DNA of 64,000 nt. It comes from Aphrocallistes beatrix (taxonomy: Eukaryota > Porifera > Hexactinellida > Sceptrulophora > Aphrocallistidae). Position 1 is the first letter of the stretch; the number at the start of each line of letters is the position of its first letter. Made by a program: the position numbers and the translations under genes. The stretch spans positions 1,054,001-1,118,000 of the forward strand of contig OY725496.1 of assembly GCA_963281255.1 (NCBI GenBank), read 5' to 3'. Positions 1-64,000 of this stretch are shown here, in pieces. A model generated the notes under the pieces. The model searched no databases, was not told the origin of the DNA, and was given only the letters and a program-made list of their open reading frames with translations.

Positions 1-965
1 CATTTGAAGAATTTTGAAAAATATGCTAGAGGAGTTTATATTAGTGCTGTATTTCAGAGGTAGCGTTTTAGAGTAGGGTTGCATCCAGGGATGTTTTTCA
101 AATCTTAGAAGTGGAAGAATGGTCGCGAACTCTTTTGTCATTGATATCAGCTCTATCCATGGGCGTAGCCAGGAATTTTGGTAAGAGGGGCACATCAACT
201 AGCTGGGTGTCTAGGGGCGCTGTAGGCCTGCAGCAGGGTCCAGAGGCAAGCCTCTGAAAGCTAGCAACAATTTGTCTCACAATTTGGACAATTCTTTAAA
301 ATTTTGGGGTTATAGAAATACAAATTAACTCCGATAACACTCCTCTCATCAATTATTAAATTTATTAGATAAATTTATTAGAAAAAACCAGCCAAGGGGG
401 AAACTGCCCCCCTGACCTACTCACTACTCCCTTGACTCTATCCCCGATACAAAAATAATCTCTTACGCTTGATTCATTTCACAATTACTATTCATTAATC
501 TAATTCAATTCTATCGGGCATCACCTAGCACTGTACGAGATGTCTAGTTAGTAGAATAGCCTAACACCTCCGTACTTCAAATTATCCCTAAAGAATACAG
601 TGGTTATATAATAATCTGTCTTTCCTTCGCTTTGAGGAAATAGAAAGCATGTTCACAATGCTCAAAACTTCCTTTGGCAACTGCACTAATCTCAATAGTT
701 GATTGACCAGCACCATTTATAACCTTTCATAACGAGGTGTGAAATTGTGAAGATTTCGTTGGGATATTGGAAGATCATTTTCAGACACAAACCAACTTTC
801 AAATTTCTAACATTTACTAGTTACAAGTGAGAAATAGAACTCTGCAAGTTTTTAAATATATACCAGTTCTATTTATCCACCTTTTATAAACAGAATTAAC
901 TTACAATTAAATTTATAGTAGGATCTATTCGCATATTTACTTAATACCAACAAAGCAATTACAAA
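1..965. other. non-coding AT-rich stretch with a hAT-type end
   Basis: No credible gene is seen. Around 160-215 the sequence GGGCGTAGCCAGGAAT followed by 'aggggc...' resembles the terminal part of hAT elements of the GGCGTAGC class, which also appear in a complete form at 44452-45732. Only one end is visible, so this is a remnant or an element running out of the window. Confidence 0.4.
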
Positions 966-977
966 AGAAACCTCTGT

Positions 978-1285
978 GCGGGCCGACTTTTCTCATCGGT
1001 CCGCGGGCCATGCGGGCCGAATATAATACGTAGTTTGCGGGCTCCGCGGGCCGGAAATCTTGCAGGGCTCCCCGCGATGACAACCGAGACGATGTTTTTA
1101 ACTATCACGAGGTCCACTTATTTGTATTTGCAGAAACTCACTCCCATAAAAGGATTCCCTAAGTGTCTCTCTATAGTTAGTAACTTACATGGTGGGCCAA
1201 AAATATTTATGCGGGCTTCTTGCGGGCCGAAAATTTAGCTTCGGGCCGCGGGCCGGGTTAACTTAAAATTGCGGGCCGCGTTCAA
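978..1285. repeat. GCGGGCC-rich repeat element
   Basis: Several copies of GCGGGCCG and GCGGGCC lie at both sides of a 180-bp AT-rich core (left cluster about 978-1065, right cluster about 1208-1280). The GC spike in an AT-rich region and the symmetric layout suggest a short non-autonomous DNA element or its inverted ends. No target duplication could be fixed. Confidence 0.35.
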
Positions 1286-1372
1286 CTCTGTTATGTATAT
1301 CCTAATTCACTTAGTATATAAGTTGTTTCATAGAGTATCTAGCAACATATCGCGTGACAGGAATGATTCATT

Positions 1373-1720
1373 GGGGACGCTGCATTTGTTCGAATTTTTA
1401 TGTTGTCACTTGTTCGAATATCTGATGTTGTCACTTGTTCGACTCTGTTTTTGGAGGAGTTGTCACTTGTTCGACTTGTTCTTAAAGAGTTCAAGTGAAT
1501 TTGGGCATTTTATTCCTCTTCTCTGTGGAGTGACCTTTTCAGAAAGGAATGTAACCAAATGAGCAGAAAAGTAGGCATTTGATGTCGGAAACGTGATACA
1601 ACTCCTTTAGAAACAGAGTCGAACAAATGACAACTCCTCCAAAAACAGAGTCGAACAAGTGACAACATCAGATATTCGAACAAGTGACAACATAAAAATT
1701 CGAACAAATGCATGCGCCTC
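1373..1720. mobile_element. capped inverted minisatellite element, TTGTCACTTGTTCGA type
   Basis: Begins GGGGACGCTGCATTTGTTCG and ends CGAACAAATGCATGCGCCTC, an inverted pair of caps. Inside, units containing TTGTCACTTGTTCGA run on the left arm (1386-1480) and their reverse complement CGAACAAGTGACAA on the right arm (1617-1700). About 140 bp of unique sequence lies between. Member of the class also found at 2477, 15209, 53744 and 62641. Non-coding; an open frame across the arms is a repeat artefact. Confidence 0.7.
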
Positions 1721-1947
1721 GATTCGTTTACCCTGGTTGTTACACAACATACTCGTGATATTATAATTAATGTATATTGAGGCATCTATTCGTTTCAGTA
1801 TGTAGGAGCAGTGGCGTTGAATTCAACAAATGTTGGGGAGCGAAGTGTATTTTGTCTACTTGGAATTATTTGGAGGTTGAAATAAGAATTTCGCCCCATT
1901 CTTACAATTACTAGTGTAAAAATTGTCTTTTAGTTGGTTGATAGCAA

Positions 1948-2434
1948 GGTTGAAACCGCTTCAACCAAATACCAATTTAACCGAATAATGGGTAGACCAA
2001 ATAATTTGGTTAACCGAATAATTTGGTCAACGGAATAATTTGGTCAACCGAATAATTTGGTCAACCAAATAATACTTGATAATATTTTTGCATAAATGTT
2101 TATATAAATATTTATACAAAAATATATTCAAGTATAAGTAAGCCTATTATATTTATTTGTGTTCGGACCACTTCATGTAAGAACATGTGATTATTGTGTT
2201 GGGAAAGCATGCAAATTATTTGTTTGGCTAAATATTCAGTTGACCAAATTATTTGGTTGACCAAATTATTCGGTTGACCAAATTATTTGGTTGACCAAAT
2301 TATTCGGTTGACCAAATTATTTGGTTCTCAACCGAATACCAAATAATTATATTTGGTTACAAACCAAATATCAATTATTTTCAAATAATATTTGGTTAAA
2401 CCGAATAATAAACTATTCGGTTTCAACCCTGGTT
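1948..2434. mobile_element. inverted minisatellite MITE, 17-bp CGAATAATTTGGTCAAC units
   Basis: Tandem ~17-bp units CGAATAATTTGGTCAAC occupy about 1990-2070. Their reverse complement GTTGACCAAATTATTCG occupies about 2235-2330. Outer ends read GGTTGAAACCG and CGGTTTCAACC, so the element is an inverted repeat overall. It lacks the GCATGCGCC cap of the neighbouring elements and so looks like a separate family. Confidence 0.6.
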
Positions 2435-2476
2435 AATAGTAACGTGTACTTGTTACTTAGTCTTAGAGTATTGGAT

Positions 2477-3179
2477 GGGGGCGCTGCATTAGTGCGAATT
2501 TGGAGAGTTGGCATTAGTTCTACTCGATTTTTTAGAGAGTTGGCATTAGTTCTACTGAGTTTTAGAGAGTTGTCATTAGTTCTACTCTACTTTTGTGAAG
2601 GTTGTCATTAGTTCTACTCGCGTTTTGGAGGGTTGGCATTAGTTTTACTCTTTTTTATAGAGAGTAGACATTCGTTTAACGGAAATATGGTTGCGGAGAA
2701 AATATTCTCAGAAAGTGAAAGTAGGCGTTTTAAGTTTGAAACAGTGTCAAATTGACCGTGAAAGTGGCATTTTAATTTTGTAAGGTTTGAAAGCATAACA
2801 ATGAGTAAAAATCAAGAATTGATTATTTAGAACTAATGCCAACTCTCCCAAAATTCGAGTAGAACTAATGCCAACTCTCCCAAATTCGAGTAGAACTAAT
2901 AACAACCCTCTCAAAAGTAGAGTAGAACTAATGCCAACGCTCTAAAGTCGAGTAGAACTAATGACAACTCTCCATAAATCGAGTAGAACTAATGCCAACT
3001 CTCCAAAACTCGAGTAGAACTAATGCCAACTCTCTAAAACTCGAGTAGAACTAATGCCAACTCTCCATAAATCGAGTAGAACTAATGCCAACTCTCCATA
3101 AATCGAGTAGAACTAATGCCAACTCTCCAAATTCGCACTAATACCAACTCTAGAAATTCGCACTAATGCATGCACCTCT
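2477..3179. mobile_element. capped inverted minisatellite element, 31-bp AGTAGAACTAATGCCAAC units
   Basis: Left cap GGGGGCGCTGCATTAGTGCG (2477-2496). Left arm has about five units of TTGGCATTAGTTCTACTC. A unique centre (about 2660-2825) follows, then a right arm of about eleven units of roughly 31 bp with core GTAGAACTAATGCCAACTC (2830-3160). The right cap CACTAATGCATGCACCTC ends at 3178. The terminal unit switches from ...AATGCCAAC to ...AATGCATGCACC, so the cap is built on the repeat unit itself. Best example of the class. Confidence 0.75.
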
Positions 3180-3464
3180 ATTGGATTATTGGCTGGTTAA
3201 TTCCAAGCAATAGTAACTGATACAGACTCCTCTATATCCATGGTATTGTTTTTAAATCTCTTGTATTAACTAATTTTCACCTTCCACCTCCTTTGTGTTA
3301 AATCTCAAAACCATGGATAAATGATTCTATACTACTCTTTTATGTGATCAATTAGTTTACCTAGTACTGAAAAACCGGGGCGTCGAAAAGATACTTCCGC
3401 CCCCTGTTTTAAAACTGGGGAGTTGTAAATCAAAATTCTTAGATATTTTCTCACGCTTCCATAA

Positions 3465-3770
3465 AAGGAGTCAAAATTTATTAACCAATCATAATCCAGA
3501 GATTTATCACCACAGTGACTTTGAATTTATTGATTAGTCAGGGATTCTTTACTTGGACTTTCTAGCCTAATGTAACGATGTTAATATTTGGACCTTACCT
3601 CAAAATGTGACATATGTGGTGACGAACAAAAACAAAATTGCAGCGTTTAATCTAACAGCAGAATTTAATATAATTGGCCAATATGGAATAGACCTGACTC
3701 AATACACACAAACAAGTTAAAATCACTCTCTAAACTTGAAATTTGATTGGTTGAAATACAAAAAGGTTCC
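3465..3770. repeat. dispersed repeat with ACCAATCA/TGATTGGT ends carrying a gene fragment
   Basis: The stretch 'ttaaccaatcataatccag' at the left and 'aacttgaaatttgattggtt' at the right recur at 34880-35040 and, more diverged, at 43260-43450. This copy is longer because a coding fragment of an NHL gene (3604-3702) lies in the middle, where the other copies have only a short linker. Confidence 0.5.
3604..3702 (+). pseudogene. NHL-repeat gene fragment inside a dispersed repeat
   Basis: One frame reads NVTYVVTNKNKIAAFNL then TAEFNIIGQYGIDLT, about 33 residues with the typical NHL blade pattern: hydrophobic strand, turn with N-K-I, a strand ending in F, then G-Q-Y/F-G. No start or stop belongs to it. 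Known: NHL blades form six-bladed beta-propellers. Inferred: a piece of an NHL gene captured by, or interrupted by, the surrounding repeat. Confidence 0.5.
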
Positions 3771-3867
3771 AAACTCAATTAAGGATGTATTTTATTCAAT
3801 TACACTAGGAGTCAGTTAGTGGAGCTGTACTATCAATCTGTCAACTGACATCTTTTTTTATGTTTCG

Positions 3868-4111
3868 GAGGTTCTGTGGTAGTAATTAACATTACTATTC
3901 CTGACATAGAAGTGATCCTAGAGACTACTCTAGTATGCTTAATTAGTATACATCTAGCTTCCTAGCACATATTACTCTAATCAATCTTGATGCAATTCTC
4001 AAATTACAGTTAACATTAATTCTCTCCTGAGGTATATTGAGCAATTTGTTCTATATTCATAGCAAATTAGTTTTTCTTTTCCGAGTAAATCTTCTCATTT
4101 TTTAATAAAAC
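3868..4111 (+). promoter_or_regulatory. upstream region of a truncated NHL gene, duplicated in tandem
   Basis: This block shares long matches with the region upstream of the next NHL gene (about 4625-4765). The shared pieces include ACTCTAGTATG, a following TTAATTA and CTAGCTTCCTAG. The two NHL starts therefore arose with their promoters by tandem duplication. No clear TATAAATAG is present here, unlike at 4790. Confidence 0.45.
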
Positions 4112-4213
4112 ATGGCAAGCACCATAGACTCCGTAGAAAATCCTGAATACCCTTTCGACCACTTAATAAGCATCAAACTTATGGACATTGGTGATGTTAT
4201 AGTTGAGTATTAG
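4112..4213 (+). pseudogene. truncated NHL-family gene start (33 codons)
   Basis: ATG at 4112 opens MASTIDSVENPEYPFDHLIS, which matches the start of the next gene at 4881 (MANISNSVEEHPGYLFDYLI). After about 20 residues the similarity ends and a TAG stops the frame at 4211. With the duplicated upstream region this is a decayed or 3'-deleted tandem duplicate. A functional 33-residue peptide cannot be excluded but nothing supports it. Confidence 0.55.
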
Positions 4214-4789
4214 TCCCCACTCTTGATTAGTTATTTAGTTTACACTTCGTTACTTAGATACCAACTGTATTCGACCACCCAACTAGATTAGTCAAGTAGG
4301 ATACCTCTTATATACCGTTGCTCACTTATTACTCTATTATTTACTTTCTGTATTCATTCAAAATTGTAATATTAAAGTTCACTTCATCTGATACTAACTT
4401 ATCGTACTTAGCCGTAACAGTGGTCTCAGGTCTAGTTTGCCGGCTCTAACTTGGGTGGGCTCTAAGCCCAGTTTGGCGCCTTTTTTTGTCGTTGGCTGTG
4501 TCTCTTATTGTCGCGTTGTCTATGGTAATTCCATTCTAGCCATGCTTCAATGAGTCTACAGAGTAACAGGATAGACACTGGTAGGATTCTAACATTGTAT
4601 CGAATTTTTATAAATTCTAGAGCTTCTGAGGTAGCAATTAATGCTACTATTCTTAAACACACGCAAGTGATCCTGGGTAATACTCTAGTATGGTTAATTA
4701 TTGCGCCCCCCCCGTCTAGCTTCCTAGAACTTAATACTCTAAATATGCTTAATGTTATTCACAAATTTCAACTGATTCAGATGCTCTGC

Positions 4790-4798
4790 TATAAATAG
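4790..4798 (+). promoter_or_regulatory. TATA box TATAAATAG of NHL gene
   Basis: TATAAATAG lies 91 bp before the ATG at 4881. The same nine bases sit 79 bp before the ATG at 11873 and 69 bp before that at 40370, so it is a conserved core promoter of the family. Confidence 0.65.
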
Positions 4799-4880
4799 GA
4801 ATATGAAGTTTTTCTTCATTTATTTATAGCAATATATTTATTTTATTCTAATTGAATGCTCGCATTTATTGAATAAAAGG

Positions 4881-5769
4881 ATGGCCAATATCTCAAACTC
4901 AGTGGAAGAACATCCTGGATACCTTTTTGATTACTTAATAAGGTTAGGACCTGAAAACTCATATGATTATCAACCTGCTAAAGCTCGTAGTGGCTATAGA
5001 TCGATTTACAAACCAAATCTTGTTAATTGTTGTTGACGATTTTGACGTATGTGGTGGAGTATTGATCTATTCTGAATCTGGGGAGTTTTTGAGACCATTC
5101 TACCACGATGATATTGTGTTAACTTCAGATTCAAGTATGGCGATACACAAGGACAATGTATATATTATCACATGGCAAACCTATTTTCAACATTTCAAAA
5201 TAGCAGATTCTATTAGTCTCATTTGTAGCAAGGATGATAAAAGCTTTGGTGCTAGAGAGTACTCGGGATCCAGAGAATTTGATATTTCTAAAGAGGGAGA
5301 TCTGTTCGTGACTGATTGCCGCAATAATCGTGTACAAATCCTGGATGGCAATCTTAAATACAAGAGACACATTTCACATCACTCCATGTTAAAGCCATGT
5401 GATGTCAAATTGACATCAGATGAAGTTTATGTGTTAGGAGATAGTCCAGAACAATCCACTAACTGCTTTCACATTTTCACTCTCATGGGTGAGAAAATAC
5501 AATCTACTTTCCTAAATGGGATTCCTAATGGTGTGCGATGTCGTGAATTTTGTGTAGACAATCATGGAAACATTATTATAACTGATAATGCTACTCACCA
5601 AATCAAGTTCTTCACAAAAGAAGGAAATCTCTTCGAAACAATGGATACATTCAGCGGGACATTGAGTGAGTGTGAACATCCATTTGGAGTAGCTTGGATA
5701 GGCAAACAGAAATTAGTTGTTATATCTGGGGATTTTTGGCATAGTCTAGAAATGTATTATTTCATTTAA
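4881..5769 (+). pseudogene. NHL-repeat protein gene with an early frameshift
   Basis: Start chosen at ATG 4881 because of the TATA box and the match to the family N-terminus (MANISNSVEEHPGYLFDYLI). That frame ends after about 50 codons. The rest, from about 4975 to the TAA at 5767-5769, is open in another frame (about 265 residues). The shift falls near 4976-4995, between YDYQPAK and LVVAIDRFTNQILLIV. The body shows NHL blades such as GSREFDISKEGDLFVTDC followed by RNNRVQILDG, and FCVDNHGNIIITDNATHQIK. No RING, B-box, signal peptide or membrane segment. NHL propellers bind protein or RNA; the target here is unknown. One base change would restore it, so an assembly error is possible. Confidence 0.7.
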
Positions 5770-7250
5770 TTTTTTTTCAATTTTTTGTATTATCAAATAA
5801 CTTTAGATTTATCAAACAGTTTATGACCCAATCTCTGTACAGTTAAAAAACATTTAAGCCGTTAGCTCACATTGCAGCGGTTGGTATGGTATCGTTTTAC
5901 AACATTTCTAAACTCGATCACATTAGAATCTAAATACTCGACAGAAGAAATATTTGCTGCAAAATAGGGTTATTTTCTACAGCCTGAATGCACAATTTTA
6001 TGCTCTTTTTTGTAAATTTGTTACTGAATTTGTTCTGGAATTTTGATCATGTGATTATTTAACACGTTAGATGACATTATTTATGCTGTATCTTTCCCTA
6101 AACGGTTTACTAATCTTTAATTACATATATTGGACCTTTATTTAAAATCCAGGAATTTCCCAGGATTGCGAATTTTGAAATTTAACCTGTCTATTGATTA
6201 ACATTGTGATATTGTGCCAATTTCATTTTTGTAGTCTGATATACGTCTGTCCTACTGTTATAATCGATATCGCACGAAAATCACCAAATTTGTCAATTCT
6301 TAAAATTTTTGATGTGTAATGATGACGTCATAACAGAGTGATAAGTCATCATTTTTTGATGATAGTCCCATCATATGTGAGACATATTAATATACATATT
6401 TTATTCAAATTTCAGCCTTCTATCACTTAAAACGGCTGAGTTTTCTTTGTGATGCAATAAATTTGATATTGTGCAGGAAAAATATATTTTCGTGTCATCT
6501 CAGTTTCTAGCCCCTCTGCTTCCGGCCCCCACTGCCTCCGGACCCCCGGTTCTAACCCAAGTACCCTCCTCTCCACGGGCCTATGTGCATCTAATGTAAA
6601 CAAAAGTAAACAAATAATTTAAAAAATAATGACAAAAACAAAAATAGCAACTAGATAATATATTATATTTATAATGAATATTAATCTTATGGTCGATGAA
6701 TACATCTAAAGTATCCATCCCCAGCCCGCACATTTTGAATCTGTAGTTGGCTCCGTTGAAGAGAATCTCTTTCTCAATGTTCTAGCTCTGAAAGCATCTC
6801 ATTTTGCAAAATTGATAATAAAATAATATAATCGATTTAGTAAATTCATACTCAGCTTTTTAAATCGTAAACTATATGTTTACTATTTCAGGTTTCGTTA
6901 GAAATAACATTGTGGCGATTACGAATCAATGGCTTGCGATTACATCATTTTATCTTGTGGTTTATTTTGGATCTTTAGAAAATTCTAAAATCATCATACG
7001 ATTATTTTTAGATCTTGACACCTCATAATATCATAGTATTGGATTTCACGATTAATCCTAAAATTGCAAAGGTACTTCTTAGTAACTTGTCTGTACGCTT
7101 ATAGTTATGTTTTGAATGCTCACACAAATATCATTTTACATAGATACGAACATCACTTATAATTATTTACAATAAAATACTTGTTGATAAATAGGAACAT
7201 ATTTTACATTATTGATATTCATTTTTCACCTATTCTACCATTAGCCATAA
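5770..7250. other. intergenic stretch with an internal Helitron-like fragment
   Basis: No gene recognised. About 6235-6450 carries the body of the Helitron-like family seen at 15.8-23 kb: TCCTACTGTTATAATCGATA, then ATGATGACGTCATAACAGAG and TTCAGCCTTCTATCAC. Both termini are missing. The rest is AT-rich without visible structure. Confidence 0.5.
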
Positions 7251-7793
7251 ATGTCATCAGAAACTGAAGAGATAGAAGTTCCTCAAATTCGACCGGAAGA
7301 TTTACCTCTAGGCCATATTCCGTTCCATTTTGACTCTGATAGTTCTGATTCAGAAGATGAAATTGAATCTCTCCCAAGTACTTCAGGCATACCTGGTACC
7401 CCAATAATGCCTTTGTCAAATCTCAATGCATCTGTTTCATCATTCGATTTCGGAGATGTTCTGGATGCCCCCACAAGTTCCAGGTTAGGTGAGAAGAGGG
7501 ATTACAACAAGAAATATCCCCACAGGTTTTTGAAAGGAATCCATTCAAATAGAAGTTTACGAGTATTTCAAACACCATCTAAGAAGCTTAAGAGGATTTC
7601 ACTCTCACGGCAGTCTAACTTTTTTGGCAACATAATATTTCCTAAGACTCCAGTGGCTCAAAACATCATTTTGAAGGAGGGTGATAAACTTACAACGAAG
7701 AAATCGTTCGTTCCACACGGCGCTGAGATCATGAATATGGACATTCTATCTCAAGTTTATTGCTCTCCTGAGATGTCCCGAGTCCAAATGTAA
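7251..7793 (+). CDS. unrecognised 180-residue acidic/basic protein or first exon
   Basis: ATG 7251 to TAA 7793 with no intron. Residues 28-40 are an acidic Ser/Asp/Glu cluster (DSDSSDSEDEIES). Residues 81-121 are basic, including RSLRVFQTPSKKLKRIS (101-117). TPSKK and FPKTP (130-134) look like proline-directed or CDK-type phosphorylation sites. Predicted disordered and nuclear; no enzyme motif. The final codons read CAAATGTAA followed by AGGTAGG, so a donor (CAAAT|GTAAAG) could continue the gene into another exon. The LRVFQTP stretch weakly recalls the disordered N-terminus of Wee1-type kinases, but no kinase domain follows; treat this as unproven. Composition and length make it more likely real than a chance ORF. 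Confidence 0.5.
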   Translation: MSSETEEIEVPQIRPEDLPLGHIPFHFDSDSSDSEDEIESLPSTSGIPGTPIMPLSNLNASVSSFDFGDVLDAPTSSRLGEKRDYNKKYPHRFLKGIHSNRSLRVFQTPSKKLKRISLSRQSNFFGNIIFPKTPVAQNIILKEGDKLTTKKSFVPHGAEIMNMDILSQVYCSPEMSRVQM

Positions 7794-7967
7794 AGGTAGG
7801 ATGATACTACATAAATTACCATTCTCTGCTGGACTACATTCCTACTTCATCCTTCACTGCAATTTCTGTCATGCTGTAGTAGCGCAATTTTCTAATTCTC
7901 TCAATATTGGTGAATCTTTGTCAGACGCTGTAAATAATTTGAAGTTAATTCGTCGGCCAAGTGAAGT

Positions 7968-8279
7968 GTGCGGGCTCTAATAGCCGTGCATGTGACATCC
8001 ATGAGCTGGCAAGACTTTCTTCTTACATGTGCACTAATGGACCTTCCACTACCTGGTCAACATATCAACCAACAAACAATGAACCATCTTATTATGGACA
8101 CCTCTACCGTGACAGATAAATCAATGTCCTTAGCTGCAACCGAAGTCAAACAGCGTCCAGATACACAGCCTTCAAATATTTCTGGTGCATTCAAGTGTAA
8201 CGTAAGCTACGATGCTACCTGGTACAAGCGTGGCGATTATTCATACCAGGGTTTCGGAACTGCAGTCAAATGTGAATAA
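7968..8279 (+). pseudogene. Mutator-like transposase domain fragment
   Basis: About 100 residues: ALMDLPLPGQHINQQTM, then CNVSYDATWYKRGDYSYQGF. This matches the pattern of the metazoan Mutator-like transposase domain (small-residue/LP-PQ segment, then V-x-x-D-x-T/S-W-x-K-R-G). The Asp of SYDATW would be the first catalytic acid. No downstream catalytic part is present and the frame ends at 8279, where a Helitron-like body begins. Broken, presumed dead. Confidence 0.55.
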
Positions 8280-8282
8280 AAT

Positions 8283-9245
8283 TAATATACACATTCTATT
8301 AAAATTTCAGCCTTCTATCATCAAAAATGGCGGAGTTATAGTCGAAAAACTGAAATTTCCAATTATTAAAAAGGTGAAAATGACGTCATAATTCTATGAT
8401 GAGTCGACATTTTCATCTGAGGTCAGAACTTAGAGGAGGCATAGCCAAAAGACTCCCACATGCCAAAATTAGCTTTCTGCGGCTGGCATTTCTTCAATCA
8501 ATTTGCTACAGATATATATACCCTAATCGGACAAAAGTATTTGAAATTCTTACTATTTTCCATCATAATTAGTTATAAAGTGGGTCTATTCATGAGTGAT
8601 ATGTAATCAAACTGTTACAGATATTGTAATTTCGATTTCAAATTCATATTCTACACATTCGAATTACTCAGGTTAGATGCCTTCTATTGATGTATTCATT
8701 TCCAAGGTTAAGATTCATCAAAGTGTGCCACTTTGTGCCACTCCTCGTCATCATGTGATTCATGTCTAATGGTAATGGGAGTGAAAAGTGGAACAAAGTG
8801 ACAGATTGATAATAATTCAACTTATGAATGAATATAGCAATAGAAGGCTTCAAACCTGAGTAATTCGAATGTGTAGAATATGAATTTGAAATCGAAATTC
8901 CAGTATCTGTCACAGTTTGATTACGCTTCTCTCCATGAATAGACCCACTTTATGACTAATTATGATGAAAAATAGAGAATTTAAAATACTTGTGTCCGGT
9001 TAGAGTATATATATCTGTAGCAAATTGTTTGAAGAAACTGCATTTTTGGCATTTTGGAGTCTTTTTGCTATGGCTCCACTAAGTTCTGACCTCATACGAA
9101 AATGTTGGCTCATCATGAAATTATGACGTCATTGTCACCTTTTTAATAATTAGAAATTTCAGTTTTTGGACTATAACTCAGTCATTTTAGGTGATAGAAG
9201 GCTGAAATTTTGAAAGAATGTGTATATTAATATTATTCACATGTG
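8283..9245. mobile_element. 960-bp palindrome: Helitron-like body arms around a Tc1-type MITE
   Basis: Left arm 8283-8525 has the Helitron-like body (TTCAGCCTTCTATCA, TGACGTCATAATT, CTTCAATCAATTTG). Right arm 9008-9245 is its reverse complement. Between them lies a palindromic Tc1/mariner-type MITE. The centre of the MITE and of the whole structure coincide near 8765. A further body fragment follows at 9280-9390. Confidence 0.65.
8528..9005. mobile_element. Tc1/mariner-type palindromic MITE (GGACAAAAGTATT ends)
   Basis: Ends carry CGGACAAAAGTATTTGAA and the inverse TTAAAATACTTGTGTCCGG, with long matching subterminal arms (AAAGTGGGTCTATTCATG / CATGAATAGACCCACTTT-like). Related copies lie at 17465-17943 and 42334-42809, flanked by TA. 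Non-coding; an open frame on the minus strand is a palindrome artefact. Confidence 0.65.
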
Positions 9246-9601
9246 ATACAATTATCATCAAAGAAATACGTATTTAGTGAAGTAATCTCCCATATAATTC
9301 ATCAATGGTGACCACAAGCGCCCCTGTCGTCACCATTGATTAATCATATCTGAGATATGTGAGATATATTAATATACATCCTTTTTTCATAAATTGGTAA
9401 TGTATTGGAAAAAATCTCGTTTGAACTTCCACCTCTCGCAATGGAGTCAATCCGACTATTGCAGAGACAAAATATATGAGTCATATATATGCTCATTTTC
9501 AAGAATCATGAGTATTATATAAATATTCAATTTCCAATTTGTTGTTTAGTTTTCAATACATGTTAATTTATGTCTCAAGCCTCCTCTCCACTCTCTAAGA
9601 A

Positions 9602-11325
9602 ATGCTTGCGGGAGCTGCAGGACAATCTTTGATGACTCAGTTCATGGGTAGCACTCATCAACTGGAACCCTCGCTCCCTGATACTAATGTCACTCCTCAC
9701 GCTCAGCAACCCGGAACCTCACTCCCCGCCTCGCAGGGTGGCGGACAGTTGCAATCCAGGGTGAAGGGACGTCAGTTCCGAGAAGAGTGGAAAGCTACCT
9801 ACCCGTGGCTTACAACAAGGGACGGTAAGTGTTTTTGTAGCATGTGCTCGTAAATGACAGAAAGCAAGGGTTGGTCCCCTCATAGGCGCCAAGTTTTAGA
9901 AAATAGAATACAACCTGGGGGGGCCAATAGCGAGCTATGGTAATGGGTGGTCTGGGGGCTTGCCCCCCAGAAAATTTTTAAATCTTAGATTCTCAAATAT
10001 CGATATACAACTATTGTTGTTACCTAGGGAAAAAGAAAATCCCGGACTATAGTGGAAGAAAAATGCAATTGGAATATATATTTAGACTCAATTAACATAA
10101 TTTGGGGTTTAGTTGTAACCTAAAAGTTTGTGTGGAGTCCTGCCATACCACAACTTCCTCCACTGCTCAATCGCCCAGCACCACGGCTCCCCACAGGCTC
10201 CAATCCTGGGAGTTGCGGCTCCTCCCAGGTACCCACACTTGGCGCCTATGAGTCCCCTACTGATCATGTTTCTCTCCAATTCACCATAACTGATTTCTCT
10301 AAATGGAAGAAAGCGCTGTCTGGAGCTGTGAAGTCTATTGGAAAGCGCTCTGCTGGAAGTTTCCATAAGCATGAACGAAGCTAGGCACATGCCAAGGCGT
10401 TGATTGCATTTACAGCCTCGCGGCAAGGGAATGATGCTGCGACGATGCTCAGCGAAGCATTCAAGACATCTAAAATCAAGGGAATAACCGCCATGACTGC
10501 AATATTTGAGTGTTATTGATTTTTGGCCAGGCAAGAACTTCCGTTTCGTGGATTTCTACAGGACTCAGGCAATGCAAACGAGCTTCTCAAACTTTGTGGA
10601 AGGTTTGACCCGGCTCTAGCATAGTGAATCTGCAAATCGTCAACCACCAATCCTAGAAAATACATCTGGACTAACTGGGACTCTTTCACACATGGTGCTT
10701 CGGAGTATTGTCGAAGATGTTTGCAACTGCGGGTATAAGTCTCTGTTAATGAATGAATCTCAAGATATCACAGTGAAGAAGCAAGTGGTTTTCGCTGTGC
10801 GTATCGTCCATCCAGATACCTTTGAAATCTCGGAACAATTCCTCGGGTTTGCAGAGATAGCTAACACTACAGGGGACACACTGGTGGAGCTGGCTGAGGA
10901 TTCTCTAACTGCCATAGGCCTTGACTTCCAGAGAATGCGCGGGATGGCATTTGATGGCGCAACTTCCATGACCGGAAAGAATAAGGGAGTCCGAACCCGC
11001 ATGCACGGTGGGTTTGGTTTTTACAGCTGATGTGGATTCAGAAACAATTAGACGCGAGGTGAAGGCAATAAAGCTGATCTAACCGGACAGAGATGAATGG
11101 CATGTTGAGGACTCTGTGTCAGACTTTCAGGTTGATTCCATGTTGCGGGTTGTCATACCCAACGTTTACTCCTGTTTACGTCTTCTCCTTGTTCAAGCTT
11201 CAACTACTTGTACTGCGGAGCGCGCCTTCTCTGTTATGAGGAGGCTCCACACATACCTCAGAAGCACCTGTGGTCAAGCCCGTTTAACCACGGATCAATC
11301 TGTCACGTCCACACTGACCTTTTAG
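9602..11325 (+). pseudogene. hAT transposase (ZMYM1/TTF-type) remnant
   Basis: Pieces in order on the plus strand. (a) 9760-9850: REEWKATYPWLTTRDGKCFC then SMCS, the TTF/BED-like zinc finger with W...C-x-x-C. (b) 10255-10500: SLQFTITDFSKWKKALSGAV and following His-rich segment. (c) 10692-11020: ITVKKQVVFAVRIVHP, EQFLGFAEIANTTGDTLVE and RMRGMAFDGATSMTGK, the conserved transposase core. (d) 11150-11300: ASTTCTAERAFSVMRRLHTY, the C-terminal hAT dimerisation region. Stops and frame changes separate the pieces, and a 370-bp insertion (9881-10250) splits the zinc finger from the core. No intact open frame, so not active. Confidence 0.8.
9881..10250. mobile_element. hAT-like MITE (CATAGGCGCCAAGT ends) inside the hAT remnant
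   Basis: Left end CATAGGCGCCAAGT (9881) and right end ACTTGGCGCCTATG (10250) are inverse. Flanks are GGTCCCCT and AGTCCCCT, a near-perfect 8-bp target duplication. The element contains a G-rich segment but no transposase; open frames on either strand within it are spurious. Confidence 0.65.
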
Positions 11326-11793
11326 ATGAAATCGATATACATATGTACAAGACGTAGTAGATGAATGGAGAGATTCCAAAGGCATATCGGTGAGACAACC
11401 ATGTTGCCTCAAGTGCGGAATGGAACAACAGCTGCCATTTTTGAATGATTTTAGATTTATTCTGTCCTTGAATATATGTATTTCATTTTATATCTAGAGT
11501 GGGGGCTCACGGTAATACCGCTCATTCTTGTGCCCCCCTCTGTTTGCGCCTATATATACGTAGTATATGAATTTTGAATGTAACTATCATTCATTCCTAA
11601 CTTTTTGTAGTTATCAATTAGTGCCACCTTATGTCACATACTGATCATCACAATACAGATTTCAGTTTTGAAACAAAAGTGAAACAAATTGTGTTGCAAT
11701 ATAGAGACTCAATTCTAGTATTGCAATGGAATAGGATGGTTAATTATTACCATTCGTAACTTAATCCTTGTAATTACTAGTGCACTGTCCTAA
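11326..11793. other. intergenic stretch before NHL gene; conserved promoter-proximal block
   Basis: 11500-11560 is G/C-rich (gggggctcacgg...gtgcccccct), possibly an end of the hAT element. From about 11715 (ATTGCAATGGAATAGGAT) to the TATA box the sequence is nearly identical to 40225-40300 upstream of the other type-A copy, marking a conserved promoter region. Confidence 0.5.
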
Positions 11794-11802
11794 TATAAAT
11801 AG
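11794..11802 (+). promoter_or_regulatory. TATA box TATAAATAG of NHL gene
   Basis: Lies 79 bp before the ATG at 11873. The open frame continues upstream to 11780, but that ATG would lie before the TATA box, so the later start is chosen. Confidence 0.7.
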
Positions 11803-11872
11803 CCTTACCAGACTCATATTCATTTACAATACTATCCAATTAGAATCTTCTTACTCTTCCAAGTTGAGTAGA

Positions 11873-12736
11873 ATGGCCATAGCATTTCCCGCCCCACAGC
11901 TTGTAGACCACTTAACAGCTGTTGCGAAGAAAGGTAAAACTCCTGGTGAACTCTGGTCCCCCAATGGTGTCACTATAGACCCAGCCACAAACCACATATA
12001 TGTCGCTGAGGGAGGCTTTAATTTTGCGAGAGTGTCTATTTTTTCAGAGTCGGGTGTGTACCTAAACAGCTATACTCACGCAGACATGAAAGCATTATGG
12101 GGTATCGCCATATACGGAAACAACGTGTATGTAACGGACAGTGAAATACACGTTGTGTTCCACTTGAAGATAGAGGCTGACTTCAGTCTGGTGGCTAGGC
12201 TAGGGAGCAGAGGGTCCGGTATCGGACAGTTTGATGAACCCCGCCAACTCTCCATCTCTCCCAATGGAGATGTGTACATAACTGATATAAACAACAACAG
12301 AATCCAAATCCTAGATGGCTCTCTACATCCGATAAGAGAGGTGACACATCCATCCATGCACAAGCCTTGTGACGTAAAGTTAACGACAGAAGAGATGTAC
12401 GTACTTAGTTCAGATGACTCTCCTTGCGTGCATGTATTTAGTCATACCGGACACAAGATACGCTCTCTAATCACATGTGGTGGAGGAATGCAGGTAACTA
12501 GATCCTACTTCTTCTGTCTCGGCACCAAAGAGAATTTAATTGTCAGCGATTGGGGTGCACACCAATTCAAAATATTCTCAAATGAAGGAGCTCTCCTCCA
12601 CACGATAGGAGAATATGGACACCAAGTGGGAATGTTTCATTCTCCTCGAGGATTAGCTCTAATTTCAAATCTAAACAGCTTAGTAGCGGTGTCCTCGAAT
12701 AATAAATATAGACTTCAAATATTTTCTTCTTTATAA
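11873..12736 (+). CDS. intact NHL-repeat beta-propeller protein (287 residues)
   Basis: Single-exon gene, MAIAFPAPQLVDHL start, TAA at 12734. About six NHL blades: near residues 25-60 (SPNGVTIDPATNHIYVAEGG), 73-100, 118-148 (GQFDEPRQLSISPNGDVYIT then DINNNRIQIL), 160-190, 205-240 and 250-287 (GMFHSPRGLALIS). These fit one complete six-bladed propeller with nothing attached: no RING, B-box, coiled coil, signal peptide or transmembrane segment. Family knowledge: NHL propellers bind proteins or RNA; stand-alone forms are often of unknown function. Conserved upstream block and TATA box suggest ordinary Pol II transcription. It is the best-preserved member here; copies at 40370 and 58358 are closely related but broken, and that at 49045 is a distant intact cousin. 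Confidence 0.85.
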   Translation: MAIAFPAPQLVDHLTAVAKKGKTPGELWSPNGVTIDPATNHIYVAEGGFNFARVSIFSESGVYLNSYTHADMKALWGIAIYGNNVYVTDSEIHVVFHLKIEADFSLVARLGSRGSGIGQFDEPRQLSISPNGDVYITDINNNRIQILDGSLHPIREVTHPSMHKPCDVKLTTEEMYVLSSDDSPCVHVFSHTGHKIRSLITCGGGMQVTRSYFFCLGTKENLIVSDWGAHQFKIFSNEGALLHTIGEYGHQVGMFHSPRGLALISNLNSLVAVSSNNKYRLQIFSSL

Positions 12737-12869
12737 GTTTTGTTTGTGTTATTATTTTTTCGTTTCTGTTTATTCCTAATTATGCTTTGTGGTCTATATT
12801 TCTTTTACTTAAACCTAATTTGCCATTACTACCACTTTAATACGGAACTAAAGAACTAAGGCTTTTCCT

Positions 12870-13265
12870 AGTGCACATTTATAATGGGATTTTTCCGGTT
12901 TAGGGATAAAATCGCAAAAAGTGTACTTCTTATATATGCAAAAAAATTGTATTAAGATATTTGGGGGGGGGTTTATATCAGCTAATGATACATTTTGATG
13001 GGCTAAAATCTACCGGTTCGGAGATATTGGTGAAACCAGTTGGGGCCATTAATAATTACAAGTACGAAGACTGGTCCCAACTGATTTCACCATTATATCC
13101 GAACCGGTAGATTTTAGCCGATCAAAATGTATTATTAGCTGATATAAAACCACACCCAAATATCTCAATAAAAGGTTATTAGATCCATTGCTTATATCAG
13201 AAATACTCTTTTTGCAATTTTATCCCTAAACCGAAAAATCCCATTATAAATCTGCACTTGGAGAA
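12870..13265. mobile_element. palindromic MITE, family 1 (ATCAGCTAATGATACATTTT arms)
   Basis: Outer arms ATAATGGGATTTTTCCGGTT (left) and AACCGAAAAATCCCATTAT (right) are inverse, and the inner arms ACCGGTTCGGAGATATTGG / CCATTATATCCGAACCGGT fold on a short loop near 13060. A second copy lies at 54195-54500. No coding capacity. Confidence 0.75.
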
Positions 13266-14689
13266 GCCTACCTTGCGCTACCACTAAATCATCTCCAAAG
13301 TCTTTAAATTTTTTATGGTGAACAAAGTGAAGTATCTGAAGTGTAATCATTTAAAGATTCAAAATTGTGAATTTTTTGACACACTCTATAATGTGCATGT
13401 TATATGTTCCAATCAGGGTATTATGCAGCCATCCAGAGATACGCTCCTAATCTAAAATTTCAAAATTTTCATACGCCTAAATCGCTAAATAACAATATAA
13501 TATTGGCTAAATTGGGTATTTTTCTGGATTTTACGTTCCTAAACACTTTTCAGCTTAAAATCATACGACTAAAGTAGCGTCTCGCGCTCCTAGATAATCC
13601 CTTGGTTCCAATACTGATTACGTCACAAAATTTTACGGTCAGTAACGTGACCAAGCCCCGCGCTTAGCCATGTCCCATGCATCAAATCTTTCGAAATTTA
13701 TGAGCAATTTTGTAGTTCTAGCGGGAACTCAGCCCTAATATTTGTATTGCGCCTTTGGGGCAGGTTCGGTGCCTATGGTCAGGATGCGAAAGGTATGAAG
13801 TGGTCGGAGAGGCAGGATGAGGGAGGTGTGAAGTGGAGGTCATACCCACAAATTTTAAATTTACCTTGAAAACTAGATCAATATTCAGAGGAATGTAGAG
13901 TTTTGGATGATATTTTGGAGATAACATAGATGGCAAGAATATATGACGCCGATACCCAAGCCGATTTGAGGGAATAAATAATTTCGGTCTGAAATGTTAG
14001 TTCTAAGGGGGGTCCAAATATTTCGAAAGGACCGGGACTATCGCCATTTCAGAGGGAGTCTTTTAATTTTAAAATAACATTGAAATATTGGTTCCAAGGG
14101 GTTCATATATTCCGTGACAAGCCCTACCAATAATTTCTCGAAGATTTTTATCTTCTATTAGCCATAATACGATTTGTCCAAAATGGCCAATCCTAATCCC
14201 GAATCTACGCCCCTGAAGTCACACAATAATTATTGGATTGAGGCCTTGGCCATGTACCGCACCCTCGCTATTCCTCTGCTCTTGCATTACAGCAATTTTT
14301 GGTATTTGCCATCGTGTTGCCAATACCATAGATGCCAAGTTTGAGTGAGTCTAATGAGGGTCACCTAGTCACTAGGTACACCATAACCACCAAGTTTATG
14401 ATTCTGGGAGTACTTGAAATGTGTCTGGCTAGACTATGGAAAAATTACAGTTGAAACCGTTTTTTCCTTACTATTTATTTACAGGTTCAAACAGTAAGAA
14501 AAACGATGGAAATTAATATAAATTTGGAATTTTTTACAATATTAAGATTCTGAAATAGTAAGAAAAAAACGATAAGGAAGGATAAACCGGAGTGAGAAAA
14601 AACCGGTTTTGACTGTACTATAAACTCAGATCTACATCTAGATTGTTGTGCTATTTTTTGAACTCAAATATCTTCAAATATCTTCAAAA
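13266..14689. other. non-coding stretch, mostly unrecognised
   Basis: No gene recognised. About 14115-14200 (CCAATAATTTCTCGAAG... ATAATACGATTTGTCCAAAA) recurs in inverse at 48305-48390 and in part near 50860, so it is a dispersed repeat. A minus-strand open frame at 13718-13936 has low complexity and no family resemblance. Confidence 0.4.
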
Positions 14690-15075
14690 ATGGAGAATAT
14701 GAAAATGGTAGTAATTGGGGATGGAGCTGCAGGGAAGTCTTGCCTACTAATCGCATATACAACCAATGCTTTCCTGGTGACTGTGTCCCTACAGTGTTCG
14801 ACAACTACTCTGCTAACATTATGTACCATGGGAAACCAATTAACTTGGCCTTCTTTGATACAGCTGGGCAAGAAGACTATGATCGTTTGAAGCCTCTCTC
14901 CTACCCGTAAACTGACGTGTTCCTCATCTGGTATGACGTATCTCGAAAAAGCAGTTTTGAGAATATTATCAGCAAATGGATAACAGAGATAGTTATCACT
15001 GCCCCAAAACGCCTTATCTGATCGTAGCCTCAAGAGCGATTTACGTACTGGACAAAACTATCAAGCAGACAGGTA
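14690..15075 (+). pseudogene. Rac/Cdc42-like small GTPase fragment
   Basis: ATG 14690 opens [20 protein letters not shown] with the Walker A/P-loop GDGAAGKS, then YTTNAF. One base is then missing (about 14775) before the switch I text [18 protein letters not shown]. Switch [19 protein letters not shown] is intact, followed by TAA where Rac and Cdc42 have Gln (stop at 14908). The text then continues TDVFLIWYDVSRKSSFENI and ITEI. G4/G5 motifs (TKxD, SAL) and the CAAX tail are absent. An AG|GTATGT donor-like site at about 15072 hints that this is a genomic fragment with an intron boundary rather than a processed copy. Rho-family GTPases control actin; this one cannot be made as it stands. Confidence 0.75.
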
Positions 15076-15087
15076 TGTTTCAATATA

Positions 15088-15722
15088 CAGTAGTACCTCG
15101 TTAATACGAACACGGATAATGCGAAACTCCGGATAATACGAAGAGGTATTTTATCCCTACGGAAGAAAATGCATGTTAATCACTTCAGTTAATATGAAAG
15201 GGAGGCTTGGGGAGCTGCATTTGTCCGAATTGTCAAAGTGTCGTTTACACTGTTAGCTAATAGAAATTCGCAAAAATAATCTGAAAATTGATTTGGACAA
15301 ATGCATAACATACAAATTTGATGCGAAATTCAGACAAATGCATGCACTCCAATATTATTTCCAGATAATACGAACAAATTTCAACGCGCCCCTGGTGTTC
15401 GTATTAACGACAGGCTTCTCAATTCTCAAGATCTCGTCGTGTCACACGATTCGTGAAAACGTCACGATCTCACGACAGACCCCACAAATCTCACGATTTG
15501 CCTCAAAATATCACGATGGTTCTATTAAATATCACGATTTACGAACTCTCTCAGTTTGAGAGTCTTGCTTGTGTCTTACAAGAACGATTTATATAATGTC
15601 CTACGATAGAATTGTGAGGTTCGTTTAGATTTATTATTGTCTCATGACGGGATCGTGAGATTTACGAAATCTCACGATTTCAACCCCTCGCAGGTTGAGA
15701 GCTCTGTTACGAGGTTCTACTG
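15088..15722. mobile_element. Tigger/pogo-type element (CAGTAGTACCTCGTTAATAC ends) with nested repeats
   Basis: Starts CAGTAGTACCTCGTTAATAC after TA and ends GTTACGAGGTTCTACTG. Inner related text 'gttcgtattaacgacagg' appears near 15400. It holds the capped element 15209-15350 and a TCACGAT-rich inverted repeat (about 15420-15700). Non-autonomous. Confidence 0.55.
15209..15350. mobile_element. short capped element (GGGGAGCTGCATTTGTCCG)
   Basis: Left cap GGGGAGCTGCATTTGTCCG and right cap CAGACAAATGCATGCACTCC are inverse. This is the shortest member of the capped class, with almost no tandem array inside, so it shows the caps without the minisatellite. Confidence 0.6.
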
Positions 15723-15764
15723 AACAAGTTTAGACCTTTTTTAGAGGGATTATTTTCTTGTTTA

Positions 15765-16024
15765 CAAGCGCGATTCGCTTGCTTCCGCTGCGCGGCTGGT
15801 GGACACTGTGTCCACCGGAGGCGCCCTTTGGGCGCCTGTGGTCACCATTGATTGATCATATGGTAGATAACATCTCTAAATACGTCTGTCATAATGCTAT
15901 AATCGATATCGCACGAAAAATCACCAAATTTGTCAATTTTTAAAATTTTGGTGCGTAATGATGACGTCATAACAGAGTGATGAGTCATCATTTTTTGATA
16001 ATAGTAGGGTCATATGTGAGATAT
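15765..16024 (-). mobile_element. Helitron-like element, 3' part, cut by the gap
   Basis: On the minus strand it ends ...GCTTG|T. The hairpin-rich terminus (GCGCAAGCAAGCGAAT-like, GTGTCC/GGACAC, GGCGCC) is followed by the family body (TAATGATGACGTCATAACAG). It runs into the N gap before its 5' end. Confidence 0.65.
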
Positions 16025-16224
16025 NNNNNNNNNNNNNNNNNNNNNNNNNNNNNNNNNNNNNNNNNNNNNNNNNNNNNNNNNNNNNNNNNNNNNNNNNNNN
16101 NNNNNNNNNNNNNNNNNNNNNNNNNNNNNNNNNNNNNNNNNNNNNNNNNNNNNNNNNNNNNNNNNNNNNNNNNNNNNNNNNNNNNNNNNNNNNNNNNNNN
16201 NNNNNNNNNNNNNNNNNNNNNNNN
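16025..16224. other. assembly gap of 200 Ns
   Basis: Exactly 200 N, likely a fixed-size scaffold gap. Translations running through it are meaningless. Confidence 0.98.
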
Positions 16225-16375
16225 AAGTATATTAAATGCTCATTATTGGCTAAAGAAGTCTATGTATTCGAATAATTATATGTATTCGTATCAATTCATT
16301 CAGTTAATTATATAAATGAGATTATGTGGAATTTATATGTTGAAATTAGTCATCTGTCAGTGAAATTTGTTAATA

Positions 16376-16717
16376 CAGTGCACCCTCGATAGTCCGAACC
16401 TCGCCAATCTGAACCCTCACTAATCCGAACACCTCATTCTTAAAATCCGAACACCCAAAATATAATTTTATTCGCCTCTATGCTTCGAATATACGTTTAT
16501 AAACTTAAATCTATCAATAAGATTGAGAAATCTCGTTAAATAAGCAATCATAGCAAAATAATATCCTTAATATTCTAACAATACAAATTTATTATAATTA
16601 ATGCCCTATTGAATTAGTGTTATTTCACTAATCGGAACAAATTCGCTAATCCGAACGATTTTTTCGAACATTGGAACAGAGCTGGAACAGAGAGTTCGGA
16701 TTAGTGAGGGTGTACTG
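16376..16717. mobile_element. Tigger/pogo-type MITE (CAGTGCACCCTCGATAGTCC)
   Basis: Inverse ends CAGTGCACCCTCGATAGTCC and GGATTAGTGAGGGTGTACTG flanked by TA on both sides. Second copy at 50460-50746. No transposase. Confidence 0.75.
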
Positions 16718-16973
16718 TACTTGCATAACTTATGTCAGTATATTACTAACCAGGGTAGCCATGGGAATAGGAATTTATTATTCTTATGGAAACTCCCACA
16801 TGTGGGAACGTATGAGAATCCAAAGAGAAATTATGGGGGATGCTGCGAAAATCCCATATACAGTGAGGGTGAACTCGCATATTACAAACAATCGTATAGT
16901 ATGAACCAACCTCTTGGTCTCAATTTCATTTAATATGGGTGTCTGACAAATGTAGCGTCCACGTATACTTATT

Positions 16974-17462
16974 CAAGCGCGCTTCGCATGCTTGCGGTGC
17001 GCAGCTGGCGGAAACTTTGCGTACACCAGAGGCGTCTTTCGGACGCCTGGGCTCACATTGATTAATTGTAGGGGGATACCATCGCTAAATATGTCTGTCT
17101 CACTGTTAAAATCGATATCTCACGAAAAATCACCAAATTGTCAATTTTTAAAATTGATGCGTAATGATGACGTCATAACAGAGTGATGAATAATCATTTT
17201 TTGATGATAGTTGTATCACATGTGAGGAATATTAATATATACATTCTTTTAAAATTTCAGCCTTTTACCACCTAAAATGGCTGAGTTATAGTCGAAAAAC
17301 TGAAATTTCTGATTATAAGAAAGGTGACAATGACGTCATAATTCCATGATGAGTCGATATTTTCGTCTGAGGTCAAAACTTAGTGGAGCATAGCCAAAAG
17401 ACTCGTACATGCCAAAAATCAGCTTTCTGAGCCTGGCAGTTTCTTCAATCAATATATATATA
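16974..17462 (-). mobile_element. Helitron-like element with nested insertions at its 5' side
   Basis: CAAG at 16974 is the complement of the CTTG 3' end. Hairpins and body follow to TTCTTCAATCAATATATAT. Its 5' end is lost behind inserted MITEs (17465-17943, 17976-18163, 18181-18663) in a TA-rich microsatellite. Confidence 0.65.
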
Positions 17463-17464
17463 TA

Positions 17465-17943
17465 CTACCCAGACAAAAGTATTCTACCACCACGAAAACA
17501 TACATACAAATAGTATTAAATTAGATCTATTAAAAAGGAACATGTCCTTAAACAGTAGAAAATACTCTATTTTTTAGTTCAAATTCGTAATCTACACATT
17601 CTAATTACTCATAATTGAGAGTTTCAACTCAATTACCTATTCTTATGTTGAAAATTATAAACCTATGCCACTTTGTGTCACTAAACGCCATCATATATAA
17701 TGGCTGTGACTTGGGACAAGTAGCATCAAGTAGCAAATGTTGATATTTATTAACTTGGGAGTTAGTAATTAAGCTGAGGCTATCAATTATGAGTAATTAG
17801 AATGTTTAGTTTACGAATTTGAAAAAAAAAGAGTATTTCTTACAGTTTGAGAACATATTCCTTTATGAATAAAGTCTTAGACCCACTTTAACACTATTTG
17901 TATGGCAGTTTCTGTGGTGGTCGAATACTTTTGTCCGGGTACT
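17465..17943. mobile_element. Tc1/mariner-type palindromic MITE
   Basis: Ends CTACCCAGACAAAAGTATTC and GAATACTTTTGTCCGGGTA, in TA repeats. Internal arms are inverse (TTAGATCTATTAAAAAGG ... and AATTGAGAGTTTC/ CAATTATGAGTAATTAG). Same family as 8528 and 42334. Confidence 0.65.
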
Positions 17944-17975
17944 ATATATATATATACTATATACGTGTATATATA

Positions 17976-18163
17976 CAGTCGACTCCGCTTAATAGGGTCA
18001 CTGTTTAATCGGGTCAACCGCTTAGTCAGGGCACTTTTGGCAGGACCGGAATAGTTCTCACACATAGAAGCTAATACAATATATTTTCGGTTAATAGGGT
18101 TCTCCGCTTAATCGGGGCAAAATGTCCTCTGACCGATGTGACCCTATTAAGCGGAGTCGACTG
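17976..18163. mobile_element. pogo-type MITE (CAGTCGACTCCGCTTAATAG)
   Basis: 188 bp, ends CAGTCGACTCCGCTTAATAG and CTATTAAGCGGAGTCGACTG are perfect inverses, flanked by TA. Relatives at 30225-30413, 35060-35240 and 55338-55473. Confidence 0.8.
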
Positions 18164-18180
18164 TATATACGTATATATAT

Positions 18181-18663
18181 AGGGCATTAGTCGATCCTCA
18201 AAAAAGGGATCTAGAGCAAGATCCCTATCCTAACTTATAAAAGGATCTTCGATCCGATCACGATACTAATTTTATAAAAGAATCTTCGATCCGATCACGA
18301 TCCCCAAAAAGATTTCAATAATAGTCAGAGGACTATCATTTTTAGTACAGCTCCTGGAAGGAGATGCCTTATGGCATGGACGGCGTGCAATGTCCGTCCG
18401 TCTGCGGCAGCCTGGAGCGTACTTAGTGCTTAAGTTAGTATTCAAACCATAAAACACATTAAAAAATATATTTAATCAACATAAATTTCAACACTTTCAC
18501 CTCTAACTTAGGGGTTAAAAAGAAAAAGAATCGGATCGAATCGAATTCAGTAGAAGTTTCGATACGATCCCGATCCTACTTTTAAAAAGGATCGTTGATC
18601 CGATCTCGATCCTCAAAAAAGGATCTGGATCTTTCGATCATGGATCGAAAGATCCAATGCCCT
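18181..18663. mobile_element. MITE with AGGGCATTAGTCGATC ends
   Basis: Left AGGGCATTAGTCGATC and right GATCCAATGCCCT are inverse; GGATC/GATCC motifs recur throughout. Flanked by ATATA repeats, so the target duplication cannot be fixed. Confidence 0.6.
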
Positions 18664-18673
18664 ATATACATCA

Positions 18674-19172
18674 CAAGCGCGTCGTTTGTTTGCGCTGCGC
18701 GGCTGGCGGACACTTTGTGCCCACCGGAGGCGCCCTGCGGGCGCCTGTGGTCACCATTCATTAATTATATGGGAGATAACATCTCTAAATATGTCTGCCC
18801 TACTGTTATAATCGATATCACACGAAAAATCACCAAAATTTTTAAAATTTTGATGAGTGATGATTACGTCATAACAAAGTCATCATTTTTTGATGATAGT
18901 TGCATCATATGTGAGATATGTTAGCATGCAGATTCTATTAAAATTTCAGCCTTCTATCTCCTATAATGGCTGAGTTATGCTCGAATAACTCTGTTGCTTA
19001 ACTTTTAAAAATGTGACAATGACGTCATAATTCCATGATGAGTCGATATTTTACTCTGAGCTCAGAACTTACTGGAGCCATAGCCAAAATACTACCACAT
19101 GCCAAAAATCAGCTTTCTGCGCCAGGCAGTTTCTTCAATCAATTCGTTACAGAGATATATAGATATATATAC
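18674..19172 (-). mobile_element. Helitron-like element, 5' end truncated
   Basis: CTTG end complement at 18674. Hairpins GGCGGACACTTTGTG-CCC and GGCGCCCTGCGGGCGCC, body with TGACGTCATAA, and CTTCAATCAATTCGTTACAG near the 5' side. It stops in a TATA microsatellite where the next copy begins. Confidence 0.7.
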
Positions 19173-19175
19173 ATA

Positions 19176-19968
19176 CAAGCGCGCTTCGCTTGCTTGCGCT
19201 GCGCGGCTGGCGAAAACTTACTGTCCGCTGGAGGCTCCCTTCGGTCTCCAGGAGGTGACATTGGTTAATTATAAATGAGATACTATCTCTAAATATGTCC
19301 ATCTTAGTTTTAAAATCGATATCACTCGAAAAAACACCAAATTTGTCAATTTTTAAAATTTTGATGAGTAATGATGACGTCATAGCAAAGTGATGAGTCA
19401 TCATTTTTTGATGATAGTTGCATCATATATGAGGTATGTTAGTATACAGATTCTATTAAAATTTCAGCCTTCTATCTCCTATAATGGCTGAGTTATGCTC
19501 GAATAACTCTGTTGCTTAACTTTAAAAAATGTGACAATGACGTCATAATTCCATAATGAGTCGACATTTTCGTCTGAGCTCAGAACTTACTGGAGCCATA
19601 GCCAAAAGACTCCCACATGCCAAAAATCAGCTTTCTGTGCCTGACAGTTTCTTCAATCAATTCGTTACAGATATACCGTAAACTGGGGCGACTTTGGCCC
19701 TAGGAGACGACTTTGTCCCACAATAGCAATTTTAATAAAATATACTCAAACTTATGAATCAATGTAATCACATTTGCTAATATGTTGAATGTAACTCTCA
19801 ATATATCCTAAAATATTTAAACTGCAGTATTTCTAAGTTGGAGTATATTTTATTAAAATTGCTATTGTGGGACAAAGTCACCTCTTAGGGCCAAAGTCGC
19901 CCCAGTTTACGATATATATATATACACATATATACACACACACATTGATCGAGCTTTAATAGTAAGGA
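19176..19968 (-). mobile_element. Helitron-like element, complete, with nested MITE
   Basis: 3' CTTG complement at 19176; 5' TCCTTACTATTAAAGCTCG (complement) ends at 19968, preceded by A on that strand. A CCGTAAACTGGGG MITE (19676-19912) sits in its TA-rich stretch. Together they show A|TC...CTTG|T boundaries. Confidence 0.75.
19676..19912. mobile_element. MITE (CCGTAAACTGGGGCGAC ends)
   Basis: Left CCGTAAACTGGGGCGACTTT, right AAGTCGCCCCAGTTTACG, plus matching subterminal arms (GACTTTGTCCCACAATAGC / inverse). Flanking TA on both sides suggests a Tc1/mariner-superfamily insertion. Confidence 0.7.
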
Positions 19969-19983
19969 TATATATATATATAT

Positions 19984-20138
19984 CAGGGTTGCCGTGGGAA
20001 TGGGTTTTCCCATGGGAATGGGATGGGAATGGGAAATGATTTTTCCACGTGGGAATTCCCATATGGGAATTCCATGGGTTTCTCATATGGGAAAACAATG
20101 GGAATGGGAATGGAAATTTCTTTCCCACGGCAACCCTG
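19984..20138. mobile_element. MITE (CAGGGTTGCCGTGGGAATG ends)
   Basis: 155 bp, ends CAGGGTTGCCGTGGGAATG and TTCCCACGGCAACCCTG; the interior is almost wholly GGGAAT/ATTCCC text. A larger copy lies at 32802-33057. Open frames through it are low complexity. Confidence 0.75.
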
Positions 20139-20151
20139 ATATATATATATA

Positions 20152-20708
20152 CAAGCGCGCTTCGCTTGCTTGCGCTGCGGCGGCTGGCGGACACTTTGTG
20201 TCCGCCGGAGGCTCCCTTCGGTCGCCTGGGGTCACCATTGATTAATTATAAGGGAGAAAACATCTCTAAATATGTCTGTCCTACTGTTATAATCTATATC
20301 GCACGAAAAATCACCAAATTTATCAATATTGAAAATTTTGATGCGTAATGATGACGTCATAACAGAGTGATGAGCCATCATTTTTTGATGATAGTTGCAT
20401 CATATGTGAGGCGTATTAGTATACATATTCTATTAAAGTTTCAGCCTTCTATCTCCTATAATTGCTGAGTTATACTCGAATAACTGTGTTGCTTAACTTT
20501 TAAAAATGTGACAATGACGTCATAATTCCATGATGAGTCGACATTTTGCTCTGAGCTCAGAACTTAACTGGAGCCATAGCCAAAAGACTCCCACATGCCA
20601 TAAATCAGCCTTCTACGCCTAGCAGTTTCTTTAATCAATTCGTTACAGATATATATATATATATATATATACGCACATATAGATTAATCGAGGTTTTAAT
20701 AGTAAGGA
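20152..20708 (-). mobile_element. Helitron-like element, complete and uninterrupted (557 bp)
   Basis: 3' CTTG (complement CAAG at 20152) preceded by terminal hairpins GCGGACACTTTGTGTCCGC and a GGAGGCTCCC/GGTCGCC stem. The 5' end TCCTTACTATTAAAACCTCG (complement) lies at 20708. Flanking host bases are A on the 5' side and T on the 3' side. Cleanest reference copy of the family. Confidence 0.8.
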
Positions 20709-21404
20709 TAGACTCTTTTAAGGAGACAAAACCCAAAAAAATCAAAGTCTTAATTCAACCATTGTTATACTGTTTATGGATAGTACTAGTTAGTACAAGA
20801 ATTAATGCATAGTATGAGTTGCGAACTAGGAATAAATATGAAGTTATAGTCACTCAAAGTCTAAATCCTATACAATATCCGTGGTTGTGCCGTTCGTCAT
20901 AACTAACTATTGACTAGGATCAGGTTGATTTAACCGTTCAAATATCATTATTAGCGAATGGTTGAGCTAGTAACGAAGCTATTTTGTTCAATTTTAACTT
21001 TAATAATTTTTTATGTTGAAAAATATTTTGTCGAGTCATTTGCTCAGGAATTTTTGGGACAAAATAATTTTCAGTTTTTAAACTTTTATTTTATTTGAAA
21101 ATCGGGCTTCGCTACTAGCTTAATCAGAGGATTTAGCGAGTTAATTACAATAGGTTTGCATTTAAAATGTGAATATTTTTTGAGTTAGGGTAATCATACG
21201 GATGTGCGCCAATTGAAAATTTAAAAAATTTAAATTAATAGATTTTGATTGAGAAAGGCCAGATTTTACCTGCTACAAGTACATAAACAATCATCGGATT
21301 GACAAAATATCTGATTATCGGATTATTTAGACATCTTTGAATTAAATAAAAACTAAATTACAATATATCTGGTTCTGGCAATTTTTTTCAAAATTTGAGG
21401 GCCT
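20709..21404. other. AT-rich stretch without recognised features
   Basis: No open frame, terminal repeat or family body was recognised. It lies between a Helitron-like 5' end and a foldback element. Confidence 0.4.
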
Positions 21405-22071
21405 GTCACCTTAAGTAGGGACTGTAGGCGTTCAATCTCGGGTCCTGGAACTTGGGTTCATTGTGTATTATTGATATCTCGTAATCCGCTCAAGTTAGAC
21501 ATGGGTAGTATATTACTGTTAAATAGGAAGTCGTATTTTTAGAGTCCATTGGTTATGTTGGCTTACCTCAACAATGTGTGTAGCATGAGTTATCTGGTTT
21601 TCACACCTGTTTTCCACAGATTTAAGATTCATTTTGGTAATATTCTGACCTGTTTTAAGCACATTTTAAAGCGTTATTAATGTATAATTTTGAAAAATAA
21701 TCAAGGTAGGAATGGGCTAATTCAAAAATTTGACTTTTCTAATGGAATGTTGTTACATTCCAGCGTTGCTATGGAAACATATTCTTCCATTTGAGCCTTT
21801 ATCTTGAAAACAGTTACAATTAGACATTCAAATTTGACTATATTTGATAGATAATAGGCTACTCTCTATTAATGAAAACCACATAACTCACAATCCACAC
21901 ATAGTTGAGGTAAGCCAACATAACCAATGGACTCTAAAAATACGACTTTCTATTTAACAATAATACACTACCCATGTTCAACTTGAGCGGATTACGAGAT
22001 ATCAATAATACACAATGGACCAAGTTCCACGACCCGAGATTGAACGCCTACAGTCCTTACTTAAAGGAGTC
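21405..22071. mobile_element. foldback element (CTTAAGTAGGGACTGTAGGC arms)
   Basis: Arms of about 200 bp are inverse: ACTGTAGGCGTTCAATCTCG / CGAGATTGAACGCCTACAGT and CCATTGGTTATGTTGGCTTA / its inverse. The centre holds TGGAATGTTGTTACATTCCA and TTGCTATGGAAAC, text shared with the foldbacks at 38500 and 46734. Confidence 0.7.
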
Positions 22072-22079
22072 TATGATAT

Positions 22080-22693
22080 ATATAAACAATAATCGAGTTT
22101 TAATAGCAAGGATTTTGTCCCAAAAGTCCCAATTTTGAGATCTAAAAAAACTCTTTTCGTTCTTCTATCTAGCTAATTCAGTGCTAGAGTGTCCCGATTT
22201 TGCATGAAATTTCCATTTATGTCCTTTTTATTTATTCTAAGTATAAAACATTTCTAATGCGTCCCGCTTTTATCATGGCTCAAGTTGGCCAGGTTAATAA
22301 AAAATTAATCATAAAAGTTTACACATTACAAGTACGCTTCGCTTGATTGTTTTCGATTTTTTTTTCGAAATCAAGTGTTATGGAATTTCTTGAAAATAAC
22401 TGAAACAAATAATATCCAATTATGCAGTTGTACTGAATACAATGACTTGAAATTCACTTTATTTGTTACAGAAATTAAGATAATCCAATATTTTTTTATT
22501 TGAAATACATGGATCGGTCTAAAATGTCCGAAATTATTAATGATTTTTTTAAACTGCAAGAATTTTTCAATTGAGATGCTTGCGCGGGCATTTTAAATGA
22601 TTTTTTCGTAAGTATATACATTATACTTTAAATTGAAAATAAGAAATGGGCCGCGCAGAAACCTCAAGCTTAAAAAAATAAACCTAGAATCAA
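22080..22693. other. Helitron-like 5' terminus (minus) and unrecognised sequence
   Basis: At 22085-22112 a complement of TCCTTGCTATTAAAACTCG marks a Helitron-like 5' end. The next 580 bp hold no recognised gene; 22324-22344 (AAGTACGCTTCGCTTG) resembles the Helitron 3' end but lacks its hairpins. Confidence 0.45.
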
Positions 22694-23136
22694 TCCTTAT
22701 TATTAAAACTCGATTATTGTGATGATATCTGTAACGAATTGATTAAAGAAACTATAAGGCACAGAAAGCTGATTTTTGGCATGTGGGAGTCTTTTGGCTA
22801 TGGCTCCACTAAGTTCTGAGCTCAGACGAAAATGTAGACTCATCATGGAATTATGACGTCATTTCCACATTCTTATAATTAGAAATTTCAGCTTTTCGAC
22901 CATAACTCAGCCATTTTAGGTTGTAGAAGGCGACCTAAAATGGATGAGTTATGGTCGAAAAGCTGAAATTTCAATAAATGTGTATATTAATATATCTCAC
23001 ATATGATGCAATTATCATCAAAAAATGATGACTCATCACTGTGTTATGACATCATCATTACGTATCAAAATTTTAAAAATTGACTAATTTGTGGAGTTTT
23101 CGTGCGATATCGATTATATCAGTAGGACAGACCATA
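22694..23136 (+). mobile_element. Helitron-like element, 5' part
   Basis: A|TCCTTATTATTAAAACTCG starts at 22694, followed by CTGTAACGAATTGATTAAAG and the family body. It contains a local inverse duplication (CCATTTTAGGTTGTAGAAGG / CGACCTAAAATGG, 22910-22945). It ends at a foldback element near 23137, so the 3' hairpins are missing. Confidence 0.65.
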
Positions 23137-23465
23137 GCCTACTATAATAAGGCCTCAGAGTAACTTGCGAATTTGGCACTAGGGATGCGGTAGAAGATGG
23201 ATGAAGAAATACATGAGCTGCCTTAAATCATTAACAAAGCACAATAGAGCTTAGGAATGTATTACCAGCATATATAAATATGGTATCAAAGTGCCCATAT
23301 CCGTTGTTAAAATTTAGATTAGTCATCAAATGATTGCGCAACAGGTTATATTTGGGTCAAATTTAGTGATTTTCAGAGTTCGTTTAAGGGCACTTCTAAG
23401 TGTTTTTATTATAAAGTTTTTCGTATAGAACTGAGATATGAATGTGTTAATACGATTTCTTTGAA
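23137..23465. mobile_element. half copy of a foldback element
   Basis: From ATAGCCTACTATAATAAGGC to TGAATGTGTTAATACG it matches the left arm of the complete foldback at 46734-47925. The right arm is absent. Confidence 0.65.
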
Positions 23466-24475
23466 CCATGCCAGTCAATAAATGGGTGTTTGAATCCAAT
23501 CTTCTATCACACTCTATACGATATACGTACTATAAATTATTTTAAATAATATTATGATTATTGTTAATTCACTCACTCCGCTCAATAATAAAAACAGTAT
23601 AATAATGAGAAATCCAAACGAATCTATACTACGAAATCTATACTTCAAATTGGATTTTGACAATTCTACATGATGTGATTGAAACCATATATAATAATTT
23701 GGGCAATTTTACGTATATATAACAGTGGCCAAAAAATCAATACGGAAGTAATCGACTGTCTCTGCAAGGAAGCTTATGAGACAATTCTTGAAGTACAATT
23801 TGAACACATATCCCCAACTGTGCATATTTTGGCCCATTCTTCAGACTTGATTGATCTATACAACGGTGGGAAGGTCTGGGATCCTGCCACAAATATGTCA
23901 CCAGATTTCGTACATGTCTAGCAAGAAAAATTTCTTTTGAAGACTATTTCCGAGATATTCTCGCGTTCATTTGATAGGCCAAGTAGACCATTCTACTGTA
24001 CACAAAATTATATAATTAAATCGAAAAATTATTTTTTACAAACCCATAAATTTACCGAAATTGACCTTTAATTTTCATGATAGCAAAATTATATATCCAC
24101 CACGTGATTTCTCGCCTAAGATAACCTATATAAGGTTGAAATATAATGATATATTTGAAAAAATGGCTATTTCCACATTTCAACCATTTTGTGGCACTGT
24201 GCATCACCTGTCTATAATGGCCACTACCTATCTATAATGGCTATCACCTTTATCACTTTTTAAGTGTTTACGTATTACATGACCTGTTACGAACGATAAA
24301 CAATTTTATGTAATTACTTCAAGTAATGGATTTCTAAAAGCTTGATATTTATTGCACTACGTCGATACCTTTTGGGGATTAAAACAATTACTACCTGTAT
24401 ATAACGGTCACTTGTGTATAACGGCCAATTCTGTCCAGTCCCTTGGGCCGTTATATACAGGTTCCACTGTATATA
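23466..24475. other. non-coding stretch with minor repeat ends
   Basis: An 80-residue open frame at 23679-23921 (…HILAHSSDLIDLYNGGKVWD…) has no recognised family and no upstream signals. 24385-24475 has CCTGTATATAACGGTCAC and GGGCCGTTATATACAGGTTC near CCACTGTA, likely a degraded pogo-type MITE. Confidence 0.4.
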
Positions 24476-24808
24476 TGTCATGGACCAAAGTGTAAATTGG
24501 CCAAGATTTGTGAATCTTGGCTAAATCTTGGCTAAAAGCAACTTTGGCTCAGCCAAACATTTGGCTGAGCCATAGCATTCTATACACTAAGGCAATGGTG
24601 CGGTTCAAAAAACGTAGACTATGGACTAACTAGTATAGTTATAATTGCTCAATTTTGATTGGCTGAATTTTAGGCGCCAAAAATCGTACTGAATATTACA
24701 CATTATATAAGCATCAATGCCTACTATTGAGTTGTTATTTCACACTTCTACTACGTATCTCTACTTATACATTCATTACTATACTCACACGAATTTCTTC
24801 GCTCTAAC

Positions 24809-25695
24809 ATGGCCTGCATTGTGCCTGGTTGTAAATCCAACTATAAAAGTCAAGCTGGATTCACCACCTCATTCAACTTCCCGAAAGATCAAGAATTGCG
24901 TGAAAAATGGTTCAGAGCAATCCCAAGACCCAAAGCTGACTACCAGAATAACAAGCAATTGAAGGTTAGTAATAGTTTGTTATTGTCTTATTCAAATCTT
25001 CCCTCAGTGTAGTATTTACCCACCTCTCCTCTTAGGTATGCATCATTCATTTCAAAGAGCATGACATTGACAGTACTTTTGAATATTTTGATGGACAACG
25101 AACAGTGACAGTTCTGAAGGACAGAGTGGCTTTGAAGAAAAACGCAGTGCCTTGCATATTCCCCAATTGCCCTCCTTATCTCACTGATCACAATATCACG
25201 ACGAAGAGGCTATCGAAAGAAGACAAAGAGCAGCTGAGGATGGAGGAGGCTTTTTCAAAGAGTTTGGCAGACAACGAAGAAACGGTTGTTAAGTTCCTAG
25301 TTACATCATATAATGAGCTTATTACTAAATTACATTTGATCGACCTCCGTAATGGTTGGACTCTCTATTTATCCGATAACAATCCATTGGCATTTTATAA
25401 AATTATTGTAGTCGATTGTGAGCCTACCATTGAAAGATCAGTCGTAATTGATGAGGATTTATTTGTGAAGGCTTTTTATAAACAAAGTTCCCTATCTATT
25501 TCAATACTTGCTATCAGTGACACTCGTCAAATTGACAATCTTCTTGACGAAGTTGATAGGTATTCACAAGTCAATGAAACTCCCACTCAATATTCTATTA
25601 ATATCCATATTCAAAATGCTATCAGGGAGTTGGAAAATGCAATCACACTTACTGAAGGAGATTCACTTGAGCAGCCTGACTTAAACATATATTAA
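24809..25695 (+). CDS. THAP-domain protein, two exons (24809-24964, 25036-25695)
   Basis: Exon 1 starts MACIVPGCKSNYK and ends ...KQLK at a AAG|GTTAGT donor. Exon 2 follows CTCTTAG and begins VCIIHFKEHD, phase 0, giving 271 residues. The C2CH zinc module is complete: C3, C8, then C and H in VCIIHF at residues 54-57, followed by AVPCIFPN, the THAP signature. The C-terminal 150 residues (NGWTLYLSDNNPLAFYKIIV...) have no recognised domain; no transposase D/E triad is evident. THAP domains bind DNA. It lies inside the 24571-26982 inverted repeats and so is the transposon's own protein, perhaps binding the ends. The stop codon lies in a 42-bp perfect palindrome. Confidence 0.8.
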
Positions 25696-25731
25696 AATCG
25701 ACGAGGCGCATGCGCCTCGTCGATTTTAATA
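25690..25731. repeat. 42-bp perfect palindrome at the THAP gene stop
   Basis: Arms TATTAAAATCGACGAGGCGC and the exact inverse meet at a central AT with no unpaired bases. It includes the TAA at 25693-25695. It could fold as an RNA hairpin at the 3' end of the message or act as a protein site in the transposon. Confidence 0.85.
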
Positions 25732-26387
25732 GCTCGACTTAAATGATCTAAGTAATTGTCATGATACATTAAGGAGTATACTACTGTTTTTTATTTGCCA
25801 ACTCAATAATTTAATCGCTTCTAAAAATAATCGAAGGTATAACGTTCTAACACAAGTACTTTCTCTTAAAATTCACGGTATATCACCTGCTTGTTACCGT
25901 CTTATTCAAACATCTAATTGCTTAATACTACCGCACGAGCGAAATTTGCTTTCTATCAAAAATACTCTGGGCATAGAGGGTGAATATTCATTTAACAATT
26001 TTAGTAATCGAAAAGAAGCACAGTGAAGTTTGGAGAGATTGGTGTACCTGTGCCGTTCCAAAATGGGAAATTCTTAAGAAACTGTGTAACACTAGCTAAT
26101 TGCATATTATCAAAAGCGGTTAAAAACTATAATGTCATGGTATTAGGTCGTGATAATTCTAAGTTACAAAAGTACAGTAATAATACTTAATAATTATGAT
26201 AACTTAATATCCTTCTATTCCTTAGATCCGTTACACAGAATACGAGACAAGAAAATCACAATCACCTTTACAGTTAGTCACCTTTGTAACTATCCTTATG
26301 AAACTACATCGTTAAACAGTCAACAATATACATACTACTCACCGATACGAATTCTGATACAGTCATCTATATGATATGACATACAAC
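25732..26387. other. transposon interior, non-coding
   Basis: Downstream of the THAP gene. No recognised gene or repeat. The open frame at 26150-26374 is AT-rich low complexity. Confidence 0.4.
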
Positions 26388-26615
26388 CAGGGCCGGCGAC
26401 AGGGGGGGGTAGCTTGGGGTAAAACCGGGGGGCCCGTGGTAAATAGGGGCCCCAGGTCGGCATGTAATGGTTTCTTTAGGTTTTAAGATGTCCATTGTAA
26501 TTGTGTCTTATATGTACATAAATGAATTCCTTTGTTTCAGTTTTCACTAATAGAATAATGGAGGGGCCCGCCAGAAATCATACTAGGGGGCCCGTAAGTT
26601 CTGTCGCCGGCCCTG
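26388..26615. mobile_element. hAT MITE with perfect 8-bp target duplication
   Basis: Ends CAGGGCCGGCGACAGG and CTGTCGCCGGCCCTG; flanks CATACAAC at 26380-26387 and 26616-26623 are identical. GGGGCCC-rich interior. 228 bp, no transposase; the open frame at 26522 partly overlaps it and is spurious. Confidence 0.85.
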
Positions 26616-26982
26616 CATACAACCAGATGGTCGCAGCCGCTTATTGCTCTCCTCAAATAGTGCTTATCTACCTACTAGTCTCTTTAATTTACTTTATTAG
26701 TACTTGTAACACTCATCTAGTTGATATTTAGTATGTATTTACTCTTTATATTACCTACTACATTATACGTTGTCTTTTGAATTAAATATTTATTAATAAG
26801 TTATAGTTATCCTTCGAGTTGTAGTTTTAAACTAGATAGTGTGGGCAAGGAGTAATCTATGTTAATACGAGGATTCTGATATGTTACTGAGTATATCTAT
26901 GAAAAAATACATAACTATACTAGTTTGCCAATGGTCCAATAATTTTAGAACGCACCATTGCCTTAGTGTATAGAATGCTATG

Positions 26983-27544
26983 GCTGAGCCAAAGTGTTGA
27001 GTTAACCTAAATTTGATGGGAGCATCATACATTATGGGTTGACAAGAAATTGCAGATTTAATTCTAAATGTTATTAATCAATTTATTACTAATAAAACTA
27101 ATTTATGACAATAAATTTAACAAATATAAGCTCTTAAATCTATTATTAGATAGAAATAGTAGTTTCACATTCACAGAAGGCTACAATGATTTTCTGAATA
27201 AGTAATCAACTAATGAATTTATCGAATCCGTAACTACAGTCTAGTTAGTGTGGAATTACCATCAAACAATTACTATCAGTCAAGTGTGAGTTTGGAATGT
27301 CCATAACTACATTCTAAATATTGAGAACTGTAAGTACTTGGCAACGGATAAAGTAATTGTAGGAATGTAATTTTAGTTTCATTTAACTATGCCTATTGTA
27401 TGAAGTAGTTTTTCGCAGTATATAATGTTGAAAAGCTACCAGAGTGTACTTGCCATCACCAACATCACATTTCCAACACCAGAAGATTTTATGGGGAGTT
27501 AGATTAACTCCCCAAATCTAAGCAGCCTTTAACCCTTTGATAAG
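26983..27544. other. outer element interior without genes
   Basis: 26983-27075 (GGCTGAGCCAAAGTGTTGAG, TAACCTAAATTTGATGGGAG) is the inverse of 30040-30130, i.e. part of the outer element's inverted ends that was separated from 24570 by the THAP insertion. The rest has no recognised features. Confidence 0.5.
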
Positions 27545-28145
27545 TTTGTTAGTTAATTCTTCTGAGGATTTTGGCAAAAGCTTCCACCTCCGAGCAGCTG
27601 AGAAGTACAGCGTCTGTCGGTTTGGTGATATTTTCGAGCTGTATACATAGGTGGAGAGTTTCGAGGAAAAGAGAGAGCCCGCGCATTATTAGTTGCCAAG
27701 GTTTACGAGACTCTCTGCAAAGCACACGACAAGCTCTGTCATGCAGGGAGGTTTAGAATGTGGGCCTATTTGGAGAAGAATAAACTGCACATTACTCGCT
27801 CGCTTGGAATTATTTTGACGACTCTGCCCTATATGCCAGGAGAAGAAGGGGAAGGTGACTACGAAAAGGATTGTCCACAAGCCAATCATTCCTCCAACTG
27901 TTGGCCAGTGTGCACAGTCTGACCTGATTGATTTACGAATGCAAGAGGATAACAGGTTCAAATACTCTCGCAATGAGTGGAAGAGCACACGGTTCGTACA
28001 TGGAAGGCCTAGGAAATCCACAGATCAAGGAAGCATTGAGCGAGCCAACCAGGATGTCGAGCTGCTCTTTGCCCGCCTCAGATCATTGAAAAAGCCACTG
28101 GACCAATGGGTGAGTGAATTAAAATATGTTCAATATACTACGGGT
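27545..28145 (+). pseudogene. KRBA2/Ginger-type integrase, N-terminal and core fragments
   Basis: Across shifting frames: VAKVYETLCKAHDKLCHAGR, then LCPICQEKKGKVTTKRIVHK, the HHCC zinc-binding part. Then IIPPTVGQCAQSDLIDLRMQ, the start of the integrase core with its first Asp. Then VHGRPRKSTDQGSIERANQD, the conserved third-acid (Glu) region. About 45 residues that should hold the second Asp are deleted between DLIDL and VHGRP. The frame ends at 28140 with KYVQY, where a mariner end begins. This is the integrase type found in KRBA2/SCAND3 and Ginger/Gypsy elements. Non-functional. Confidence 0.65.
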
Positions 28146-28560
28146 GTTCAATAAGTTCTGATCAATACACTGTAAAACATTTAAAATACACGATAAACAA
28201 GTAATTAATGTTCTATTTTTTCAAAATACTCCCACGATTATCGATACAGCGTTGTAAACGTTCTAATCATTGTACAAATACTTTTTCATAGTCCTCAGGA
28301 GGTATAAGGTTTAGATACTAGAAAATCGCCGAACCCAGTCCTGCATTTGTGTCGAAATGACGACCAGAAAGGTACTCTTTTAGCTTCGGGAATAAATAAA
28401 AGTCACAAGGAGCTAGGTCTGGACTGTAGGGTGGATGCTCAAGCTCAACCATCCCCATGCTTGCAATTTTGGCTTTGACCTGCTTCCCCCCATGCCAAAA
28501 TTGGTCCGGGTTAAATTTTGTGCCATTTAATTACGTACACTAAAGTAGTCCTCTCCTCAT
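28139..28560 (-). pseudogene. mariner transposase C-terminal remnant
   Basis: TACGGGTGTTCAATAAGTTC at 28138 is a mariner-like terminal repeat. The minus strand reads HPPYSPDLAPCDFYLFPKLK (about 28380-28445), the hallmark last-catalytic-Asp block of mariner transposases. Then FRHFDTN-type text and EDYEKVFVQ-LERLQRCIDN follow. Frames are broken and the N-terminal domain is missing. Confidence 0.65.
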
Positions 28561-28744
28561 AGGATGTGATGACATTACAATCACTCTAGGAGGTCTCTGG
28601 AGTAATCAATAGGAAGTCGTTTAGTTTTGTAATCAGGAACGACAGGCTTGACTCGAGGAAGGAAGGAGTGAGTGAGGGAAGTGTTGGGAAGGGAAATGAA
28701 GAACATTTAACCTTACAAACAGTGATTAGAGCACCAGAGTATAT

Positions 28745-29245
28745 TGTCTAGGTTAACAAATGATGTAATATCAGTCCTAATAAGCGGTCTAACCTCCAAG
28801 TCGTGCAAGATTGCTTCATCCAGCTCGTCAGTAGAAGAGAGAGACGAGGAGGGAACTTCAACTTCGGTGTACCGTGGACAGGTTCTGGGCTATATGAAGA
28901 ACATGGCTGAGGCTGTTGGTCTCTATCCACTTGGTTAGCAACATCGGCTGAAGGAATCGTCACATCCGGCTGACATAGAGTCATGCGAGAGAGTGGGAGG
29001 AGGAGGGTAGGCGTGCTCGATCGTGGGACAGGAACTGCTGTAGCCTCGGTAGTTTGAGTAGAGAATTCGATGATCTCGCCACCCATCTGTAGGGCGTCAT
29101 CTACATCATATTGAGCGAGTCTATCAACTCTTGGGGTAGCATCAAATCTACAGATAGATCAGGGGGGATCCTCCTAAAGTGCACCTCAAGGGGAGTACGT
29201 CCAAATGACTGTTTGACAGTATTCTTAGTATATTGAACATATTTG
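28745..29245 (-). pseudogene. integrase C-terminal fragment, inverted
   Basis: The minus strand reads QYTKNTVKQSFGRTPLEVHF then RRIPPDLSVDL, the part of KRBA2-type integrases after the core. The frame then shifts into IEFSTQTTEATAVPVPRSST. The bases ATATGTTCAATATACTA at the start are identical to those ending the plus-strand integrase at 28140. The two fragments therefore belong together and one was inverted. Confidence 0.6.
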
Positions 29246-29880
29246 AACTACACTCTGTCCCTTATAACAGATCAAGTGACAACTAAACTACACCCTGTCC
29301 CTCGTAACAGAGCAAGTGACAACTGAACTACACCCTGTCCCTTATAACAGAGCCAGTAACAACTGAATTACACCCTATCCCTTATAACAGAGCAAGTAAC
29401 AACTGAATTACACCCTGTCCCTCATAACAGAGCAAGTAACAACTGAATTACACCCTGTCCTTCATAACAGATCAAGTGACAACTAAACTACACCCTGTCC
29501 CTCGTAACAGAGCAAGTGACAACTGAACTACACCCTGTCCCTTATAACAGAGCCAGTAACAACTGAATTACACCCTATCCCTTATAACAGAGCAAGTAAC
29601 AACTGAATTACACCCTGTCCCTCATAACAGAGCAAGTAACAACTGAATTACACCCTGTCCCTCATAACAGAGCAAGTGACAACTGAATTACACCCTGTCC
29701 CTCATAACAGAGCAAGTAACAACTGAATTACACCCTGTCCCTCATAACAGAGCAAGTAACAACTGAATTACATCCTGTCCCTTATAACAGAGCAAGTAAC
29801 AACTGAATTACACCCTGTCCCTCATAACAGAGCAAGTGACAACTGAATTACACCCTGTCCCTCATAACAGAGCAAGTAAC
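29245..29880. repeat. 40-bp minisatellite, about 16 copies
   Basis: Unit of 40 bp: AACTGAATTACACCCTGTCC followed by CTCATAACAGAGCAAGTAAC. Copies differ by a few positions (GTAAC/GTGAC, CTCAT/CTTAT/CTCGT). A block of several units is itself duplicated (29281-29400 vs 29481-29620). The GAGCAAGTGACAAC text matches the core of the capped elements, but no GCATGCGCC cap is seen. Confidence 0.9.
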
Positions 29881-30040
29881 TAGTACGAATGACTCATACC
29901 TTTGTTGAATTGTTAATATTTTTAATTAATTATTGTGCATTGCTAATTACTGTTAACATGAATGAGTTTTATATTGGATTTTCTCAACTGGTAATCATAT
30001 TCTATACTACTCTCACGCATAACGCATAACGCAATAAGAT
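29881..30040. other. short AT-rich spacer to outer element end
   Basis: No gene; leads into the right inverted end of the 5.7-kb element. Confidence 0.4.
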
Positions 30041-30224
30041 TAAATAAATCTACAATTTCTTGTCAACCCATGATGTATTATGCTCCCATCAAATTTAGGT
30101 TAACTCAACACTTTGGCTCGCCAAATATTTGGCTGAGCCAAAGTTGCTTTTAGCCAAGATTTAGCCAAGATTCACAAATCTTGGCCAGTTTACACTTTGG
30201 TCCATAACATATATACTGTATATA

Positions 30225-30413
30225 CAGTTGACTCTGCTTAATATGGTCACTGTTTAATCGGGTCAACCGCTTAATCGGGTCACTATTGGCAGGACCGGAA
30301 TAGCTCTAACAAATAGAAGTAAATTCAAAAGTATTTTCGGTTAATAGGGTTTTCCGCTTAATCGGGGCAAAATGTCCTCTGACCGATGTGACTCTATTAA
30401 GCGGAGTAGACTG
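30225..30413. mobile_element. pogo-type MITE (CAGTTGACTCTGCTTAATAT)
   Basis: Copy of the family at 17976, ends CAGTTGACTCTGC and GCGGAGTAGACTG in TA repeats. Confidence 0.75.
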
Positions 30414-30424
30414 TGTGTATATAT

Positions 30425-30907
30425 ATATATATGTTAAGAATTGATTGAAGAAAATGTCAGGCCCAGAAAGCTGATTTTTGGCATTTGGGAGTCTTTTGGC
30501 TATGGTTCCAGATGAAAATGTCGACTCATCATGGAATTATGACGTCATTGTCACCTTTTTTATAATTAGAAATTTCAGTTTTTCGACCATAAATCGGCCA
30601 TTTTAAGTCATAGAAGGCTGAAATTTTAATTGAATGTGTATATTAATATATCTCACATATGATGCACCTATCATCAAATAATGGTGACTCATCACTCTGT
30701 TATGACGTAATCATTACGCATCAAAATTTTAAAAATTAACAAATTTGGTGATTTTTCTGCGATATATATTATAATAGTAGGACAAACGTATTTAGAGATG
30801 TTTTCTCTCTTTTAATTAATCAATGTGACCCCAGGCGCCCGAAGGACGCCTCCGGCGGACACAAAGTGTCCGCCAGCCGCGCACTGCAAGCAAGCGAAGC
30901 GCGCTTG
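30425..30907 (+). mobile_element. Helitron-like element, 5' end eroded
   Basis: From GAATTGATTGAAGAAAATG through the body to GGCGCCCGAAGGACGCC, GGCGGACACAAAGTGTCCGCC and a GCGCTTG end at 30907. It abuts 30908-30950, a 5' end of another copy in opposite orientation (complement of TCCTTACTATTAAAACTCG). Confidence 0.7.
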
Positions 30908-30950
30908 CATAAGATATAAATATACATCAATCGAGTTTTAATAGTAAGGA

Positions 30951-31741
30951 TTCAGCTTCAAAGTTCTAACAAATGCTGTCTCTCCTCTCTAATAGTAGAC
31001 TCGTCTAATGATCGATGATTCTAAGGAGTCCGTTATTTGAAAGTTTCCAACCAATTAAGAATGCTATTGACTTTTGAAAAATTTTCTTAGCGCATTTAAA
31101 ATCAAATATAATTTAAAATTTAGTAAGACCAATTATGCTCAGAAATATCACATTAAAAAGTTCATTCTCTGATTGATTGGTTTGAAACTGTGTCAGCCTG
31201 AACAATTTCCATTACTCGAAATCTCATAATATATAAGATTTCACAATTATAGAGAAACTCCAATATATAGAGTTCGACTGCATGTGCATTTATTAGTGCA
31301 GTTCCCAGTATAGGAAATGCCTTCGTGCCTTTATTTACTGAAGCTATACTACCAGTCTTCAACTGACATCTTGAACTTAATGTATGTGTGAAACAATAAT
31401 TCTCACAATAAATACTGAAAGCAAATTCCAATAATCAAATACATAGGAATACTCAAATGGAAATATGGAAATAGCACCGCTGCCATATAATGAATTAGGT
31501 TCATCCTAGGAGTGCGTAATTATATAACTTATAGAAAAACTGTTAACACAACAATAACATTAAGCAGAAGTGGAATGTCATTAGTGATGGCGGAAGACAC
31601 AGCAGTAGACAGGAGGGAACTGAGAGCTCTGGACAGTAAGTAAAGACCAGCAATGGTTCAGTACCGTTAGTGGTTCAGTTAGCAAAACATCGTTAATACG
31701 AACAAGCATGATAAGAAACTCCAGATAAAGCAAATCTTACA
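30951..31741. other. non-coding stretch with a possible short first exon
   Basis: Nothing recognised except the candidate exon at 31587-31635. The minus-strand open frame at 31162-31431 shows no family features. Confidence 0.35.
31587..31635 (+). CDS. possible isolated 5' coding exon
   Basis: GTGATGGCGG context, then MAEDTAVDRRELRALD and a strong donor (GGACA|GTAAGTAAA). It looks like a first coding exon, but no matching downstream exon was found in the next kilobases, which are filled by a Helitron-like element. May be a relic or chance. Confidence 0.2.
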
Positions 31742-32446
31742 TCTTATATATTAAAATGCTAGGGGTTTTTTTTGTGTGTTTGTCCGAATTGATTGAAGAA
31801 TTGGGAAGTCATAGAGGTGTGAAAATTGGCATGTAGGTGTCAAATGATATGACTACGATTAAGTTCTAAGATCTAAGCTAAATTTTCACATCTCTACAAA
31901 AAAATGGGAAACAATTTTCCACACCTTTTCTATACAAAATAAATGACTACACTATCACAATAGAAATCATGACACTACAATAGATTGTCATTATTGTTAT
32001 TAATATTTCAAAGCCACAATTTATGTTTGATATCATAATAGTATTATAGTGTATAGCAATAAAAAAGATTATGTGCATATTTTCACACCTTTATATACAT
32101 ATTTTCACACCATTTGACGAATTTTGAAAATATGCTAGAAATTAGCTTTCAACGGTTGGCATGGGCTTTTTGGGAGTGTAGATTTCGAATATCATTTTTC
32201 GAGTAAATATGATAATTAATTTGTTTACTTTTGTTTACATTAGATACATAAAGTAAACAAATTACAAAAAAAGGCTAAAGGCTGGCTTCCAGCGGGTGGC
32301 ATGGCGTTTACAGGGGTGTTTTAGAATATTATATTTTCGGATCCATATGAGAAATTATTCGTTAATTTTTGTTTACAATATTTATATAAATTAAAAATAG
32401 GTTAGATTGAGTAACTCCAGGCGCCCGCAAGGCGACTCTGTAGACA
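31742..32446 (+). mobile_element. Helitron-like element, second subfamily, 3' truncated
   Basis: A|TCTTATATATTAAAATGCTA start, GTCCGAATTGATTGAAGAAT, then TTTGTTTACTTTTGTTTACA repeats and AGGCGCCCGCAAGGCGACTC. The terminal CTTG hairpin is missing. Confidence 0.65.
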
Positions 32447-33470
32447 CATGTCATAAATGTGCTAATAATACGATTGAGAAAGAATTCATTCGAGCTTATT
32501 AATGGGGCACTGCTATGCACATTGTGAAGGAGTCATTTAGCTTCGTCTGTCGTACCACTCTGCTAATTTATTAACCTTTAGACTTAAGAATACACCCCTG
32601 CGTATATGCTCAAACAATCGTTCCCTCCCGCTAAAGAGGTGTAAAAATATATGAACTCATCTCCTCACCTGCACGATGGCTTTCCTCTCATCCACCTCCA
32701 GCTCTTGTTCTGAACGCTTAGATCCATCAGCCAATGTGAGTGTCACAACATCAGCGGAATTTAGGGTATTTGACATGATCCAATGTGACCAGAGGTCCAT
32801 TCAGGGTTGCCGTGGGAATGAAATTTCAATTCCCATTCCCATAGAATTCCTGTGGGAATCCCCATGGAGATCCCTACAACAATCCTGTGGGAATCCACAT
32901 AGGAATCCTGTGGGAATCCCTATAGGAACCCTATGAGAATCCCCAAGGGAACCCTGAAGAAATCCCATAGGAATCCTATGGGAATCCCCACGGGGGAAAA
33001 AATCATTCCAATTCCCATCCCATGGGTATGGGGATTCCCATTCCCACGGCAACCCTGCCATTCACACCGGACACTGTCTAGTATGTGATTCGAGGCTGAG
33101 ATGGAATTTGGAATTAGAATCACAGCCATTGCGTGCTCCCTAAACGCCTTCGTCTCCAACAGCTGCTGACAGTATGAGTTAGTAGCTGTAGTTCATTCAG
33201 ATCCTGTACTGCTTCTGATTGGCTGAGAGAGAAGGTAGGACTGAGTATAGAAATGTCTCTGCTTCCTGATTGGTTCATGCATGTGTCTATCTTGACAGCT
33301 GTCTCCTCTGGAATGTGTTGGTGTCACAGAGACTATATATGTCACACAGATTATCTCTGTGATTTAGTAGCGCCTAATCAGGTAGATCCTGGAGATAGCA
33401 ACGTTTCTGTTGATAAGGAATGTAATTATGCTATCGACGTAATAAGTAGGAACTAAAAAGAGGAATTAAA
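32447..33470. other. non-coding or disrupted stretch with a MITE
   Basis: An open frame from 32676 (MAFLSSTSSSCSERLDPSAN...) is cut at 32801 by the MITE 32802-33057. Across the MITE the frame could continue as THTGHCLVCDSRLRWN-like text. No family recognised. It may be a broken first exon. Confidence 0.3.
32802..33057. mobile_element. MITE (CAGGGTTGCCGTGGGAATG ends), 256 bp
   Basis: Inverse ends CAGGGTTGCCGTGGG and CCCACGGCAACCCTG, interior of repeated TGGGAATCC units. Flanks CCATT on both sides suggest a 5-bp target duplication. Confidence 0.75.
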
Positions 33471-33590
33471 AAGCCCCTCACAGACGGGCCAGAAATGTGC
33501 TTCCACACATTCTTTGGATGATGACACAATATATGTCATCCAAGGAATGTGGAAGCACACTTCTAGCCCGTCTGTGAGGGGCTTTTCTTA
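33471..33590. repeat. 118-bp hairpin (AAGCCCCTCACAGACGGG arms)
   Basis: AAGCCCCTCACAGACGGGCC at the left pairs with GGGCCCGTCTGTGAGG-like CCCGTCTGTGAGGGGCTT at the right. Arms are about 55 bp with a short TGACACAATATATGTCA loop. It marks the outer edge of the left inverted repeat; a half copy marks the right one (42945-43012). Confidence 0.8.
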
Positions 33591-34300
33591 CACCAATTAA
33601 AGTTTGTAGGATTAAAATTGTGGATGTAAATTTTGGCTGTGTCATCATGATGGCGTCAGCATAATTAATTAGCATAGTTTTGTATGGTCATCTACACTGA
33701 ACACCTTCTACAACATATGTTTATTTCTATCTCTTATCACTATATTTCTATCAACCATTCATCATTATTGCTGTGTCATCATGATGACGTAAGCATAATT
33801 AATTAAGATACTTTTGTTGAGACATCTATATTGAACACTTTATTGAATAATTGTTTATCTCAAACTATTAAAATTTGAGCTCTAATAGGCATTTATCATT
33901 AAAATTAGGCGATGATGACGCGACAAAATGTTTAACCGCAAATTGCTGAGGTCCAATGTCCGATGGATCTAGGAATGAAATGGGTTTTAGATGGCCTCAT
34001 ATTTCACCAGTGTTACCAATCTCAAGTTTCTAGCTCTTCTAGTTTTTGAGCAATAAGCAAAAGAATGAAATCACAAAATGCTACGTAATGATGATGATTT
34101 AGCATATATTGAAAATCGTATGAGTAGGTGCACATCTACATATATGTTCGCAGCTTCACAAAAGATTTCAGGGCGCTATCTTTTAAACTCCGGTCTGTGC
34201 ACCACTTACGGCCGGCCGGCCATACTCCAGCTCATTTTAGTACTGTGCTACTATATTATCATATTGGATCATAAATCCAACATAATAATTAGGAAGCACA
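33471..34300 (+). repeat. left long inverted repeat (partner 41640-43012)
   Basis: Hairpin, GTGTCATCATGATGGCGTCA, CATCTACACTGAACACC, ATTTCACCAGTGTTACC, CACTTACGGCCGGCCGGCC and TTTTAGTACTGTGCTACTAT follow in order. All recur in inverse order and strand at 41640-43012. An open frame at 34078 within it has no family resemblance. Confidence 0.75.
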
Positions 34301-34514
34301 CTAAAAATAAGAAATTGTTCAAATTAAGCTTTTTGAATGAGGGAGATTTCGTTTTCATGAACAAAATTTGAAATTTGTTTAATGTCGGTTCTTGACTTGA
34401 CCTCAGAAAAAAGAAAAAAATTTTTAAAATTAAATCAGGTGACAACATTAACAGTGCTAAACATTCCTGGTGATAGAAATGAGATGTAGTTATGTAACCT
34501 TAGTTCTAGTAGTA

Positions 34515-34870
34515 CAAGCGCGCTTCGCTTGCTTGCGCTGCGCGGCTTGCGGACACTGCGTGTCCGCAGATTTACCCAGTGGGTGATTGGGAATATACGT
34601 CACTTTCTTGTTTTATACTAAGTACGCTCGATTATCATTTGTCTACGGTTGTATTAATGAAATCAGAACTGTAGCAGAAATTTTGTTTCGTGATAAATAT
34701 CATTTACTTCGTATTAAGTCAACTAATCCTGAATGTAAGCTCAATTTGAATACACAAAGTTCACATTGCTAAAGATTATTATACTTAAATAATCAATTCC
34801 AGTACATGTCGTTAAAAGTTATTTTATGATCGAATTGATTGATCGTAGCATATAACACACTTTAATTGTT
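34515..34870 (-). mobile_element. Helitron-like 3' part, third subfamily
   Basis: CAAG at 34515 with GCGCTTCGCTTGCTTGCGCT and GCGGACACTGCGTGTCCGC hairpins, then a body (AATCAGAACTGTAGCAGAAA... TAACACACTTTAATTG) shared with 51008-51345 only. Confidence 0.65.
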
Positions 34871-34879
34871 TACAAATTT

Positions 34880-35395
34880 ATTAACCAATCAAAATCCAGG
34901 AATTTAACATCCCAGTCACCTTTGATTTCATTAATTAATTGAGATCAGACCCCTTACAATGCGTTTCAATGAAATATGACGACTCCCTAAACTTGAAATC
35001 TGATTGGTTGACATGGAAAAGATTGTTTACAATGCAATTATTGATGAATGAATTACAATCATCTCCGATTGATAGGACCACTGGTTAATCGGGTAACCGC
35101 TTAATCTAGCCACTTTAGCATACCAGAATAGTTTTCACAAGTAGAAACTAATACAAAATATTTTCGGTTAATAGGGTTCTCCGCTTATTCGGGCCAAAAT
35201 GTCCTCTGACCGATGAAGCCTTATTGAACGGAGTTGACTGTAATTAAACGATATTTCAATGAATACTAGTACAGTAGGACCTGCATAATCCGACACTCTT
35301 TGGGAAACAAAGTAATCTGTCGGATTAACAGTGCAATTTCTAATGCTCAATGCCAGTTTTGGTTGAAAACGATGTCGGATTAGAGAGGTGTTATT
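34880..35395. repeat. dispersed repeat, pogo-type MITE and a further MITE end
   Basis: 34880-35040 is a copy of the ACCAATCA repeat. About 35060-35240 is a degraded pogo-type MITE ending GGAGTTGACTG. 35273-35395 has CAGTAGGACCTGCATAATCC and 'gatgtcggattagagagg', ends of another pogo-like element. It lies directly before the EGF/FN3 gene start. Confidence 0.55.
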
Positions 35396-37706
35396 ATGCT
35401 TACTTTAATTATTGCATTCCTTCTTCTAGAAATTTGTTCACCTGGTTATATCTTCAACTATCAAAACTTTTCTTGCATTGACGTTAACGAATGCATAGTT
35501 TCAAATGATTGTGATCACCAATGTACAAATGCTATTGGAAGTTATTATTGCTCCTGTAGAGAATTTTATTATCTACACAATTTACATCATGCCAACTGAT
35601 ACACTTAAACATCCAGTTAATTGGTGCTGACGATTCAAGTCAAAGCATCCATCTCTCATGGGATACTATATATCGTCCTGTGAAAAGATTGAATGAATTA
35701 GCATACAACATTTGGGTGCGTGATGTTACATTTGCGCTAAATGTTCCGTATACAGACAGTGGAACTACGCAGGATTCTGTCTATTTGTTAAGTGGTCTCC
35801 TGCCTGTATTACAGAACTTATGATATGTATGTAATTGGCATCGATAGCCAAACTGCTAACTCATCTAACACTATAACAATGAGAACCCTAACTGATCGAC
35901 CTGGATCACCCCCGTTAGACATTTTAGCATACTCTACTGATCCATTTACAATCAGATTAACTTGGTCACCTCCTAACAGAGAGACACGAAATGGAATCAT
36001 AACGAGTTACACAATTCAATACAGGAGGACTGATAGGAGAGTGGAAAGATATCACACTATTCCTGCTACACTAAACTCATTCGACATAAGCAACCTGGAT
36101 GAGTACACTAATTATACAATACATATTGCTGCAGCTACCTCTATAGGTGTAGGCGTGTATAGCTCTGAACTGGAAACTAGAACCCGAGAAAGCATTCCTT
36201 CAGCTAGTCCACAAGTGCGCTTTCTATCCAAGACCCCAACCACTATTTCCATCCTATTACAACCTCCTGATATAAAAGATGTCAATGGCATATTGACACA
36301 TTACCTTGTCACCTACAATGGGAATGTAATTGATAAAGAAGAGAGGAGTATCACATTATCAGATCCCAATACAAGTCAAACACAACTCAATGCATTTAAT
36401 GGTAAATTAATTGATTTGATGGAAGGAGTAGAATATAACATTAAATCTAGAATTCACACTTCAGCGGGAGGAGGTCCCTACTCTTCTTTTATTTCTGTCA
36501 AAACAACCGAAACTGCACCTTCAGGTCCGCCATTGTATGTTAACTTTGAAGGTTCATATCCAACTAAACTAGATTTCAGTTGGACGCCTCCAAATTTAGA
36601 ACTACAAAACGGAATCATCACTGGCTATATCATACATTATCATGGTCTACTTGTAGATAGATATGAGCGTAATCACACTACTAAAATCGAAATGTTATAA
36701 TTTCGAATTTAGAAGAAGGCTCTGCTTATGAGATATCAATATGTGCCTTTACAGATGCTGGAATGGGTCCTTGTCTTGAAGTTGTAAATCGGACGGAAGA
36801 AATAGCTCCCAGACAAACTGCACAAAATGTAGCTGTTGATGTGAGTGGATCCACTGCAATACTTGTTTCATGGGATTATATATTACCAGAAGAAGAGAAT
36901 GGCATCATTTTATTCTACTTAATTATCATTGAAGGAAGAGGGTTTGACAGTTCAGTATACAGAAAGTACGCAAACTCTACTGCTACGTATTTTATAATCG
37001 AAAATATCCAAGAAGCAAATGAATACAGCGTACGTCTATGTGCAGTTAATAACGTAGGCAATGGCCTATTCAGATGTTATAATTGTGGAAACATATGAAG
37101 ATGTGCCCTCAGCTGCTCCTCGGGGTGTACTCGGTATTGGTAATACGAATCTGATATTTATTCTCTGGAATCCTCCACCACAAATATAAAGAAATGGAGC
37201 AATTACTCACTACCAAGTTACATATCATGGAATGAGAATCGATAAGAAAGTTCACAATTTAAATGAGACAGCATTAAGGGCGGTAATCCCTAATCTTCAC
37301 GAGGGTGAAACCTATCAATTAAAGGTCCGAGCTTACACCTCTCAAGGACCAGGACCTTACTCTGCGATTTTGTTAGTAAAGACGTTAGAACGAGAACCAA
37401 CTGCTCCTCCCAGAAACTTGACAATAGCTCATGTATCTTCTAGTTTTATTCGCGTTGTGTGGCAAGAGCCTATACTTACTGAACAAAATGGAGTTATCAT
37501 AGGCTATGACATCTCTATCGGAGTGATAAAATCTCATAGAGAAGTATCTATGGTTAGAATTGGAGATGTAGTGAGATCTTATACTTCAAGAAATCTGAAT
37601 CTTAATACCATGTACTCTATTAAAATCAGAGCTGTGACTCAACCAGGAGTTGGCCCTTATTCGGCATCAATCGTTGTCACAACATTAGGTGCTCATTTTG
37701 ATGGTT
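35396..37706 (+). pseudogene. EGF / fibronectin type III array gene, broken
   Basis: 35396-35599: hydrophobic leader (LTLIIAFLLLEICSPGYIFN), then a calcium-binding EGF-like domain (DVNECIVSNDCDHQC... SYYCSC). Then about seven FN3 domains: 35635-35880, 35890-36190, 36195-36515, 36520-36790, 36795-37095, 37100-37390 and 37395-37690. Each shows the FN3 marks: SWxPP, NGxIxxYxIxY, Y/F-x-I-x-V/A-x-A and GxGPYS. Breaks: stop after the EGF (35597-35599), frame changes near 35805, 36690 and 37070, and TAA in a W-x-P-P-P-Q segment near 37188. Real introns could explain some breaks but no donor/acceptor pairs are obvious. FN3 arrays occur in cell-adhesion receptors and receptor phosphatases; no membrane or cytoplasmic part follows. 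Probably a decayed adhesion receptor ectodomain. Confidence 0.7.
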
Positions 37707-37708
37707 GA

Positions 37709-38210
37709 GTCAATTCTTGTTATATCTTGCATTATGGCTACACTATTGTGAAATATTTTCTTAACCTTTATAACTTTGGGAAGATACTTAACAATTGTAT
37801 AATTTTACATCTCGGATTTAATTTTTTGTAAATTTTACTTACACATTAATACCCGTTTATTTTAGTGTCTAATGAGACGAAATTCTCGTGAAACAGAGGC
37901 GAGAATTCGCTACACATTGTCCAGTAACTAGTGTTCAGAGGACGAAAAGTCCTGCCACAAAATGTCTGGCGATGAAATATCAGCAACGAAATGTTCGTGC
38001 GATGAAGTGTCCGTTTACCATCATATTCTATTAATGCAGTGAGTTAAAATCACAAAGTAGCAGATATCCCAGTTCTAGTAATACAAGTGAGATAGAATCA
38101 CACAGAGTTGAAATCACACGGTGAGATTACACACTAATAGAAATATATTAAATCTGAACAAAATTGGGGAATATGTGATTACAAAGAATGTTGTAAATAT
38201 GTTAGTAAAT
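37709..38210. other. intergenic stretch, no recognised features
   Basis: Short, AT-rich; contains several 'atgaaatgtcc/gatgaagtgtcc' echoes at 37940-38010 but no array or gene. Confidence 0.35.
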
Positions 38211-39712
38211 TTAGAAGCATTTGCATTTCGATTGGTTAATAACGGCAAAAGGTTGTTGATTATCCATAGCAACACCATTAGGTAGAGATATAACCCCACT
38301 CCGAGTGTCTCCACATATTCTCCTGAAGGATTGATTACTTTCAAACAATTACTTTCGTAGTCACTAAGTATAAAGTGACCCTTATTATCTGTTGTGGAGA
38401 AATATGCATGAGATATCTGACTCTGTAGTCCTGTGAGATGGATAGAACGGAGATAATTATGTACTAAATTGAATGTGTGAATTGTACCATTAAGCTTAGC
38501 ATGGCCTACTTAATATACGGCTATATATGTCACCGAGAAGGCCATAAAACGAAGAGGCCAGTTTTAACACAGTCAAAATTTAATTAGACCGATAAATCAA
38601 AAACCGCTTCCGATAGACATTTGAAATGTATTAATACCATATATAAACATTATATCAGAGTATCCAATTCCGCTGTCAAAAATTTGATATGTCATCATAT
38701 GATTGCGCAATAGGCTCTTTTCAGAGCGGAAAATGTTGCTGTTCTCGCTCATATTAAGCATCGTTATCTGCATTTCTAATGCTTGACTTTTCGATAAAGC
38801 AACAATAGGAAGACCAAGTAAAAAAATCTGAAAATTTTAGTTGGAATGTCTATGCATTCCTCAGTTGCCATGGAAACAAAAAATTGCATGTTCAAGCCAT
38901 AACTCGAAAAGTATAGATCGTAGACACTAAGATTATACCATTTAATCCGTAAGCTATTACTTCCTATATAAGAATAATACTATTCACATGTTTATTTTTA
39001 ATATGTTCTGAGTTATCTAGGATTTTGTCACATCTCATTACTTCTCTATAGATCGTTATAAAATCCTAGATAACTCAGAACATATTGAAAATAAATATGT
39101 GAATAGTATTATTCTTATATAGGAAATAATAACTAACGGATTAAATGGTATAATCTTTTAGTATCTACGATCTATACTTTTCGAGTTATGGCTTGAACAT
39201 GCAATTTTTTGTTTCTATGGCAACTGAGGAATGCATAGACATTCCAACTAAAATTTTCAGATTTTTGGGCTTGAGGTCTTCCTATTGTTGCTCTATCGAA
39301 AAGTCAAGCATTAGAAATGCAGATAACGATGTTTAATATGAGCGAGAACAGCAACATTTTTCGCTCTAAAAAGATCCTATTGCGCAATCACATTATGACA
39401 TATCAAATTTTTGACAGCGGAATTGGATACTCTGATATAATGTTTATATATGGTATTAATACATTTCAAATGTCTATCGTAAGCGGTATTTGATTTATCG
39501 TTCTAATTAATTTTTAACTGTGTTAAAACTGGCCTCCTCGTTTTATGGCCTTCTCGGTGACATATATAGCCGTATATTAAGTAGGCCATGAGCTTAGTGA
39601 GAACAAATATCTTATTTTTGAATAGTTTAATATCTTCTGGATATTCTAGTTTGGTTTCTCCGAATCTATTAACAAACGTCAGATCTAGTTTCAACAATTT
39701 GGGCACCAATTA
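38211..39712 (-). pseudogene. NHL-repeat gene, type B, split by a foldback transposon
   Basis: N-proximal part at 39598-39712: LLKLDLTFVNRFGETKLEYP then EDIKLFKNKIFVLTK. After the insertion (38500-39590) it resumes at 38492 with NGTIHTFNLVHNYLRS, DNKGHFILSDYESNCLK and NPSGEYVETLG. One further frame change near 38290 precedes PNGVAMDNQQPFAVINQ and the stop at 38211. Removing the element and one AGCTTAG copy rejoins the frame exactly. The 5' start is missing: at 39713 the sequence switches to a plus-strand type-A fragment. Close relative of 60645-61000. Non-functional. Confidence 0.8.
38500..39590. mobile_element. 1.09-kb foldback transposon with 7-bp target duplication
   Basis: Nearly the whole element is two inverse arms of about 520 bp (CATGGCCTACTTAATATACG / its inverse at the ends, CTAGATAACTCAGAACATAT / inverse near the centre at 39040). 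Flanks AGCTTAG at 38493-38499 and 39591-39597. Contains GGAATGTCTATGCATTCC and TTGCCATGGAAAC, as in the other foldbacks. No transposase. Confidence 0.85.
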
Positions 39713-39789
39713 GTTCTGACTTCAAATCTATTTTTAGATACTGTGTCCTTTAACAATAACTACAGACTTCAAATATTTTCTTCTTTATA
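39713..39789 (+). pseudogene. NHL type-A 3' end fragment
   Basis: TCTGACTTCAAATCTA... to CTTCAAATATTTTCTTCTTT then ATAA matches the last 25 codons and stop of the 11873 gene (…LQIFSSL). Nothing of the gene remains upstream; it joins the type-B fragment head to head. Confidence 0.7.
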
Positions 39790-40300
39790 AGTGTTGTTTG
39801 TGTCTCATTTGCTTGTTTCTCTTTAGTTCCTAATTAAACTTTGTGCTCTCTATCTCATTTTCTTTAAACCTTATTTGCCACTACTACCGCTTCAATATGG
39901 AAATAAAGTCAACTACATCTCACTTCTATCACAGGAATGACAGAGTGTAGCACTGTTACTGTTGTCACCTGATTCGTCGTATCACCTAATTTACTTTGGA
40001 ATTTCTTTTTTTTTTAAGTTAGGTCAAGTTATCAACCGACAGCAAACTTCAAATTGTGTTCAGAAGAACGGAAAACTCACTCAATTAACGAGGTTAATTT
40101 GATTTTAAAAGTTTCTGGAATGTTAATCCCTATTTACTTCCCCACTTATTATATCCCATAGCATGATTACATTCCTTATCAACAGACATAGATAATCTGA
40201 GTGACATATCTGTCCTACATTATAGTATTGGAATGGAATAGGATTGCTAATTATTACAATTCGTAACCAAATCCTTGTAATTACTAGTGCACTGTCCCAA
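39790..40300. promoter_or_regulatory. 3' flank of fragment and conserved type-A upstream region
   Basis: 39790-39900 resembles the 3' flank of the type-A genes. 40225-40300 is almost identical to 11715-11793: ATTGGAATGGAATAGGATTG, TTGTAATTACTAGTGCACTG. Confidence 0.6.
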
Positions 40301-40309
40301 TATAAATAG
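40301..40309 (+). promoter_or_regulatory. TATA box TATAAATAG of NHL pseudogene
   Basis: 69 bp before the ATG at 40370, same context (CACTGTCCCAA before it) as at 11794. Confidence 0.65.
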
Positions 40310-40369
40310 CTTTAGGAGACTCCTGTTCATTCATAATACTATTCAATTAGTACTTCCAATTTGAGTAAA

Positions 40370-41234
40370 ATGGCCATAGCATTTCCCGACCCACAGCCTT
40401 TGGACCACATAACAGCTGTTGCGAAGAGAGGTAGAGCTCCTGGTGAACTATGCTGTCTTCATGGTGTCTCTATTGACCCAGTCACTAACCACATATATGT
40501 CGTTGAGAGAGGTATATATCCTAATTTCGCGAGAGTGTCTATATTTTCAGAGTCGGGTGAGTACCTAAACAGCTACACTCACGAGCACATCAAATCATTA
40601 TGGGGTATCGCCATACGCGGAAACAATGTGTATTTAACGGACTCAGTGATACACGCTGTGTTCCACTTGAAGATAGAGGCTGACTCCGTCTGGTTGCTAG
40701 GCTAGGTAGTATAGGGTCTGGTATCGGACAGTTTCATTATCCCTGCCAACTCTCCCTCTCTAGTAATAGAGATGTGTACATAGCTGATGCAGGCAACAAC
40801 AGAATCCAAATCCTTGACTGCTCTATGCATCCGATAAGAGTAGTGACACATCCATCCATGCACTGGCCTTATGACGTAAAATTAACAGCAGAAGAGATTA
40901 ACGTACTTTGTATAGTGGATTCTCTTTGCGTCCATATATTTAATCATACCGGATATAAGTTGCGCTCTCTAATTACACGTGGTGGAGGAATGCAGGTAAC
41001 TAGATCCTACTTCTTCTTTCTCGACTCCAAAAAGAATTTATTATCAGCGGTAGGGATTCTCACCAGATCAAGATATTCTCAAACGAAGGAGCTCTCCTCC
41101 ACACGATAGGAGAACAGGGAAACCAAGTAGGAATGTTCAAAAGCCCTCATGGATTAGCTCTGACCTCAAATCAAAACTTAGTTACTGTGTCCTGGAGTGC
41201 TGACGACATACTTCAAATATTTTCTTGTTCATAA
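40370..41234 (+). pseudogene. NHL type-A gene copy with two frameshifts
   Basis: Start MAIAFPDPQPLDHITAVAKR, clearly a paralogue of 11873. One base is missing near 40690 (EAD then a wrong-frame stop at 40703), and another near 41040-41050 after ITRGGGMQVTRSYFF. Between them blades 3-5 are open (MYIADAGNNRIQILDCSMH). The end at 41232 keeps the family's LQIFS-like tail. Intact promoter, so it may still be transcribed. Confidence 0.8.
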
Positions 41235-41374
41235 GTGTTTTTTGTGTCCTCATTTATTTGTTTCTCTTTAGTTCCAAATTAAACATTGTGATGCCATGAA
41301 TGACATAGTGTAGCACTCGATTGTTGTAACCTGATTTAATTTGATTGTTGATTGTTGAAAACTCTATGTCAACC

Positions 41375-41610
41375 GTTGGAAGCCAGCCTCTAGCCTATTT
41401 TTTTAATTTGTTTACTTTATGTATCTATTGTAAACAAAAGTAAACAAATTATCTATCATATAGATCTGAAAATATGATATTCGAAATCTACACCCCTAAA
41501 AACCCCATGTCACCCGTTGGAAGCTAGTCTCTAGCATATTTTTCAAAACTCGCCTAATGGTGTAAAAATATGTACGTATAAAGATATGAAAATATGCACA
41601 TAACATTTTT
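41375..41610 (-). mobile_element. Helitron-like fragment, second subfamily
   Basis: TCAACCGTTGGAAGCCAGCC, TTTGTTTACTTTATGTATCT and GGTGTAAAAATATG pieces are inverse to 44940-45130. Ends missing. Confidence 0.55.
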
Positions 41611-41984
41611 AGTGTTCTTCCTATATTACGAGTATTATATTGGATCTATGATCCAATATAATAATATAGTAGCACAGTACTAAAATGAGTGCTGCTTCAG
41701 GAAGGTTGGCCGGGCGGCCGTAAGTGGTGCACAGTTCAGAGTTTAAAAGATATCACCCTGAAATCTTTAGTGAAGTTGCGGACATATATGTAGATGTGCA
41801 GCTCCTCATACGATTTCCAAAATATGCTAAATCAGCATCATTACGTAGCATTTTGTGATTTCATTATTTTGTTTATTGCACAAAAACTAGAAGAGTTAGA
41901 AACTTGAGATTGGTAACGCTGGTGAAATATGAGGCTTTCAAAGCTTATTTCATTCCTAGATCCATCGGACATAAGACCTCTAAG

Positions 41985-42074
41985 CGAAAGATCAGCTTTC
42001 TACGCCTTGCAGTTTCTTCAATCAATTCGTTACAGAGTTATATATATACATTGATCGAGTTTTAATAGTAAGGA
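41985..42074 (-). mobile_element. Helitron-like 5' terminus
   Basis: ATCAGCTTTCTACGCCTTGC, CAATCAATTCGTTACAG, then the complement of TCCTTACTATTAAAACTCG ending at 42074. The body and 3' hairpins are absent. Confidence 0.65.
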
Positions 42075-42333
42075 TGCTTACGTCATCATGATGACACAGC
42101 AATAATGATGAATGGTTAATAGAAATAAATTGATAATAGATAGAAATAAACATATATTGTATAAAGTGTTCATAATAGATGACTCTACTATCTAAATTAC
42201 ATTAATTAATTATGCTGACGTCATCATGATGACACAGTATTAATTATAAATGGCGAATAGAGTTAAAATGATAGGAAATAGAAATAAAGATATGTTGTAG
42301 AAAGTGTTCAGTGTAGATGACTATACAAAACTA

Positions 42334-42809
42334 CACTGCCTGAACAAAAGTATTCGTACACCCCATAATTCCCCATACAAATAGTTATAATACTGATTTA
42401 TTTAGCGAGTCAAGGTATTTAATTGGTAAGAGATACGCTTAATTTAACTTCAAATTCGAATTCTCCATATTCGAATTACTCACTTATTAATCTTTCAACT
42501 TGTTTACACTCCAACAAGGTTAAAATTTTCAAACTGCGCCACCTCATAACACTAATGCCATTATATACAATGGTGATCCCTCACGACATGTGTCATAGGA
42601 AAGCAAATGCTGAAAATACTTAATCTTGAAGAAGAGTAATTAAGTTGAAAACTTATAAAGTGGGTAATTTGAATGTAGGGAATTTGAATTTGAAGTTAAA
42701 TTAAGAGTATCTCTTACCATTTAAATACCTTGACTCGCTAAATAAATCAGTATTATAACTATTTGTATGAGGAATTATGGGGTGTACGAATACTTTTGTT
42801 CAGGCAGTG
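42334..42809. mobile_element. Tc1/mariner-type palindromic MITE with demonstrable empty site
   Basis: Ends CACTGCCTGAACAAAAGTAT and the inverse, 476 bp, TA at 42332-42333 and 42810-42811. The left long inverted repeat has the uninterrupted site (AGCATAGTTTTG at about 33670). The arms are inverse almost throughout. An open frame at 42423 is a palindrome artefact. Confidence 0.85.
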
Positions 42810-43084
42810 TATGCTAATTAATTATGCTGGCGTCATCATGATGACATAGCCAAAATTTACATCCACAATTTTCATCCTTTCCAGCTTTAATTGTTGCAAG
42901 AATTAATCTAAGATGTATTTTAATTAAAATATTAGTAAAAAAAGCCCCTCACAGAAGGGCTAGAAGTGTGCTTCCACATTCCTTGGATGATTACACAATG
43001 CATGTCATCGATTAACCTTAGGAAAATGACATTATTTTAGTAGAAATTAGAAAGCGATCAACCATTTCTTAAATAAGCATATAT

Positions 43085-43153
43085 CCCACAACTCTATCCT
43101 GCGGACACGCAGTGTCAGCATGCCCCGCAGCACAAGCAAGCGATGCGCGCTTG
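43085..43153 (+). mobile_element. Helitron-like 3' terminus
   Basis: GCGGACACGCAGTGTCAGC, GCACAAGCAAGCGATGCG, then CGCTTG|T. The body to the left is not recognisable. Confidence 0.55.
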
Positions 43154-43259
43154 TTATTGTTACTATTGATTTTCAATATGTTCATGAGTTGCGTATTAAG
43201 ATCATCAGAACTCATGGAAGCTTTAGGCCGGAGTTTACTTTATTAGTCTTATTCCTGAA

Positions 43260-43450
43260 ATGAAGAAATATTTACAAAACACAACTCCGCTGACCAATGT
43301 ATTTCCAGTGTTTGAATATTACAGTTGACTTTGATTTTATTGACCAATAAGGATTACACTTTACTCAATGCACATAAACAAGTTAGAAACACACTCTAAA
43401 CTTACACACTCTAAAAATTAACACACTCTAAACTTGAAATTTATATTATG
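43260..43450. repeat. diverged copy of the ACCAATCA repeat
   Basis: CTGACCAATGTATTTCCAG... ACAAGTTAGAAACACACTCT... AACTTGAAATTT; includes a short internal duplication (ACACACTCTAAA). Compare 3465-3770. Confidence 0.4.
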
Positions 43451-44443
43451 CAAATGCCTTACGAGTCTCTTATTGTAGCTGCACTATCTTCTGTTTACCG
43501 ACAGTTAAAAAAATGTTGAGGATTAACGAGCTAGTGAATGTCCACGTGGTAGTTAGTTTGCTGTGCATAAGTTCTGTAATTTCCGCAGACAGACTACTTT
43601 ATTAAATGTTCATTTGTCTATATTATTCTCTTCTCGTTATAATACTTAGTATGTTAGCATGTGCCAGGTGCATTATCAATGTCCATACACTAACACGAGT
43701 ACTGTAATTATGCAAACGAATACGTTTAGTTCGCAAATATTCAAAGTAAATTGGTGCACATCTTTAGAAATTGAAGGGAACTTGTGAGATAAGAAGAGCA
43801 GTTGTTTTAAATTATCAGCGTAAATGATTTAGAAAGGTTTAAATTAGATTGGAATTTTTTAAGAAGGATTTTTAATCAGATTATTATTATGTAAAGATAC
43901 TCTGTGTCTAGCTCCAAACATAGTAACACGAGTGATATAGTTACCAGGTTCAGAGAAAATATGCAAGGAATCCACTTTAATTCAGTCTTAACCAGGTGGT
44001 CATTTGAAACACAGCTCTCAGTTAATTCAAACAAACGATTGCTATGTAGAATTCAAAGAACAGGACTTTAAGGATTTCTTTGTTATAACACCTACTCTGC
44101 TACAAATGTATTTGATCATGTAAAGTATTTCATATTTGATAAATGTTTGAAATTAAAAGAAAAAGTATTCATAAGTTGAAGGTGTCAGCTAGAGTCCTCA
44201 TTTGCCTCTGCCAGACAAGTGGTTCGACAATGGCATTTACATTCTCAGTGTCTGTGTTTGTTTATTTACATCAGTGCGTATAAGCAACTAGCATTGCGCA
44301 ACTAAGTTCTATCTCTGTATAAATATATTTTATTTAAGATTAGTGTGTCATTTGTTTGTATTACTGTTTGATCAATTCTGGATGTCATTCACTGAACTGG
44401 GATAGGTAAGTACACATAAGATGGACCAAATTCCGTGAATAGC
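43451..44443. other. about 1 kb without recognised features
   Basis: No open frame over 60 codons with family resemblance, no terminal repeats. Confidence 0.4.
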
Positions 44444-44451
44444 AGCAGCGC

Positions 44452-45732
44452 CAGAGACGTAGCTTACACCTATGTCGCCCGGGGCGGATGTATTTCATGC
44501 CGCCCCTCAACACATATTTCTACCTCAACTTGGCAAGTGTATCTTATATATTAAAATGCTAGGATTTTTTTTTTGTGTTTGTCCGAATTGATTGAAGAAT
44601 TGGGGAGTCAAAGAAGTGTGAAAATTGGCATGTAGGTGTTAAATGATATTACTACGATTTAGTTCTAAGATCTAAGCGAAATTTTCACATCTCTGCCAAA
44701 AAAATGGAAAACAATTTTTCACAACTTTTCTATCCAAAATAAATGACTACACTATCACAATAGAAATCATTGTACAAGTATGAAATTTTTGAAGTATTAA
44801 TAACAATGATAATAGATCGTCATTGTTATTAATACCTCAAAGCCACAAAATGTTTGATATCTTAAATGTATTATAATGTATGGCAATAAAAAAAGATTAT
44901 GTGCATATTTTAACACCTTTATATACATATTTTCACACCATTTGATGAATTTTGAAAATAATGCTAGAGATAAGCTTCCAACGAGTGACATGGGGTTTTA
45001 GGGGTGTAGATTTCGAACATCATATTTTCAGATGTATATGATAAATTATTTGTTTACTTTTGTTTACATTAGATACATAAAGTAAACAAATCTCAAAAAT
45101 ATGCTAGAAACTTGCTTTCAACGGTTGACATGGGGTTTTCAGGGGTGTAGATTTCGAATATCATATTTTCGAGTAAATTTGATAATCAATTTGTTTACTT
45201 TTGTTTACAATAGATACATAACTAAACAAATTACAAAATTAGGCTAGAAACTAGCATCCAACGGTTGACATGGGGTTTTTAGTGTTGTAGATTTAGAATA
45301 TTATATTTTCGGATCCATATGGAAATTCGTTGACCTTTGTTTACAATATTTATATAAAGGAAAAGAATTCCCAAAATATGTTAGATTGAGTAAATCCAGG
45401 CGCCCGCAGGGCGACTCTGTGGACACACAGTGTCCGCAAGCCGCGCAGCGCAAGCAAGCGAAGCGTGCTTGTTAACTTAATTTGTGGTGTTTTTTTTTCC
45501 CATTTATATTTTTAATTGTGAATAGACAAAACCATTAGAATTTCAGATTTGAAATTAATTCAAAATACTATTCATACTCGTATTAGCTAAAAGCATGTTC
45601 AAATTCAAAATACTTTGGAAAAACTCTGAGTTTACCAATATATATTTTATGAAACACAAGGTCAAGTGCCGCCCCCTATTAAGCGCCGCCCGGGGCGGTT
45701 CGCCCCCCCCCGCCCCCCTAGCTACGCCACTG
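44452..45732. mobile_element. hAT element interrupted by a Helitron-like element
   Basis: Ends CAGAGACGTAGCTTACACC and CCCTAGCTACGCCACTG. Target duplication AGCAGCGC at 44444-44451 and 45733-45740 is perfect. CCGCCCGGGGCGG text lies near both ends. Without the nested 930 bp the hAT element is about 350 bp, a MITE. Confidence 0.85.
44542..45471 (+). mobile_element. Helitron-like element, second subfamily, complete (930 bp)
   Basis: A|TCTTATATATTAAAATGCTA at 44542; three repeats of a TTTGTTTACTTTTGTTTACA / GACATGGGGTTTT block; then AGGCGCCCGCAGGGCG, GTGGACACACAGTGTCCGC, a GCGCAGCGCAAGCAAGCG stem and CTTG|T at 45468-45471. Inserted between A and T of the hAT MITE without duplication, as Helitrons do. 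Confidence 0.8.
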
Positions 45733-45740
45733 AGCAGCGC

Positions 45741-46196
45741 TATTCTATTTAGTTTCTCATTTAATTTTGATCTCCATTTATTTGCATTTAAACCTCATTA
45801 CCATTACTTCCTTAAAGTACATAACTACATCTCACTTCTATCACCAGGAATGACAGAGTGTAGTACTGATAGTATCGACTTCTCTATTCATGATCCTACA
45901 GCACTCACAAACCAATAGTTTCCTACTCTATTTCCGTGTCTGCAGACTTGAAGTTACTCACGAGTAGTCTTTGACATCATCAGTGGAGCATGTGTCACTG
46001 TATCAGCTGTTCGTGGAAGATGTGATCTTGATATGGTAAAGCTAGGAGTGCAGCACTTCTTCGCTAGTGTGTCGAAGAAATTTTTATTTCATATTGCTTC
46101 TTGATCGTTGTTTGAGTCGTATATACTCTATTCATAGTCTCAATAGCTGTATCTACAAGTAATCTTAGAGTTAATTTTAAATACTTGGGGCGTTCA
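45741..46196. other. non-coding stretch
   Basis: No gene recognised. Confidence 0.35.
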
Positions 46197-46733
46197 AAAA
46201 GTTCTAATCCCATATCTGCTTCTCAAATGATAGTGAAAATAGGATATTTTTGATTTTTCCATTGTATTCCTTAGGGGATCAGCTTCCAAATTGTATATTA
46301 GTTTATTTTAAAAAGACAATTATTGTGGTTCCTACATTAGATTTTTGTACGTCGATTTAAAGTAGTCCCTTTGAACGTGATTTTTGGTGTTCCCTTGGAT
46401 ATATTTCAGTATTGAGCAAATTTAGGTTAAAATATCCCGCCATCGAATTCTACACTAAAATTAATATATAAATTGAATTATCTGAAATATTCTAGTTTTA
46501 GGCTGAGGGAATAATGTGTTTTGAAGTGGTTTACAACCATTTTTGTCCCACTTTTTAAGTGGCGAAAATTGATCAAATATCTACCAATAGTGAAATGATA
46601 TTTTTTAACACGAGCAATTTTATTGAACACCTCCCGTTTACTCTTTCACATTGGTTATTAATTATTTAACCATTTAATGATCGCATTCTGCGATTTTCAA
46701 AATTTTTATTCTCCAAATTTAGTTTTAAGCATA

Positions 46734-47925
46734 GTCTACTATATATAAGGCCTCAGAGTAACTTGCGGATTTGGGATTAGGGATGCGGTAGAAGATGGTT
46801 GAACTAATACATGACCTGCCTTAAATCGATAAACAAAGCGCAATAGAGCTTAGGAATGTATTACCAGCATATATAAATATAGTGTCAAAGTACCCATATC
46901 CGTTGTTAAAATTTAGATTAGTCATCATATGGTTGCGCAATAGGGTATATTTATGACAAATTTGGTGATTTTCAGAGGTCGTTTAAGGGCACTTCTAAGT
47001 GTTTTTATCATAAAACTTTTCGCATAGAACTGAGATGTGAATGGGTTAATACGAGAAATTTTGAATTTTTTCATGGAATGTTGCTACATTCCAGTGTTGC
47101 TATGGAAACTTGTTTTAGTCAGTTGGGGTCATATCTTGAAAGCCGCGATAGCTAGACATTCAAATGTAATTCCATTTGATAGTCAATAGACTATTTCCTA
47201 TTAATTTAACCCGTGCACGTCCAGGAATGTTGAAGTGAAAGTGAAAGTGGATTGAAAGTTAACTGAAAATGAAAGCTGGGTCATTTCTATTTATACCTTT
47301 AACCCCAAGTATTCCTCGGGTTTTAAGTGATAAAATTTCGACGTCTAAAATTCTATGGTATACGAGTAATTAGATAATTTATCATATTGATCACATTTGG
47401 TAATTTGTCGAATATCTCGTAAACCATAATTTAGACGTCGAAATTATATTATCGCTTAATAGGAAGTACTCTATTTGCTATCAAATGAAATTACATTTGA
47501 ATGTCTAGCCATCACGGTTCTCAAGATATAACCCCAACTGACCAAAACACGTTTCCATAGCAACACTGGAATGTAGCAACATTCCATGAAAAAAATACAA
47601 ATTTTTCGTATTAACCCATTCACATCTCAGTTCTATGAGAAAAGTTTTATAATAAAAACACTTAGAAGTACCCTTAAACGACCTCTGAAAATCACCAAAT
47701 TTGTCACAAATATACCCTATTGCGCAACCATATGATGACTAATCTAAATTTTAACAACGGATATGGGTACTTTGATACCATATTTATATATACTGGTAAT
47801 GCATTCCTAAGCTCTATTGTGCCTTGTTAATGATTTAAGGCAGCTCATGTATTAGTTCAACCATCTTCTAACGCATCCCTAGTCAAGTTACTCTGAGGCC
47901 TTATATACAATAGGCTATGTTTTAA
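46734..47925. mobile_element. foldback element, complete (about 1.19 kb)
   Basis: Arms of about 480 bp are inverse: AAGGCCTCAGAGTAACTTGC / inverse at the ends, ATTCCAGTGTTGCTATGGAA / inverse inside. The unique centre (about 47210-47320) has no gene. A half copy is at 23137. Confidence 0.8.
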
Positions 47926-47989
47926 GCTATTTTCAATGGGGAGATTCCAACTTTTCGACACTATTCTAAACCGATGTGATCCCTTAAGG

Positions 47990-48164
47990 CAGGTATGTCA
48001 AACTCGAATCGGATAGTGGGCCAATTTCAAAACACCAGCTCTTCCCCGGATCATGATAGAAATGATAAATTTTAACTACTGATTCATTCAATTATAATAT
48101 TTTTTCGCAACTGGCTGGCGGGCCACCTTTGAACAACCTGCGGGCCACCAGTTTGACACGCCTG
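47990..48164. mobile_element. hAT MITE (CAGGTATGTCAAACT) with 8-bp target duplication
   Basis: Ends CAGGTATGTCAAACT and AGTTTGACACGCCTG; CCTTAAGG at 47982-47989 and 48165-48172. GGGCCA/TGGCGGGCCACC inside. 175 bp. Confidence 0.8.
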
Positions 48165-48240
48165 CCTTAAGGAATACAATGGACATATCGCAAAGATCCC
48201 ATTTTTGCTATCATTTGAGCTACAGATATGGGATTAGAAA

Positions 48241-49044
48241 TTGGAGACCATAGTACCTAGCGACTAAGGTGATCCACAATGGCTCACTCTACTTGGGACC
48301 TATGGATTAGTAGGGCGATTTTGGACATATCGTATTGTGGCTAATAGGAGATAATAACCTTCGACAAATTATTGGTAGAGCCAGATACTTAACGTCTCTG
48401 AAAAACTGATATGCAAGCTAAAATGATCGTTGTAAGACATAAATTATCTTAGAGTCTGAATCACCAACAATGCCTTCAGGCCTCAATAAACCACTGAAAT
48501 CATCACTGGTTTCATTAATAAACTCAACATTGTCTGAAAAAGCTACTATGCATACATAATGCCTTGCACGACATAAATTTCTTCAGTTCTTGGATCGATT
48601 ACATTCCCTCTAGCAATTTTTTACTGCGTCATGAGCCATAATCGGGACCAGGGAGTGCCCGAGCCCACCTCCAGTCCCCCTGGGTTCCGCGCCTTTGGGA
48701 CTACACTCCAGATTGTATTGAATATCGTTGATTGCTAGAAAATAAAAGTATTATACAATATTGAAATTTTTATTTAATGAAATCTAAAAACCTTTGCCAG
48801 ATTCATTCTATGAATTCAAATTCTATCAGAATATTTTATGTAATGTTTTCTAAAGTCTTAACAAAGAGATCTAGATATATTACAAGGCCTCTCTTAATTC
48901 TTTCTCTGTTATTTGATAGCCTACAGCGTCACATTATTAATCCTATAATAATATACGAGATTCTCCTGTTGTAACTTTAGTATTAACAACTCTCTATTGC
49001 TCATTTTGGAAATAGAAAGCAGATTTACTTGTATATTCTAAGCA
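48241..49044. other. intergenic stretch before NHL gene
   Basis: 48305-48390 is a dispersed repeat (inverse of 14115-14200). No TATAAATAG before the next gene, unlike the other family members. Confidence 0.4.
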
Positions 49045-49932
49045 ATGCTAGGTAGGTTTCCTGCCGTTCCACAACTCCTTGATACATCTAAGGCAGATCC
49101 ATATCCTATTTTCGACCACGCGATAGAGATAACACAGAAAGGAATATACCTTGCACAGTTGAGCTATCCTAGTGCTATCGCTATCGATTCAAAGACTAAA
49201 GAAATGTATGTGCTACAAGACACTCCGGCTAGCATATTCGTTTTTTCAGATATAGGTAAGTTTATCGAAGTAATCAGACTTAAGAAGATAAGTTTCCCAC
49301 ATGGGATTGCTATCCATGAAGACAATATCTACCTTACAGGCTATCTAAGTCATTATATTTTCCATTTCAAAAAAAAGTCGACGGGCATTTATTTAGTTTC
49401 TAAAAATGGGGGATACGGACAGTCTACTGGAAAGTTCTCCCATCCAAAGCAACTGACTATCTCATCTTACGGAGAACTCTTTATTGCTGATTTTTCAAAC
49501 AATCGTATTCAAATACTGGCCAGCGATCTGCACTATCAACAACCAATATCGCATCATTGCATGAAGTTACCTGAAGATGTTAAACTTAGAGATGAAGAGG
49601 TGTATGTACTCTGTAAGGGAACTCCTTTTTTTTGGGAGCCTCCTTTTGTTCATGTTTTCTCTCGTGCCAGTGAGAAAATACGCTCTCTAGCTATCCCCGT
49701 CCATGGTCCATTCTTCTGCCTGGACACTGTCGGGAATATATTTATTACAAATCTTACTACAGCCCGGATAAATATATTCTCAAAAAATGGAAAGCTTCTT
49801 AACACATTGATAAAACCAAATTATGGAGTGGGATTTATCCAGAATGCAAAGGGAATGGCTTTAATTGACGATTTCAAATTGATTGTTGCTTCTAGCAGTA
49901 CTATAAGCTTGTGTATGTTCTCATCATTTTAG
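49045..49932 (+). CDS. intact, divergent NHL-repeat beta-propeller protein (295 residues)
   Basis: Single exon, MLGRFPAVPQLLDTS start, TAG at 49930. Blades: SYPSAIAIDSKTKEMYVLQD (about 40-59), KISFPHGIAIHEDNIYLTG, the canonical STGKFSHPKQLTISSYGELF then IADFSNNRIQILASD (about 130-165), KLPEDVKLRDEEVYVLC, FFCLDTVGNIFITNLTTARI and FIQNAKGMALIDDF to the end. Six blades fill the protein. No other domain, signal peptide or membrane segment. Similar layout to the 11873 protein but much diverged, so an older duplicate. The open frame kept despite divergence argues for selection. Ligand unknown. Confidence 0.85.
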   Translation: MLGRFPAVPQLLDTSKADPYPIFDHAIEITQKGIYLAQLSYPSAIAIDSKTKEMYVLQDTPASIFVFSDIGKFIEVIRLKKISFPHGIAIHEDNIYLTGYLSHYIFHFKKKSTGIYLVSKNGGYGQSTGKFSHPKQLTISSYGELFIADFSNNRIQILASDLHYQQPISHHCMKLPEDVKLRDEEVYVLCKGTPFFWEPPFVHVFSRASEKIRSLAIPVHGPFFCLDTVGNIFITNLTTARINIFSKNGKLLNTLIKPNYGVGFIQNAKGMALIDDFKLIVASSSTISLCMFSSF

Positions 49933-50457
49933 TGAATCTCGATTTTTGTTTTATCGTTTGTTACCAGAATGAATACAGTCAATAATTTGATGCTGGTTTG
50001 TGTATGGCAGGAATATAGTTGTATGCTGTAGACGTAGATGTCATGGTCGTAGGATGCGGTGCGGCATGTGCGGCGGTCGCCACACCAATGTTATCGGCTG
50101 TCCGCGGCGTAGGTGAGGCATAAGTGCGGCATGGGTCGTGCACCATATTTAGATAAGATGCAGAACAGCCTGATAATCCTACAGTCTAAGTCGCCAAATG
50201 TGTATACTTCAGTAATTTATTCAAAATAGATTAACTCTCGCTTTTTATTTGGTTGAGTTGCAATACTTCTTAATAATATATTATATTATTTGTTTTGTAA
50301 ATCTAATGTTAAGACCATCTTTGATTATTCTGAGGCCAAGACAGGCCCTATTGATTCCTTCGCCGCACCAATAAATATTTGCTTTCTATGGCCCTGGATG
50401 TGTATACTAAGCAAAATTTGTTGACATATTAGTTGTAGACGATATTGAATTACGTTG
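49933..50457. other. intergenic stretch with a GC-rich patch
   Basis: 50040-50140 is unusually GC-rich (GGTGCGGCATGTGCGGCGG) with repeated TGCGGCATG; not coding by inspection. Confidence 0.35.
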
Positions 50458-50459
50458 TA

Positions 50460-50746
50460 CAGTACACCCTCGCTAATCCGAACACTTCATTCTTAATATC
50501 CGAACACCCAAAATATAATTTTATTCGCCTCTATGCTTTAAATAAACGTTTATAAACTTAAATATATCAATAAGATTGAGAAACCTCATTAAATAAACAA
50601 TCTAGCGAAATAATATCCTTAATATTCTAACAATACAAATTTATTATAATAATTAGCGATATTTCAATAATCGGAACAAATTCACTAATCCGAACGATTA
50701 TTTCGAACATTAGAACAGAGCTGTTCGGATTAGCGAGAGTGTACTG
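50460..50746. mobile_element. Tigger/pogo-type MITE (CAGTACACCCTCGCTAATCC)
   Basis: Ends CAGTACACCCTCGCTAATCC and GGATTAGCGAGAGTGTACTG flanked by TA. Copy of 16376-16717. Confidence 0.8.
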
Positions 50747-51007
50747 TAGTCTAAATTTAATTGATTTCTCTCATTTTAATTGTAACAACAAATTACAAGA
50801 GCACATATTCAGGATAAGGATTGGTCCATTTTAGACAAGATAGTATTATTGTAATAGAAGATAATAACCTTCGACAAATTATTGTTGATACTATAGTCCT
50901 ATTAACCTTATCGAAACCAATGTCGATGCATTAGATAGAAAGATTAAATTACGATATACTACTTACTAGTGGAGTACAATACCTAACTCACTGAGAATAA
51001 TCATCTA
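50747..51007. other. spacer without genes
   Basis: Contains a short repeat piece (GATAATAACCTTCGACAAAT) shared with 48345. Confidence 0.35.
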
Positions 51008-51345
51008 CAAGCGTGCTTCGCTTGCTTGCGCTGCGCGGCTTGCGGATACTGCGTGTTCGTAGATTTACCCAGTGGACGCTTGGGGATATTAGAGAAACAA
51101 TACGTCGCTTTCTTGTTACATTAATGCAATCAGAACTGTAGCAGAAATTTTGTTTCATGATAAATATAATTTACTTCATATTAATTCAACTGATCATGAA
51201 TGTAAGCTCAATTTGAATACACAAAGTTCACATTGCTAAATATTATTATACTTAAATAATCAATTCCAGTCCATGTCGTTAATAGTTATTTTATGATCGA
51301 ATTGACTGATCGTAGCATATAACACACTTTAATTGTTGCTAACAA
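51008..51345 (-). mobile_element. Helitron-like 3' part, third subfamily
   Basis: CAAGCGTGCTTCGCTTGC, GCGCGGCTTGCGGATACTG, GTAGATTTACCCAGTGGACG and body as at 34515-34870. 5' end not found. Confidence 0.6.
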
Positions 51346-51539
51346 TCAAATGATAGACTCAAAATAACAGTATTCAATCATTTATATGAAATAGAATCGT
51401 GTGAATGGCATTATAAAAGGCTGATAATTGATTGGTTCTCACATAAACCAATGAATTTCAATCACAAATAGTTCTTTTGATTGTATGATAATTCACTACT
51501 ATTCCAATGTATTTGCATTATAAAATAATCGAATTCGAT

Positions 51540-51720
51540 TAGTCAGTACATTTTGTCACCTATCTCGGCGAGGTGTGAACATTTCGCTTAGATCTTCAAA
51601 TTTAATCTTAGATTCATCATTTAACACCCTACATGCCAATTTTCGTATCTCTACAACTTGCCAATTCTTCAATCAATTCGGACAAACAAACAAAAAATCG
51701 TAGTGTTTTAATATTTAAGA
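51540..51720 (-). mobile_element. Helitron-like 5' fragment, second subfamily
   Basis: Complement of TCTTAAATATTAAAACACTA ends at 51720; AATTCTTCAATCAATTCGGA follows the family. About 180 bp kept. Confidence 0.6.
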
Positions 51721-52021
51721 TACGTACAGTGCCATGGAGAGATTTTTGGGCCCTCTGGCTAAGTTGGAACCGGGGCCCACTAATTATTTCCCTGAAAATG
51801 TTTAGCTGTATATTTTATGCATAGAAGTTTCGATCTAATACGTTTAATGTGATCCTATAAATAGTATATATTTCTATTACATCATCTAAATATATGTAAT
51901 TATAACAGACAAAGTTCTCTAAAGTAACCTCTTCTAGCTTTTGTGAACCTGATTTGTGGCTGTAAGACATAATTGATCGCTAACATTAATACGAGTATAG
52001 CCAAATATTTGTTTCCACGTA

Positions 52022-52655
52022 TCTTATATATTAAAATGCTAGGATTTGTTTGTTTGTCCGAATTGATTGAATAATTGGCAAGTCGTAGAGATACGAAAAT
52101 TGGCATGTTGGTGTCAAATGATGAACCTAGGATTAAGTTCGAAAATCTAAGCAAAATTTTCACACCTATAAAAAAAAATGGAAAACAATTTTTCACACCT
52201 TTCCTATACAATAATACACAATAGAAATCATTGTACGACACTATTGTAGGCTGTCATTGTTATTAACACTTCAAAGCAATAACTTACACAAATGTCTCAA
52301 TTATATTATAGTGTATGGAAGTAAAAAAGGTTATGTGTATATTTTCACACTTTTATATACATATTTTCACATTTTTATATACATATTTTCACACGATTTG
52401 ACGAATTTTGAAAATTATGCTAGACTAACTTCCAACGGTCGACATGGGCGTAGATTTCGAATATCATATTTTCAGATCGATTTAATAAATTCTTTGTTTA
52501 CTATTGCTTACAATAGATACATAAAGTAAACAAATTCCAAAAATAGGCTCGAGACTTGCTTCCAACTGTTGACATGGGGTTTTAAGTGGTGTAGAATTCG
52601 AATATTATATTTTCAGATCGATATGATAAATTATTTGTTTACTTATATTATTCAT
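52022..52655 (+). mobile_element. Helitron-like element, second subfamily, 3' truncated
   Basis: A|TCTTATATATTAAAATGCTA start, two TTGTTTAC...GACATGGG blocks, then it breaks off before the terminal hairpins. Confidence 0.65.
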
Positions 52656-52859
52656 AGAGCACATTCGAGCTTATAACTGGGCTCTAGCATTCGCTTCACT
52701 CAGCGTTAATCTCGATAAAGAGTTAGCGCTAAGCACTGAGTTCTATTTAAAGTATACTATATATAATTTCTGTTCATTCAATTTCAAGTCCTAAATAATT
52801 AATACAATGACATTCTTTAACTCATGGATCATAAAATTTTGTTTTGTTCTCTGTTCAAT

Positions 52860-53208
52860 TTTTTCCCGCTTTAATCGCCAAATGGAGTACCAGGCTGCTC
52901 ATTACGCGAAGTAGAGCTCTCAGGAGAAGGCTTAGCGGTTTGAAGCGCAGTTGAGGTACCAGACTGCTAGGAATACAAAGCAGTACTCCTCACAGAGGTC
53001 TGCTCATCTGAGATATCAGAGAACGTATCAGTTCGCTAAGAGTAGAGGTAACTTTACATTTCTTAATATTGCACGTTCTATGCAAGTAACTGAAACTTCT
53101 GATAACATAATTGACGAATTTTCAGTTGGTCCGATGGAATATCACTGTTCACATTGTAATGCTAAATTTTGTGAGAGTGAAAAACTTTCCACTAGCACTG
53201 TTGTGTAG
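52860..53208 (+). pseudogene. Helitron rolling-circle transposase N-terminal fragment
   Basis: Basic, repetitive start (LRYQTARNTKQYSSQRSAHL, LRYQRTYQFAKSRGN) ending in MEYHCSHCNAKFCESEKLST. The C-x-x-C-x-A...E-K-L pattern is that of the N-terminal zinc part of Helitron Rep/helicase proteins; Rep HUH and helicase domains are absent. The upstream frame has stops. The only autonomous Helitron trace in the window. Confidence 0.5.
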
Positions 53209-53739
53209 ATCTGTGAGATCGTAGAACCACGAGATTCTAATACTACATAACCATGGATGGTTTTGTAGAATTCTGAGATTATCCGTAGAATCGTGAGATA
53301 TTGTTTCGCTTACTCAAATCGCCTTCTGGTTCAATTGGTTTAATCGTAAATTGATAACTACTTCCACAAAATTGTGGCACGTAACACAATTTGATGGCAC
53401 GCGACACAATTTGATGGCACGCGACATAATTTACTATGATAAACCCCCATATGAACCTTAAATGCAAAATAAAATTCGTCCATGGTTCATATGGGGTTTT
53501 ACCAAATTAATTGTGCCGTGTGCCATTAAATTGTGTCGAGTACCATCAACTTGCGTCGCGTGACACTATTTAGTGGCGATAGTAATCAAGTTATGATGAA
53601 ACCGGTTGAACCACATGGTCGTTTGAGTGAATGAAACAAAATCTCAAGATTCTACGGATAATCTCAGAATTCTACGCTACAAAGCCATTCATGTGTATGT
53701 AATATGTAGTATAAGAATCTCATAGATCTACGATCTCAC
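53205..53739. mobile_element. foldback MITE (GTAGATCTGTGAGATCGTAG ends)
   Basis: Ends GTAGATCTGTGAGATCGTAG and CATAGATCTACGATCTCAC are inverse, as are ATTCTGAGATTATCCGTAGA and TCTACGGATAATCTCAGAAT. The centre has tandem GGCACGCGACACAATTTGAT units. Its left edge cuts the Helitron fragment. Confidence 0.65.
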
Positions 53740-53743
53740 GGGA

Positions 53744-54122
53744 GAGTGTCGTTAGTCCCACTCCGCATGTAGACGTTAGTCCTAATTCTGACTTGTAGAC
53801 GTTAGCCCTACTTCTAAATTTGCATTAGTCCTGCTTTTTTCAGATGTAGGCGTTAGTCCTACTCTCACAAGTGTCCACAATTTCAATGAAATATATGTAA
53901 GAAGAAAGGGAAAATGAAAGAATATTAGCTAAAGACTGTGAAAGAGGCATTTATGAATGAAGAGGTGGTTGAGTGGCATTTTAAGTGAGTGACAATGAAT
54001 AACAGGGATAAATGGTGCCTTTTGGTGAGGATCAATTGAAATAGTTTTAGGAGTAGGACTAACGCTTACATAGAGAGTAGGACTAACGTCTACATATGGA
54101 GTAGAACTAACGCATGCGCCCC
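53744..54122. mobile_element. capped inverted minisatellite element, GTAGGACTAACG type
   Basis: Left arm GTTAGTCCCACTCCGC, TGTAGACGTTAGTCC units; right arm AGTAGGACTAACGTCTACAT units; right cap GAACTAACGCATGCGCCCC. The left end is weaker (GAGAGTGTCGTTAGTCC). A 180-bp unique centre holds no gene. Confidence 0.65.
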
Positions 54123-54194
54123 ATTAAATGTAAACTCATCTGACTTACTGAACTGATCCATGATCTGTTTGTGACATGATAAAGGTTCAGATTA

Positions 54195-54500
54195 CTTTAT
54201 TATTGGTCAAAGTTATTTTGAGATATTTGAGTGTGGTTTTATATCAGCTAATAATACATTTTAATGGCCTAAAATATACTGGTTCAGGGATATTAGTGAA
54301 AACAGTTGGGACCAGCCTTCGTATTGAAATTATAAATGGTCTCAACTGTTTTCACCAATATCTCTGAACCAGTAGATTTTAGGTCATCAAAATGTATTAT
54401 TGGCTGATATAAAACCACCCCCAAATATCTCGAAAATAAAGTTACTAGTTTCGCAACTTTAAGCCCCAAACCGGACATATCCCATTATAAGTCTGCCTGC
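54195..54500. mobile_element. palindromic MITE, family 1, second copy
   Basis: Same inner arms as 12870-13265 (GTTTTATATCAGCTAATAAT / inverse) with a loop near 54330; outer part kept only on the right (ACCGGACATATCCCATTATA). Confidence 0.7.
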
Positions 54501-54649
54501 CTTGCCCGGCCACTAAATCAACTCCAAATTATTTGAATTTTTTATGGTGAATATTTCGTAACCAAGGTAACTATTTGAATAGTGTACATCCAAAGATGAA
54601 GGAGAGTTGGAGCACCGGACTGTATAAGTATCCTGTGTTCTATTTTTAG

Positions 54650-57372
54650 GTAATCTTTGCTCAAGTGAAGGCAAACTCAGCTCTCACCCGTGTTGCGTCA
54701 GCCCTGAAGATCCAGTTGGAAGAGGCGGGGATAGGAACTCCTGGGAACCACGTCCCGTTCTAACCGCACATGACGCTAATCAAGCTGTTCAGGCCTAGGG
54801 CCAAGAAAATGAACGCGACCAGGATTCCTTACGGATTCTATCAGGCGTTTAGAGAGTTCTATTTCGGTGCTCAGAGTGTTGAGCAGTTGATACTTGGGTC
54901 TATGTTCGAACTGAGCAAAGAGGACGGATTCTATGTCCACAAGTTCTCCGTTTCAAATCAGATATCTTGTTTGAGAGCAGACATGACAGATATAGTATTA
55001 GCTCAAGTTCTGAAGAATATTTGTGCAGCTAACCGGTTAGTTTTCGGGAATCATTTAATTCTTCTAAATTAGTATTTGCTAATCCTAATCCATGGTAATA
55101 ATAAGCTTCCATACAAATCTATGTTATTCTAAACATGCATTCGACTTCAAAGTTAAACTAAATTAATTCAAATCTTGAATGCCTGTAAATTCTATTCTGG
55201 AAATGCAACTTCGAATTTCACAGTTTTCATCACTGAGGTTCTTTGAATCGTATCAAAACCTGTTTCAATAATAAATGAGACTTTTAGAGTTCAATACTGA
55301 TCATCCAATGCTGCATTTTAAACAAATTTAAGTATTACAGTCAGCTCCGCTTAATTGGGACAAGTCTTCTGGAACGGAATGGTTCCCATACATAGAAGCT
55401 AATACTAAATTTCATCGATTAATTGGGAACTCTTAATCGGGACCAAAGAGTCCTGGTTAATCAGAGTCACCTGTACTTAGTTAATCAACATTCAATAAGA
55501 CCCTATTTCCTTGATTTAATCTTTTTCAGAGATATTTTTTTTATTTAGATCTCTCCCTTGCGTCAAACAGATAGAAGAAATCTTGCGGAGAGACATCGAT
55601 AAGTCGGCCTTAATCGACCAGATCCTCTCCATTGTAATGCACAATGAGACTCCTGTGCATCAAGATCATGACGTCATCATAATGCGAGGGCTGCCTGGAA
55701 GTGGGAAATCAACACTTATTGAAAGTTCCACAGAGAAACGACAAGAAATGCTGGCAGTTTGCAGTGCGGATGATTTCTTCACTGATAACCTCACTGGCGA
55801 GTACAGATTCGATATTGAGAAGTTGAGTCGAGCTCATGAAGCTTGTTTCAATTCATTTCTGGAGAAGTTGATTGCAGGAAAGCCTCTCATTGTCGTTGAC
55901 AACACATACTCTCTACTTTGGGAGTATGCAGTGTATAAGTGTTTCGCTAAATGTTTCGGTTATCAATGCTCAGTCCTTGAACTGTTCTGTCCTGATGAAT
56001 ATAGGCTTAAGCAATACCATAACCGGAATAAACACAACCTGAATTATGATGTGATCGTAGCCATGCGGAACAGATGGGAAAACGACAGAGAGAGTGTAGT
56101 TGTAGACTCCAAGCGACTACCAACTCACTCTCTTCTAAGTTTAGTCAAGAAGAAGGAGAGCCCAGCCAAGTCCAAACAGGAAACTCAATCGAAGATATCT
56201 AGTGTTATCCTGCTAGCTGTGTTTCTATCGCAGCACTCACAAATGAACTGATAAAGCAATTTCCCCCAAAGTTTGATCATGTGAATGCAGACCACGTTAC
56301 TCTTCAGTTTATGCCATTGTTTGAACAGATTAGTAAGTACAAGCTAGGAGCCAGTGTGAGTCTGAACGTGCTGGGCTGTGTGAGTTTTGAGAGAGTGCAA
56401 GCTGCTCCCATTCACTTCGACACTGACATCAAATCCAACAATGCACATCCACACGTGACCATCAGTGTGTCCAACGAAGGCCACCCGAAAGACTCGAACG
56501 ATCTCTTGAATCGAATCGCGAAGAGAGAGAACCTGAACAATCTCCCGAATCGACCGGATAGCCTGGTTCTAAGCGGGAGTGTTGGAGTTCAGGTGGAGTT
56601 GAAGGATGGACATTCACAACGTGTGTTCTCAAGCGCAGAGCTGGAAGCGCTGAGGACACCCAAACCCCCCAAACACGCCAAGTCCTCTCCCTCCATCGGC
56701 ATTTACACCGGTCCCTCCGGCCTGATCACTCAGCTGTTCCTGTTCGACTTCGACGGGACACTAGTGAACACGCCGGGACCAGGAGAAGGGCCTGGGTTGT
56801 ACGAGAAGGTGACTGGGTCCGCTTGGCCGCACAGCAAGTGGACCGTGTATGGGGAGAGTTTGGTGCACCCCATGAGCACCCTCTGCAGCCCTGGGCCTGC
56901 TCTCTTCCAGTTCTTCTCCCACCAGTCTCGCTCTCAGAGTCTGACTGTCGTCCTGATGTGCAGACTCGAGTCTATCAGCGCCAGCGTGAGAGAAGTCCTC
57001 TCCAACTTCGGCGTCCACCCAGACATCCTCCTCTGCAAAGAGGACAACTCCCCTCTCCACACCCCTGAGTACAAAGCCGTCCAGCTGAGGAGACTGCTGG
57101 AGCGATGTCCTAAGATTCAGTATGTGAAGATCTGGAATGACTTGGCTGAGAATATCGCTTGCTTCGCTAACGTTACAGTCGACTATCTCGACAGAGAGTT
57201 TGAGTTGGTCGATGTTCTCAGTTTCCAGCAACACCCGCACTCCGCGAAGAAGAAAACTGCCAGCAGTTCTACCTCCAAAAAGTCCAAAGTCTTCCAGACA
57301 GTTCGCTTGTACGACAAGGTACAGAGGGCATCTTACCACGACGCAGTTGAGAATACAATTGGTCTTATCTAG
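54650..57372 (+). pseudogene. Swiss-Army-Knife-like RNA repair protein (2H - kinase - 2H/CPDase - HAD), with one stop and one frameshift
   Basis: Exon 1 (54650-55035, after CTATTTTTAG): VIFAQVKANSALTRVASALK ... PHMTLIKL and SVEQLILGSM...DGFYVHKF, the C-terminal half of an AKAP7/LENG9-type 2H phosphoesterase. The first HxT half is not found upstream. TAA at 54761 stands one codon before PHMT, where the family has a sense codon. Donor CCG|GTTAGT, 513-bp intron with a pogo MITE, acceptor TTTAG at 55548, phase kept. Exon 2: P-loop kinase MRGLPGSGKSTLIES with SADDFF and DNTY. Near 56201 the frame shifts, then FDHVNADHVTLQF and HPHVTISV give a second pair of HxT motifs. Then HAD phosphatase LFLFDFDGTLVNTP, TVVLMCR, KIWNDLAE. 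Such proteins are predicted to process 2',3'-cyclic phosphate and 5'-OH RNA ends. Two lesions suggest a pseudogene or assembly errors. Confidence 0.75.
55036..55548 (+). other. intron of the RNA-repair gene, with MITE 55338-55473
   Basis: GTTAGT donor and TTTTTTTTATTTAG acceptor join CG|A so that the frame runs AANR-SLPCVKQIEEIL. A pogo-type MITE (CAGTCAGCTCCGCTTAATTG ... GAGTCACCTG) occupies 55338-55473. Confidence 0.7.
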
Positions 57373-57469
57373 TCTCTATGGGCGAGCTGTATCAAGTATG
57401 AAGGGTCTCCAGATGTACTCATCCATCAATTCGGCTCCTATCCTCTTAAGCGGATGAGTGACATCGATC

Positions 57470-57743
57470 TACTTTTGTTTACAATAGATACGTAAAGTAA
57501 ACAAATTACAAAAATAGGCTAGAGCTTCCAATGGTTGACATGGGGTTTTTAGTGCTGTAGATTTCGAATATTATATTTTCAGATCCATATGAGAAATTAT
57601 TCGTTAACCTTTGTTTACAATATTTATATAAAGGAAAAAATTTCCCAAAAAGGATAGTTTGAGTAACTTCAGGCGCCCGTAGGGTGATTCTACGGACACG
57701 CAGTGTCCGCAAGCCGCGCAGCCCAAGCTAGCGAAGGCGCTTG
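57470..57743 (+). mobile_element. Helitron-like 3' end, second subfamily
   Basis: TTTGTTTACAATAGATACGT, AGGCGCCCGTAGGGTGATTC, GGACACGCAGTGTCCGC and CGCTTG|T at 57740-57743. 5' part missing. Confidence 0.65.
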
Positions 57744-57839
57744 TTATAAATTATGACTTTACTGTCACAAAATATTATCAGATAACAATCAATGCATTTA
57801 ATAAGCTAATAATCTTCAATTCAGAATTTCTTTACAATG

Positions 57840-57908
57840 TGAGTCAAGGAACCCTTATGGGAACCCTAAAATCACTTTGGCGGAACCCCAGTTGAGAAAC
57901 ACTGCTCT
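57840..57908. mobile_element. hAT-like terminus remnant
   Basis: GGAACCCCAGTTGAGAAACA and CTGCTCTAGG resemble a hAT end of the CAGNGGTTCTCAACTGG type. Single end only. Confidence 0.4.
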
Positions 57909-58000
57909 AGGAGAAGGATTTATATTTCTACCTACAGGTGTCGCCATGGGTACTCAACAGCTTTTTGTCGTTATTAACCAGCTGATTTACAAATGTTTCG
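57909..58000 (+). pseudogene. NHL type-B C-terminal remnant
   Basis: One frame reads LGEGFIFLPTGVAMGTQQLF then VVINQLIYKCF, matching the end of the 38211 gene (PNGVAMDNQQPFAVINQ, ...KCKCF). The rest of the gene is absent upstream. Confidence 0.55.
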
Positions 58001-58357
58001 AAATTTCCGAGTTTTTTTTAATTTTTTTAATTTTATTAGAGTGATAGTCTTCCTAAACGTTAATGAATGTGTTAGAATGATAGCTATTTTATTTCAAGGT
58101 ACTGGGATAATTTAAACGTCCCCAGAGTAGTTATTGACAATGCCGTCAGACATGGGGGCGGTTGGGGAGGCTGGGGGTGGTTAATGGGTAGACAGGGTGG
58201 CCATAACTGCCCACATTTGAGGAGCTTCCGACGGCACTGCTTATAGATGAGAGTAGGTTCAAGTAGAGGCCCTAGCTCTACCAATAATATGTGGGCATCA
58301 GGATCACGCGATCATTGACTGCTTGATCACTATCTAGAATCTAGATTCCAGATAGAA
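58001..58357. other. spacer, no recognised gene
   Basis: A minus-strand open frame with a Pro-rich run (58084-58284) shows no family. Confidence 0.35.
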
Positions 58358-58954
58358 ACGGACTGTGTGGTACACGCTGTGTTCCACTTGAAGATAGAGG
58401 CTGACTTCCGTCTGGTGGCTAGGCTAGAGAGCAGAGGGTCTGGAATCGGACAGTTTGATGAGCCCCGCCCACTCTATCTCTACTAATGGAGATGTGTACA
58501 TAGTTGATAAGAACAATAACATAATTCAAAACTTGGATAGCTCTCTACTTTCGATAAGAGAGGTGACACATCAATCTTTGCACAGACCTTATGGCGTAAA
58601 ATTAACAGCATTAAAGATGTACGTACTTAAGTCCAGATGATTCTCCTTGCGTGCATGTATTTAATCACACCGGACGTAAGGTACGTTCTCTAATTACATT
58701 TGGTGGAGGAATGCAGGTAACTAACCCTTCTTCTTCTGTCGCGACTCCAAAAAGAATTTAATTATCAGCGATCACTGGGCTCAACAGATCAAAATATTCT
58801 CAAATGAAGGAGCCCTACTCCACACGATAGGGGAATATGGACACCAAGTAGGAATGTTTGATTGTACTGTAGGATTAGCTCTGACTTCAAATCTAAACTT
58901 AGTTACTGTCTCCACGAATGTTAACTACAGACTTTAAATATTTTCTTCTTTATA
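58358..58954 (+). pseudogene. NHL type-A gene fragment
   Basis: Starts abruptly at text equal to codon 90 of the 11873 gene (VHAVFHLKIEADFRLVARL-like) and runs to the family end (LQIFSSL, TAA 58952, here TTTAAATATTTTC). Several single-base indels (near 58475, 58635 and 58720) break the frame. The 5' part and promoter are gone. Confidence 0.75.
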
Positions 58955-59043
58955 AGCGTTGTATGTGTCATTATTTGTTCGTTTCTCTTTAGTTCCTAAT
59001 TAAACTTTGTGATCTCTATCTCGTTTACATAATTTGCCATTAC

Positions 59044-59239
59044 TGTTGCGAGAATACGACACTGGTTGAATTAATATAGTCGCTATATGTAATCAATACA
59101 CGTAAACAAAGTTAGAAAATACAATTAAGTTGTGTACTGAAGGAACGTAACTCTGGGTAGAGCCGTTCGCTACTTATACGTATCACTATACCTATACTGT
59201 TGCTTGATGAGAAGCCGAATGACCGCAATTACTATAACA
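59044..59239 (-). mobile_element. LTR of a Ty3/gypsy-type retrotransposon (3' LTR)
   Basis: TGTTGCGAGAATACGAC at one end and ACTATAACA at the other give TGTT...AACA termini, 196 bp. On the minus strand a purine tract (TTAAAAAAGGGGG, 59241-59253) lies just before it, as for plus-strand priming. The other LTR was not found. Confidence 0.6.
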
Positions 59240-59639
59240 TTACCCCCTTTTTTAAGTGGGAGCTTGATTGTCTCCTCGATCCCGCCGACCTTTTTGCACC
59301 GTATCCCAACTTATGTGACCTTTGTGCCACTGAACCGGCTTTCGCTGTCTCATCGGAAATCGCCTTGCTGGTCTAATTCCTCATCCACACTAGCGCTCTC
59401 AATATCTGACTCTGTCTCAAATTAGTTTCTCGTTCCTTCTGTCTGCATGCCACTGTCTAGTTCATTGTGGGTCCCCTCATTTTCCCTATCATCATCCCCA
59501 CTCGTCTCCTCACCTGCCACTGTAACTCCTCGATCGGCCCTGATCTGAGGGCTGTCTCACCACATCGGTATTGTTTGCATCGATTCAAGTGAACCCATCT
59601 GTCTTGATTCCCTAACTGCAACTTAACATTAGCCCCTTT

Positions 59640-60640
59640 CCTTTACAGCACACGATATGGTCCCTTGAATTTGGGGTCTAGCGAATCACTTCTAGCCTCG
59701 TTTCTTAAGAAAACAAGGTCTCCTTCGTGAACTGATGAGCGCTTCTTCGACTTATCATACTGAACTCTAGCTAGATGCCTTGCCGTAGCGTCGTTTTCTC
59801 GCGCCAATTGATACAATGCCTCCTTCTTCATTTGTCTTTCGAGGTGATCCTTCGGCTCCTTTACGGTTGCGTCTTGACGATGCTTTGTAATCTTAGCATC
59901 AATGTGCGAAGTAGGCTGTCTACCATACATCGAAGCATTCTCTACATTGTTCGCGTAGAAGGTAATCTCTGGCAGCAGTCCCGGCCAAGATCCCTTGTCT
60001 AGCTTTCTGTCAATCGCATTTTGCAACTTGTTTTACCAAGCCGATACTTCTCTCTGCCAGCCCATCGACCTGGGGATGGTATGGTGAGGAATGCTCTGAT
60101 CCGTCAATGTTCTTCGCTTGGTCGCTTAAGAGGATTTTCAGCACCCAGTGTCCCTGGAAAATCCATACGTTTTTAAATTCCTGAGCAAGAGATTCCACTC
60201 GCTGGTCCTTCAATGGTATAGCCTCGATGTACCGCGAAAATATGCCAACTATCAAGAGGAAGTACCTGTACTCCTTGTCCGACCATGGAAGTGTCGCTAT
60301 GTCCATTGCGACAAATTCTCCTGGCCCAATGTCATGAAAATCCGTTAATGGAACCTTGGGAGTACTAGATGCTTTTGCTCTCTGGTATATAAGTCACTCA
60401 TTATCCAGATTTTCGTATCCAGTGTCATCCTGGACCAAAAATAGCTCCTTTTCAACATTTGGAGTGTATGCTCCAGTCCAAAATGCCCTGCGCCATGTAC
60501 TTCCCAAAATAGCTTCCGCTGTGCTCGTTTGGGTACCGCAATACGACTTCAAAAATATAGCACTCCATCTATCACTCTTGAGACATCTAGCAACCTTCTT
60601 AAATTGGCCACCTTTTAACTCTCCCGCTTGAGAATCCAAC
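59640..60640 (-). pseudogene. Ty3/gypsy-type integrase, degraded
   Basis: The minus strand shows the integrase core with EYRYFLLIVGIFSRYIEAIP, a second-Asp segment SDQAKN and SPYHPQVDGLAERS with the Glu (60010-60306). A frameshift leads to the C-terminal part (GRQPTSHIDAKI... and LDPKFKGPYRVL, 59643-60026). Upstream text to 60640 (SQAGELKGGQFKKVARCLKS) has lost its zinc residues or is out of frame. Protease, RT and RNase H are absent. Cut at 60640 by an NHL type-B fragment. Inactive. Confidence 0.7.
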
Positions 60641-60644
60641 TGGT

Positions 60645-61000
60645 ATGTGTGTACATAATGAATGTGTGTATATTTGTAATAAAGGACATAACAGAATTGA
60701 ATTGTTAAAACTAGATCTGTCATTTATTAAGAATTTCGGAGAAGATAAACTAGAATATCCACAAGATATCAAACCATTCAACTATCAGATATTTGTCCTC
60801 GTTAAGCATGATAATACAATTCACACATTCAATACAGAACACAATTTTCTCCGTTCTATCCATTTCACTGGTCTACAGAGTCAGATATCTTATTCTTCAT
60901 TCTTCTTCACAATTGACAATAAGGGTAGCTTTATAGTTAGTGTCAGAAAGGCTGGTTGTTTGAAAGTTTTCAATCCTTCAGGAGAATATGTAGAGACACT
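60645..61000 (+). pseudogene. NHL-repeat type-B gene, partial, runs into a gap
   Basis: NKGHNRIELLKLDLSFIKNF, DKLEYPQDIKPFNYQIFVLV, KHDNTIHTFNTEHNFLRSIH, TIDNKGSFIVSVRKAGCLKV, FNPSGEYVETL, then N. The same order as the split gene at 38211-39712. The start is lost at the junction with the retrotransposon; the end lies in the gap, so whether the rest is intact is unknown. Confidence 0.7.
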
Positions 61001-61200
61001 NNNNNNNNNNNNNNNNNNNNNNNNNNNNNNNNNNNNNNNNNNNNNNNNNNNNNNNNNNNNNNNNNNNNNNNNNNNNNNNNNNNNNNNNNNNNNNNNNNNN
61101 NNNNNNNNNNNNNNNNNNNNNNNNNNNNNNNNNNNNNNNNNNNNNNNNNNNNNNNNNNNNNNNNNNNNNNNNNNNNNNNNNNNNNNNNNNNNNNNNNNNN
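61001..61200. other. assembly gap of 200 Ns
   Basis: Fixed-size gap; sequence on the two sides is unrelated (NHL gene left, repeat right). Confidence 0.98.
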
Positions 61201-61320
61201 CAGTTTTGTCCACCCAAGAGGTTTTGGACAGGACGGTTTTAACCTGGTTAAAACCACTAGGTTTTGTCCAAGTGGACAAAACCTGCCAACCCTGAAAGGG
61301 ACAGGTAAATTGCATATTCT
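61201..61320. repeat. TTTTGTCCA inverted repeat
   Basis: GTTTTGTCCACCCAAGAGG, GGTTTTGTCCAAGTGGACAA and AACCTGGTTAAAACCACTAG are mutually inverse pieces; probably one end of a MITE whose other part is in the gap. Starts of open frames here are repeat artefacts. Confidence 0.5.
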
Positions 61321-61351
61321 GATTTAATGCATCCATGTTCTATCCATAACC

Positions 61352-62134
61352 ATGATATCGATGCATTATGAATCAGAATTATATGATTTGAAAAACCGAT
61401 GCAAGAAGATCGCGATAAGTTCACAAGGTAGTTTAAGAAAATTATTCGATGATGAAACTAGAACGGACCCTTTCACATATAGAATTTCATTCAACGAATG
61501 TGAGTCTTCTATCTACAGATCACGTAGGAAAACACAACCAAAGATTCCTCTTAGCGCTGAAGAATTTTCTGAAATGTTACCAGGTACGACCTATAGCAAA
61601 CACCATTAGTTTACGATATCTCTAGATACTCAAGTTGCAGTTATATTCTACTCTGAAACTATGATGAATTTATTGCTCGAAATCACAGACATCCAATTTG
61701 ACGGAACATTTTATACCGTTCCTGTTCAGTTTTATCAACTGTGGACTATTTTTGTTGTAGTTGATAGATATACACTCCCAACAATACATTGTTTGATGAC
61801 ATCCAAAAGTCAGAAGCTGTACATTGCAATATTGGAACGATTTTTTTCTAATTTACCAAATTTTAAACCTATGACGGTTGTATCAGATTGGGAATCAGCG
61901 CCTAGAAATAGTTTCAAGGAAATATATCCTAATATCAACATTAATGGTTGTTGGTTCCATTATACCCAACGCATTTGGGCAAAAGTACAAAAGCTCGGTC
62001 TCACTCAAAGTTTCCATAAGAACAATGAAATTAGAAAATTTGTAAAGCAGCTGATGGCAATCCCTTTTTTACCTGCAAGTCTAATAAGTCCAACTTTCCT
62101 ATTCATTCAAGCTCCGGATCTGTCTGCAACATAA
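61352..62134 (+). pseudogene. MULE transposase, one in-frame stop
   Basis: Frame open from 61352 except TAG at 61607. N-part SSIYRSRRKTQPKIPLSAEE; core ITDIQFDGTFYTVPVQFYQL (first Asp), VVVDRYTLPTIHCLMTSKSQ, MTVVSDWESAPRNSFKEIYP (second Asp) and NINGCWFHYTQRIWAKVQKL, the C-x2-H block of the MULE domain. The third-acid region and C-terminus are missing. Typical of FLYWCH-associated MULE transposases. Inactive or cut short by the gap-side truncation. Confidence 0.75.
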
Positions 62135-62640
62135 TCTATGAAAATGGATAAACTTGTTAAGTATTTCATATTAGTAATGTCAGATTATATAATATGCAAG
62201 TACGTATATAGATATATTTATTAAACAAACTGACTCGACAATAACAAATTTATTACATGTATCAATTTTATTTTAGAGAATTCATATAATATCCAAGCCA
62301 ATATTTATATTACACGAATCAAAAAATGTGTTAAATAATGCGTTTAATTGAGTAGGCAAAATGGCACTAATTTGTTATTAGTAAGCGAAATAAATGGGGG
62401 TCAGTAAATTGGAGGTAGGTTTTGGCGGGCCAGAATTATTGGGGAAGCGGGCCGTAGGTTGGGGACCTCTGATCTATTCTTTTAACTATTATTTTTTAAT
62501 CATTACTCTTTCATTACATTATTTCTTATTCATTTTTCATTTATTCAACATCAATTATTCATTCTTTCAAAATCAATTCACTTTTCAATCTTTATCAGTA
62601 AAAAATTAGACAGTTTATTAGTAAAACTTCCAATAAAAAA
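62135..62640. other. spacer with a hAT terminus
   Basis: 62440-62475 (GCGGGCCGTAGGTTGGGGACCTCTG in part) is a typical hAT end of the CAGAGGTCCCCAACC type; its partner was not seen. The rest is AT-rich. Confidence 0.45.
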
Positions 62641-63130
62641 AGAGTCGATATATCGACAACCTCCTTAGAAGTACATTCGATCTATCAACAACCTCCTTAG
62701 AAGTAAATTCGATCTATCGACAACCTCCTTAGAAGTACATTCGATCTATCAACAACCTCCTTAGAAGTAAATTCGATCTATCGACAAACTCCTTAGAAGT
62801 AAATTCGATCTATCGACAACCTCCTGAGAAGTAGATTCGATCTATCGACAACCTACTTAGAAGTAGATTCGATCTATCGACAACCTCCTTAGAGTAGATT
62901 CGATCTATCGACAACCTCCTGAGAAGTAGATTCGAACTATCGACAACCTCCTGAGAAGTAGATTCGATCTATCGACAACCTCCTTAGAAGTAGATTCGAT
63001 CTATCGACAACCTCCTGAAAAGTAGATTCGAACTATCGACAACCTCCTTAGAAGTAGATTCGATCTATCGACAACTGTCCATTTTCGATCTATCGGCAGC
63101 TAAATAATTCGATCTAATGCAGGCGCCCCC
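62641..63130. mobile_element. capped minisatellite element, 32-bp TTCGATCTATCGACAACCTC units
   Basis: About 14 units of roughly 32 bp with core TTCGATCTATCGACAACCTC and spacer CTTAGAAGTAGA, in one orientation only. The right end leaves the unit and reads TTCGATCTAATGCAGGCGCC then CCC, the class cap. No left cap or inverse arm was found. Confidence 0.75.
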
Positions 63131-63948
63131 AACATACCAATATAGTATTGCAAGGCTGACCTGGCATATGCATAATTCTAGCATGATTCTAACAGTATTA
63201 AGCCTACACCATAAATATATAATTCTAGCATGATTCTAGCATAAAGTTAACATTATGCAAGCAAATTTAATCTAGTAATATGGATAGCGATGGCTAAGAT
63301 ATGGTCAAATTATACAAGTATTAGACAATATTGAACCCCATCGATGTAAATAATTCAGCACAAAATAGAATAGTCGATCGTTGAGTTCAACATAACAGGT
63401 AGGAATTCAATGATATGTCTAAATCATTATGTAAAAGAATGTATTCCATTCTGATACTCCCACTGTGGTATAACAATGGAATTTGTTGGTTACATTTCTC
63501 ATGTTATTTTGAACCAAATTACTATTATTTATGCAAACCTAAACAGCAGTATAAACAACCATAATAGGTATAAATCAACTTCGTGTACTTTGTCGATGAG
63601 AACTACAAGCCAGTACAAAATGAATACTTCGTCATACAAACAAAATAAAAAATACATATTTCCGATCTCAATATATTCCACGAGCCCAGGTTTTTGGGCT
63701 CAATTCTATCATATGCAATCCCGGTCCCTCCTGTATCCTGTTTCTACACCTAAAAGCACCATTCACGTAATCACGCCTTAGCTTAAGGCTATGACCTGTT
63801 TTTTACCTGTCCCCACCATCACAATAGCACTTAATAATTATTGGATTTGACAATACAGAACAAAAATGCATATTTTCTAAAAAAAGTATCGCAAAAACAC
63901 CTTTTCAAATAAATCTCAAGAACTTATCAGTCACACTTTTAGTATACA
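63131..63948. other. non-coding stretch
   Basis: 63160-63250 has a repeated ATAATTCTAGCATGATTCTA. The open frame at 63476-63781 shows no family resemblance. Confidence 0.35.
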
Positions 63949-64000
63949 CAAGCGCGCATCGCTTGCTTGCGCTGCGCGGCTGGCGGACGCGCCTAGGCTC
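63949..64000 (-). mobile_element. Helitron-like 3' terminus at window edge
   Basis: CAAGCGCGCATCGCTTGC, TTGCGCTGCGCGGCTGGCGG as in the first subfamily; continues beyond the window. Confidence 0.65.

What the first reader, a model, noticed from the sequence alone, without database searches (positions are those of the whole stretch)
2477..3179. A class of minisatellite elements with one shared cap but different repeat units
Seen: five loci (1373, 2477, 15209, 53744, 62641) end in the same text: a repeat-unit start (GAACAA, CACTAA, GACAAA, GAACTAA, GATCTAA) running into ATGCATGCGCC or a close variant. At three loci the other end is the inverse. Between the caps the units differ in sequence and length (about 17-32 bp). 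Within a locus the cap replaces the second half of a unit at one fixed point. Inferred: a mobile element class whose ends are recognised while the internal array turns over or is exchanged. I know of no described family with this design.
Basis: partly seen in the sequence, partly recalled or inferred. Interest (0 to 1): 0.85.

Follow-up and report, generated by a model that had tools for sequence, protein, structure and literature searches.

The report
Foldback jumping genes with swapped repeats
These repeat arrays are the arms of a family of cut-and-paste jumping genes (Mutator-type foldback transposons) that keep similar end sequences while the repeated motif next to the ends differs from one subfamily to the next; the design is known from other animals, but this family is new to me.

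Summary
The right cap occurs 160 times in the 100.5-Mb host genome against 6 in the reversed control, and the left cap GGGGNCGCTGCATT 119 times against 0. The caps are insertion boundaries: of 41 left/right cap pairs read, 30 are flanked by an 8- or 9-bp target-site duplication, and none of 7 same-type pairs is. The copy at 2477-3178 has TATTGGAT on both sides. Paralogous empty sites exist for several copies, including the one at 1373. Three larger relatives (L082, L041, L062), each with an exact 8-bp duplication, contain Mutator-like (MULE) transposase and RING-finger matches. L082 shares its arms with the 2477 element (92% over 278 bp). So these are foldback-type MULEs and their non-autonomous derivatives, closest in design to Tm1 of root-knot nematodes. 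Similar caps occur with transposases only 38-44% identical whose repeat units are unrelated. I infer, without proof, that the units are binding sites for a transposon protein.

The parts
2477..3178 (+). Non-autonomous foldback element, 702 bp: left cap GGGGGCGCTGCATT, left array, short core, right array, right cap AATGCATGCACCTC
   Evidence: Read; arrays (2499-2676; 2828-3131); exact 8-bp duplication; right arm 92% identical over 278 bp to coding element L082
2469..2476 (.). Target-site duplication TATTGGAT, left copy
   Evidence: 0 mismatches
3179..3186 (.). Target-site duplication TATTGGAT, right copy
1373..1720 (+). Non-autonomous foldback element, 348 bp, TTTGTTCGAA subfamily; inverted arms
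   Evidence: duplication GATTCATT/GATTCGTT with 1 mismatch; empty paralogous site L093
1365..1372 (.). Target-site duplication GATTCATT
1721..1728 (.). Target-site duplication GATTCGTT
15208..15350 (+). Degenerate short copy, both caps, no array and no duplication found
53740..54122 (+). Divergent copy with GACTAACG-type units, inverted arms (70 bp, 80%), no duplication found
61361..62167 (+). Relic of the family's MULE transposase (54% identical to the L090 ORF over 269 aa)
   Evidence: Pfam PF10551 1.3e-10 for 61661-62134; tblastn 1e-96
62641..63129 (+). Array of ~32-bp GATCTATCGACAACC units ending in right cap GATCTAATGCAGGCGCCCC, beside that relic and probably its right arm; left end not found

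Best explanation
These are foldback-type Mutator-like (MULE) DNA transposons and mostly their non-autonomous derivatives. Shown: defined left and right ends, 8-9 bp duplications, empty sites, arms made of tandem units, length changes by about one unit, and larger copies with MULE and RING matches between the same kind of ends. Inferred: the transposase cuts at the outermost ~8 bp; the motif beside the cap, repeated as an inverted array in each arm, is a set of binding sites for the transposase or its RING partner; arrays grow, shrink and homogenise by unequal exchange or slippage, so the motif can change together with its binding protein while the cut site stays fixed.
For: Duplications: 30 of 41 left/right pairs against 0 of 7 same-type pairs; at one fixed boundary 22 are exact 8-bp, 2 are 8-bp with one mismatch, 5 exact 9-bp and 1 is 9-bp with one mismatch, and shifted boundaries give 0-5 exact matches. 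Empty sites: 29 joined-flank queries, 12 with a hit across the junction, of which L089's is its own flank; gapless at the junction for L014, L027, L038, L071, L075 and L083; also L093 for element 1373. Transposase: L082 (C9:2832984-2836047, GGCATTAG duplicated), L041 (ATCTACAT) and L062 (TCTGGAGG) hold MULE and RING matches between caps and exact duplications; L090 has both caps around a 432-aa MULE ORF and a RING ORF. MULE-family loci with an exact listed cap within 2.5 kb: 8 of 49 on contigs C1-C10, against a mean of 0.74 under rotation, 0 of 1000 rotations as high (90 of the 106 rows were entered). Turnover: L007 and L038 are 98.9% identical apart from one 62-bp gap. Terminal and internal motif agree: 38 of 102 ends hold an exact internal copy of their own terminal 10-mer, against a mean of 3.0 (maximum 9, 200 trials) when motifs are swapped between ends.
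Against: Eleven of 41 pairs have no duplication, including L090, the copy with the 432-aa open transposase frame; 4 of the 11 re-use an end that has a duplication in another pair. 64 of 102 ends had no exact internal copy of their terminal 10-mer within 300 bp. The FLYWCH match is below Pfam's cut-off (20.7 against 23.6 bits). 41 of 49 MULE-family loci on C1-C10 have no listed exact cap nearby, though only the first 100 places per cap were listed. No empty site was found for the 2477 copy. No binding or transposition was tested. The correlation of unit similarity with transposase identity is weak over all pairs (Spearman 0.36, p 0.09, 23 pairs).
Confidence: 0.94

Rival explanations
1. Ordinary minisatellites whose flanks happen to share text; no mobility.
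For: The arrays are detected as tandem repeats and 11 of 41 cap pairs have no duplication.
Against: Cap counts 119 against 0 and 160 against 6; 30 of 41 pairs with duplications; empty sites.
Confidence: 0.01
2. Non-autonomous elements of another superfamily with 8-bp duplications (Merlin, hAT, P), with the MULE genes only nested or neighbouring.
For: Most duplications are 8 bp; 20 Merlin-type (PF12762) matches exist in the genome; one MULE (L063) lies just outside a cap.
Against: L082, L041 and L062 have MULE matches between caps and exact duplications; L071 and L021 hold MULE or RING fragments between duplicated ends; none of the 20 Merlin matches lies within 8 kb of a cap among those listed (the lists are capped at 100 places per search). 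hAT and P were not searched for.
Confidence: 0.04
3. The elements are foldback MULEs, but the arrays are passive by-products of slippage in long inverted arms; motif similarity between terminal and internal units only reflects descent.
For: Unit gain and loss is frequent; no binding data; 64 of 102 ends lack an exact internal copy of their terminal 10-mer.
Against: Different subfamilies each have an array whose unit resembles the motif beside their cap; tandem-repeat sites in the TIRs are bound by the transposase THAP domain in Galileo (PMC3688188, abstract and Discussion read).
Confidence: 0.3

Closest known systems
Tm1, Mutator/Foldback family of root-knot nematodes (PMC3169594; passages and first part of Discussion read)
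   Same: Unlike 7-bp motifs at the two ends outside the inverted repeat; arms made of tandem units in variable number; MULE transposase; 8-10 bp (mostly 9) duplications; coding and MITE-like copies
Ghost MULE clade (PMC6446971; passages and section 5 read)
   Same: Transposase ORF plus a separate RING ORF of 420 bp (140 aa open frame in L090)
   Different: The paper found no complete element, TIR or duplication for Ghost; here both are seen. Clade membership not tested
Phantom MULEs (PMC6446971 table passage; PMC3169594)
   Same: MULE domain, N-terminal FLYWCH-like match, 8-10 bp duplications, a minisatellite noted in aphid members
   Different: FLYWCH match sub-threshold here; RING ORF here; clade not tested
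Drosophila foldback elements: Tetris (PMC4079207, passages read), FB/NOF (recalled), Galileo (PMC3688188)
   Same: Long TIRs with internal tandem repeats; 8-10 bp duplications in Tetris
   Different: Tetris has no known transposase; Galileo has a P-type one
VANDAL/VANC of Arabidopsis (PMC5735166, passages read)
   Same: Works alike if the inference holds: short motif of a transposon-encoded DNA-binding protein multiplied as tandem repeats and differing between subfamilies
   Different: Plant anti-silencing system; no VANC gene was looked for here

Membership tests
Foldback-type transposon | Inverted arms containing internal tandem repeats around a variable middle | tested here: met
   Arms (32 of 34 elements gave an arm alignment by my rule); arrays
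Foldback-type transposon | Target-site duplication at the array-bearing ends | tested here: met
   30 of 41 pairs
Mutator superfamily (MULE) | MULE transposase encoded inside the element | tested here: met
   PF10551 7.1e-10 for the L090 ORF; matches to it inside L082, L041, L062 between exact duplications
Mutator superfamily (MULE) | Duplication of about 8-11 bp | tested here: met
   8 bp in 24 and 9 bp in 6 of the 30 pairs that have one
Phantom subclass | FLYWCH domain plus MULE domain | tested here: inconclusive
   FLYWCH E 4.7e-4, 20.7 bits, below the 23.6 cut-off
Phantom subclass | Groups with Phantom in a transposase tree | not tested
   No reference sequences at hand
Ghost clade | RING ORF beside the transposase | tested here: met
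   PF13920 2.8e-11; RING match in 5 of 6 close MULE loci and 0 of 24 others among L039-L068
Ghost clade | Groups with Ghost in a transposase tree | not tested
   No reference sequences at hand
Tm1 family | Terminal motifs CGGTTAA and CCTACCC, ~14-bp Motif C | tested here: not met
   Caps and units read here differ

The most novel reading that the evidence does not exclude
One animal MULE clade treats end recognition as two modules: a nearly fixed ~8-bp handed cap for cleavage, and a subterminal motif that is replaced and re-amplified into a fresh array as the transposon's DNA-binding protein diverges, so that new subfamilies escape cross-mobilisation; arms can also be swapped onto old cores. 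This would be an animal counterpart of VANDAL/VANC co-evolution.
Probability: 0.35. Interest if true: 0.65.

Novelty: new member of a known kind. Interest (0 to 1): 0.4.

Why it matters
PMC3688188 (Discussion) says that whether tandem repeats in Foldback and Phantom ends act as binding sites is untested. This genome holds several subfamilies with similar caps, different units and their own transposase genes, so the question can be put directly. It also offers a RING-bearing MULE with ends and duplications defined, which the Ghost description lacked.

Tried and rejected
Merlin as the mobilising family: 20 PF12762 matches, the nearest 8.3 kb from a listed cap (lists capped). L092, the best Merlin locus, shows no left cap within 3 mismatches, no inverted repeat by my search and no tandem array. 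hAT and P were not searched for. Empty site for the 2477 element: its left flank matches 38 other places at 91-97%, ending at query position 105-127, but no hit crosses the junction at 150, so this copy rests on its duplication. Of the 12 joined-flank hits, those for L020, L078, L081, L084 and L087 have gaps near the junction, and L020 and L078 are weak. Target consensus: 24 eight-bp sites show no strong motif. A first motif-covariation test by single linkage merged nearly all subfamilies and was uninformative; the exact 10-mer version replaced it. The Spearman test of unit against transposase similarity was not significant; there the L090 unit was taken from its near copy L091 and the L090-L082 identity is roughly the mean of two matches. 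In one search, 90 of the 106 rows were entered; the other 16, which I took for further pieces of loci already entered, were left out. The 34 elements were hand-picked; L088 (exact 9-bp duplication) was missed there and in the empty-site queries. Paper searches for a sponge foldback family (7 papers held the terms; 192 held three of four, 12 listed) and for a MULE with RING finger and tandem TIR repeats (0 papers) gave no description of this family; this covers only the open library searched.

Full report
Observation. The window lies at C10:1054001-1118000 of an unnamed 100.5-Mb genome. Host identity was not tested; the proteins (NHL-repeat and fibronectin type III matches) make me guess an animal, perhaps a sponge. 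The five loci are as described, with the corrections listed in the observation check. The right cap ATGCATGCGCC occurs 160 times against 6 reversed controls. With one mismatch the counts are 315 against 4 (pattern two bases longer) and 473 against 22.

Boundaries. I read the window and 92 loci. Of 41 left/right cap pairs 100-3000 bp apart, 30 have a direct repeat at one fixed boundary: 22 exact 8-bp, 2 8-bp with one mismatch, 5 exact 9-bp and 1 9-bp with one mismatch. Shifted boundaries give 0-5 exact 8-bp matches. None of 7 left-left or right-right pairs has one. Four of the 11 pairs without a repeat re-use an end that has one in another pair. So the two ends are handed: left GGGGNCGC-TGCATT, right (inwards) GRGGYGCATGCATT. 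Inside these ~8 bp the arms are inverted repeats; in 32 of 34 elements an arm alignment was found, 72-100% identical (the 100% is a 17-bp match). The copy at 2477-3178 has TATTGGAT on both sides; the copy at 1373-1720 has GATTCATT/GATTCGTT.

Empty sites. Twenty-nine elements with a duplication were turned into joined-flank queries. Twelve hit fetched DNA across the junction; one of these (L089) is only its own flank. Six are gapless at the junction: L014, L027, L038, L071, L075 and L083 (the best L014 hit and the L027 hit are repeats within their own locus). The other five have gaps near the junction or are weak. For 1373 a genome search found a paralogous site at C3:318822, which reads straight through with one copy of GATTCGTT, with other small gaps in the left flank. 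For 2477 no empty site was found.

Who moves them. PF10551 (MULE) has 121 matches in the genome. L090 (C3) has both caps 2.73 kb apart, a 432-aa MULE ORF and a 140-aa RING ORF, but no duplication. The stronger cases are L082 (3064 bp, GGCATTAG on both sides), L041 (2323 bp, ATCTACAT) and L062 (2450 bp, TCTGGAGG), with MULE and RING matches inside. The frames there are interrupted in part. L082's arm matches the 2477 element at 92% over 278 bp. The L090 protein has 106 matches genome-wide; I entered 90 of these rows and merged them to 80 loci; on contigs C1-C10, 8 of 49 have an exact listed cap within 2.5 kb, against a mean of 0.74 by rotation and 0 of 1000 as high. In the window, 61361-62167 is a relic of the same transposase (54%) and 62641-63129 is an array with a right cap beside it, so the fifth locus of the finding is probably the right arm of a decayed coding copy. 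RING matches occur in 5 of 6 MULE loci close to L090 and in 0 of 24 others among L039-L068.

Arrays. Closely related copies differ mostly by gaps near multiples of 31 bp (31, 62, 93), with some of 25 bp and some that fit neither. In 38 of 102 ends the exact terminal 10-mer recurs within 300 bp inside, against a mean of 3.0 after swapping motifs between ends; 64 of 102 show no exact copy. The ends of L041 (GGGAACGC / GGGACGCC) and L062 (GGACTGCTGC / GGGGACGCCTGC) resemble those of the window elements, although their transposases are 38-44% identical to L090's and their units (GGAATTTGACCAACG..., CAAATTACCAACATATG...) score at chance against L090's. Of 23 pairs of coding loci, the four with the highest transposase identity (49-68%) have clearly similar units (z 3.7-9.6); the fifth (L055-L067, 48%) does not (z 0.3); of the 18 pairs below 45%, three reach z above 2. 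The overall rank correlation is 0.36, p 0.09. L007 and L038 are copies of one chimera at two sites with different duplications: one subfamily's arms surround another's left cap and core. The transposase match points towards the left cap in L090, L082, L041 and L062, and away from it in L091 and L071 (in L041 and L062 'left' is assigned by resemblance), as would be expected if arms recombine and flip the middle.

Comparison. The design is known. Tm1 of root-knot nematodes has handed 7-bp termini, tandem-repeat arms, a FLYWCH-MULE transposase and 8-10 bp duplications. Tetris is a Drosophila foldback with 8-10 bp duplications. The Ghost MULE clade has a RING ORF but no known ends. Marzo and colleagues found further binding sites in Galileo's tandem repeats and state that for Foldback and Phantom this is untested. 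VANC proteins bind motifs multiplied as tandem repeats in VANDAL elements. I therefore file this as a new family of foldback-type MULE; Phantom or Ghost clade membership was not tested.

Verdict. The finding is a real transposon family of a known kind. What is of interest is that one genome holds several subfamilies with similar caps and different arrays together with their transposase genes.

Noticed in passing
L094 (C3:332480-332860), 93-264: A different insert with inverted GGAAATAGTTCGA units and GGTA-type ends sits at the position homologous to the 1373 insertion, flanked by GATTCGTT on both sides (172 bp): two elements at one target site, or replacement of one by the other.
   Followed up: partly
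L007 977-1513 (rc), L038 1346-1822 (rc): Chimeric element: one subfamily's arms around another's left cap and core, at two sites with different duplications.
   Followed up: partly
L019, L022-L025, L033, L036: A left cap followed by TTTTTCAGAAT lies about 70-110 bp from a right cap on the other strand in these loci, which looks like a composite element that has multiplied.
   Followed up: no
L063 (C8:1087062-1090337): A MULE/RING gene lies just outside a right cap, and another right cap faces it from the far side at C8:1090365: an inside-out arrangement or two neighbours.
   Followed up: no
C7:3992879/3993866, C9:1162852/1163996, C16:1993899/1995337, C19:947623/948955: Merlin and MULE transposase matches come in inverted pairs about 1-1.4 kb apart.
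   Followed up: no
L003 (C1:2883331-2886341): Right-type caps at both ends whose flanks continue as a long inverted repeat: an element inside a palindromic duplication.
   Followed up: no
window 29244-29880: A 40-bp minisatellite, 15.9 copies, 93% matches; not examined for caps.
   Followed up: no
window 1979-2440: The left flank of the 2477 element (2327 to about 2440) belongs to a repeat with at least 38 other copies at 91-97%; 17-bp arrays lie nearby at 1979-2073 and 2212-2326.
   Followed up: no
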